Source: Nitrospirota bacterium (lineage in GTDB: Bacteria > Nitrospirota > UBA9217). From it: a stretch of 40,383 bases of DNA. The translations under genes and the position numbers were made by a program. The stretch lies in assembly GCA_029858565.1 (NCBI GenBank), contig JAOUEV010000032.1, positions 1-40,383 of the forward strand, given 5' to 3'. Below are positions 1 through 40,383 of this stretch, piece after piece (positions within the stretch are counted from its first letter, which is position 1; every line of letters starts with the position of its first letter). Below the pieces are notes generated by a model that ran no database searches, had not been told where the DNA came from, and was given only the letters and a program-made list of their open reading frames with translations.

Positions 1-26
1 ATATTACAATACGTGTATCGTAATAT
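1..26. promoter_or_regulatory. 26-bp imperfect palindrome, possible operator
   Basis: The first 26 bases form a dyad: ATATTAC pairs with GTAATAT, one mismatched position follows, then ATAC pairs with GTAT around a 2-base centre. It is strikingly A+T-rich for this genome. There is no T-run, so it does not look like a terminator. It lies downstream of the FAH stop codon and may be an operator for a gene beyond the left edge. The function is inferred only from symmetry. Confidence 0.35.
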
Positions 27-62
27 GTTTGACGTGCGGCAGTAAAGAATCGTGACCTGCTG

Positions 63-842
63 TTATTCCGCAATCCGAGATCCGCAATCCGCAATGACGT
101 TGTTTTTCAAGCTTCCGATCCCCTCGATCCTCACCTCGATCTCGTCTCCCGCTTGCATCGGTCCGATGCCCGACGGTGTACCGGTGATGATCAGGTCCCC
201 GGGATGGAGCGTCATGATCCGGGATATGAAGCTCACGAGATGCGGAACGTTGAACAGGAACTGCGAAGTGCGTGAAGACTGCCTGCGCACGCCGTTCAAA
301 TAGGATTCGACCAGGAGGTCGGACGGATCCAGATCGGTTTCGATCCACGGTCCGATCGGGCAGAAGGTGTCAAAAGACTTTGCCCGCGTCCACTGGCCAT
401 CTTTTCTTTGCAGGTCCCGGGCGGTCACATCATTTGCGCAGGTGTATCCCCGTATATGTTCTGCTGCCGCATCGGGGGAACAATCGCGTGCGGTCCTTCC
501 GATCACCACGCCGAGCTCGGCCTCATAGTCCACCTGCCGGCTCATCGCCGGGTACCGGATCTGCTCCCCCGGCCCGATCACGGTTGTCGGCGGCTTCAGG
601 AAGATGATCGGCTCTTCGGGAACCGCCATGCCCAGCTCCCGGGCGTGGTCGCGGTAGTTCAGACCCACAGCGACCACCTTGGTCGGAACGCAGGGCGGGA
701 GCAACCGCAGGGCAGAAAGAACATGCCTTGTCTTTTTCCTGGCAGATGGTACGAGCCCATCGCCTTCCAGTTCAATGACCTCGCTGCCTTCGATCACGCC
801 GCAGGCGGGTCGTCCCTGTGCCTGGAAACGGACAAGACGCAT
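63..842 (-). CDS. Fumarylacetoacetate hydrolase (FAH) family protein
   Basis: A 259-aa cytoplasmic enzyme of the FAH superfamily, which hydrolyses, decarboxylates or isomerises small beta-diketo acids using a divalent metal. Visible family features are the KPPTTVIGPGE stretch, the metal-binding block VDYEAELGVVIG, GYTCANDVTARDLQ, and the C-terminal GDLIITGTPSGIGPM signature. The ATG at 842 has GAGG six bases upstream, overlapping the stop region of the DsbC-like gene, so it is probably the last gene of the lysine operon. The substrate cannot be told from sequence. The last residues (about IADCGSRIAE) are encoded by a 7-bp tandem repeat and look like an added tail. Confidence 0.88.
   Translation of the reverse strand: MRLVRFQAQGRPACGVIEGSEVIELEGDGLVPSARKKTRHVLSALRLLPPCVPTKVVAVGLNYRDHARELGMAVPEEPIIFLKPPTTVIGPGEQIRYPAMSRQVDYEAELGVVIGRTARDCSPDAAAEHIRGYTCANDVTARDLQRKDGQWTRAKSFDTFCPIGPWIETDLDPSDLLVESYLNGVRRQSSRTSQFLFNVPHLVSFISRIMTLHPGDLIITGTPSGIGPMQAGDEIEVRIEGIGSLKNNVIADCGSRIAE
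65..97. repeat. Heptamer tandem repeat (ATCCGCA-type)
   Basis: About four units with a 7-bp period: TTCCGCA, ATCCGAG, ATCCGCA, ATCCGCA. It lies over the 3' end of the FAH gene and supplies its last codons. Related heptamers lie between the two tRNA genes and between murG and ftsW. Confidence 0.7.
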
Positions 843-852
843 CAGGAGCCTC

Positions 853-1587
853 TTACTTACCGTCGATCCACTCGATCAATTTCTCCGCCGGCATGGTGCC
901 GCTCATCATGGTCCCGTCCTCCCGGACCAGCGACGGCGTACCGGTGATCCCAAGCTCCTTGCCATGGGCAATGCTTCGCTCGAGAGCCTCGTTCGAGCAT
1001 TTGGGTTCAGGCACGGACTTGCCGGAGAATGCCTCGTCAAGCAGTGCGCCGGACTTCTCGCACAGTACCGCCTGCGCCTTGGGATAGGCCTCCTTATGCA
1101 TCGGAAGCGGGAACATGATCACCTGGAACGCGATATCCTTGCGTTTCGCGATCACCTGCTTCATCTCCTCATGCAGTTTCCGGCAATAGGGGCAGTCGGG
1201 ATCGGAGAAGACCACGACCTTCTTCTTGGCATTCTTCGCGCCAAGAACGACGGCATCCTTCAGCGAGATCTTCGAGAAATCGACTTTTTTCGGTATCAGC
1301 GCCTCCAGCGGCGTCAGCTGGGCAAGGTATTTCCTGCTGAAATCCAGCATGATCCCGCCGCGGCGGCCGTTGGCCTCGACCTCGATCAGCCAGAAGGACT
1401 TGACCGGGGCCGCTTTCACGTCCAGCACCGTGCCGTTGGGCGCGATCTTCTTGAATATCTCTTCGGCCTCTTTCTTGTCGAGCTTGTGGCAATCAAGGCA
1501 ATTCCCGGTTTTGTCCGGAGGAAAAGCGAATGCCGACGAAACGGCGATCAACAGGAACGACCACACCAGAACAAGAACTTTTTTCAC
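853..1587 (-). CDS. DsbC-like periplasmic thiol:disulfide protein with CXXCH motif
   Basis: A 244-aa exported thioredoxin-fold protein. I chose the GTG at 1587 because AAGGAG stands just upstream and the signal peptide (residues 1-21, ending SSAFA) then starts cleanly; an upstream in-frame ATG at 1623 would add 12 charged residues. The mature N-terminus carries C30-LD-C33-H34, a c-type haem motif. A DsbC-like N-terminal domain follows (about 35-100), then a thioredoxin domain with active site C132-PY-C135 in SDPDCPYCRKLH. The family isomerises or reduces disulfides in the periplasm. A haem motif beside the DsbC-like domain is unusual. It could instead be a metal-binding or redox-active Cys pair. 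It sits between dapB and the FAH gene. Confidence 0.82.
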   Translation of the reverse strand: MKKVLVLVWSFLLIAVSSAFAFPPDKTGNCLDCHKLDKKEAEEIFKKIAPNGTVLDVKAAPVKSFWLIEVEANGRRGGIMLDFSRKYLAQLTPLEALIPKKVDFSKISLKDAVVLGAKNAKKKVVVFSDPDCPYCRKLHEEMKQVIAKRKDIAFQVIMFPLPMHKEAYPKAQAVLCEKSGALLDEAFSGKSVPEPKCSNEALERSIAHGKELGITGTPSLVREDGTMMSGTMPAEKLIEWIDGK

Positions 1588-1624
1588 AATAGACTCCTTC
1601 TTCCGCGACACGCGGCGTTTCACG

Positions 1625-2428
1625 TTATTTCAATCCCAGCACATCCTGCATGTCATATAAGCCGGGCTTCTTGCCGACAACCCACTTCGCGGCGCGCACC
1701 GCACCGCGGGCGAACATATCGCGCGTGTGAGCTCGGTGGGTAAGCTCGATCCGCTCTCCCATGCCGATAAAGAAGACCGTGTGCTCTCCGACGATGTCTC
1801 CGCCGCGGACCGTTTGCATGCCGATCTCTTCGTTCGTCCGCGCGCCGGTCATGCCCTCGCGGTGGTATTTTGCTGTCTTCTGATAGTCCCGTCCAAGCGC
1901 CTTGGCAACCACCTCGCCCATGCGCACGGCCGTGCCCGAAGGCGCGTCCTTTTTCAGACGATGATGCCACTCGACGATCTCGGCGTCAAAATCCGGCCCC
2001 AGGATCTTCGCCAGGTCAGCAAGGACCTTGAAACAGACATTGACGCCGACGCTCATGTTCGGCGAAAGCACGCAGGGGATCTTCTCCACGTATTTAGCCA
2101 CAACGGCCAGATCCTCCTTGGTGAATCCCGTGGAGCCGATGACCGCGGGCTTTCCGAGCTCCGCGCAGACCTTCAGATTTTCCAGGCTCGTCTCCGGAAA
2201 CGTGAAGTCGATCAGCACATCTCCGGCCGTAAGCGCCGCTTTGAGATCGCCGGAGATCTTCACGCCCGTTGCCGCAACCCCCGCCGGACCGCCGGCGTCC
2301 TGGCCCGTCATGACGTGGCCGCTCTTTTCAACGGCGCCGGAGAGACCAAATCCCTCGGACGTGGAAAGCACATTGATGATCCGGGAGCCCATTCTGCCGG
2401 CAGCGCCGGTAACAACTGTTTTGATCAT
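1625..2428 (-). CDS. dapB: 4-hydroxy-tetrahydrodipicolinate reductase
   Basis: A 267-aa NAD(P)H-dependent reductase of the DAP/lysine pathway, acting directly after DapA. The N-terminal dinucleotide fold is VVTGAAGRMGSRI. The catalytic and substrate-binding block is EWHHRLKKDAPSGTA, with the His-His and Lys expected of the family. I start at ATG 2428 (MIKTVV), preceded by GAGG at good spacing; an upstream extension of 10 residues is unlikely. Length is normal for DapB. It is separated from dapA by a 90-bp gap that holds a CTCCGTGTC-type repeat. Confidence 0.96.
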   Translation of the reverse strand: MIKTVVTGAAGRMGSRIINVLSTSEGFGLSGAVEKSGHVMTGQDAGGPAGVAATGVKISGDLKAALTAGDVLIDFTFPETSLENLKVCAELGKPAVIGSTGFTKEDLAVVAKYVEKIPCVLSPNMSVGVNVCFKVLADLAKILGPDFDAEIVEWHHRLKKDAPSGTAVRMGEVVAKALGRDYQKTAKYHREGMTGARTNEEIGMQTVRGGDIVGEHTVFFIGMGERIELTHRAHTRDMFARGAVRAAKWVVGKKPGLYDMQDVLGLK

Positions 2429-2479
2429 AAAGGAACCTCGATTCCACCAGGGAGGCACAAGGAAATGTTTTTTCCGGTC

Positions 2480-2512
2480 TTTCTCCGTGTCCTCAGTGTC
2501 TCCGTGGTAAAT
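2480..2512. repeat. Short interspersed repeat with about 9-bp period
   Basis: The dapA-dapB gap contains CTCCGTGTC, CTCAGTGTC and TCCGTGGT in succession on the plus strand. From memory, sequences of this kind occur as dispersed intergenic elements in several bacterial genomes. No coding role is seen. Confidence 0.45.
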
Positions 2513-2518
2513 AAATTG

Positions 2519-3391
2519 TTAGATTAATCCGTAGTCCTTCATCGCATTCTTCAGTTTATCCTTGTTCGCGTCGACCATGGAGCAGAGCGGCAGGCGGAAC
2601 TCCTCGTTGATCTTTCCCATCAGCGCGAGCGCGGTCTTCACCGGGATCGGGTTCGTTTCGATGAACATGAGACTGTGGAGCGGCTCCATCTTGTAGTGGA
2701 ACTTGAGCGCCTCTTCCATCTTTCCTGCGAAGAACGCGTCGAACATGGCGGCCGCGTCACCCGGTACGATATTCGCCGTGACCGAGATGGCGCCCACGCC
2801 GCCGATGGCCAGCATCGGGAGCGTGGTGAAATCGTCGCCCGAAATCACGTCGAAATCGCGGCCGCAAAGCCGTATGAGCTCGCTGATCTGCTTCAGATCG
2901 CCCGTGGCTTCCTTGATGCCCACGATGTTCCTGATCGTCCTGAGCCGGGCCACCGTCGACGGCAGCATGTTCACGCTGGTCCTGCCCGGCACATTGTACA
3001 GGATGACCGGGATGTCCACCGAGTCTGTCACTTTCTTGAAATGCTGGTACAGCCCTTCCTGGGTAGGCTTGTTGTAATAGGGCGTGATCAGCAGCACGCC
3101 GTCAGCGCCCGCCTTCTTGGCGTAGTTCGTAAGATCGATGGTCTCGGAGGTCGAGTTCGAACCCGCGCCGGCAACTACCGGGACCCGTTTGTTCACGGTC
3201 TTGACCGTGAACTCCACCACGCGATGATGCTCCTCATGGGAGAGCGTGGCGGACTCGCCCGTGGTTCCGCAGGGAACGATCACGTCCGTACCGCTTTTGA
3301 TGTGGAACTCGATCAGATCCCCGAGGGCCTTCTCATCAACATTACCATTCTTGAACGGCGTTACGATTGCTACCATGGAACCTTTGAACAT
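2519..3391 (-). CDS. dapA: 4-hydroxy-tetrahydrodipicolinate synthase
   Basis: A 290-aa class I aldolase that condenses pyruvate with aspartate semialdehyde, the first committed step to DAP and lysine. The pyruvate-binding CGTTGES (residues 41-47), the catalytic Tyr132 in LYNVPGRT and the Schiff-base Lys160 in GIKEATGD are all present. Length is typical. It lies between dapF (38 bp upstream) and dapB in one minus-strand run, consistent with an operon supplying DAP for the wall genes at the other end of the window. Confidence 0.97.
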   Translation of the reverse strand: MFKGSMVAIVTPFKNGNVDEKALGDLIEFHIKSGTDVIVPCGTTGESATLSHEEHHRVVEFTVKTVNKRVPVVAGAGSNSTSETIDLTNYAKKAGADGVLLITPYYNKPTQEGLYQHFKKVTDSVDIPVILYNVPGRTSVNMLPSTVARLRTIRNIVGIKEATGDLKQISELIRLCGRDFDVISGDDFTTLPMLAIGGVGAISVTANIVPGDAAAMFDAFFAGKMEEALKFHYKMEPLHSLMFIETNPIPVKTALALMGKINEEFRLPLCSMVDANKDKLKNAMKDYGLI

Positions 3392-3429
3392 TGCTTCCTC
3401 CTTGACATCTTCGTCGACCTGGAACGATA

Positions 3430-4251
3430 TTAAAGATGCAGCATGCCTTCACATGCGATAACGACCTTGCCTTCGAGGTGCAGGTCCGAGAAATCCTCCC
3501 CGCTCCTGCTGAACGACACAACAAGCACATCCCCGCCTCTGGTCTTCACGGTAGCAGGCGACTTGACCTTTCCCAGCGCCGCGGCTATGAGCGCCGCGGC
3601 TACCGAGCCGGTGCCGCAGGCCAGCGTCTCGCCCTCCACGCCCCGCTCATAGGTCCTGATACGGAGGCGGCGGGGCCCGTCGATCTGGATAAAGTTCACA
3701 TTCGTCCCTGCGGGTTTGAACACGTCGTGCCACCGGCTTGCGCTGCCCACAGCCTGCACATCCTCGGAATCCAGGTTCTCGGAAAAGTACACGAGGTGCG
3801 GCACTCCGGTATTGATGAAGTAGCCCATACGCGTGGAGCCGGCAAGCGGCACCGGCACGTTCATGCGGAGCCCGCTCGCGCCGGTGAGCTGGACCCGGAC
3901 CGAATCCTTCTTCACCTCGGCGTGGATGATGCCGGCCAGGGTCTCGAAGGCCATCCTGCGCGGCGCGATCTTCTTAAGGTGGGCGAACAGCGCAGCGCAA
4001 CGGGAACCGTTCCCGCACATCTCTGCCTCGGTCCCGTCGGCATTAAAGAAACGCCACTTGAAGTTCGCGGTCTTCCGGTCGGCCGGTGGAACGATCACGA
4101 TCAGGCCGTCGGCGCCAACGGAGCGGTTCCGGTGGCACACCTTCTTGGCCAGACCGGACAGACCGATGCCCTTCAGGATGTTCCGGCGGTTGTCGATCAC
4201 GATGAAGTCGTTGCCGTTGCCGTGGATCTTATAAAAAGGGATCTTCTTCAT
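3430..4251 (-). CDS. dapF: Diaminopimelate epimerase
   Basis: A 273-aa PLP-independent epimerase converting LL-DAP to meso-DAP, the residue cross-linked in peptidoglycan and the substrate of LysA. Both catalytic cysteines are visible: C79 in MCGNGSRC and C212 in ACGTGSVA. The N-terminus KIHGNGNDF is the family signature. It starts 6 bp after the lysA stop, so the two are surely co-transcribed. Confidence 0.97.
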   Translation of the reverse strand: MKKIPFYKIHGNGNDFIVIDNRRNILKGIGLSGLAKKVCHRNRSVGADGLIVIVPPADRKTANFKWRFFNADGTEAEMCGNGSRCAALFAHLKKIAPRRMAFETLAGIIHAEVKKDSVRVQLTGASGLRMNVPVPLAGSTRMGYFINTGVPHLVYFSENLDSEDVQAVGSASRWHDVFKPAGTNVNFIQIDGPRRLRIRTYERGVEGETLACGTGSVAAALIAAALGKVKSPATVKTRGGDVLVVSFSRSGEDFSDLHLEGKVVIACEGMLHL

Positions 4252-4257
4252 AATTGA

Positions 4258-5517
4258 CTAATCGAGCCACCTCGGAAGCTTCTCGCCCTTGACCAGATCG
4301 TTGTACGTTTCCCGCTCATGGATGACGAAATACTCGCCTCCCCGCACAAGGATCTCGGGGACCCGTGGACGGGAATTATAGTTCGATGACATGGAATATC
4401 CATAGGCGCCCGCGCCCATGACCGCGAGCAGCTCGCCCTGCTTGACCATGGGCATCTCCCGGTCCTTGGCGAGAAAATCCCCGGACTCGCAGATCGGCCC
4501 CACCACATCAGCCACCGCGGTCTCCGCGGCCGGCTGCTGCACCACGGGCCTGATGTCGTGATAGGCCTCATAGAGGCTGGGCCGGATAAGATCGTTCATG
4601 CCCGCATCGACGATCAGGAACTTCTTCTGCTCCGCTTCCTTGTGATAGAGGACGCTGGTCACCAGGATGCCGGCGTTCCCCACGATTGCCCGCCCCGGCT
4701 CCATCACGATCGTGCAGCCGCAGTCAGCAAGGATCGGACGGACCGACGCTGCCAGTTCCTGGGGAAGCGGCGGCGTCTCGTCCTTGTAGGTAATGCCCAG
4801 GCCGCCGCCGATATTGATGTATTGGATGTTGATCTTCGCGGCGCGAAGTTCCTTCACGAACGCCGTTGTCTTCACGAGCGCGTCGACAAAGGGCTGGACC
4901 TCGGTGATCTGCGATCCGATATGCTGGTGGATCCCCACGACGTCCACGTGCGGCAGGCCCTTCGCCATCTGGTAGTATTCCAGCGCCTGCTCGATGGCGA
5001 TGCCGAACTTGTTCTGCTTGAGCCCTGTCGAGATGTACGGATGCGTCTTCGCATCGATGTTGGGATTGATACGCAGCGCCACCCTCGCGCGGGTCCGCAT
5101 ATCGCCGGCGGCGCGGTCTATGGCCTGGAGTTCCTCGCCGGACTCGACATTGAACATCAGGATGTCCATCTTCAATGCATATTCGATCTCGTCGCGGCGC
5201 TTGCCCACGCCGGCGTAGACGATCTTCTTTGGATCGATCCCCGCGCGGAGCGCCCGGAACAGCTCACCTCCCGAGACGATGTCCGCGCCCGATCCCTCTT
5301 TCCCGAGCAGATGCAGAAGCGCGCTGGAAGGATTCGACTTCACGGCAAAACAAATGAGGTGAGGAACTCCGCCGAACGCCCGGTCAAAGGCCCGGAAATG
5401 GCTCGCCAGCGTCGTAGCGCTATAGACATAAAAAGGCGTCCCCACGCGCTGGGCGATGGTCCGCACCGGCACATCCTCGCAGCAGAGCTCTCCGTTCTTG
5501 TACTGAAAATCATGCAT
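4258..5517 (-). CDS. lysA: Diaminopimelate decarboxylase
   Basis: A 419-aa PLP enzyme that decarboxylates meso-DAP to L-lysine. The PLP lysine is K60 in CFAVKSNPS (commonly YALKAN in relatives). Also present are the glycine-rich phosphate-binding region INIGGGLGI, EPGRAIVGNAG, and the substrate-contact block GPICESGDFLAKDR. Length is normal. Only 5 bp separate it from the FN3 lipoprotein upstream and 6 bp from dapF downstream. The order argH-lipoprotein-lysA-dapF matches that of many proteobacteria, where the lipoprotein is the small LptM (YifL). Confidence 0.97.
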   Translation of the reverse strand: MHDFQYKNGELCCEDVPVRTIAQRVGTPFYVYSATTLASHFRAFDRAFGGVPHLICFAVKSNPSSALLHLLGKEGSGADIVSGGELFRALRAGIDPKKIVYAGVGKRRDEIEYALKMDILMFNVESGEELQAIDRAAGDMRTRARVALRINPNIDAKTHPYISTGLKQNKFGIAIEQALEYYQMAKGLPHVDVVGIHQHIGSQITEVQPFVDALVKTTAFVKELRAAKINIQYINIGGGLGITYKDETPPLPQELAASVRPILADCGCTIVMEPGRAIVGNAGILVTSVLYHKEAEQKKFLIVDAGMNDLIRPSLYEAYHDIRPVVQQPAAETAVADVVGPICESGDFLAKDREMPMVKQGELLAVMGAGAYGYSMSSNYNSRPRVPEILVRGGEYFVIHERETYNDLVKGEKLPRWLD

Positions 5518-5522
5518 GTCCG

Positions 5523-6587
5523 TTACCTGATCTTTTCCGTATAGGTCTTGAACTCACGGCTCGGAACACTTTCGTTCCCGCTCCTATCAACCGCCGTTAT
5601 CCTGTAATAATAGGTCATCGCCGGCTGCACGGTGTCGTCGGAATAGGTCGTCCGGTTCACCGGCTTATCGGTCAGGGGGATCGCTTCGGCGCCGCTCTTC
5701 ACCGTGCGGTATACGTTGTACCCCGCCAGGTCCCGCTCTTTGTTCTCGTTCCAGGTCAGAAAGACCCGGCCGATCCCCGGCACCACGGTCAGCCCCATCG
5801 GCTGTTCCGGAGGAGTCATATCACGCGGGGCAGCGGATGCTTCTTCGGAGTCCTGACTCTCCCTCCAGGGATGCACCGGGCTGTCCACGGCACGGACCCG
5901 GTAATAATAGGTCCTGCCGTTCTCCACGGCCGTATCCCGGTAACTGTTGGTCGATACCGGCTCCCGGTTCAGCGGAACGTCACCCGGATGGCCGGCCTCG
6001 GTTCCCCGATAGATGTTATAGCCGACGAATCCGTGATAGGGAGCGCCGTTCGTTCTGGTGTTCACCACGTCCCAGGCGATCTCGATGGCGCCGTCGCCGG
6101 CCCGCACCGCCGGATTCCCGGGGATCGCCAGGGCCGGCAGCGGTACCGCGCGAACATCGTTGGAATACTCACTCGTTCCGCCGTTCGCCGTGAAAGCTCT
6201 CACGCGGTAGGCGTACACACGGTTATATTGTATCTCCCGGTCCGTCCAGAGGACGGTACCGTCCCGGATCACGGCCGGCGCCGGTTCCCGGGTCTCGATC
6301 TCGGCGACCTGTTTGTATCGCGGGCGCCTGTTCTCACGATCGATCTCGGCGCGAAAGACACGAAAAAGTGCTAGTTCTCCGGGAAGAAGCGGCTTGCCTT
6401 CGATGTTCCGGCCAGGCACGCTCCAGGACAGGTAGGCTTCCGTGTCACGCGTTGTTACCGCCAGGTCCCTGACAGCTTCCGGCCTCGGACTGTCCGGGAC
6501 CAGAGGATCGGTCTTGCGACCGCAGGAGCAGATCACCGCGAGCAGGACCGCACAGGAACCGACCGCGAATAACCTTCGAATCGTCAT
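5523..6587 (-). CDS. Lipoprotein with LptM-like N-terminus and three fibronectin type III domains
   Basis: A 354-aa predicted outer-envelope lipoprotein. The N-terminal signal (about residues 1-20) ends in a lipobox-like VICSC. The mature start, CGRKTDPLVPD, resembles the CG-x-KGPL-xx-P start of LptM/YifL, the small lipoprotein that assists LptD maturation and is typically encoded beside lysA. After it come three FN3-like repeats (about 35-130, 135-240 and 245-345), each ending in a YYYRVRAVD-type strand. FN3 domains usually mediate binding. I infer either an LptM-related protein that gained FN3 domains or a convergent motif. It sits between argH (75 bp upstream) and lysA (5 bp). Confidence 0.8.
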   Translation of the reverse strand: MTIRRLFAVGSCAVLLAVICSCGRKTDPLVPDSPRPEAVRDLAVTTRDTEAYLSWSVPGRNIEGKPLLPGELALFRVFRAEIDRENRRPRYKQVAEIETREPAPAVIRDGTVLWTDREIQYNRVYAYRVRAFTANGGTSEYSNDVRAVPLPALAIPGNPAVRAGDGAIEIAWDVVNTRTNGAPYHGFVGYNIYRGTEAGHPGDVPLNREPVSTNSYRDTAVENGRTYYYRVRAVDSPVHPWRESQDSEEASAAPRDMTPPEQPMGLTVVPGIGRVFLTWNENKERDLAGYNVYRTVKSGAEAIPLTDKPVNRTTYSDDTVQPAMTYYYRITAVDRSGNESVPSREFKTYTEKIR

Positions 6588-6662
6588 TTCCCCAGCACCG
6601 TTGCCGCTCCCTCACCTGAACGCCGCTGCGCAGACCCGATGTGCTTCCACGCCGGAGCCATC

Positions 6663-8093
6663 CTATTTCTTGAGCGCTTTCTTGAGCACCGCCAGGCGCT
6701 TCTTCAGATTTGCCGGTGCTGTTCCGCCGGCCGAGGTCCTTCTGTTGACCGAAGCCTCAACAGAGATCGCCTGGTAAACGTCCTTGCCGATCAGCTTGGA
6801 CAGCTCCCGATACTCGGACAGGGAGAGTTCCTTCAGTCCGCACCCCTTCTCGAGTGCGCGCAATACCGCCGTGCCCACGACCTCATGCGCCTGACGGAAG
6901 GGCAACCCCTTCCTGACCAGGTAGTCGGCCAGGTCCGTTGCCGTAATGAATCCGTCCTCGGCCGCGTGCCGCATGGTATCGCGGTGGACCGTGATCCCTC
7001 CGAGCATGGCGCTCATGACCGAAAGGGTCGAGGTCACCGTATCGGCACTGTCGAACAGCGGCTCCTTGTCCTCCTGCATGTCGCGATTGTAGGCGAGCGG
7101 CAGCCCCTTCAGCAGCGTCAGCAACGCCGTCAGGTTGCCGAATACCCGGCCGGTCTTTCCCCGGGAAAGTTCAGCGACATCCGGGTTCTTCTTCTGCGGC
7201 ATGATGGACGATCCGGTCGTGAACGCATCGGAGATCGTTATGAATCCGAATTCCGATGACGACCACAGCACCATCTCCTCGGCCAGACGAGAGACGTGGA
7301 CCATGATCTGGGCGCAGGCGGAAAGGAACTCGACGGCGAAGTCCCGGTCCGACACGGCGTCCATGCTGTTCTCGGCGATGCCGTCGAAGCGGAGCAGCTC
7401 GGCGACCAGCTTCCGGTCGATGGGCAACACCGTGCCTGCAAGCGCGCCCGCACCGAGCGGCAGGATGTTCACCCGTTTGAAACAGTCGGTCAACCGCTCC
7501 CGGTCCCGCTCGAACATCTCATAGTACGCGAGCAGATGGTGGCCGAACAATACCGGCTGCGCCCGTTGAAGGTGGGTGTAACCGGGCATGACCGTATCCT
7601 GGTTCCGCTCTGCCAGATCGACGATCGTCCGCTGGAGCTCGCGCAGCAGGCGCCTGATCTCGACGATCTCGTCGCGGAGGTACATCCGGATATCAAGCGC
7701 GACCTGGTCGTTCCGGCTTCGCGCAGTGTGCAGCTTGCCGCCCACCGGTCCGATCTTCCTGATCAAGCGGCTCTCGATATTCATGTGGATGTCTTCCAGC
7801 TCGAGCTGGAACTGCATCTTGCCGGTCGCGATCTCCTTCAGGATTTCCCGCAGCCCGGAAATAATTCGCCGGGACTCCCGCTCGGAAATGATGCGCTGTT
7901 TTGCCAGCATCATCGCGTGCGCCATGCTGCCGGCGATGTCGTAGGGGTAGAGCCGCCAGTCGTAAGGTATCGAAGCGGTGAACTCCTCGACCAGCGAACT
8001 GGTCGCTTCGGTGAACCTTCCGCCCCAGGGCTTGGAGGACTTGGCCGTTTGTTTTGTGCTGTGCCGCTTTTTTGCTGTTGTTTTTCGAGCCAT
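6663..8093 (-). CDS. argH: Argininosuccinate lyase
   Basis: A 476-aa enzyme of the fumarase/aspartase superfamily that splits argininosuccinate into arginine and fumarate, the last step of arginine synthesis. The family signature [12 protein letters not shown] is present, as are the [10 protein letters not shown] and HLQRAQPV blocks. I use ATG 8093 (MARKTTAKK); a TTG at 8111 would add six residues. The first 25 residues are a Lys-rich, low-complexity extension before the usual KPWGGRF start, which is longer than in most homologues. It lies 57 bp after argG. Confidence 0.96.
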
Positions 8094-8150
8094 GATCGAT
8101 TCTCTGGACAAGTACGGGAGGCCAGGGGGACCTTGCCTGGACTTAATCTG

Positions 8151-9368
8151 TCATCTTCCCGCGTTTCCGTCCTTTGCCTTCGCTCCCACCCGCAGGCGGA
8201 GTGCATTCAGCCGGATGAATCCCTCGGCGTCCTTCTGGTTGTACACCCGGTCAGCTTCAAAGGTCGCAAGGTCCGGACGATACAGAGAGAGCGGCGATCT
8301 CCTGCCGACGACGTCGCAGTTCCCCTTGTACAATTTTACCCGCGCAGTGCCGCTCACGTTCTTTTGGGAATCATCGATCATCGTCTGCAGCATCGTGCGC
8401 TCCGGCGCGAACCAGTACCCGTAATAGACCAGTTCGGCATAGCGCGGGACCAGACTGTCGCGGAGATGCATGACTTCGCGGTCCATGGTAATGGACTCCA
8501 CGGCCCGATGCGCGGCATGGAGCAGCGTGCCGCCCGGGGTCTCATACACACCCCGTGATTTCATGCCTACATACCGGTTCTCGACGAGGTCCACCCTGCC
8601 GATACCGTGTATGCCGGCGATCCGGTTCGCCTCGGCCAGGAGCGCGACGGGGCCGTACTGCTTTCCGTTGATCGCCACGGGATCGCCCGACCGATACTCC
8701 ACCTCAACGTACTCCGCGCGGTCCGGGGCCTGCTCCACAGGCACGGCGAGCGTGTACATGTCGCTGGTCGATTCCGCCCAGGGGTCCTCGAGCACACCCC
8801 CCTCATAGCTGATGTGCAGCAGGTTCCGGTCCGTGGAAAAAGGCTTGGACTTGGTCGCGGTCACCGGGATCCTGTGCTTTGCCGCATAGTCGATCAGCTC
8901 CTCACGGCCCTTCATGGTCCACTCGCGCCAGGGCGCGACGATCTTCACTTCCGGCTTGAGCGCGAAGTAGGTGAGCTCGAACCGGACCTGATCGTTCCCT
9001 TTGCCGGTCGCGCCATGGCATACCGCGTCGGCGCCTTCCTGTTGAGCGATCTCGATCTGCCGCTTGGCGATGAGCGGCCGGGCAATCGAGGTTCCGAGGA
9101 GGTACTTGCCCTCGTAAAGCGCATTCGCCCGAAGCATGGGGAACACGAAATCCCGGACGAACTCCTCGCGGAGATCGTCAATATAGATCTTGGAGGCGCC
9201 GGTCCTTATCGCTTTCTCCCGCAGCGGTTCGAGCTCCTCGCCCTGGCCGATATCCGCAGTGAACGCCACAACCTCGCATCCATGGGTCTCCTTGAGCCAG
9301 GTGATGATCACCGAAGTGTCCAGGCCCCCGGAGTAAGCGACAACGACTTTCTTAATGTCCTTTTTCAA
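8151..9368 (-). CDS. argG: Argininosuccinate synthase
   Basis: A 405-aa ATP-dependent ligase joining citrulline and aspartate. The N-terminal P-loop-like AYSGGLDTS and the [14 protein letters not shown] block are diagnostic. No ATG lies near the conserved start; I choose TTG 9368 ([15 protein letters not shown]), with GAGG about 11 bases upstream, since upstream codons read through repeat-like sequence. The TTG start may lower translation. It is followed by argH, and the pair heads the long arg-lys operon. Confidence 0.95.
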
Positions 9369-9394
9369 AGCTTCAAACCTCAAACCAGTCTCGC

Positions 9395-9480
9395 GCAAAG
9401 ACACAAAACCCGCGAAGAACTGCACGACAGCATTTTATTCGACAGCTGTCTTTCTCAGCGTCTTAGCGGCTTTGCAAGAG
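9395..9480. repeat. Intergenic repeat-like element upstream of argG
   Basis: The gap between the cyclophilin and argG holds GCGCAAAGACACAAAACCCGC at one end and CTCAGCGTCTTAGCGGCTTT at the other. The second is roughly the reverse complement of the first in composition and period. A perfect palindrome, GACAGCTGTC, lies between them. This resembles dispersed inverted intergenic elements. No clear promoter was found here. Confidence 0.35.
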
Positions 9481-9488
9481 AATGCCGT

Positions 9489-10106
9489 TTATTTTGATTC
9501 CACGATCTTGACCTTCATCTCGATCCGCTCGTTCGGATTGTCATTGGCATCCCTCGGCTGAGACACGATCTTGTCCACCGCCTCGATGCCGCTGACCACC
9601 TCGCCGAACACCGTATATTGACCGTCCAGGAAGCTGGAATCCTTCACGCAGATGAAGAACTGTGAGCCGGCGCTGTCGGGGTTGGACGAACGCGCCATGG
9701 AAAGGGTGCCGCGCTTGTGCGGCTTATTGCTGAACTCGGCCTTGATGGAATAGCCTGGGCCGCCGGTACCGTAAGCCCGCCGCCGCGCAGGGTCCTTGGA
9801 CGTCGGGTCCCCGCCCTGGATCATGAACCCGGGGATCACCCGGTGGAAGACCGTATTGTCATAAGTCCCGTTCTTTGCCAGATCGATGAAGTTCTTCACG
9901 TGACCCGGCGCCACATCAGGAAAGAACTTGAGCGTGATGTTCCCGAATTTCGTTTCAATGACCGCTGTTGTGGATTCCATTTTTTTTATCTCCTCTTTCT
10001 TCACCGTAATGGTTTTCATCGAAGGCATCCCGAACTGGGCGAACGCGCCAGTGGCTGCGAACGATCCGAGCATAACCATCATCACCGCGATCCGACTGAA
10101 TCTCAT
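9489..10106 (-). CDS. Exported cyclophilin-type peptidyl-prolyl isomerase
   Basis: A 205-aa protein: signal peptide (1-23, ending TGAFA), a short linker, then a complete cyclophilin domain. It catalyses cis-trans isomerisation of X-Pro bonds, here probably in the periplasm. Active-site blocks are FHRVIPGFMIQGGDP, GSQFFI and LDGQYTVFG. ATG 10106 has GAGGAGGG at ideal spacing. A second ATG at 9980 (residue 43) also has a very strong site (GAGGAG), and from there the product would be 163 aa, the size of cytosolic PpiB. Two products from one gene are therefore possible. Confidence 0.93.
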   Translation of the reverse strand: MRFSRIAVMMVMLGSFAATGAFAQFGMPSMKTITVKKEEIKKMESTTAVIETKFGNITLKFFPDVAPGHVKNFIDLAKNGTYDNTVFHRVIPGFMIQGGDPTSKDPARRRAYGTGGPGYSIKAEFSNKPHKRGTLSMARSSNPDSAGSQFFICVKDSSFLDGQYTVFGEVVSGIEAVDKIVSQPRDANDNPNERIEMKVKIVESK

Positions 10107-10161
10107 GCACCAACCCTCCTCGTATGATCATTTCCGTCGCTTCAGAGTGAAAAGATAGTAT

Positions 10162-10190
10162 CTTTTACCAGAAACACGCTGGGAAGTCAA
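10162..10190 (-). promoter_or_regulatory. Sigma-70-type promoter for the cyclophilin gene
   Basis: On the minus strand, TTGACT (10185-10190), a 17-bp spacer and TAAAAG (10162-10167) lie about 55 bp before the start codon. The -35 box is strong and the -10 box moderate. Confidence 0.5.
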
Positions 10191-10233
10191 ATAAAAGCAT
10201 GGACTTAGCAGCCTGGACCTGCGCAGGAATCCA

Positions 10234-10263
10234 TTGACGCTGCACAGGTGCCATTGCTATACT
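10234..10263 (+). promoter_or_regulatory. Sigma-70-type promoter with extended -10 for the PilZ gene
   Basis: TTGACG (10234-10239), an 18-bp spacer and TATACT (10258-10263) preceded by TGC. Transcription would begin near 10270, leaving a leader of about 25 nt before ATG 10296. This supports the downstream ATG over the GTG at 10248, which would lie inside the promoter. Confidence 0.65.
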
Positions 10264-10295
10264 TCACCCAGAGAATGACAGCGAGGTGGCTCGAA

Positions 10296-10700
10296 ATGGC
10301 GGATACACCGGCAGAACGCAGAGAGTTCATCAGGGTCCCGTTCAAGACCAACATCACGGTTCGCACTCCTGACCGGACGATCTGGCACAGCAATACCGCA
10401 GATATCAGTTTGACAGGATTGCGCGTCTATATCAGCGAGCCGCCGCCGCCCCTTGACACTCCCTGTGAGATCGAGATCGTTCTCTCGGAGACCGGCGAAC
10501 CGGTCATCATTGAAGCACGCGGGATCATCGTCCGATCGGATCCGGGCACGCTCGCTGTGCATGTAAGCGAGATCGACCTCGACAGTTATACCCACCTGAC
10601 CCAGCTGATCCTGAACAACGCCGGAGATATCGCACGGGCGGAGCAGGAAATATCCTCCCACCGGGGCATTCGGAAACCGCCCGCAGGTCCGGACACATAA
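10296..10700 (+). CDS. PilZ domain protein
   Basis: A 134-aa single-domain protein. The c-di-GMP contacts are present: an RxxxR-type motif in AERREFIRVPF near the N-terminus, and DISLTG (the D/N-x-S-x-x-G motif) about 30 residues later. PilZ proteins relay c-di-GMP levels to motility, polysaccharide or transcription machinery. The partner is unknown here. I start at ATG 10296 because GAGG lies 9 bases upstream and the promoter ends at 10263. It is a lone plus-strand gene between minus-strand operons. Confidence 0.88.
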   Translation: MADTPAERREFIRVPFKTNITVRTPDRTIWHSNTADISLTGLRVYISEPPPPLDTPCEIEIVLSETGEPVIIEARGIIVRSDPGTLAVHVSEIDLDSYTHLTQLILNNAGDIARAEQEISSHRGIRKPPAGPDT

Positions 10701-10856
10701 GATCCGGCGCAGCAGGTCCGTACGATCTCATCGAGAGCGGCTCGTGAGAGAGCGCGGTCCTTTCAGGATCGCATCGTCAGATCCCTCCCGCGAGATCCCG
10801 CACTGGGAATCCTGTTGCTGTCGACTTCTTCGCTTGGAATAAGGGGGGGGGAGAGG

Positions 10857-11534
10857 CTAGGCTTTTGCGAGCACACCCTGATGCATACGCAGGCGCGTCT
10901 TGGCCCGTGCTGCCAGATCGGTATTATGGGTCACCATCATGAACGTGGTCCCCTGCTGCTCGTTCATGCGCAGGAAAAAGTCCATCATTTCCGCTTCGGT
11001 TTCCTCGTCCAGGTCTCCGGTCGGTTCATCAGCCAGGATCAGCTCCGGTCCGTTCATGAAGGCACGAGCGATCGCTACCCGGCGCTGCTGGCCGCCGGAA
11101 AGTTGCGCTGGATAGGCATTGATCTTGTCCCCCAGACCCACAGCCCGCAGCAACTCCTCGGCGCGCGCATCCATACCGTTGGAGGGTTGAACCGACCGGA
11201 AGGCAACAGGGAGAAGCAGGTTCTCCTTCGCCGTCAAAATGGGAAGCAGGCTGGCGGACTGGAACATGAATCCTATCTTTTCGCAACGGTACTCGGAAAG
11301 CTGGTCGCTGGTCCACGTATAGATGTTCTCGCCGTTGAACAGTATGTTCCCCTGCGTCGGGTTCACCATGCCCCCGATGAGGGAAAGCAGGGTCGTTTTG
11401 CCTGATCCCGAATGCCCCACAATGGACACGAACTCGCCCTTCGCGATGTCTGCGGAAGCGCCCCTGACCGCGGCAAGGGACTCGCTTCCCACCGCGTACT
11501 CCTTCGAAACATTGGTCAATACGATCTGGCCCAT
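10857..11534 (-). CDS. ABC transporter ATP-binding protein (LolD/MacB type)
   Basis: A 225-aa ATPase. Walker A is GHSGSGKTT (40-48), the signature is LSGGQQRRVAIARA (145 on), and Walker B is LILADEPTGDLD (165 on). This subfamily powers FtsX-like permeases that move lipoproteins, peptides or small molecules across or out of the inner membrane by mechanotransmission. It starts 4 bp after the permease stop, with GGAG at good spacing, so the two form one transporter. A run of nine G (10843-10851) follows the stop codon. The substrate is not evident. Confidence 0.93.
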   Translation of the reverse strand: MGQIVLTNVSKEYAVGSESLAAVRGASADIAKGEFVSIVGHSGSGKTTLLSLIGGMVNPTQGNILFNGENIYTWTSDQLSEYRCEKIGFMFQSASLLPILTAKENLLLPVAFRSVQPSNGMDARAEELLRAVGLGDKINAYPAQLSGGQQRRVAIARAFMNGPELILADEPTGDLDEETEAEMMDFFLRMNEQQGTTFMMVTHNTDLAARAKTRLRMHQGVLAKA

Positions 11535-11538
11535 ATCG

Positions 11539-12726
11539 TCACTCCGCCTTGATCACCGTGAGAGGTTCCAGTTTTTTCAGCCGCTGGATCGGCCCCAGCG
11601 CACCAAGGACGCAGATGAGCATCCCTCCGACAAAGCTGGCCAATGCAATGAGCGACCGTTCGGTCATCGACAGGTCTGTGGACAGCTGTTTCACGATCGT
11701 GAACCCCTTAGCGAGCACAACTGACAAGAACGATCCGAACAGGATCCCGAGGACGCTCCCCAAAACGCCGATGACGACCACCTCCGCCAGATAGAGGTTC
11801 ATGATGTGGGATTCCTTCGCCCCGATGGACCGCATGATGCCTACTTCCTTGGCCCGTTCGTTCGCGATCGCCGTAAAGATCGCCCAGACGAGGAAGAAAG
11901 ACATGATCGCTGCGAGGATGATCGTCATGGTGAAGATCCGGCTCATGTCCTTGAGCGTCGCAATGATGTTCTTGCCGATGTCCTTTCGCGCCATGGCATC
12001 GGCGTCAATGATCGTGTTCTCAACCTCCGCGGCAACCGTAGCCGGGTTGACGCCGGGATTCACCTTGACAAAGACAAGCGATATCTGGCCTGGCTTCACC
12101 GTGACCTTGCCGCTCTTGATGATGTCATTGAGGTTGTCTGTGGTGATAAAGACCGCGTTGTCCAGGCCCGTGCCGGTCTTGTCCATGGTCCCTACGATCT
12201 TGAACATGCTGCCGAAGAGCTTGCTGTCCACATCCACGAGGCCCAGGCGGATATTGAACGATGATTCGGACCCGGCCACGGCTTCGCCCTTCTTGAGCTT
12301 CCGTTTCAATTTCTCGATCAGCCAGGGACCGACGATGAAATCCGTATCCTGATTGTACGCCACGACCATCGCTTCAGGCACGGAACAGCACAGGGTTGCC
12401 AGCGTCACGAGATAGACCTGCTCAGTGACCGCGGCAACGCCGTTGATCGCGGCAACGCGGTCCATGATGCTCCTGTCCATATAAAAGGACTTGGTCTTGT
12501 TCTCGAGCAGGATTTCCTCCGTGGCGCCCCGGGCTCCGGTGGGCACAACGATCAGATCGGCGCCCAGCCTCTCCGAAGCCTTCCTGATGCTGCCGTTCAC
12601 GCGCTGCACGAAGGAAAGCGAGAAGACAAGCGCTGAGACCAGTAGCCCGATGGCAAAAACAAGGATAGCCGTCCGCGTCGGTTTACGCTTGATATTCTTG
12701 ACCGAAAAAGAAAGGAGTCGTGTCAT
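11539..12726 (-). CDS. FtsX-like ABC transporter permease
   Basis: A 395-aa inner-membrane protein with the MacB/LolC layout: one transmembrane helix near residues 19-40, a large periplasmic domain (about 45-270), then three helices in the last 130 residues, separated by the cytoplasmic loop NERAKEVGIMRSIGAKES that contacts the ATPase. It pairs with the ATPase directly downstream. No adaptor (HlyD-like) gene is adjacent. The upstream neighbours are a haem protein and a copper-binding lipoprotein, which hints at a role in periplasmic metal or redox maturation, but a terminator lies in between. Confidence 0.9.
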   Translation of the reverse strand: MTRLLSFSVKNIKRKPTRTAILVFAIGLLVSALVFSLSFVQRVNGSIRKASERLGADLIVVPTGARGATEEILLENKTKSFYMDRSIMDRVAAINGVAAVTEQVYLVTLATLCCSVPEAMVVAYNQDTDFIVGPWLIEKLKRKLKKGEAVAGSESSFNIRLGLVDVDSKLFGSMFKIVGTMDKTGTGLDNAVFITTDNLNDIIKSGKVTVKPGQISLVFVKVNPGVNPATVAAEVENTIIDADAMARKDIGKNIIATLKDMSRIFTMTIILAAIMSFFLVWAIFTAIANERAKEVGIMRSIGAKESHIMNLYLAEVVVIGVLGSVLGILFGSFLSVVLAKGFTIVKQLSTDLSMTERSLIALASFVGGMLICVLGALGPIQRLKKLEPLTVIKAE

Positions 12727-12838
12727 AAAGTTCGCCTGTCAGATCAGTAGTGTATCCCGCTTTCGCAAGGCTTGGTTCTATAATACCCGAAGAGCCCTCA
12801 GCACGCAAGTAGCAAGCGTCCGTTGGCAGTGCATGGGC

Positions 12839-12874
12839 AAAAAAAACCTCTCCCCGCACAGCGCGGGGAGAGGT
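12839..12874 (-). terminator. Rho-independent terminator of the haem propeller gene
   Basis: A perfect 12-bp stem (ACCTCTCCCCGC with its complement) around a 5-base loop, followed on the minus strand by a T-run (8 A on the plus strand, 12839-12846). It lies 28 bp after the stop of the gene at 12903-14042. Confidence 0.9.
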
Positions 12875-12902
12875 CGTTCCTTCGAAAAACAACGAACGAC
12901 GA

Positions 12903-14042
12903 CTACTTGTAATTCGCGTCGATGCCGCAAAGCACGGCATTCTTGTCGCCAAGACCCATGCCCTTGTGGCAGCCGAGACAAACCGAGATCTGTTTATCAA
13001 GGACCTTTTTATTGGCGGCATCATAGACCATGACCGTACCATCGGTGATGTCCACGGGCTTGCCGTCCTTTACGATCGCCTTTCCATCCGTATCGCAACC
13101 CTCGGTCACCGAGCGGATCGTCAGGAGCGCGTACTTGCTATCCGGAGTCGGCATGGCATCATGAAGCTGCGAGCCCTCAGGCATCATCTTTTCGTCCACG
13201 AGCGTCAGCTTCTTGGCATCGAGGACCCAAAGACGGTCGGCCACGGACTGCGTGATGTACTTGCCATCTGGCGTGAAGTACATCCGGAAGGTAATGCTGT
13301 TCTTCGGGTCGCCCTTCAGGGTGTTCTTGGCAAGGACCTTGAACTTGCCCTTCTCGAGCGATGCCATGTCCACAAGAACGAAATCGATCTCGCCGGTCGC
13401 ATTGCCGTCCTTCACCACGTTCATGGTCAGGAGGAAGGACTTCATGTCCGGCGAATTGATGCCGTGCACGAACTTATAGGAACCCTTTGCATAGCCGATG
13501 TCGCTCACGAACACACGATGCTTGTGCGCCAGGTCCTTCTTGTCGAACACGTCCACATAACCCTCGACACCCATGAACACCGGCATGAAGTATTCCTTGC
13601 TCTGGCCGGAGGCGCAGTACTTCGGGCCCTTGCCCACTGCACGCGCATCTGGATCGACCGCCAGGTCCTTGATCACCTTGCCGGTCTTGAGGTCGGTCTT
13701 GCCGACATGAATCTTACCGTTGGCGTCCAGCACGTAGGTGGACCAGAACATGACGTTCGAATCGTTCGTGTCGATCCGGGCGTCGTGGGTTGCATACTGC
13801 TTGTCGCCGATCACCACGCGGTCCAGGTTCTTGATCTTCACGGGTTCCGCTGCATTGCTGGGATCCACGGTCACATCAGCGGCGGCGAAATGTCCGCCCA
13901 TGCCAGCGACATATATCATTGCCGAATAGGTCGGGCCTGCGGCCACCGCCACCGGCGCCGAAACGGGCGCCACGGTGGTAAGGCCCAGATAGGCCACCAC
14001 GATCACTGCTACGATTCCTGCCAACACCGCATACTTTTTCAT
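12903..14042 (-). CDS. Exported beta-propeller-like protein with a C-terminal c-type haem motif
   Basis: A 379-aa secreted or anchored protein. I choose ATG 14042 (MKKYAVLAG), with GGGGAG eight bases upstream. It has an N-terminal hydrophobic segment (about 6-40), then repeated blade-like strands such as VMVYDAANKKVLD and LWVLDAKKLTLVD, resembling YVTN or cytochrome d1-type propellers. Near the C-terminus is a single c-type haem site C355-LG-C358-H359. Other cysteines (in PKYCASG, EGCDTDG and VLCGID) may form disulfides. Function is unknown; an electron-transfer or sensing role is inferred. It lies between a PCu(A)C lipoprotein and an ABC transporter. Confidence 0.78.
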   Translation of the reverse strand: MKKYAVLAGIVAVIVVAYLGLTTVAPVSAPVAVAAGPTYSAMIYVAGMGGHFAAADVTVDPSNAAEPVKIKNLDRVVIGDKQYATHDARIDTNDSNVMFWSTYVLDANGKIHVGKTDLKTGKVIKDLAVDPDARAVGKGPKYCASGQSKEYFMPVFMGVEGYVDVFDKKDLAHKHRVFVSDIGYAKGSYKFVHGINSPDMKSFLLTMNVVKDGNATGEIDFVLVDMASLEKGKFKVLAKNTLKGDPKNSITFRMYFTPDGKYITQSVADRLWVLDAKKLTLVDEKMMPEGSQLHDAMPTPDSKYALLTIRSVTEGCDTDGKAIVKDGKPVDITDGTVMVYDAANKKVLDKQISVCLGCHKGMGLGDKNAVLCGIDANYK

Positions 14043-14232
14043 ATCAACGTCTCCCCTTTCCTTGTCTATGGTTTTTCTTGAGCGAGCCGGTCGATCAGGC
14101 TCACCGTCCAAACAACGATAATGCATGTTCAATCCGTTGGTTGCTAGTAACTGCCCCTCTCACCTCCTTTGGGAACGTCGGGTTCATCTTTCAGTGTAAC
14201 CAGTTAAGCATTATGACCGCACAAGGACCGGA

Positions 14233-14730
14233 TCAATTTCCCCCGTGCATCGGGATTTCTTTCGGCTTCTCGAATCGGACAGGCACCTGCAACTGACCGG
14301 ACCGCTCAAAGGTCAGGGTGAGCAGCATGTCCGAACCGTCCTGCACGGTCTTCGGCATATTGAACACCATGATATGGAGGCTTCTCGGCTTCAGCTCCAG
14401 GGTATCGCGGGACGGCACCTTCATCCGGTCTACCTTTACCATCTTGCCGTCCTTGATGTCGTGCAGTTCGACCGTCGCAGCGGGAATGTTCACAGACGCC
14501 GCCAGCAACGTGTCCCGGCCCCCGGCATTCTTGATCTTCATGAAGAGGGAGCCGACTCCAAAGAACATTGGCGACAGATTCGCGTACTGTCCTTCAACGG
14601 TGATCTGCGGAGGCTGCGACGTACACCCCGACCCCGCAAGAGTTACCAGGCTGAAAATAAGTATACCCACCGCCAGGAACAGGCTCCCGTTCCTGAATGC
14701 TGATAGATGCAACGAATAATTTTTAGACAT
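14233..14730 (-). CDS. PCu(A)C-family periplasmic copper chaperone, lipoprotein
   Basis: A 165-aa lipoprotein: signal anchor to about residue 35, then a lipobox-like GSGC36. The PCu(A)C copper ligands are recognisable as H90 (VELHD), M103 (VDRMK), H119 and M121 (LHIM). The family delivers Cu(I) to the CuA or CuB centres of haem-copper oxidases and similar enzymes. No oxidase gene is in the window, but the next gene encodes a c-type haem protein. ATG 14730 has only a weak ribosome site. A strong promoter lies 70 bp upstream. Confidence 0.87.
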   Translation of the reverse strand: MSKNYSLHLSAFRNGSLFLAVGILIFSLVTLAGSGCTSQPPQITVEGQYANLSPMFFGVGSLFMKIKNAGGRDTLLAASVNIPAATVELHDIKDGKMVKVDRMKVPSRDTLELKPRSLHIMVFNMPKTVQDGSDMLLTLTFERSGQLQVPVRFEKPKEIPMHGGN

Positions 14731-14799
14731 AATAATATAATGAAAGGCGCAACAATTTTCTTGAAAAAACAAACATCGTTATTGTCTTCAGGGTGCGGC

Positions 14800-14829
14800 A
14801 TTTTAGAACAGCCTCAACTACTAAGTCAA
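14800..14829 (-). promoter_or_regulatory. Sigma-70-type promoter for the PCu(A)C gene
   Basis: On the minus strand, TTGACT (14824-14829), an 18-bp spacer and TAAAAT (14800-14805), five of six matches in each box. It sits in an A+T-rich intergenic region of about 260 bp shared with the divergent ferritin-like gene. Confidence 0.7.
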
Positions 14830-14917
14830 CGTAAAATTCTAATTTTGCTTCTGCTATAGCGCTAGAATCGCTTACATTCGCTTATCCTGGCAAGCGTTAC
14901 TTCCGGTGATAAACCGC

Positions 14918-14946
14918 TTCTCAGAACAGGCTTTCTCTGCTACAAT
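14918..14946 (+). promoter_or_regulatory. Likely promoter for the ferritin-like gene
   Basis: TTCTCA (14918-14923), a 17-bp spacer, and TACAAT (14941-14946) preceded by TGC (extended -10). A second TACAAT at 14952-14957 is an alternative. No Fur-like box was recognised. Confidence 0.5.
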
Positions 14947-14993
14947 AGCTGTACAATATTTCGATATTTCTTAACTGAAAGGAGATCGACCAT

Positions 14994-15419
14994 ATGGTTC
15001 AGAAGGCAAGTACTGCACTGACCGACATGATGCAGCAGGCGATCGCCCGGGAGATCCAGGTGAGCGTTCAGTATATGTGGCAGCATATCATGGCCAAGGG
15101 GCTGGAGTCGGCCGAGATCGCCGACGTGTTCGAGGAAGTCGCCGTGGCCGAGATGAAGCACGCGGAGAAGATCGCCGAACGGCTCTTCTATTTCGATGTG
15201 GTTCCCACGACCAAGCCGTCGCCGATCAAGGTAGGCGGCTCGCTCAAGGAAATGCTGGAAGCCGATGCTCTTGCGGAAGAAGAGGCTATCGAACTCTACA
15301 AAGCGATCGTCAAGCAGGCTGATTCGGAGGGGGACAGCACGACGCGGCTGCTGTTCGAGCAGATCCTGTCAGACGAAGAAGAGCACCACGACCAGTTTAC
15401 CACGCTCTTGGGCAGATAA
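14994..15419 (+). CDS. Ferritin-like diiron protein
   Basis: A 141-aa four-helix-bundle protein. Iron-ligand patterns are E20 (AREIQVSVQY), E53 and H56 (AEMKHAE), Glu residues near 97-100, and EEEHHDQF near 128-134. This matches bacterioferritin or ferritin-like domain proteins, which store iron or detoxify peroxide. The AAGGAG ribosome site and a separate promoter show it is its own unit. It ends at a strong bidirectional terminator. A haem-binding Met as in true bacterioferritin cannot be assigned, so I do not use the symbol bfr. Confidence 0.88.
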   Translation: MVQKASTALTDMMQQAIAREIQVSVQYMWQHIMAKGLESAEIADVFEEVAVAEMKHAEKIAERLFYFDVVPTTKPSPIKVGGSLKEMLEADALAEEEAIELYKAIVKQADSEGDSTTRLLFEQILSDEEEHHDQFTTLLGR

Positions 15420-15448
15420 AGCAAAGCGCAGGTTATTGTAAACAACTG

Positions 15449-15482
15449 AAAAGGCCGAAGCGTCATATCGCTTCGGCCTTTT
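15449..15482. terminator. Bidirectional rho-independent terminator
   Basis: A perfect 14-bp stem AAAAGGCCGAAGCG with its complement around TCATAT. The T-tracts on both strands serve the ferritin-like gene (plus) and the TIM-barrel gene (minus). Confidence 0.93.
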
Positions 15483-15494
15483 TCATCACGGCAT

Positions 15495-16238
15495 TTACAG
15501 CTTGCCAGGACTGTAGATCCTCTCAAGGAGCTTCCGGTCGTCAAGGACCTTGTCATGGAGCCAGGGCATATACTCCAGGGTCACCACCCCGCCCCAGTTC
15601 AGTTCCTGCAGACGATCAAGGATGTCCATGCAGAATCCGTCGCGATCGATGGGCTGATGTTTGCGGGCAATGCCCTTCAGCTCCCGGTCGCGGATTACCG
15701 CTGACAGGTGTAGGTTCACGATGTGGGTGTGGTAGGTCTCAATGACCCAGGTGATCTCGGACTTCGGCAGCCGCGACGTATCAAGCACCATCGGCAACTG
15801 ATGGCTCATGATCAGGTCCGGAGGCAGCACCCGCTTTTTGTCCCAGAAGGTCTCCACGGCAATGGTCACCTTGGTACGGTCCTGCAGGTGTTGGATATTG
15901 TCCAGCACCGGCTGGTGTTCTTCCTTCTTCCTTCCGGCTGCCGCGATCTCGGGGTGGAGCACGACAATGCCCGCGTTGACCGCTTCCGCAAACTGAACCG
16001 TCCTCCCCGCCCAGTCAAGAAAAGCATCGTCAGCAAGATTGCCGTCAGCAGCGTGGACAGAGAATACGGGAACCCGGTAGGAACGCACCTGCTTTTCGAC
16101 CTCGGCTAGACGATCGCGGCCGTGCTGGAACTCATCAACGTCCGAAGGGAACGCCAGTTCGATCGGGACGCCCTCGAGCTTCTTCAGCCGGGCGTTGCTG
16201 TTGGAAAACTCGATCTGTCGTCGGACACAAAATCGCAT
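15495..16238 (-). CDS. Sugar phosphate isomerase/epimerase-like TIM-barrel protein
   Basis: A 247-aa protein of the xylose isomerase-like/AP endonuclease 2 TIM-barrel superfamily. Strand ends carry the expected acidic and His residues: IELAFP, FSVHAADG, VVLHPE, AVETFWDK, VNLHLSA and VTLEYMPWL. Members isomerise sugars or inositols, or act on AP-site DNA; which applies cannot be said. It has its own -10 element and shares the downstream terminator with the ferritin-like gene. Confidence 0.75.
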   Translation of the reverse strand: MRFCVRRQIEFSNSNARLKKLEGVPIELAFPSDVDEFQHGRDRLAEVEKQVRSYRVPVFSVHAADGNLADDAFLDWAGRTVQFAEAVNAGIVVLHPEIAAAGRKKEEHQPVLDNIQHLQDRTKVTIAVETFWDKKRVLPPDLIMSHQLPMVLDTSRLPKSEITWVIETYHTHIVNLHLSAVIRDRELKGIARKHQPIDRDGFCMDILDRLQELNWGGVVTLEYMPWLHDKVLDDRKLLERIYSPGKL

Positions 16239-16323
16239 AATCTTCTTGCGGGTTCCGCTTACGAGCCTCCCTTGCTGACTTTGGAGGAGGCGTCTTTTTC
16301 ATCCTTTTGGACAGCCGGGCACA

Positions 16324-16331
16324 ATTATAGC
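16324..16331 (-). promoter_or_regulatory. Extended -10 promoter for the TIM-barrel gene
   Basis: TGCTATAAT on the minus strand, with TATAAT at 16324-16329, 86 bp before ATG 16238. No good -35 box is seen, which fits an extended -10 promoter. The leader contains a GCCTCC/GGAGGC inverted repeat. Confidence 0.45.
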
Positions 16332-16389
16332 ATTGTACTGAATAAAAGGGGGAATTTCTGCAGTGTATTTTTTCGAGGAGGGAAAGCAG

Positions 16390-16403
16390 CGGCGTTATCG
16401 CCG
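16390..16403 (-). terminator. Possible weak terminator after the tRNA pair
   Basis: Hairpin CGGCG-TTAT-CGCCG followed on the minus strand by a pyrimidine-rich stretch. It lies 47 bp past tRNA-Asp. The stem is short, so this is tentative. Confidence 0.25.
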
Positions 16404-16449
16404 AGTCCGGCGCAACAGGGAATTCACAGCACTTGCTGAGTATAAAGAA

Positions 16450-16526
16450 TGGCGGGGCGGACGGGGCTCGAACCCGCGACCTCCGGCGTGACAGGCCGGC
16501 GTTCTAACCAGCTGAACTACCACCCC
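16450..16526 (-). tRNA. tRNA-Asp (GTC)
   Basis: Read on the minus strand it begins GGGGTGGTAGTTCAGCTGG, has anticodon GTC in a CTGTCAC loop, a normal T-arm (GGTTCGAGCCC inside a GC stem), and an encoded CCA at 16450-16452. The acceptor stem pairs with one G-U. Confidence 0.97.
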
Positions 16527-16530
16527 AACG

Positions 16531-16588
16531 AGAAGTGCGTAACGCGGAATGAGAAACGTGCATAGAAAACTTCGCACTCCGCACTGAA
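16531..16588. repeat. Heptamer repeat between the tRNA genes
   Basis: Contains CTTCGCA-CTCCGCA (16570-16583) and, inverted, ATTCCGC-GTTACGC. It is related to the heptamers at 65-97 and 37138-37165. It lies within the transcribed spacer of the tRNA pair. Confidence 0.5.
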
Positions 16589-16594
16589 CTGCTA

Positions 16595-16670
16595 TGGTAG
16601 GCGGAACAGGGATCGAACCTGTGACCCCAGCCTTGTAAGGGCTGTGCTCTCCCAGCTGAGCTATCCGCCC
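16595..16670 (-). tRNA. tRNA-Val (TAC)
   Basis: Minus strand, 76 nt with encoded CCA (16595-16597). It begins GGGCGGATAGCTCAGCTGG, has anticodon TAC in the loop CTTACAA, and T-loop GGTTCGATCCC. It is upstream of tRNA-Asp and surely co-transcribed with it. Confidence 0.97.
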
Positions 16671-16694
16671 GTTGCCGCCCTAAACGGAAGTATA

Positions 16695-16723
16695 AATATC
16701 TATGATTCAACGGGAAAAGTCAA
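16695..16723 (-). promoter_or_regulatory. Promoter of the tRNA-Val/tRNA-Asp unit
   Basis: TTGACT (16718-16723), a 17-bp spacer and GATATT (16695-16700) on the minus strand, with a further TATACT adjacent (16689-16694). Transcription would begin just before the tRNA 5' end. Confidence 0.55.
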
Positions 16724-16902
16724 GAAAAAATTGCGCGTCAAGACACGTTGCCCGTTATTGGCGCGAGAAACCGGATCCCCTGCTGCTCGCCAGCCATTTC
16801 CTGCTATGCTCCGAAAAAAAACAACAAGTCCGCCCTGCTCATGGCCGGAACGGACCCGTTTGATCTCTCCGCAAGCTGGAACCGGAGGTCCCGCTGTTCC
16901 GC

Positions 16903-17130
16903 TCAGGACGATTGCGGCTTCGGGCGCGGAGCCGAACCGAACGAGCGCGAACGCCGGAGCAGTTTCCGCTTGCGTTTCTCTGCCTCCAGCTGCTTCCGCT
17001 TCTTTTTCACCGAGGGCTTCTCGTAATGACGCCGCGCTTTCAGCTCGCCAAACAAGCCGTCGAGCTGCAGCTTCTTCTTCAGCGTCCTGAGCGCCTTCTC
17101 GATGTCCCGGGAAAGTACCCTTACCTCCAC
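16903..17130 (-). CDS. rpsU: 30S ribosomal protein bS21
   Basis: A 75-aa basic protein matching bS21: EVRVLSRDIEKALRTLKKK, then RRHYEKPSVKKKRK, ending in an Arg/Lys-rich tail. It contacts the 16S 3' region and aids initiation. The start is GTG 17130, which lies inside the RRM gene: the two overlap by 10 bases and the ribosome site (GGAAAGAAG) is within RRM codons. Translation is therefore probably coupled to the RRM gene. About 230 bp of non-coding sequence, including the tRNA promoter, follows. Confidence 0.93.
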   Translation of the reverse strand: MEVRVLSRDIEKALRTLKKKLQLDGLFGELKARRHYEKPSVKKKRKQLEAEKRKRKLLRRSRSFGSAPRPKPQSS

Positions 17131-17480
17131 GATCGCTTCTTTCCGCCGCCGCCACCGCCGCCGTATCCGCCCCGGTCCCTGTCTCCGCCACCGTATCCAC
17201 CACCACCGTATCCGCCCGATCGGGGCCGGTCGGTCTTCGGACGGGCCTCGTTCACCGTGATCGTCCGATCGAACAATGTCGTTCCGTTCATCGTGCTGAT
17301 GGCCTTTTCCGCATCTTCATTGTTCGCCATTTCTACGAATCCAAATCCCTTGGACCTGCCGTTGGTCTGGTCGATGATCAATGTTGCCGACTGGACCTCG
17401 CCGATCTTGGCGAAGGCCTCGCGCAGGTCATCTTCGGTAGTGCTGTACGACAGATTTCCGACATAAAGCTTTTTTGCCAT
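17121..17480 (-). CDS. Glycine-rich RRM RNA-binding protein
   Basis: A 119-aa protein. An N-terminal RRM (residues 1-80) has RNP2 KLYVGNLS and RNP1 KGFGFVEM. It is followed by a Gly-Tyr-rich tail (about 88-114) and a basic end. Such proteins bind single-stranded RNA and are often cold-induced. The ATG has GGGAGG at ideal spacing. It overlaps rpsU downstream and follows a DEAD-box helicase gene (gap 101 bp, containing a CCGGCCC/GGGCCGG hairpin at 17540-17557). In cyanobacteria, rbp and rpsU genes are likewise linked, which supports a shared role. Confidence 0.95.
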   Translation of the reverse strand: MAKKLYVGNLSYSTTEDDLREAFAKIGEVQSATLIIDQTNGRSKGFGFVEMANNEDAEKAISTMNGTTLFDRTITVNEARPKTDRPRSGGYGGGGYGGGDRDRGGYGGGGGGGKKRSWR

Positions 17481-17581
17481 GGTGCCTCCCTGTACTGCCT
17501 GTAGTGGGCGTCAGCCAGATCCTCCGACGCTTGCTGCACCGGCCCCTGCGGGCCGGAAGATGGTCCTCATATCACCCTAAG

Positions 17582-18793
17582 CTACCTGCGCCATGCCTCG
17601 CGACGCCCCTGCATGCCTGTTCCCGCTCCGCGATAGGAGGATTGCCGGCGACGTCCGCTCTGCGGCTCGAGGCCGGGCAGAACGTGACGGGGCAGGCTCT
17701 TCCCGATGTACCGTTCGATCCGCTGGAGCGAATCGATCTCCCGGCCGGAAACGAAGGAAATGGCGATCCCCGACGCGCCGGCCCGACCGGTACGTCCGAT
17801 CCGGTGCACGTAGTCCTCGGCATTCTTCGGCAGATCATAATTGATGACATGGGTGATCCCGGAGACATCGAGTCCCCGTGCCGCGACATCGGTTGCGACC
17901 AGGAGGCGAACGTTGCCCCTCCGCATCTTCGTGATCGCACGGTTCCGCGCGCCCTGCGTCATGTCGCCGTGCAGCGCTTCGGCTGCATGTCCCTGCTCCG
18001 CCAGTTCGCGCGCGAGCTGGTCGGCATGGCGTTTTGTGCTCGAAAAGATGATGGCCTTGGTCATGGCCGTATCCGCGATGAGCCGGTGCAGCATCTTGCT
18101 TTTATGCTGCATGTCGTCGGCGGTGTGAAGCCGCTGTTCGATGGTCTCGAGGGTCCGCTGCTTGCCGGCAATGGCGATCCGCTCCGGCTCCTTGAGAAGC
18201 CGCTTTGCCAGTGTTTCCATTGCCCGGTCCCACGTCGCAGTGAACAGCAGGGTCTGACGATCAGCAGGCGTAGCCGCCGTGATGGTCTGGACCGCCTCGC
18301 TGAATCCCATATCAAGCATACGGTCCGCTTCGTCCAGGACCAGCAGTTCGAGGCGCGAGAAATCCACACGTCCGCGTTCCAGGTGGTCGATCAGCCGGCC
18401 CGGTGTTGCGACCACAAGATCAACAGGCTGGGACAGAAGGCGCTGCTGCTCGTAATACGGAACACCGCCGAGGATCGCTCCGCTCCTGATGCGCATGAAC
18501 CGTCCGTAGGTACGTACGGCATCGCTCACCTGGTTTGCGAGTTCCCGCGTCGGTGTGAGCACTAGCACGCGGGGTCCCTTGCCCCGTCGTGAGGGGGGAA
18601 TACCGATACGCTGAAGCGCCGGAAGCACAAATGCTGCGGTCTTGCCGGTGCCGGTCTGGGCCGTGGCGATAAGATCGCGGCCCGCCAGCGCACGGGGGAT
18701 GGCCTGCGACTGGATCTCCGTGGGTTGCGTGTATCCGCACATTTCGATGGCCTTGAGAATAGGTGCTGAGAGTTCAAGCGAGGTAAAAGACAT
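17582..18793 (-). CDS. DEAD-box RNA helicase (RhlE-like)
   Basis: A 403-aa ATP-dependent RNA helicase. Motifs in order: Q motif PTEIQ (24-28), I AQTGTGKT (45-52), Ia PTRELA, II DEAD (154-157), III as TAT (185-187) rather than the usual SAT, and VI HRIGRTGRAG (330-339). A short Arg/Gly-rich tail follows. ATG 18793 is preceded by AAGGAG. The promoter at 19051-19078 gives a leader of about 250 nt, typical of cold-shock helicase genes. It acts on structured RNA or ribosome assembly; the neighbours (RRM, bS21) fit. Confidence 0.94.
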   Translation of the reverse strand: MSFTSLELSAPILKAIEMCGYTQPTEIQSQAIPRALAGRDLIATAQTGTGKTAAFVLPALQRIGIPPSRRGKGPRVLVLTPTRELANQVSDAVRTYGRFMRIRSGAILGGVPYYEQQRLLSQPVDLVVATPGRLIDHLERGRVDFSRLELLVLDEADRMLDMGFSEAVQTITAATPADRQTLLFTATWDRAMETLAKRLLKEPERIAIAGKQRTLETIEQRLHTADDMQHKSKMLHRLIADTAMTKAIIFSSTKRHADQLARELAEQGHAAEALHGDMTQGARNRAITKMRRGNVRLLVATDVAARGLDVSGITHVINYDLPKNAEDYVHRIGRTGRAGASGIAISFVSGREIDSLQRIERYIGKSLPRHVLPGLEPQSGRRRQSSYRGAGTGMQGRREAWRR

Positions 18794-18835
18794 GGTTCTC
18801 CTTAGAAAGCGCCGCAGAGGGGGGATGGGTCCGCG

Positions 18836-18876
18836 CGCGGTGCGGGTAAAGGCGCATGCCGCAGGAACGCACCGCG
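18836..18876 (-). promoter_or_regulatory. Hairpin in the DEAD-box helicase leader
   Basis: A perfect 9-bp stem, CGCGGTGCG with CGCACCGCG (18836-18844 and 18868-18876), with a 23-nt loop, 42 nt upstream of the start codon. It lies within the predicted long leader and may modulate translation. The rest of the gap (18794-19120) has only the promoter and no gene that I can see. Confidence 0.45.
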
Positions 18877-19050
18877 TCCCTGAAACGATTACGGCAACAG
18901 CACCACGATGACAAACTTGGTACACATCGTTCGCCAACTGAGCATGCTGTCGCTTCTTTTACCGGAGAAAAGGGGAGAGCAGGAGAAGTCAGTGATCGAT
19001 GATGAGAGCCGGCCGCATCCAAGGCACAGCCTCATACTGATAGGTACGGC

Positions 19051-19078
19051 ATTATACAGCTTTTTTTTAAAGATGCAA
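19051..19078 (-). promoter_or_regulatory. Promoter for the DEAD-box helicase gene
   Basis: TTGCAT (19073-19078), a 16-bp A-rich spacer and a perfect TATAAT (19051-19056) on the minus strand. Transcription would start near 19044. Confidence 0.65.
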
Positions 19079-19120
19079 TGCTTTTATTCCTGGGCCTTGC
19101 AGCGTGATCGCCTGTCGTTT

Positions 19121-19702
19121 TCACTTCTTGTCTGACAGAAGGATCTGTCGCAGCCGTTCACGCGCCTCGGCCTCGCCCGTGGCGAGCACCGTCCCGTCGT
19201 CATCGGTCACCAGATATCGTATGGTGCCGGAGTATCGGCTGATCACCTCGGGCAGCGAAAGTCCGGACAGGACCTCCTCCATGACCTTGCGAGGGAAAAG
19301 GGAGGGCTGCCCCTGCTTGCCATCAAAGAGCAGAACGAGGATATTGTCCCGGCAGAACGGATGCTCCTCCAGCAAATCCTCGATCGTTGTCGGGCAGACC
19401 AGCGGATGGTCCGCGGGAAACACAATGACCGCGGTCGAGGCCGGATCGATATCCCGGAGCCCGGCGCGCAACGACCCGTCGGCAGCGATCACCCGCACGG
19501 ACAGTCCGGCAAGCGCCTCGACGACCCTGTCCCGCACGGTCTCGTCGACAGTCACAATGACCTCGGAGACCTTCGCTTCAAGGAGTGACTCGACGCACCG
19601 TCGGACCGCAGGGCGGTCAGGAACCGGAAAAAATAGTCCGGACGAACCAGCTGCTTCGAAAGAAGCATGAGCGGTCACAACAGCCGAGATCTTGAACTGC
19701 AT
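19121..19702 (-). CDS. MobA/MocA-like nucleotidyltransferase fold with degenerate signature
   Basis: A 193-aa protein with the GT-A-like fold of molybdenum-cofactor nucleotidyltransferases. The central VIVFPADHPLVCPTTIEDLL matches the Asp-x-Pro block, and later LLFDGKQGQPSLFPRK matches the substrate region. The N-terminal nucleotide-binding loop (normally LAAGxSxRMG...K) is here VTAHASFEAAGSSGLFFPV, with the Arg-Met-Gly part gone. The ATG has GAAGGAG upstream. It may have lost transfer activity or changed substrate. It is followed by the helicase leader region and preceded by the HDAC-like gene. Confidence 0.65.
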   Translation of the reverse strand: MQFKISAVVTAHASFEAAGSSGLFFPVPDRPAVRRCVESLLEAKVSEVIVTVDETVRDRVVEALAGLSVRVIAADGSLRAGLRDIDPASTAVIVFPADHPLVCPTTIEDLLEEHPFCRDNILVLLFDGKQGQPSLFPRKVMEEVLSGLSLPEVISRYSGTIRYLVTDDDGTVLATGEAEARERLRQILLSDKK

Positions 19703-19807
19703 GCGGTCTCCTTCACCGTTCAGCTGCCCTCTGCCGCACACTGCACTTGAATCTCCAGGAAAATGTGGCGGGATATCGCTCTCGCAGGCATGAGCAAAAG
19801 CGAGGAA

Positions 19808-20722
19808 TTACCCCTTCAGCATTTCCTCGATCGTGATCCTCACCGAATCGCACAAAGAAGGATGATCATATCCTCCTTCCAGCACGAAGATGACCGGGAC
19901 ATCAGCGCAGGCCAGGATGCTCCGGATAATGGCATGAATGCCTTCATGGGTCACACGGATGTTCGCATGGGGATCATTGGCGTGAATATCATACCCCGCC
20001 GAGACCAGGATGAGGTCCGGCCCGAACCGCTCCACCACGCCGGGGAGGATATCCTGATACACGGCAAGATATTCCTTGTTTCCCGAGCCTGCGAGGATCG
20101 GGACATTGTAAGTATATCCTTCTCCGGGGCCGCGGCCCCGCTCCATGTCCTTGCCGGTGTCCGGATAGTAGGGATACTGGTGGGTGCTGAAATAGAAAAC
20201 CGAGTCGTCCTCCTCGAATATGTGCTGCGTACCGTTCCCGTGGTGGGCGTCGAAATCGATGATAAAGACCTTGCCGTACCCCGTGGCACGCGCGTGCGCA
20301 GCGCCGACCGCCACGTTATTGAAGATGCAGAATCCCATCGCCTTATCAGCCTCGGCGTGATGGCCCGGCGGCCTGACCGCGCAAAACAGACACCGCATGC
20401 CCTGCCGGCTCTGGTCCACTGCCTCGATCACAGCTCCGGCGGCATGGAGCGCCGCGTCAAAGGTCCCTGCGGAAAGATAGGTGTCGGGATCCGCCTCACC
20501 AGGTGCGAGATGCCGCATCCGTTCGATATGATCTCGCGTATGGACCCGAAGAAGTTCGTTATCCCCAGCCATTCTCGGCTTGATGGGTGTCAACCGGGCC
20601 CAGAGCCCGGCCGCCTTGAGTGTCGCAATGATGTTCACCAGACGGTCAGGGGAGTCCGGGTGCCACGACGGCGGCTCGTGAAGCAGGAAGACATCGTCGT
20701 ACAGAAATCCGACCGTGCTCAT
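19808..20722 (-). CDS. Histone deacetylase-family (AcuC-like) protein
   Basis: A 304-aa zinc-dependent deacylase of the HDAC/AcuC/acetylpolyamine family. The active site is complete: HPDSPDRL near the start, the His pair in RPPGHHAE (121-122), the zinc ligands in IDFDAHHGNG (D158, H160), and SAGYDIHANDP. The bacterial substrate may be an acetylated protein such as acetyl-CoA synthetase, or an acetylated small molecule. I use ATG 20722. A perfect TATAAT lies only 6 bases upstream, so the mRNA may be nearly leaderless; if not, an upstream start is possible. Confidence 0.88.
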   Translation of the reverse strand: MSTVGFLYDDVFLLHEPPSWHPDSPDRLVNIIATLKAAGLWARLTPIKPRMAGDNELLRVHTRDHIERMRHLAPGEADPDTYLSAGTFDAALHAAGAVIEAVDQSRQGMRCLFCAVRPPGHHAEADKAMGFCIFNNVAVGAAHARATGYGKVFIIDFDAHHGNGTQHIFEEDDSVFYFSTHQYPYYPDTGKDMERGRGPGEGYTYNVPILAGSGNKEYLAVYQDILPGVVERFGPDLILVSAGYDIHANDPHANIRVTHEGIHAIIRSILACADVPVIFVLEGGYDHPSLCDSVRITIEEMLKG

Positions 20723-20728
20723 ATCCTC

Positions 20729-20734
20729 ATTATA
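20729..20734 (-). promoter_or_regulatory. -10 element immediately before the HDAC-like start
   Basis: A perfect TATAAT on the minus strand, six bases from the ATG. No recognisable -35. Transcription from it would begin at about the A of the ATG. Confidence 0.3.
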
Positions 20735-20928
20735 CCGGAGTCCGCCTTTTCCTGCAGGGCCTCTTCCATTCTCCCTGTTCCCGATTCCCCTCTGCAATGG
20801 CCCTGAGGACTTCGGGGCCGAAGGCGATCGGTTCCGGATCAGGCTTCCGGTCATGTCGCAGGGGGTCCACAGAATTCTTTTGTTCTCGCAGAGCTGATGG
20901 CCGTAACTGCTTGGGAACATCTTCTGCC

Positions 20929-20958
20929 TTGCGGCACGGCCCGCTGTTCCGCTATAAT
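20929..20958 (+). promoter_or_regulatory. Promoter for trmJ
   Basis: TTGCGG (20929-20934), an 18-bp spacer and a perfect TATAAT (20953-20958), 12 bases before ATG 20971. The leader would be only about 6 nt. The 248-bp gap with the divergent HDAC-like gene holds nothing else that I recognise. Confidence 0.5.
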
Positions 20959-20970
20959 GGCCCCATCGCC

Positions 20971-21720
20971 ATGCGACCTTCTCCGCTTCTCGATCAGATC
21001 AGCATCGTCCTCGTCCGCACCAAAACACCGGGCAATATCGGCGCGGTCGCACGATGCATGATGAACATGGGCCTGTCACGGCTCGTGCTGGTGCGGCCGC
21101 CTGCTGACCGCGACGGCGACGCCGTGCGCCTGGCCGCGGGCGCCGCGGACATCATTGCGAAGGCCGAGCGCCATGCCACCCTGCGCGAAGCGGTGGCAGG
21201 GTACGAACTCGTTATCGGCACGACCCGCCACCGGGGAAAACTGCGCAAGAACATCCACACGCCCCGCCTTTTGGCCGATCAAGTTGTCCCACTTCTCGCG
21301 GAGAACCGTGTTGCCGTTGTATTTGGACGGGAGGTCAACGGCCTGAGCCGGGCCGATCTTGCGCTCTGCCGCGAACTCATCGCGATCCCTTCATCAGATG
21401 CTTTTCCCTCGCTGAACCTTTCCCATGCCGTGGCGATCGTGGCCTACGAACTGTTCATTGCTTCACGGGCTTTCGGCGACGCTTCCCGCGAGCGACCTGT
21501 CCGCCGGCTGGCGACAGCCCGGGACCAGGAGCACTTCTATGAACATCTTCAATCAACGCTGCAGGATATCGGATTTCTCGACCAGAAGCAGCCGGAGCGG
21601 ATGATGGCGACCTTGCGCAGCCTCTTCAGCCGCGCTCAGCCTGATAACCGGGATATCAACATCCTGCGCGGCATCCTGACCAGCATCGGCAGGACCATCA
21701 TTTCAAAGAAAACGCCGTAA
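20971..21720 (+). CDS. trmJ: tRNA (cytidine/uridine-2'-O-)-methyltransferase TrmJ-like (SpoU/SPOUT)
   Basis: A 249-aa SPOUT methyltransferase that uses SAM to 2'-O-methylate tRNA, by family at position 32. The three SpoU motifs are visible: PGNIGAVARCMMNMG, VFGREVNGLS and PSLNLSHAVAIVAYE; the last two form the trefoil-knot SAM site. A C-terminal helical extension (about 165-249) is typical of TrmJ. ATG 20971 is chosen because it begins the conserved domain and follows the promoter; the frame is open further upstream but without family similarity. Confidence 0.88.
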   Translation: MRPSPLLDQISIVLVRTKTPGNIGAVARCMMNMGLSRLVLVRPPADRDGDAVRLAAGAADIIAKAERHATLREAVAGYELVIGTTRHRGKLRKNIHTPRLLADQVVPLLAENRVAVVFGREVNGLSRADLALCRELIAIPSSDAFPSLNLSHAVAIVAYELFIASRAFGDASRERPVRRLATARDQEHFYEHLQSTLQDIGFLDQKQPERMMATLRSLFSRAQPDNRDINILRGILTSIGRTIISKKTP

Positions 21721-21730
21721 AACTACAACT

Positions 21731-21872
21731 TTAGATTTCATATACCCATACAATGGGTTTGACTTTGTTTTTTTCGCCGCAGTATATTTCAGTATCCTGT
21801 TCGCAAAGCAGGATTGTACACTGAAATTCTCTTCTGAGATCTGAATAGGATTGTTTGCCCTTTACAGGCATC
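21731..21872 (-). CDS. Possible small hypothetical protein
   Basis: An open frame of 46 codons from ATG 21872 on the minus strand (extendable to 67). The product reads like a small mixed protein ending KPIVWVYEI. It has no convincing ribosome site and overlaps a hairpin and a plus-strand promoter. It may be chance. Confidence 0.15.
21744..21774 (+). terminator. Possible terminator of trmJ
   Basis: Hairpin ACCCAT-ACA-ATGGGT (21744-21758), followed after 8 bases by a run of T (to 21774). The stem is short and the T-run late, so confidence is modest. It overlaps the putative promoter of the next gene. Confidence 0.35.
21759..21788 (+). promoter_or_regulatory. Promoter for the two-CW protein gene
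   Basis: TTGACT (21759-21764), an 18-bp spacer and TATATT (21783-21788), five of six matches in each box. It predicts a leader of about 130 nt before ATG 21928. Confidence 0.5.
21786..21827. promoter_or_regulatory. Long two-part inverted repeat in the leader of the two-CW gene
   Basis: An outer stem ATTTCAGT/ACTGAAAT (8 bp), an inner stem ATCCTG/CAGGAT (6 bp) and a 9-base loop, with a 5-base bulge (TGTAC) on one side. It could be an operator or an RNA structure. It overlaps the predicted transcription start. Confidence 0.45.
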
Positions 21873-21927
21873 AAGACCAGATCCGGGCGCCGGTATTCAG
21901 CAGAGAGATCATTACCAGGCGGTGGCC

Positions 21928-22284
21928 ATGTCAAAAACAGAATCGCTCAAAGTAACCAAGCTGAACTGCTGGGAGCACAAAAAGTGCGGCAGACAGCCGG
22001 GCGGCCACAAGGAAAAAGAGCTCGGCGTCTGTCCGGTCACGGTCCACGGCGATCTTGACGGCGCCCATGAGGGCAAGAACGGCGGCAGGGCCTGCTGGGC
22101 CATCGCGGGTTCGCTCTGCGGCGGCAAGATCCAGGGGACCTATGCGCAGAAACTTACGAACTGCTGGCGCTGCGATTTCATGAACGCCGTAAAAAAGGAA
22201 GAGGAGTCGGCGGAGTTTGGTTTTTCAGCCACGAAGCTCGGAATGGAAAGCGCGCTGGACAAGGTTCGGAAGACAAAGAAGTGA
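21928..22284 (+). CDS. Two-CW domain cysteine-rich protein
   Basis: A 118-aa cysteine-rich protein. The two Cys-Trp motifs are NCWEHKKCGR at the start and ACWAIAGSLCGG in the middle, followed by a third related block, NCWRCDFMNAVKKEEE. The arrangement matches what NCBI names two-CW domain proteins, common in Nitrospirota and former Deltaproteobacteria, probably binding a metal or Fe-S centre; their role is unknown. ATG 21928 (GGTGG upstream) is preferred to the GTG at 21922. A second copy of its C-terminal half follows directly. Confidence 0.75.
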   Translation: MSKTESLKVTKLNCWEHKKCGRQPGGHKEKELGVCPVTVHGDLDGAHEGKNGGRACWAIAGSLCGGKIQGTYAQKLTNCWRCDFMNAVKKEEESAEFGFSATKLGMESALDKVRKTKK

Positions 22285-22288
22285 TCCA

Positions 22289-22304
22289 CGGCCTGCGCAG
22301 GCCG
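22289..22304. repeat. 16-bp perfect palindrome at the duplication junction
   Basis: CGGCCTGCGCAGGCCG, a perfect inverted repeat just after the two-CW stop and before the truncated copy. It may mark the duplication boundary or act as a weak transcription stop. Confidence 0.4.
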
Positions 22305-22332
22305 GTCTTGCGAGATACACCATCCCTTTTGC

Positions 22333-22539
22333 ATGAGCGGAAGGATCCGGGGCTCTTACGCGCAGAAGCTCTCGAACTGCTGGCGTTGCGATTTCATGAA
22401 CATGGTAAAGAAAGAGGAGGAGCCCACGGCCCACGGATTCTCGGCAACGAAGCTGGGCATGGAGCGGGCCATTGAAAAGCAGCGGATGGTTCCGGTGACG
22501 CCGTCAGCGCAGGCGGCGCGGATCAATTCGGACCACTGA
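22333..22539 (+). pseudogene. Truncated second copy of the two-CW gene
   Basis: From 22333 the frame encodes 68 aa nearly repeating the C-terminal half of the preceding protein (SYAQKLSNCWRCDFMN against TYAQKLTNCWRCDFMN, and HGFSATKLGMERA against FGFSATKLGMESA), then a different tail. The N-terminal half with both CW motifs is missing, and no ribosome site precedes the ATG. It looks like a remnant of a tandem duplication. A short functional peptide is less likely but the frame is intact. Confidence 0.7.
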
Positions 22540-22564
22540 GATATATCATCAGCTCACGCAACTA

Positions 22565-22595
22565 AAAACCCCCGGAGAGAATCTCCGGGGGTTTT
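22565..22595. terminator. Bidirectional rho-independent terminator
   Basis: A perfect 14-bp stem, AAAACCCCCGGAGA with its complement, around GAA. It closes the two-CW region (plus) and the restriction island (minus). Confidence 0.92.
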
Positions 22596-22664
22596 GTCGT
22601 TTTGGGAGAGCTGATAATGTTCTCGATTCCTGGAAGCAGCAACTACGGTTCTTATACAGCGTAG

Positions 22665-25238
22665 CTACATGAGCTTGGAGCGTATTCCCTCAAAATCTTT
22701 CCCCTTCGGCATGATGAACAGCCCCTTGCCGCTGCTTCGCGCTTCCCACAGCTCGCCAAGCCTGCGCTTTTCGGCGTTATCCGGCAGGTCCCAATCACGG
22801 CTGTTCTTATACTCCACGACGAGAATACGGCCATCATCCAGTTTGCAGACGAAGTCCGGATAGAAGCGGTCGGTCGCGGTCTGCAGGGAAAAAGAAGTCG
22901 GCTTGCGCTCCACATTGCGCACCCAATATTTCAATCCCGGAAGCTGCGTTGAAAGAAACAGGGCGCACTCAAACTCCTCGCCCGAGGCTTTCAGGTTCCC
23001 GATCTCCGGGAAGAAGTGCTTCGGCAGTTCCACGAAACCCTGGTAGGAATCATCGAATGCATACCGGCCATGTTGAAAAACCATCTCGCAGCTGCCGTCT
23101 GCGATGAATTGCTCGGGCACAAGCAGCATCTGCTGGTGTATACCGGCCATTGCTTGTTGTTTTGCTTCTGTGATCTTGTTTTCGAGCACCGCGCGCAGGC
23201 GGAACTTGGCGTAGCTCAATTCCTCTAACGAAAACCCCCGAGTGGTGATCAGCCAGGACACCGCCTTGTCGAGAAATGCGGCTTTCTCGTCCGGTAGAAT
23301 GCTTTCGTCAGGAATATTCCGCTCAAGCCAGGAAACAAGCTGCACCTGATCCCATCCTATTGCAATATCAAGCAAAGCCAGCTGCGCTTCGATATTGTCG
23401 ATATATTCGAACTTGATACTCTCCTCGCGAATAAAGAACCGGCCGCCTTGCGCCGCGAGTTGCGGTTTCTTAAACTCCGTCTCGGTCACTTCGCAAGGAA
23501 AATCCAGCAAACGCCATTCGCCCTGCAGAAGGTGGGTTTCCTCAAAAGGTTCCCACAGATCACCTTGACGCAGCGCAAGAAGCGGCACGCGGAACAATTC
23601 GCCCTGTTCGGACGGCGTTTTCTGGCGGGGAGCCGCGGGCGTCTTCAACCTGACCAGCGCAAGACGGATTGACTCTTTTCCTTCCGGCGTCTGAAATACG
23701 CCTTCCAGTGCTTCAGCTTGTTTTGCGGAAAAGCTGCCTTTGATCGTGATGGTTCCCATTTCAGGGGCTATTTCGATCTTATTGGTCAGTCCAGCAGGAA
23801 TTGCCTCGGGCGCGGGCAGCTCCGGCGCGCTGAAGGTAAGACCTGCCGACAGCGTGAAGAGATCTTCCGTTCCCGGTTCATCCACTGCATGGATGAGGTC
23901 ATTTGTTTCCTGCCGTTCGAACCCGTTCCGCACAAGGCCATCGCGAAGACTTGCCACGGTCGCCTGGAAATTGGTCGAGGTGATGAATGCGTATGCTTCG
24001 TTCAATTCCGTGCGCGTCTTACGGCTGGCTTTTGGCATGCGGAGAATGCGGCCGAGAATCTGTTCAGCCGCTGTCGCGGACTCGGTGTTTCGGAATGAGC
24101 AAAGCACGTACGCAAAAGGGCAGTCCCAGCCTTCGCGCAGTTTGTCGATCGTGATAATGAACCGTTTGCTCGATTTGTCGGACAACACATCCTCGCCCGC
24201 AAGGTCGTCCACGGCCCCGGTTGCGATCGCAATCTCGCCTTCAGGAACGCTGAAGTCGTCGATCAGAGCCTGTTTAACCTTCTCCGGAGTCAGGGTTTCA
24301 TGTTCAGCGCTGTGACGCTCGGCCTGGAGCAGCATAATAGGCCGCAAATATTCCCCGGTTGCCGCCTTTTCCGCGTCAGCCGCCGCCTGAAGTTTGTTAA
24401 GACAGGCGATTGCGTCCCGCAAGGCGTCCTGCCAGTTCTCCCGCCGTACTAGCTCCAGCGGCATCTTGATCATCTCAGCGGCCTGAAGCGACGACGCGCC
24501 GACGCTGTAGAGCACATTGCTCGGTTGGCGAATGCGGTCTGGTGTTGCCGTCAGTTCGAGGATCGCGCTCGGCTCGAACCGGGCAAGCGTCTCGAAAGCA
24601 AGCAGTGTACCTTGGTTGTGCGCCTCGTCAACGATTACGAAGGGCCGCCGCATCCGGATAGCGTCCACGAACGACTGATTCCCCACAATGCGCGGGTCCG
24701 TGATCCCCTCAAAATGCGATTGCATGTCGCTGTTCTGCTTGTAGACGTTCAGCCGCGCCATGTCCTCCTGCTTGAATGCCTGCATGGTTGCAACAATAAT
24801 TGCGTTCGTTGCATTCAGCACATGTGGCTTGACCCGCAGGGCCTCATCCAGGTCCATGACCGTTACTTCACCCAGCGCGGAGAAGACGACTTGGTGCAGA
24901 AGGTTGGTCGGTGTACGGAGCGCCCGCAGGGTCTGTTCGCGGATGGGCTCGGAAGGAACCAACCAAAGCGTCACGCTGTAACGGGTGAACAGCAGGCTCT
25001 TGTTCGCACGCTCAATCGCCAAGCCGCCGATCAGCGTCTTGCCGCCGCCGGTGGGGATGCGCAGGCAGACATAGGGGACTTGCGACAGCGTCGACAGAGC
25101 GCGATAGGTCAGCCTGACACCCCGCCATTCCTCCGTGGTATCTTCGTAGGCTTTGCGTGGGTCGTTGCTCAGTTTGCAGCGCTTGAAAAACGCTTCAAGT
25201 CTGTCCAGCGCCTCGGATTGGTATGCTTTGAGAATCAT
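22665..25238 (-). CDS. Type III-like restriction subunit: DEAH helicase with C-terminal nuclease
   Basis: An 857-aa SF2 translocase. Walker A is PTGGGKT (62-68), the DEAH box is VDEAHNQ (204-207), and motif III is LTATPD (229-234). The C-terminus has a PD-(D/E)xK-type site: YPDFV (D795), then VVEYK (E809, K811). This matches Res of type III restriction enzymes, though shorter than typical Res. The start ATG overlaps the methyltransferase stop as ATGA, so the two are translationally coupled. It needs the methyltransferase partner for target recognition in known systems. It ends 70 bp before the bidirectional terminator. Confidence 0.88.
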   Translation of the reverse strand: MILKAYQSEALDRLEAFFKRCKLSNDPRKAYEDTTEEWRGVRLTYRALSTLSQVPYVCLRIPTGGGKTLIGGLAIERANKSLLFTRYSVTLWLVPSEPIREQTLRALRTPTNLLHQVVFSALGEVTVMDLDEALRVKPHVLNATNAIIVATMQAFKQEDMARLNVYKQNSDMQSHFEGITDPRIVGNQSFVDAIRMRRPFVIVDEAHNQGTLLAFETLARFEPSAILELTATPDRIRQPSNVLYSVGASSLQAAEMIKMPLELVRRENWQDALRDAIACLNKLQAAADAEKAATGEYLRPIMLLQAERHSAEHETLTPEKVKQALIDDFSVPEGEIAIATGAVDDLAGEDVLSDKSSKRFIITIDKLREGWDCPFAYVLCSFRNTESATAAEQILGRILRMPKASRKTRTELNEAYAFITSTNFQATVASLRDGLVRNGFERQETNDLIHAVDEPGTEDLFTLSAGLTFSAPELPAPEAIPAGLTNKIEIAPEMGTITIKGSFSAKQAEALEGVFQTPEGKESIRLALVRLKTPAAPRQKTPSEQGELFRVPLLALRQGDLWEPFEETHLLQGEWRLLDFPCEVTETEFKKPQLAAQGGRFFIREESIKFEYIDNIEAQLALLDIAIGWDQVQLVSWLERNIPDESILPDEKAAFLDKAVSWLITTRGFSLEELSYAKFRLRAVLENKITEAKQQAMAGIHQQMLLVPEQFIADGSCEMVFQHGRYAFDDSYQGFVELPKHFFPEIGNLKASGEEFECALFLSTQLPGLKYWVRNVERKPTSFSLQTATDRFYPDFVCKLDDGRILVVEYKNSRDWDLPDNAEKRRLGELWEARSSGKGLFIMPKGKDFEGIRSKLM

Positions 25239-26854
25239 AGTGCGTCGACCCGTAGTTTGTAGGGTAGCTGCTTAAAGACAATCTTCTCCCGCCGTAGCCG
25301 CTCCTGCCCAATCCGGCAGGCAGTGCCGTAGATCACCTTCGGCCCATCGTGCTTCGGCAGGTGAGCAAGAATCGCCGTGGTCAGCACATTCCCGCCGTCC
25401 GGCGCCTTGTCCTTCAGAATACCGTTATAGAGGAGATAGACGCCGAGGCCGTTGTACACGCCGATCAAGGGATTGTTCGACTTGGCCTGCTTCGGAAGCG
25501 GCTCGCCGGTTTCGGTGAAGAAGACATGACGGGCAAGGTCGGCAAAGCGAACAGTGTTCCGGATATTCCCGCGCTCGTCGAACAACGGCTCGCCAAGAGT
25601 GGCGAACCTGAATCCGCCGCCAAGCCCAGCAACCTTTTCACCTTTGGCATTCTTGTACCCTTCAGCAACACGCGTCATACGCATTGCCGTAATCTTTCTG
25701 CATATAGATGAATCGAGCTCGACGAGAATTGACCGCCGGCTACCGCCATCATCTTGGTTCATCTTGAATACAGCGTGTCCCGTAGAACCCGATCCTGCAA
25801 AAGAATCGAGGATGAGAGAATCTTTATCAGTTGATATAGATAATATTCGCTGTAAGAGTCTTGTTGGTTTTGGTGTAATAAAGACAGCAGCCGAGTCTTC
25901 AAAATCACAAACTGACAGCAATTCCTTCTTAGCTTCCTGCGTATTACCAACTTCAGTATGAAACCAGATCGTTTCTGGGACGACTCCTTCTTTGACCTCA
26001 CTGAGAAATCTTTTTAGTCGAGGCATATTATTACCCGTTTCGCCCCACCAAATACGATTATCTTTATCCAGTGACTTGAAGTTGTCCTCTGACACGCCCC
26101 AATAACGCCCCTTTGGCGGAGCCGCTATCACACGGCCAGATGGGCATGTAACAGAATAAGTTCCAAGACTGTAATAGTTCCTTGCTGACAAGTCACTCGA
26201 AGTCCACTGCCCTCTTGGATCACCATCAGGATTCTTGTATCTCGAATCCTGCTCGGCCGTTCTCATGATCAATTTGGGCTTCCAGATTGCCGCATTCTTT
26301 GCATAGAGCACGACATAATCATGGCTTTCTGAAAGATGTCTTGCCGAATTCTTGGGTGAAAATATCTTTTGCCATATAATCGTCGCCACGAAGTTATTCT
26401 TTCCGAATATCTCATCCATGACAGCCCGCAGATTCTGGACTTCGTTATCGTCAATGCTGATAAAAATCGCACCATCGTCGCGGAGAAAATGCCAGAGCAG
26501 GGCAAGGCGTGGATACATCATGCAAAGCCACTTATCATGCCGAGTTAAGTCTTCACCTTCACCCCCGACAGTCTTGCTGAGCCACTCCCGCATCTCCGGG
26601 CTGTTCACATTATCGTTGTAAATCCAGTTTTCATTGCCCGTATTGTACGGCGGATCGATATAGATGCACTTCACCTGCCCCGAGTAGTACGGAAGCAGGG
26701 CTTTGAGCGCGAGAAGGTTGTCCCCTTCGACTAGCAGATTGCCGCTGCCGGGATCGCCAACGGACAGCGATGGCTCCTCCTTCAGCAGATGAAACGGCAC
26801 CTGCTTGTGATGGTTTTCAACCGCTTTTCTTCCTATCCAGTTCAGAGTGGGCAT
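25235..26854 (-). CDS. Type III-like DNA adenine methyltransferase (Mod)
   Basis: A 539-aa beta-class amino-methyltransferase: catalytic motif IDPPYNTG (66-73) comes before the SAM motif DSFAGSGSTG (351-360). The target-recognition region lies between (about 160-330). The order and the coupled Res gene indicate a type III-like system, most likely making N6-methyladenine; the recognition site cannot be read from sequence. The stretch coding for the target-recognition region is visibly more A+T-rich than the gene's ends, suggesting exchange. The ribosome site is weak (AAAGG far upstream), so translation may depend on the small gene 15 bp upstream. Confidence 0.92.
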   Translation of the reverse strand: MPTLNWIGRKAVENHHKQVPFHLLKEEPSLSVGDPGSGNLLVEGDNLLALKALLPYYSGQVKCIYIDPPYNTGNENWIYNDNVNSPEMREWLSKTVGGEGEDLTRHDKWLCMMYPRLALLWHFLRDDGAIFISIDDNEVQNLRAVMDEIFGKNNFVATIIWQKIFSPKNSARHLSESHDYVVLYAKNAAIWKPKLIMRTAEQDSRYKNPDGDPRGQWTSSDLSARNYYSLGTYSVTCPSGRVIAAPPKGRYWGVSEDNFKSLDKDNRIWWGETGNNMPRLKRFLSEVKEGVVPETIWFHTEVGNTQEAKKELLSVCDFEDSAAVFITPKPTRLLQRILSISTDKDSLILDSFAGSGSTGHAVFKMNQDDGGSRRSILVELDSSICRKITAMRMTRVAEGYKNAKGEKVAGLGGGFRFATLGEPLFDERGNIRNTVRFADLARHVFFTETGEPLPKQAKSNNPLIGVYNGLGVYLLYNGILKDKAPDGGNVLTTAILAHLPKHDGPKVIYGTACRIGQERLRREKIVFKQLPYKLRVDAL

Positions 26855-26869
26855 AAAATAGGTTGGCCT

Positions 26870-27100
26870 TTAACTCGTTCTCACAAGATCCTGTTCTGTT
26901 ATTTCCATCAGTTCATCATTAACCAATTTGAGAAATACGGCCCTGATAAGCTCAGTTCGAGAGGCTTTCATCTTGCAATGATATGCGAGGTCGTCCTTTC
27001 CTTTGCTACGCAGCAGTGCGCGTTCATTCCACTTATCTTTTACTTCTTCAATCAGGAAGGATAGGCATTTCGCCACCTTTTCACTGTCCATGGGTTTCAT
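26870..27100 (-). CDS. Small hypothetical protein of the restriction island
   Basis: A 76-aa charged, probably all-helical protein with no motif I recognise. It has a very good ribosome site: TAGGAGG formed by the stop codon of the previous gene, 6 bases before ATG 27100. It lies 9 bp after one unknown gene and 15 bp before the methyltransferase gene, so it is surely part of the same operon. It could be an accessory or regulator of the Mod-Res pair; this is inference from position only. Confidence 0.7.
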   Translation of the reverse strand: MKPMDSEKVAKCLSFLIEEVKDKWNERALLRSKGKDDLAYHCKMKASRTELIRAVFLKLVNDELMEITEQDLVRTS

Positions 27101-27109
27101 GGCTGCCTC

Positions 27110-27547
27110 CTACTTCTCCCGCCTATAGCCCGCTTTGTCCAGCACATCACCAAGCTGCTGCCATTCCTTTTTCACATAATCTTCCGCACCAGCTGCTTTT
27201 GTCCATAAAGCATGAAACAAATTATTAACCCTGTCGGTTTCAGAAAAATCCGGATCCATAAGTCCTGAATCGATTGTTTCCACAGTCTTGTCTCCGGCTA
27301 ATTTCCCTATCGCTTCGTGGATTATCGATGCCGAAATCATTTCAACGTTGTCGCCTTGAACAGTGAAAAAAAATTCCTCATAATCAGCAGTAATCAGAAC
27401 GAGTCGATTAATCGAGCCATCCTTCGATTTCTTGTAACAGATTTCACGTATCGTCTTCCCGGCCATGCGCCTCAGGGCATCGCCACCAGTCAAAGGCGCC
27501 TGGCTGTTAACAGCATCCTGCAGCTTCCGGTCCATGTCCTCGTTCAT
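27110..27547 (-). CDS. Hypothetical protein of the restriction island
   Basis: A 145-aa soluble protein; no family recognised. A middle stretch of beta-type residues (RLVLITADYEEFFFTV) is followed by a helical C-terminal half ending KKEWQQLGDVLDKAG. ATG 27547 has GGAG seven bases upstream; an earlier start in the same frame would run into the DUF5131 gene. The gap to that gene is 27 bp. Base composition is more A+T-rich than the dcw genes. Function unknown. Confidence 0.7.
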   Translation of the reverse strand: MNEDMDRKLQDAVNSQAPLTGGDALRRMAGKTIREICYKKSKDGSINRLVLITADYEEFFFTVQGDNVEMISASIIHEAIGKLAGDKTVETIDSGLMDPDFSETDRVNNLFHALWTKAAGAEDYVKKEWQQLGDVLDKAGYRREK

Positions 27548-27574
27548 GATCAACTCCGAAAAGCCCGGCAAGGA

Positions 27575-28327
27575 TTACCCGGCGGCGCAGATCCCTATCC
27601 GATGCTCGTCGCCCACTGAAGTCGCCGGCATCTCATCCCACGTTCTTCCTTCGAGCGTTCTTCCTGCGGTTTTCTTCCTCACCCCGCCCCACTGCTTGAA
27701 GAAAAACGGCACCCTTGCCTTTTTACATTGATCGCGAATATCCGTCACCCATGCCGGGTTCATAGACCGCGCGCCAGGGCCGGATTCGCCGCCGACAATG
27801 ACCCAATCAATGCCGTCGAGATTCATATCCGGAATCGGCCCAAGCAGCGGCTCGATTGAAAGAAATTTCACGAATGCACCGGATTCTCGGAGAGAGTCTA
27901 TGCGATGTGCATAATCGCCGTTCTCAACAGTTACGCCCATCCAGATGTTCGAGGCCCATGGCAACTCCCGATGCAGTTCGAGCAATCTATCCGCCCGCTT
28001 TGTAAGAACCTGGAAGGTATGCCAGTGCGCGCGATTCATAACGTCAAAGACTTTCTGTATAAAAGACAAGGGAACGTCCTTCAAGAACAAGTCGCTCATA
28101 GAATTCACAAAGATCGTCTGCGGCTTTTTCCACTTGAGAGGCAGTTCCAAGGCGCGCTCATGCATGGCAAGTTTGAACCCATTGGCGTAATTCGGCTGGC
28201 CCATGGCCTGCAGCCGCTTCGCCATCCGTTCGGCGTAACAGTGCACGCATCCCGGGCTGATCTTGACGCAGCCGGTAACCGGATTCCAAGTGGACCCTGT
28301 CCATTCGATGGCGGATTTCTGACCCAT
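27575..28327 (-). CDS. DUF5131 / phage Gp37-Gp68 family protein (three-Cys motif)
   Basis: A 250-aa protein of the Gp37/Gp68 (DUF5131) family. The hallmark is the N-terminal [16 protein letters not shown]20 followed by C27 and C30 in [11 protein letters not shown], a CX6CX2C arrangement suggesting a metal or Fe-S site. Later blocks include [28 protein letters not shown] and [12 protein letters not shown]. The fold has been thought related to radical SAM enzymes, but the cysteine spacing differs from the standard CX3CX2C. The start ATG shares one base with the tcmP stop (TAATG). Confidence 0.88.
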
Positions 28328-29151
28328 TATGACTTTCCTCTATCTCGATATTTGCCGAATATATGCTTCACAATATCTTCTCCGGTTCGATTCGGTGAAG
28401 CAAAGAAAAGATAATAGACTGTTGCACCTTTCGTGTTTCTCATAGGTATCGGCTCGGGGACGTAGGCGAATCCTGCGGTCTTCTTCAAACGCTGCCTGAA
28501 TGCCTCCGCAACGGCTTCGTTGCCGGTCTTTTCCGGCCAACCAAAAAGGTTCCCCGTGGTATTATACGCCGCTTTGAACCAGGATTCATCCCCCCAGAAC
28601 GCGGTCATGCGCGCCGCCTGTTCAGGTGCGACCTTGTCCGGATTGTCCCAAAGAACGTTCATATTCATATCCATAACGGGAAAGTTCAAAAATATCTCGA
28701 CGCTTTTCATCTGGCCCGCCCTATGCATAACCTCCCAATTAAGGTGCAAGCCATATGGGTCGAGGAGACACAACGCTCTTTTGTAGTCTTCATAACGAGC
28801 GCGGGGAAATACCTTATCAAGAAGGAGACTGTTGCAATCTCCTTCATATATAAATACATTCCGGTGACTCGCGGTCAAACCCCGCAATGAATCAATTTTG
28901 TCACTATCCCAGTCGATGAGATGATATTCCTTGAAGGGCGGGTCGATAAGAAGAGCGTTCAGCGGACTACCCTGAATGAACTCGCCGGTGCTTTTCGATA
29001 AATGTATGCCTGCGCCGGCAAATGCGTCAATATAGATGTAATTGAGAGAGGGGCTCTTCTGCGCAGCTAGTATACGCGAGTAAGCAGCGGCATACTCCCT
29101 GACAATGTCGAGCTTTACCTCGGACCAATAGCCTATCTCGTCATATTGCAT
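28327..29151 (-). CDS. tcmP: Three-Cys-motif partner protein TcmP
   Basis: A 274-aa protein matching TcmP, a family named for standing beside three-Cys-motif (DUF5131) genes, as it does here with a one-base overlap. It has methyltransferase-like features: IDAFAGAG (41-48, like a SAM-binding glycine loop), [18 protein letters not shown] and LLDPYG (129-134, in the place of a catalytic DPPY). Its reaction is unknown. It is the first gene of the island, 52 bp after ftsZ, with no clear promoter in the gap and AAAGG as the ribosome site. Confidence 0.88.
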
Positions 29152-29203
29152 CAGGTATACCTTTGGCTATCTCGTAATCTCCTGTTTGTCGTCTGCAGCC
29201 TTT

Positions 29204-30541
29204 CTAATCCGCCGCTCTCCGCAAATACGCCGGCTTGTCCAGGTCCGACTTCGTGCCCCCGAAGAGATCGAAGGTCGTGTCCTGCACTTCCTGCCGCCGC
29301 TTCACCGCGGGTTTCTCGATCACCGCGCGCTGCTCCTTCTGGATGAACTCCCTGAGGCTCGACGGCTGCTTCACCCGGCTTTTGATGCCTTCCTCGTCGA
29401 ATCCCGTGGCGATCACGGTCACCATCAGTTCCTCGCTCATGTTCTTGTTGATCACCATGCCGAAGATGATATTCGCGTCAGGGTCCACTTCCGCCTTGAT
29501 CACGCCGGTCGCTTCCTCAAGCTCCAGGATACCCAGGTCGCTTCCGCCGGTTATATTGATCAGCACCGCGCGGGCTCCCTTGATGGATCCGTCCTCGATC
29601 AGCGGGCTTGAGATCGCTTTGTGCGCCGCATCCACTGCCCTGCCGGGGCCCTTGGCCATGCCCATGCCCATCACGGCGCGTCCGCGGTTGGCCATCACGG
29701 TCTTGACGTCGGCGAAGTCCACGTTCACGTGGCCCGAGACCAGGACGACATCGGAGATCCCCTTGACCGCCTGCATCAGCACGTCGTCGGACATCTTGAA
29801 GGCCTCCTGGGCCAGGGTGTTCTTTTCCGACAGGTTGATAAGCCGGTCGTTGGGGATGACGATGAGCGCGTCCACGTTCTTCTTCAGCTCGGCGATCCCT
29901 TCTTCGGCGTGGCGCATGCGCCGCACTCCCTCAAATCCGAAGGGTTTCGTTACCACGCCGACGGCCAGGGCGCCGACCTCGCGCGCCAGTTTCGCGATCA
30001 CCGGCGCGGCGCCGGTCCCGGTGCCGCCGCCCATGCCCGCGGTGATAAACACCATTTCGGCCCCTTCCAGCACGCCGCGGATCTTGTCACCGTCCTCGAG
30101 AGCGGCGTTCCTGCCCGTCTCGGGATTCGCCCCCGCGCCCCGTCCCCGGGTGAGCTTGGACCCGATCTGGAGCTTGTTCGTTGCATTGACCCGGTCAAGC
30201 GCCTGCCGGTCGGTGTTCGCCGAGATGAACTCAACACCCTCGATGTTGGCCTGCACCATGGTGTTCACTGCGTTGCCGCCGCCGCCGCCGACTCCGATCA
30301 CCTTGATCCGGGCCGGCAGCTTTTCCTCGTCAGCGAACTGGAGCGCCACGGCGTCGTCGCTGACGCTGTCCGTGCTTCCAGTCGGCAGGGGCAAGGGGTC
30401 CTCGAACCGGAGCGGTGCGACACCTGCCCCGCCCGCGCTCGCATGCTCCGCGGCATGCAGGTTCATGATGTCCTCGAAGGGGAACTCCAGGGTCTCATCC
30501 TTGTGCCGGTCTCCCGGCGGAACGTGGGCCTCAGTCGTCAT
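29204..30541 (-). CDS. ftsZ: Cell division protein FtsZ
   Basis: A 445-aa tubulin-like GTPase that forms the division ring. The GTP-binding GGGTGTGAAP, IGVGGGGGNAV and T7-loop region NVDFADVKTVM are present, and the C-terminal peptide DKPAYLRRAAD is the FtsA/ZipA-binding tail. About 76 residues precede the conserved IKVIGVGG, far more than the usual ten or so. Both ATG 30541 and an internal ATG (30466, residue 26, GAGG upstream) have plausible ribosome sites, so the true N-terminus is uncertain. Last gene of the dcw cluster, 55 bp after ftsA. Confidence 0.97.
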   Translation of the reverse strand: MTTEAHVPPGDRHKDETLEFPFEDIMNLHAAEHASAGGAGVAPLRFEDPLPLPTGSTDSVSDDAVALQFADEEKLPARIKVIGVGGGGGNAVNTMVQANIEGVEFISANTDRQALDRVNATNKLQIGSKLTRGRGAGANPETGRNAALEDGDKIRGVLEGAEMVFITAGMGGGTGTGAAPVIAKLAREVGALAVGVVTKPFGFEGVRRMRHAEEGIAELKKNVDALIVIPNDRLINLSEKNTLAQEAFKMSDDVLMQAVKGISDVVLVSGHVNVDFADVKTVMANRGRAVMGMGMAKGPGRAVDAAHKAISSPLIEDGSIKGARAVLINITGGSDLGILELEEATGVIKAEVDPDANIIFGMVINKNMSEELMVTVIATGFDEEGIKSRVKQPSSLREFIQKEQRAVIEKPAVKRRQEVQDTTFDLFGGTKSDLDKPAYLRRAAD

Positions 30542-30596
30542 TGCGCACCGTCCTTTCCTTGCTTATCGTCTTCACCGCGCATTGCTCCCGCGCAGA

Positions 30597-31817
30597 TCAC
30601 AGATACTCGCCAAGCCATTTCCAGAGCCGGTTCATTATCCCGCCGTGCAGGAACCGCCCCTGCACCGGCTGGTGGTTCTCGGCGCCGTAGAGCACCAGCC
30701 CGACGCCGGTCGCGTAGATCGGACTGTTCACCACATCCATGAGCCCGCCGATGTTCTTGGGTCCGCCCCGCCGGATCGGCATGCCCAGATACTTCTCCGC
30801 GGCATCCTGCATCCCTTCCATGAGCGCCGTACCGCCCGTCAGCACGATGCCCGACGCGATCATGTCCTCGGAACCGGTGCTCTTGAGCCTCTGCAGCACC
30901 AGTTCGAACAGTTCGGCCACCCGGGGCTCGATGATCTCGCACAGGATCTGCCGCGACAGGAGCCGCGGCGGCCTGCCGCCCACGCTTGCGACCTCGATCG
31001 AGTCCTCGTGCTTGACCATGGCCGCGAGCGCGCACCCGTGCCTGATCTTGATCTTCTCGGCCTCGGACGAGGGCGTGCGCAGACCGATCATGATGTCGTT
31101 CGTCACATGGTTCCCGCCGACCGGCAGCACGCCGGTGTAGAAAAGGCTGCCTTCGCGGAACAGCGCCATGTCCGTGGTCCCGCCGCCGATGTCCACCACG
31201 GCAACGCCGATCTCCTGCTCCTCGCTCGTCAGGACCGCCCGTGACGACGCCAGCGGCTGCAGCACCACGTCGCTCACATCGAGCCCCGCGCGCGAGCAGC
31301 TCTTGACGATATTCTGGATCGCCGTGACCGCGCCGGTGATGATATGGACCTTGACGTCCAGCCGCGTCCCGGACATGCCCAGCGGCTCCTTGATCCCGTC
31401 CTGGTCGTCGATGATGAACTCCTGGGGCAGCACATGAAGGATCTGCTGGGTCCCGGGGATGTCGATGGAACGCGCCGTGTCGATCGCGCGGGCGATGTCC
31501 GCCTGCCCCACTTCACGGTTCTTGATGGATGCGACGCCCTGGGACTTGAGCCCCTTGATGTGGTCCCCCGAGATCCCGACGTAGACCGAGTTGATCTCGA
31601 CCCCGGCCATGAGTTCAGCTTCTTTTACTGCCTTCTTGATGGATTCCACCGTGCTGTCGATGTTCACCACCACGCCCTTCTTCAGGCCGTGCGACGGACT
31701 GATGCCGATGCCGATGATGTCCACGCGGCCGTCGTCCTTTACCTCGCCGACGATGGCGCAGACCTTCGTCGTCCCCAGATCGAGACCGACAATGATGTTC
31801 TCCGGTTTTTTCGCCAT
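30597..31817 (-). CDS. ftsA: Cell division protein FtsA
   Basis: A 406-aa actin-like protein that tethers FtsZ to the membrane. Phosphate-1 loop GLDLGTTKVCAIVGE at the start, VVDIGGGTTDMAL for phosphate 2, and GIVLTGGTALMEG for the adenosine motif. The C-terminal GGIMNRLWKWLGEYL is the amphipathic membrane-targeting helix. I use ATG 31817 (MAKKPENI), preceded by GAGGGGG; the upstream frame is not conserved. It lies between ftsQ and ftsZ as usual. Confidence 0.97.
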   Translation of the reverse strand: MAKKPENIIVGLDLGTTKVCAIVGEVKDDGRVDIIGIGISPSHGLKKGVVVNIDSTVESIKKAVKEAELMAGVEINSVYVGISGDHIKGLKSQGVASIKNREVGQADIARAIDTARSIDIPGTQQILHVLPQEFIIDDQDGIKEPLGMSGTRLDVKVHIITGAVTAIQNIVKSCSRAGLDVSDVVLQPLASSRAVLTSEEQEIGVAVVDIGGGTTDMALFREGSLFYTGVLPVGGNHVTNDIMIGLRTPSSEAEKIKIRHGCALAAMVKHEDSIEVASVGGRPPRLLSRQILCEIIEPRVAELFELVLQRLKSTGSEDMIASGIVLTGGTALMEGMQDAAEKYLGMPIRRGGPKNIGGLMDVVNSPIYATGVGLVLYGAENHQPVQGRFLHGGIMNRLWKWLGEYL

Positions 31818-31870
31818 GCCACCCCCTCGGAGGAAACCGGGGTCCGGCAGCAAGAAGCTGGGAGCCACCC

Positions 31871-32764
31871 TTAGCCCCTCTGCTTCTTCCCCTTGCCCCG
31901 TACCCCGTGCCCCGTATTCCGGTCTTTTACCACCATGACCGCGGCCTGCCGCTCCGGCCGAAGTTCCACGGCCGTATACTCGATCCCCTGACGGTTCATG
32001 TCCGACACGATCTCGCCCAGCCTTCTGAGCTTTTCCTCGTAGTTCCCGCAGCCGATCCGGAACTCGCGGTTCGCGTAGATGATCGCCACGGTTTCCGCGC
32101 TGTCCGCTTTCACGGTCACTGCTCCCGGTTCCCAGCCGCCGCGCGCAGCGAGCGCGTCGAGCAGGGTGAACGCATCGTTCAGAACGCCGCCGGTCACCGG
32201 CTCGCCGGGAACTGCGCGCCAGTCGCGGATCGAAACTACCGGCATCGCTGCCAGGACCGGGTCGCCCTGCGCGACCGCGGTGATCACCGTGCCGCCGCTG
32301 TCCACCAGATACCGCCCGTTCACTGCCAATAGCACCGCGCGGGGAGACCGCTCGGTGAATTCCATGCTGATGCGGTTAGGCAGCTTCCGCTCGATGCGAA
32401 CGTCCTCCACCCAGGGATTGGCCCGGGCCCGTTTGACTGCTGCTGCCGGATCAACGCGAAATATGTTCTGGCCCGTAAAGAGATCGGCCATGGCGCGGAC
32501 CTCTTCCTCCCGCACCCGGTGAACGCCTTTCACGTCCACCCCGGCGACGAGGAACATCTCGGCGTGGGTAAGCCAGGCGTATCCCTCCCAGGCGCCATAG
32601 CAAAGCGCGACGGTCAGGATCAGGGCGATGATCGTGCCAAGAGCGCCGGCTGCAGGGGAATTTCTTTTCCCCCTCCCCATCCCGGCATCTACCCTGCGGA
32701 CCGTCGTGCGGACCGGCGTCCTGCGGTATTTGCCCGGCACCCTGACGTTCTTATAGTCGCGCAC
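31871..32764 (-). CDS. ftsQ: Cell division protein FtsQ
   Basis: A 297-aa bitopic membrane protein linking early and late divisome parts. A basic cytoplasmic tail (1-38), one transmembrane helix (about 39-65), a POTRA domain (FLVAGVDVKGVHRVREEEV onward), then the beta domain with RKLPNRISMEFTERSP. The last dozen residues (GHGVRGKGKKQRG) are encoded by a 7-bp tandem repeat and are not part of the usual fold. Length otherwise normal. It follows ddl by 24 bp. Confidence 0.93.
   Translation of the reverse strand: MRDYKNVRVPGKYRRTPVRTTVRRVDAGMGRGKRNSPAAGALGTIIALILTVALCYGAWEGYAWLTHAEMFLVAGVDVKGVHRVREEEVRAMADLFTGQNIFRVDPAAAVKRARANPWVEDVRIERKLPNRISMEFTERSPRAVLLAVNGRYLVDSGGTVITAVAQGDPVLAAMPVVSIRDWRAVPGEPVTGGVLNDAFTLLDALAARGGWEPGAVTVKADSAETVAIIYANREFRIGCGNYEEKLRRLGEIVSDMNRQGIEYTAVELRPERQAAVMVVKDRNTGHGVRGKGKKQRG
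31895..31915. repeat. Heptamer tandem repeat (GCCCCGT) in the ftsQ 3' end
   Basis: Three 7-bp units, GCCCCGT-ACCCCGT-GCCCCGT, on the plus strand, coding in ftsQ for part of its C-terminal tail. Confidence 0.65.
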
Positions 32765-32771
32765 CTGTTCC

Positions 32772-32799
32772 TCGTCTCTTGTCGCCCGTCACTTCTCGC
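32772..32799. repeat. Heptamer-period repeat between ddl and ftsQ
   Basis: Four degenerate 7-bp units on the plus strand: TCGTCTC, TTGTCGC, CCGTCAC, TTCTCGC. The array includes the stop codon and last two codons of ddl (32789-32799). Confidence 0.5.
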
Positions 32800-33724
32800 T
32801 CTTTATCACTGCCAGCCGCACGATCTCCTCCACCAGTTCGGGAAACCCGATACCCGACCCCTGGGCTATCTCGGGAAGAAGGCTCGTGGCGGTCATGCCC
32901 GGCAGGGTATTCACTTCGAGGATGAAGGGTTCGCCGTTGCCGTCGATGATGAAGTCGACCCTGCTGTAGCCGCGGCATCCGAGCACCTGGTGGGCGTGCA
33001 AGCCTGCATCGAGCGCTCGTTTATACACCGATTCCGGGACCCGGGCCGGAAAATAGTGCTGAGACCCGCCCGCCTCATATTTTGCCTGGTAGCTGTAGAA
33101 CCCGTCCCGCTGCGGCACGATCTCGATCGCGCCGAGGGCGCGGTTGCCCAGGATCCCGACCTGTACCTCCATGCCGCTGATATACGCCTCCACGAGGATC
33201 TCAGCATCGTACCGGAATGCGAGTTCAGCGGCCTCGTCGAACCTTTCCGCGGTCCGGACCACGCTGACACCCACACTGGACCCTTCCGCGCTCGGTTTGA
33301 CCACGAGGGGATATCCGATCTCGCTCTGTGCCGAGACAAGCCCGGGCCGGTCGCCCCGGTTCACGACCCGAAAGGGACCGACGCGCAGACCGGCCGCGCG
33401 GAACAGCGTCTTGGACACTATCTTGTTCATGCCCATGGCAGATGCCAGGATCCCCGATCCCGTATAGGGAATTCCCAGGACCTCGAGCAGACCCTGGATC
33501 GCGCCATCCTCACCGAATTTGCCGTGAAGACCGTTGAACGCAATGCCGATGCCTGAGGCCTTTATCTGTTCGACCACATCCGGCCCCACATCTATGCCCA
33601 CGGCATCATAGCCTTTGCCGGTCAGCGCTTTCAGGATGGCCTTGCCTGAGCTGAGCGACACCTCACGCTCCGAGGACATCCCGCCCATCAGCACGCCGAT
33701 CTTCTTCTTACTCACCAATGCCAT
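32789..33724 (-). CDS. ddl: D-alanine--D-alanine ligase
   Basis: A 311-aa ATP-grasp ligase making D-Ala-D-Ala for the MurF step. N-terminal GVLMGGMSSEREVSLSSG, the ATP-grasp core VVKPSAEGSSVGV, and the metal/ATP end FILEVNTLPGMTATSL. Length typical of DdlB. The ribosome site GAGGG is a little distant from the ATG. It is flanked by murB and ftsQ, the standard dcw position. Confidence 0.97.
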   Translation of the reverse strand: MALVSKKKIGVLMGGMSSEREVSLSSGKAILKALTGKGYDAVGIDVGPDVVEQIKASGIGIAFNGLHGKFGEDGAIQGLLEVLGIPYTGSGILASAMGMNKIVSKTLFRAAGLRVGPFRVVNRGDRPGLVSAQSEIGYPLVVKPSAEGSSVGVSVVRTAERFDEAAELAFRYDAEILVEAYISGMEVQVGILGNRALGAIEIVPQRDGFYSYQAKYEAGGSQHYFPARVPESVYKRALDAGLHAHQVLGCRGYSRVDFIIDGNGEPFILEVNTLPGMTATSLLPEIAQGSGIGFPELVEEIVRLAVIKSEK

Positions 33725-33780
33725 TTTTCTTTTTCCCTCTAGCCCTTTAGCCCTTGTTTGCTTCCTAATCCCTTGTTCAG

Positions 33781-34689
33781 CTAATCCTCTCCAATGATCT
33801 TGATCTCCGGTTCCAGCCGCACCTGATGCATCTCAAGCACCCGCTCCTTCACAACCTCCATGAGCTTGAGCACGTCGGCAGCGGTCGCGCCGCCCAGATT
33901 CACAATGAAGTTCCCGTGCTTTTCCGAGATCTGCGCACGTCCCACGGCAAACCCCTTGAGCCCCGCCTGCTCGATCAGCTTTCCGGCCGCTTCATCCAGC
34001 GGGTTCTTGAACACCGAACCCGCGTTCGGAAGGCCCCAGGGCTGGCGTTCCTTTCTGCCGGCCATCAGCTCGCTGATCCGCTCCTTGATCCGTTCCCGCT
34101 CGCCTTTCCTGAGGATGAGCTTTGCCTCCACGATCACTTGTCCCGGCGGCACGTTCGCCGTGCGGTAGCCGAATCCCATCTCATCGTGGTGACGGAGCAC
34201 CAGGTCACCCGACGGTGTCAGGAGCGTCACCGCGTCGGTAACATCGCCTATCTCTCCCCGGGAGGTGCCGGCGTTCATGCATAAGGCGCCGCCCACGGTG
34301 CCGGGGATGCCGGCCGCGAATTCGAGGCCGGTGAGCTCGTGCTCCACGCTGAAGTTCATGAGCCTGGCCAGCGAAGCGCCGGCCTCGGCGGAAAGCACGG
34401 CGTAGGATCCGCCCACGGACCGGTATTCCCGGGTGATCGAGATCGCGGCCATGTTCCTGAGACTTACGACCACGCCGCGAAAGCCGCCGTCCCGGACCAG
34501 CAGGTTCGTGCCCCCGCCCAGCACCAGGAAGCGCAGGTTCCGCTCGCGGATCTCTGCCATCAGGGCGAGCAGGTCGCCGCGGTCCGCGGGAACGACAAAG
34601 GCATCCGCCGGTCCTCCGATCTGGTAGGACGTATGACGGCTCATGGGCTCCTGCAGCCGCACTTCCCCCCGTAGGTTCGTGAAGTTCAT
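33781..34689 (-). CDS. murB: UDP-N-acetylenolpyruvoylglucosamine reductase
   Basis: A 302-aa FAD enzyme reducing UDP-GlcNAc-enolpyruvate to UDP-MurNAc. FAD-binding blocks [22 protein letters not shown] and [15 protein letters not shown]; the proton-donor Ser lies in NAGSVFKNP. It belongs to the shorter MurB type. The ATG at 34689 overlaps the murC stop as ATGA, so the two are coupled. The 57-bp gap to ddl is filled with CTAGCCC/TTTAGCCC-type repeat-like sequence. Confidence 0.97.
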
Positions 34690-36056
34690 TGTTTCAGTTT
34701 CTCCAGTACCGCTTCTCCGAGTTTCCACACATCGCCCGCTCCGAGGGTCAGCAGCAGATCACCCTGCCTGAGCGTCTCCGCGAGGTGCGCGATCAGTTTT
34801 TCCCGGTCGCCGATGTACGCGGCGTCCTTGTGGCCATATCCCTTCACACCCGCCTCCACCGCCTGCCCCGACACCCCGGGGATCGGCTGTTCGCCGGCCG
34901 CATAGATATCCGTGATGATCACCCGGTCCGCCTGATTGAAAGCGCTGAAGAACTCCTCAAGCAGATGTTTGGTCCTCGTATAGCGGTGCGGCTGGAACAC
35001 GCACACGACACGACGTCCCAGGGCGGCCTTGGCAGCGGCAAGTGTCGCCCGCACCTCGGTGGGATGGTGGCCGTAATCGTCGACCACCAGCACGCCCCGC
35101 GCCTCTCCCTTGATCTGGAAGCGGCGCTGGACGCCGCTGAACTCCCTGAGCGCCCTGCGGATCACCTCAAGTTCGATGTTCAGCTCCCGCGCCACGGCAA
35201 TGGCCGCAACGCTGTTGCTCACGTTGTGCATGCCCGGGACCGACAGCTCGAACCATCCCAGGTCGTCCTTGTGGTTCATGACCCGGAACTTCGCGCCCAG
35301 AGGCAGCAGGGTCGCGTCCTTCACCTGGTAATCGGCCTGGGCGCTCATGCCGTAGGTAAGATACCGCTTCTCGATCTTCGGAATGAGCGATTGGATGTGC
35401 TTCTGGTCCAGGCAGAGGATCGAGACGCCGTAAAAAGGCACTTTGTTGATGAAGGCGATGAAAGCGTCCTTGATCTCGTTGATGTCCTTGTAGTAGTCCA
35501 GGTGCTCCTCGTCGATGTTCGTCACCACGGCAATGGCGGGCGTGAGCTTGAGGAAGCTGCCGTCGCTCTCATCGGCCTCGGCCACGAGGAAGTCGCCCTG
35601 ACCCAGCTTGGCGTTGGATCCCAGGCTGTTCAGCTTCCCGCCGATCACCACGGTCGGGTCGATGCCGCCGGCCGCGAGCACCGTGGCCACCATGGATGTC
35701 GTGGTGGTCTTGCCGTGGGCTCCGGCGATGGCCACGCCGTACTTGAGCCGCATGAGCTCCGCCAGCATCTCGGCACGGGGGATCACCGGGACCTGCTTCT
35801 CCCGCGCTGCAACGACCTCCACATTGTCCTTTTTCACGGCCGAGGAGATCACGACCACGTGGGGCTCGGTGATGTTCTCGGCGCGGTGTCCGATCATGAT
35901 CTCTCCGCCCAGGCTCTTCAGCCGCTCGGTGGTGTCCGACTCCCGGAGGTCCGAGCCCGATACCCGGTAACCCAGGTTCAGGAGCACCTCGGCGATGCCG
36001 CTCATGCCGATGCCGCCGATGCCGACAAAATGGATATGCTGGATCTTCTTAAACAT
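34686..36056 (-). CDS. murC: UDP-N-acetylmuramate--L-alanine ligase
   Basis: A 456-aa Mur ligase adding L-Ala to UDP-MurNAc. N-terminal [18 protein letters not shown] loop [13 protein letters not shown], and [12 protein letters not shown] in the C-terminal domain, all diagnostic of MurC. It overlaps murG by 8 bases at its start and murB by 4 at its end. Confidence 0.97.
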
Positions 36057-37113
36057 GCTCTTTGCAGGCCCTCGCGATCTCTTCCGCGGCAGTGGACGCC
36101 AGGGGCTCCGCGCCCCGCCGTGCCTGTGCCGCGCAGGTCTTGATCGTCTGCGCCAGCCCCGCCGGCGTCAGGTCCTTCTGAACGATCACGGTCGCGCCGC
36201 CCCGATCGGCAAGCGCCCGCGCATTGTGCTCCTGATGGTTGTCCGCGGCAAAGGGGAAGGGGATCAGCACCGCCTGTTTCCCGCATACCGCAAGCTCCGC
36301 CACGGTCGTTGCGCCTGACCGGCAGACCACCAGGTCCGCCGCGGCGTAGGCCCCGGCCATGTCATTGATGTAGGGAAGCACGACACCTGCCAGTCCCGCC
36401 TCCCGGTATCCCTGTCCCACCTCGGCAGCATCCTTTTCACCGGTCTGGTGGAGGACCTGGAGACGCGGCACGGTCGCCAGCTCCTTTGCCGCGTCCTTCA
36501 TCGCCATGTTGATCGCGTGGGCGCCGCCGCTGCCGCCCATGACCAGGACCGTGTACTTTTCCGCCGCCAGTCCAAAGACCTTTTTTGCCGACTCCCCATT
36601 GCCCTGCTCAATGCCTTTTCGCACGAGCGGTCCGGTCAGGACCTTTTTCCCGGCAGCAAAGAACCCCTGGCTGTCCCTGCCCGGGAAGCAGAGGAATATT
36701 TTTTTCGCGAACCTCCCGGCCACGCGGTTCGCGAGTCCCGCGTAGGAATTCGGTTCCACAATGATCAACGGCAAGCGATGCAGCCATGCCGCCAGGGCCA
36801 CCGGGCCTGACGCGTATCCGCCGACTCCCACGACCGCTCCGGGCCGCTCCTGCCGGAGCAGGCTGACCGCCTGCAGAACGCTGCGGGGAAGGGCCATAAG
36901 CGTCTTGAACCGCGCGGTCAGCCCCATGCCCTTGAGCTTGCCCACGGTGATGAACCGCACCGGAAGCTTCTCCGCTGGAAGGACCCGCGCCTCGATGCCC
37001 TGCGCGGTCCCCGCGAAAACGACCTCATCGCCCTGCCTGAGCAGCTCGCGGGCAATGGCTATCCCCGGGTAGAGATGCCCGCCGGTTCCGCCGGCCGCGA
37101 TCACGACCTTCAC
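36049..37113 (-). CDS. murG: UDP-N-acetylglucosamine--N-acetylmuramyl-(pentapeptide) pyrophosphoryl-undecaprenol GlcNAc transferase
   Basis: A 354-aa GT28 transferase that converts lipid I to lipid II on the inner face of the membrane. N-terminal [15 protein letters not shown], central [12 protein letters not shown], and [12 protein letters not shown] at the UDP-GlcNAc site. Start is GTG 37113. It overlaps murC by 8 bases. The 61-bp gap to ftsW holds a heptamer repeat. Confidence 0.97.
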
Positions 37114-37137
37114 GCGGTCGCAAACCTTTCATTATCA

Positions 37138-37165
37138 TTCCGCACTCCGCACTCTGCGCTCCGCA
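37138..37165. repeat. Heptamer tandem repeat (CTCCGCA) between ftsW and murG
   Basis: Four consecutive 7-bp units: TTCCGCA, CTCCGCA, CTCTGCG, CTCCGCA. The clearest of the heptamer arrays in the window. Confidence 0.8.
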
Positions 37166-37174
37166 CTTGATTCC

Positions 37175-38284
37175 TCATGCCGTGCTCTTTGATATGTTCA
37201 ACAGCACGCCCACCGACGCAAGCGTGACCAGGAGCGCTGAACCGCCATAGCTCACCAGCGGAAGGGCGATGCCCTTGGTCGGCAGCAGGCCGGTCACGAC
37301 CGCCATGTTGATCAGGGCCTGGATGCATATCAGGAGCGTTATCCCCAGCGCCAACATGCGGCTGAAGGGATCTGCCGCAAGGCGAGCGATGCGGAGACCG
37401 CGCCACAACACGATGCAGAACAACACGAGCACGCCAAGGGCGCCGACAAGCCCGAGCTCCTCGCCGATCACCGCGTAGATGAAATCGGAATGCCGCTCGG
37501 GCAGGAACAGAAGCTTCTGCCGTCCCTCGCCAAGACCGCGGCCGAACACGCCGCCGCTGCCAAAGGCCAGAAAGGACTGGATGATCTGGTGGCCGGCGCC
37601 CTGGGGGTCCGCCCAGGGATCCAGAAAGCTCATGATCCTCTTGAGCCGGTAGGTCTTGAACATGACCGCGGCGGCAGCGAACGGCACGAGCAGCGCGAGC
37701 ACGCCGCCGAGATGCATCAGGTTCGCGCCGCCCGCAAAGAGCATGATGAACATGATCACGGACATGGTCATGACCGTGCCGAAATCGGGTTGCAGGAGCA
37801 CCATGAGCAGGAAGGTCCCGGTGACCACGTACGCCGGGACCAGTCCGTTCATGAGATCACGTATGCGCGTTCCCTTGGACGCGATGTACGAGCTCAGATA
37901 GACCACCAGCGTGAACTTGAGAAGTTCCGCGGGCTGGAACCGCGCGCCGCCGGCGCTGATCCACCGCCGCGCGCCGTTGACCGTCCGGCCGATACCCGGC
38001 AGGAACGTGGCGATAAGCAGCAGCAGGGTCAGGATCAGGAGACCGCCGACCACCCGTTTGTCCGCGAGCTTCTCGTGGTCGACCTGCATCAGGATCGCCA
38101 TCGCCGCAAGACCGATCGCCGCCCAGACGATCTGACGCTTCATGAAATGCGAAGCGTCGTGATAGGTCGTGAGCGCCACCACGCTGCTCGAGCTGTAGAC
38201 CATGACCACGCCGCAGACAAGCAGCAGCATCACCGCCGTGAACAGCATTCTGTCGTAATGTCCCCGTGATTCCATTATTGCCAT
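37175..38284 (-). CDS. ftsW: Lipid II polymerase FtsW (SEDS family)
   Basis: A 369-aa membrane glycosyltransferase with about ten transmembrane helices that polymerises septal peptidoglycan with its cognate PBP. Family signatures are MVYSSSSVVAL at the start, INGLVP-type and PDFGT loops, and the C-terminal PTKGIALPLVSYGGSALL. Placement between murD and murG identifies it as FtsW rather than RodA. Start ATG 38284; a second ATG three codons later is possible. Confidence 0.95.
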   Translation of the reverse strand: MAIMESRGHYDRMLFTAVMLLLVCGVVMVYSSSSVVALTTYHDASHFMKRQIVWAAIGLAAMAILMQVDHEKLADKRVVGGLLILTLLLLIATFLPGIGRTVNGARRWISAGGARFQPAELLKFTLVVYLSSYIASKGTRIRDLMNGLVPAYVVTGTFLLMVLLQPDFGTVMTMSVIMFIMLFAGGANLMHLGGVLALLVPFAAAAVMFKTYRLKRIMSFLDPWADPQGAGHQIIQSFLAFGSGGVFGRGLGEGRQKLLFLPERHSDFIYAVIGEELGLVGALGVLVLFCIVLWRGLRIARLAADPFSRMLALGITLLICIQALINMAVVTGLLPTKGIALPLVSYGGSALLVTLASVGVLLNISKSTA

Positions 38285-38366
38285 ATCTTCAAACCCCGCA
38301 CCGGACGGTCATGAACCATTCGTACTAATCGGTCAGCGGTCGACATTTTTACTAATGCCGTCTTCC

Positions 38367-39734
38367 TTATTGTTTACGGCTCATCGCCGTCGTTTCCGTC
38401 AGCTTCCCGACTGCTTCCTTGAATTGCCGGCCCCGGTCCTCGAAATCCCTGAACATGTCAAAGCTCGCACAGGCAGGAGACAGAAGAACGACATCGCCGG
38501 CACTCGCCCGGTCATGGGCAAGCTGCACCGCGTCCTGCAGCGTCTTGGCAAAGACCGTCTCCGTCGAGCTGCCCAGCGCTTTTGCCATCTTGTCCGCCGC
38601 TTTCCCGATCAGGACCAGGAGCTTCACCTTCTCGCGGAACAGGCCGGCGAGAGGCGTGAAGTCGCTTCCCTTATCATAACCTCCCGCGATCACGATGACC
38701 GGCCGGTCGAATCCCTCGACCGACTTCACCACAGCGCCGACATTCGTTCCCTTGGAGTCGTTGATGTATGATACGCCGTTCATTTCCCGCACGAACTCCA
38801 GACGGTGCTCCAGGCCCGGGAATTCCCTGAGCACGGCCGCGATGTGCTCGGGCGGACAGCCGGCGGCCATGGCCATTGCCGAAGCCGCCATGGCATTCTC
38901 CAGGTTGTGCACGCCCTTGATGCGTATCTCGTCAACACCGCAGATCCGCTGGTCCATGACCACCAGCTGGTCGGCATCCACATAAGCGCCGCCCGCGGGT
39001 TTCTCGAGCCGGGAAAAACCGACCACCCGGGAGCGCGTCCTGACCGCCATGGCCCGCACCAGCGGATCATCGTAATTCAGCACCAGCACATCGTCCTGAT
39101 GCTGGTTCATGAATATCCGTGCCTTGGCTTCGCTGTACTCCTCGATCGTGGCGTAGCGGTCCAGGTGATCCTGCGTCACGTTCAGGATCGCGGCAACCGC
39201 GGGCCGGAAGGTCTCGATGTCCTCCAGCTGAAAGCTCGACAGTTCCACGACGATCCAATCCTTGTGCTTGAGCGCCGGGACGTCCTCGGTCAGCGCATTC
39301 CCGATGTTGCCGGCAACGAGCGTCCGCTTTCCTGCCTTCAGGAGCATGAGCCCGACCAGCGTGGTGACCGTTGATTTTCCATTGGTGCCCGTGATGCCGG
39401 CGAAGGCCGCATCGGACAGGAGCCACCCCAGTTCAAGTTCGCCGATGACCTTCACGCCATGCCGCTGGGCCTTCAGCACCGGCGCGATCTTCGGAACGCC
39501 GGGCGAAAGGACCACCAGGTCCGTTTCGATGAAGATCCGCTCCGGATGTCCGCCGGCCTCCACGACGATCTCCGCGGTGCCGAGACGACGCACCTGCTCC
39601 GCAAGCTGGTCCAGCGGTTTATTGTCCGTGATGGTCACGATCGCGCCGAGAGCATGAAGTGCCCGCGCCGCGGCAATACCGCTCCGGGCCATGCCCACGA
39701 CCGTCACCCGTTTTCCCGTAAAATCAGGCTGCAC
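38367..39734 (-). CDS. murD: UDP-N-acetylmuramoylalanine--D-glutamate ligase
   Basis: A 455-aa Mur ligase adding D-Glu. N-terminal VTVVGMARSGIAAARAL, ATP loop GITGTNGKSTVTTL, and YINDSKGTNVGA in the C-terminal domain, all typical of MurD. I choose GTG 39734 (MQPDFTGKRV) because GGAGG stands five bases upstream; an ATG six codons earlier has no such site. The 82-bp gap to ftsW contains a short 23S-rRNA-like stretch. Confidence 0.96.
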   Translation of the reverse strand: MQPDFTGKRVTVVGMARSGIAAARALHALGAIVTITDNKPLDQLAEQVRRLGTAEIVVEAGGHPERIFIETDLVVLSPGVPKIAPVLKAQRHGVKVIGELELGWLLSDAAFAGITGTNGKSTVTTLVGLMLLKAGKRTLVAGNIGNALTEDVPALKHKDWIVVELSSFQLEDIETFRPAVAAILNVTQDHLDRYATIEEYSEAKARIFMNQHQDDVLVLNYDDPLVRAMAVRTRSRVVGFSRLEKPAGGAYVDADQLVVMDQRICGVDEIRIKGVHNLENAMAASAMAMAAGCPPEHIAAVLREFPGLEHRLEFVREMNGVSYINDSKGTNVGAVVKSVEGFDRPVIVIAGGYDKGSDFTPLAGLFREKVKLLVLIGKAADKMAKALGSSTETVFAKTLQDAVQLAHDRASAGDVVLLSPACASFDMFRDFEDRGRQFKEAVGKLTETTAMSRKQ

Positions 39735-39771
39735 ACAACCTCCAGGAGCCATTCAAACGATAATTCCTATT

Positions 39772-39868
39772 GAAACCACGGGTCCCGCCTGCCGGCGGGA
39801 CACACAGATGACAGCGATACCGCGCCTTTGTCTTCTATCCGTGTGTCCGCGAAGCGGACCTGTGGTTA
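39772..39868. repeat. Inverted repeat element with two embedded hairpins, murD-mraY gap
   Basis: The outer arms read AAACCACGG and CTGTGGTTA, and the inner parts ACACAGATGAC and TCTATCCGTGT. Inserted in the left arm is a perfect hairpin GTCCCGCC-TGCC-GGCGGGAC (39782-39801), and in the right arm GTCCGC-GAA-GCGGAC (39845-39859). This looks like a non-coding dispersed element carrying nested palindromes. Confidence 0.6.
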
Positions 39869-39902
39869 GCAGGATCTTGACAGCTGCTCGGTCGAGACTC
39901 AC

Positions 39903-40383
39903 TCACCTCAACTTCAGCGAGCTGAGCGAGATCAGCGCCAGCAGGATGCCGATGATCCAGAACCGGTTGATGACCTTTGACTCCGGCCATCCCAGCTGCT
40001 CGAAATGGTGGTGCAGCGGCGCCATCCTGAATATCCGCTTGCCCGTGAGCTTGTATGACGCGACCTGCAGCATGACCGAGACAACCTCGGCCACAAAGAT
40101 GCCTCCGGTCACGACCAGGATCAGTTCGTGCTTGGTCACCACTGCCATGGCGCCCAGCGCGCCGCCGAGGGACAGGGCCCCCACGTCGCCCATGAACACA
40201 TCGGCCGGGTGTGAGTTATACCACAGGAACCCGAGGCATGCCCCGCCCAGGGCGCCGCAGAAGACCGCCAGTTCGCCGCTGCCGGGAATATAGTGGATCT
40301 TGAGATAGTCCGAAATGATCCGGTTGCCGCTCACATACACGATGACCGCGTTTGCAGTGGCGGCGATCCCCACGAGCCCGGCG
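39903..40383 (-). CDS. mraY: Phospho-N-acetylmuramoyl-pentapeptide-transferase (partial)
   Basis: The C-terminal 160 codons of MraY, which makes lipid I; the 5' part lies beyond the right edge. Conserved blocks are [40 protein letters not shown] and [12 protein letters not shown], the last being the diagnostic HHH loop near the uridine site. It ends 168 bp before murD; that gap holds a repeat element. Confidence 0.96.

Follow-up and report, generated by a model that had tools for sequence, protein, structure and literature searches.

Heptanucleotide tandem repeats lying between genes, like the Nitrospirota arrays described here, are found in cyanobacteria under the name STRR, and short palindromes dispersed through transcribed spacers are represented by REP/BIME and MITE-type elements. 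The closest described system are the GGGAATC and GGGGA(C/T)T heptamers of Xanthomonas and Nostoc, for which the excerpts of PMC4692102 drawn on here set out where they lie, a strand rule, inverted pairs and a preference for four units. According to these excerpts the G-rich strand is sense after a stop codon or antisense before a start codon, four units are tied to the minimum for a quadruplex, and the 7-bp preference is referred to a polymerase-footprint idea cited from an earlier SSR survey (2007); three STRR heptanucleotides in Calothrix are mentioned, and REP/BIME and MITE-type repeats are named. Other heptamer or 6–11-bp arrays occur in the excerpts of PMC4060949. In Beggiatoaceae the TAACTGA direct repeats consist of one unit and lie mostly just upstream of start codons, as far as the excerpts of PMC4679880 go, whereas the Nitrospirota units are many and lie after stops. 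What was known already for quadruplex heptamers, within the quoted parts of PMC4692102, is shared by the Nitrospirota arrays: period 7, strand rule, four-unit preference and inverted pairs. However, the GGGAATC repeats of those parts have one, quadruplex-forming unit per genome, and the new element is that the same rules are followed by many units, mostly not capable of forming quadruplexes. Species-specific repertoires, siblings of 8–9 bp and the validity of the rule also at tRNA genes go beyond the same excerpts. A literature search, with most subscription papers outside it, gave no description of these units, and the unit strings matched only unrelated papers.

The window, by which the whole analysed stretch of 40,383 nt is meant, is part of a 3.92-Mb, 144-contig Nitrospirota MAG (labelled G000), and among named relatives its FtsW is closest to those of Nitrospirae MAGs (72–74% identity). 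G001 belongs to the same genus as G000, and the relatives were compared as one genome per species. The features of the window are collected in Table 1. The FtsQ profile match is weak and covers residues 4–169 of 297. With Rfam 15 at the gathering score, six sources (132605 bases) yielded only two tRNAs and a tmRNA, and no match at any array. A protein of 857 aa encoded at 22665–25238 resembles type III restriction endonucleases weakly, with a match below the cut-off.

Table 1. Genes and heptad arrays of the window, in order of position
Feature	Position	Strand	Evidence or remark
FAH-family hydrolase gene	63–842	-	family matches stop at residue 251–252 of 259
Four-heptad array ending FAH-family hydrolase gene (its last codons)	67–95	-	TRF period 7, 4.1 copies, score 44; lag-7 score 10
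tRNA-Asp	16450–16526	-	ARAGORN, Rfam tRNA
Inverted partner of 16569–16585, adjoining tRNA-Asp	about 16532–16558	+	by eye
Two-unit stretch, 5′ (purine) arm of inverted pair, tRNA-Val/tRNA-Asp gap	16569–16585	-	lag-7 score 7
tRNA-Val	16595–16670	-	ARAGORN, Rfam tRNA
ftsA, ftsQ, ddl, murC, murG, ftsW (cell division/cell wall)	30597–38284	-	NCBIfam; junctions compared between genomes
Four-heptad YACGGGG-type array, last ftsQ codons, just before ftsA	31889–31916	-	TRF; lag-7 score 11
Degenerate GACGA-type heptads, ddl-ftsQ gap	32773–32799	-	TRF period 14
Four-heptad array, ftsW-murG gap	37139–37167	-	TRF period 7, 4.1 copies, score 44; lag-7 score 10

The initial annotation had listed five arrays with a 7-bp period in gaps between genes. 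Three of them are clear (67–95, 31889–31916 and 37139–37167), the one at 16570 has just two units, and the one at 32772 is insignificant alone, with no lag-7 segment at a score of at least 4 in 32773–32799. The intergenic position holds for 37139, 16570 and 32772; the other two form the last codons of called genes. The array at 37139–37167 begins 13 nt past the ftsW stop and ends 25 nt ahead of the murG start, its G-rich strand being ftsW sense, and by eye it reads GTGCGGA, GCGCAGA, GTGCGGA and GTGCGGA, then ATGA. The array at 67–95 is a four-unit run at no more than one mismatch per unit (TTGCGGA, TTGCGGA, TCTCGGA, TTGCGGA), and that at 31889–31916 is reported by TRF as period 14 with 2.0 copies, i.e., four heptads, and as period 7 with 3.0 copies from 31896. 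The degenerate heptads of the ddl-ftsQ gap have a clear GACGA array as their orthologous counterpart in G001, and the gap measures 24 nt with degenerate heptads vs. 58 nt with the clear array in these two congeners. In total, four lag-7 segments at a score of at least 10 were found in the window against 0.2 expected from order-3 Markov simulation, the fourth (15918–15934) lying inside a called gene. The palindrome at 39771–39868, past murD, is not a heptad array; it has dispersed partial matches in several relatives and similar copies in loci L084 and L085.

The expectation that period 7 should exceed other periods genome-wide was borne out in the G000 sample. At a score of at least 14 the G000 sample holds 17 segments at period 7 and 10 at period 14, with at most one at each other period from 2 to 24 and 0.0 in simulation, the count of 17 referring to 430 kb that include contig C76, which was picked for having hits. 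With the window and C76 left out (371 kb, score of at least 12), there are 18 segments at period 7, 12 at period 14, 8 at period 8 and no more than 3 elsewhere, and Markov simulation gives 0 at periods 7, 8 and 14; chance origin of the period-7 arrays is ruled out by such simulation. The lag correlation in operon gaps is higher at lag 7 (+8.6) than at all lags except lag 3 (+13.6), and the latter signal is probably missed coding sequence. In relatives the excess is uneven, and period 9 is equally common or commoner at a score of at least 10 in G001 (2 segments at period 7 and 6 at period 9 in 138 kb), G006 (7 and 9) and G007 (2 and 2). Farther away, at a score of at least 11, two period-7 segments were found in 33 kb of Nitrospinota, two in 104 kb of Desulfobacterota/delta, two in 394 kb of cyanobacteria and one in 168 kb of other sequence, and none in the Dadabacteria (178 kb) or Bdellovibrionales (77 kb) samples.

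Units are alike within one array and differ between arrays, and several families coexist in G000 (RTGCGGA, TTGCGGA/TTTCGGA, GACGAGN, GTAAGGN, GTAGCCN and others). Together with the excess of period 7, this agrees with the earlier proposal of a 7-bp preference with differing units inside one genome. The repertoires are species-specific, even between G000 and its congener. Counted as exact overlapping matches on both strands, RTGCGGA pairs number 83 in G000, 75 in G010, 74 in G002, 46 in G009 and 3 in G007, with 1 in the same-genus G001; ATTGCGG pairs number 97 in G009, 54 in G000, 47 in G004 and 2 in G001. CAGGAGN triples are absent from G000 and present in G001 (25), G004 (24), G009 (22) and G005 (22), with 10 in G011 vs. 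17 in its control, and RTTCAAA pairs, also absent from G000, occur in G003 (15), G005 (10) and G001 (9). Among 148 Nitrospirota genomes the RTGCGGA pair was present in all 14 members of the family and in 32 of the 134 others, where there were mostly 1–2 matches and where controls rival true matches in some genomes (G043, 11 true and 10 control; G126, 5 and 11).

The arrays also obey a rule of position and strand. Among 86 operon-gap arrays pooled over ten family genomes, with homologous arrays of relatives all counted, the G-rich strand is sense in 67 and antisense in 19. The sense arrays start at a median of 3 nt past the stop codon, and 61 of 67 start within 15 nt, compared with a mean of 21.3 and a maximum of 31 under uniform placement (1000 draws), so that the distance to stops upholds the suggestion that arrays lie near gene ends. 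The 5′ end of the G strand is nearer the gene border in 75/86 operon-gap arrays and in 44/50 intergenic arrays of the G000 sample, the latter count being based on a simple ORF scorer without tRNAs. Since these gene calls ignored tRNAs, 7 of the 12 apparently divergent arrays of this sample are really located in a tRNA cluster (L082), and all seven start 4–9 nt past a tRNA (sense) or end 5–16 nt before a tRNA (antisense). The window's tRNA-Val/tRNA-Asp gap has the same layout. As tRNA genes obey the same rule, it is not about codons, and stop and start codons are ruled out as its cause. At locus L245 of G006, orthologous to window positions 37175–39734, there is a 19-nt gap counting both codons, and the stop and start codons themselves belong to heptads.

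In the G000 sample with C76, two-unit runs of NTNCGGA at no more than one mismatch per unit number 95, three-unit runs 7, four-unit runs 41 and five-unit runs 2, and none is longer; in noncoding DNA without C76, CGGA-family runs comprise 35 of two (15 in shuffled sequence), 5 of three, 29 of four and none longer. Over the whole genome, exact degenerate patterns of three, four and five units give 201, 96 and 14 matches (5, 0 and 0 for reversed controls), and, since a run of n units yields n-2, n-3 and n-4 matches, the counts imply about 105 arrays with three or more units and about 82 with four or more. Eight separate arrays account for the 14 five-unit matches, and about 23 arrays of the main unit family have exactly three and about 74 exactly four units. 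The corresponding numbers for three, four and at least five units are 35/83/3 in G004, 38/71/8 in G009, 37/45/1 in G006, 113/88/8 in G003, 50/37/4 in G010, 26/20/5 in G002 and 45/18/10 in G005, where one mutated end unit makes a four-unit array count as three. Four units thus predominate in G000, G004, G006 and G009, and three-unit arrays outnumber them in G003, G010, G002 and G005. The drop past four units is sharp in six genomes, as told by the implied fraction of arrays with at least five among those with at least four units (G000 8/82, G003 8/96, G004 3/86, G006 1/46, G009 8/79, G010 4/41), less sharp in G002 and absent in G005, in which 10 of 28 arrays have five or more units. Long arrays do occur, i.e., 11–12 units at a contig start of G005, about 14 units in G002 (L089, 18704) and an 11-unit run on contig C103 of G000. 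The last of these makes it improbable that truncated assembly explains the limit of four units, and so does the finding that, of 45 contig starts, 1 shows a period-7 array within the first 120 nt. Freely varying copy number, the trait of phase-variable microsatellites, was not encountered in G000 with its cut-off at four; the arrays of G005 are long. The ends of the G000 arrays are sharp: the base just before unit 1 is A in 41/41 four-unit arrays and the second base past unit 4 is T in 38/41, and in these 41 arrays no conserved base was seen further upstream and no conserved flanks.

Ordinary replication slippage with a 7-bp preference, tolerated in spacers only, would be in keeping with the dominance of period 7 in G000, with units alike within and unlike between arrays, and with the long, variable arrays of some relatives (G005, G002). 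However, it predicts a steady fall of copy number and no strand rule, and neither was observed: six genomes (G000, G003, G004, G006, G009, G010) show the sharp cut-off past four units, array ends are fixed, the strand rule extends to tRNA borders, and it leaves unexplained that a few units recur at dozens of sites in one species but are nearly missing from its congener. We therefore regard slippage as an unlikely explanation overall, and it finds no support as the main process in G000, because copy number there falls abruptly past four units. Of the common slippage or copying process suggested by the initial annotation, it is the copying that finds partial support, in the species-specific repertoires and in a many-copy G003 palindrome with a heptad arm.

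In gaps of the family genomes, inverted repeats (intrinsic-terminator-like ones included) have the purine arm first in 71 cases, the pyrimidine arm first in 10 and are neutral in 84, and 450 kb of coding DNA hold 5, 3 and 2, respectively. Convergent inverted pairs of heptad arrays are present, and pyrimidine arms mostly come after a purine arm in the same gap. Complementarity of at least 10 was found within gaps for 20/59 sense and 12/26 antisense arrays, and between gaps for 30/885 and 10/390. An opposite run of the same family lies within 120 bp on the 3′ side of 10/50 G000 arrays and on the 5′ side of 5/50. Purine-first palindromes also lead in convergent (12:2) and divergent (7:0) gaps, although numbers are small. 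In an RNA fold test of seven hand-picked gaps, inverted pairs fold strongly at L204 (z -9.54), L209 (-5.75) and L081 (-4.71) and more weakly at L092 (-2.36) and L109 (-1.87). The window's own gaps fold no better than shuffles (ftsW-murG z 0.12, tRNA gap z -0.68), which gives no support to a hairpin there. At L204:366–480 two four-unit arrays face each other around an inner palindrome, with a predicted RNA fold of -73.3 kcal/mol. Dispersed palindromes whose arms carry direct repeats of about 9 bp (CGCAAAGCC type) were seen at L083:13772–14016, L214:17234–17792, L098:6847–7081 and L112:3607–3867, with several purine-first copies in G000, and a dispersed palindrome of GTCATTGCGAGGAGC type at L211:458–879 and L084:12817–13432.

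The dispersed palindrome of G003 measures about 150 bp and contains an array of four exact units, together with outer CACGAAGG arms and a central palindrome. Twenty sites, selected for an identical 27-nt four-unit string from at least 21 matches, can be aligned in their flanking sequence too; as judged by eye, the right arm is retained at 16 of them, wholly or mostly missing at 3 and cut by a contig end at 1. By sequence description this element, with an alignable body beyond the arms in 20 copies, would fit the REP/BIME and MITE-type class, from which the Nitrospirota elements differ in that their arms are heptad direct repeats; the four-unit arrays of G000 are without conserved flanks. The G003 palindromes (L253–L272) are nested, i.e., CACGAAGG outer arms, heptad inner arms and a central GGCC palindrome, and look as if one palindrome entered the loop of another.

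On these grounds the arrays may be one arm, or the surviving single arm, of dispersed short palindromic elements that were multiplied as modules, a reading to which we give an even chance. The arms of such elements would be direct repeats of the 7-bp unit, or of 8–9 bp in sibling families, and in the main G000 family the module would be (ANTNCGG)x4 followed by ANTGA, about 33 bp with sharp ends. Entire modules, or large parts of them, would be copied into transcribed spacers (operon gaps, tRNA gaps), and copies lying purine-arm first would be retained. The copying itself could, as a guess, be a single-strand hairpin process, REP-like mobilisation in trans or strand switching at forks. We infer that an array arises when a preformed module is copied and that arrays standing alone are what is left of palindromes; the evidence for copying of whole elements is from G003, not from G000.

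Comparison of conserved junctions bears on the same question. Over 18 junctions in 4–8 genomes, arrays of period 7–11 or 14 occur in 32 of the 117 genome-junctions; some genomes but not all carry one at 14 of the junctions, and none does at the other 4, the junction loci of relatives having been fetched because the window or L089/L209 carries arrays there, which makes for selection bias. Gaps below 25 nt make up 23 of the 117, and many orthologous junctions are without any array. Arrays at the same junction in different genera have no common 9-mer in 25 of 27 pairs, and inheritance is present but weak, since a 9-mer is common to 2/27 same-junction pairs vs. 7/402 different-junction pairs. The ftsW-murG gap contains GTGCGGA heptads in G000, and 8-bp GACGCGGC/GACACGGG units in G006; G003 has 8-bp AATCGGAT units there and G012 a 9-bp hairpin. 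One orthologous gap elsewhere measures 7 nt in G000 vs. 229 nt with an array in G006. Named Nitrospirota loci L009–L014 are not independent evidence, because their ftsW-murG gaps are identical to those of G006, G012, G002, G005, G010 and G003. Under module copying each lineage would amplify its own units, which would leave unrelated arrays at one junction in different genera; it accounts for size, ends, repertoires and turnover.

A function of the transcript has also been considered, namely that spacer RNA rich in purines (G-rich, C-poor), by itself or folded into a purine-first hairpin, would prevent Rho from loading between co-transcribed genes or would adjust how operon mRNA and tRNA precursors are processed or how stable they are. 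The sense bias in operon gaps, the same rule in the L082 tRNA cluster, the pyrimidine arms mostly preceded by a purine arm and the strong folds at L204, L209 and L081 speak for it, but many orthologous junctions are array-free with tiny gaps, and the small numbers from convergent and divergent gaps show purine-first palindromes prevailing there as well. As the explanation of the arrays this is doubtful; a putative transcript-level reason for retaining purine-first copies (e.g., that Rho loading on C-rich spacer RNA is avoided) is nevertheless compatible with module copying. More improbable still is a dedicated, putative copying machine that would lay four-heptad modules (about 28–33 nt) with the G strand 3′-outward from gene borders in transcribed spacers, the unit template changing by lineage, so that arrays meeting from both borders would be the purine-first palindromes and the quadruplex repeats of Xanthomonas and Nostoc one choice of unit. 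G-quadruplex elements, as proposed for GGGAATC repeats, match in where they lie, in the strand rule, in inverted pairing and in the preference for four units as given in the excerpts of PMC4692102, but have next to no probability here and are ruled out as a common cause by tract counts. Four GGG tracts are present in 1 of the 86 operon-gap arrays and four GG tracts in 23, whereas 62 have neither, and 11 of the 14 without any GG are still sense.

Arrays of heptamers have been observed in many bacteria, with no consensus on what causes them. As arrays mostly unable to form quadruplexes share the rules of the quadruplex repeats, the cause must lie outside quadruplexes. Both module copying and transcript-level selection are directly testable, since copy number is sharply limited and the strand rule extends to tRNA borders, and units that are replaced fast at conserved operon junctions provide markers for very close strains.
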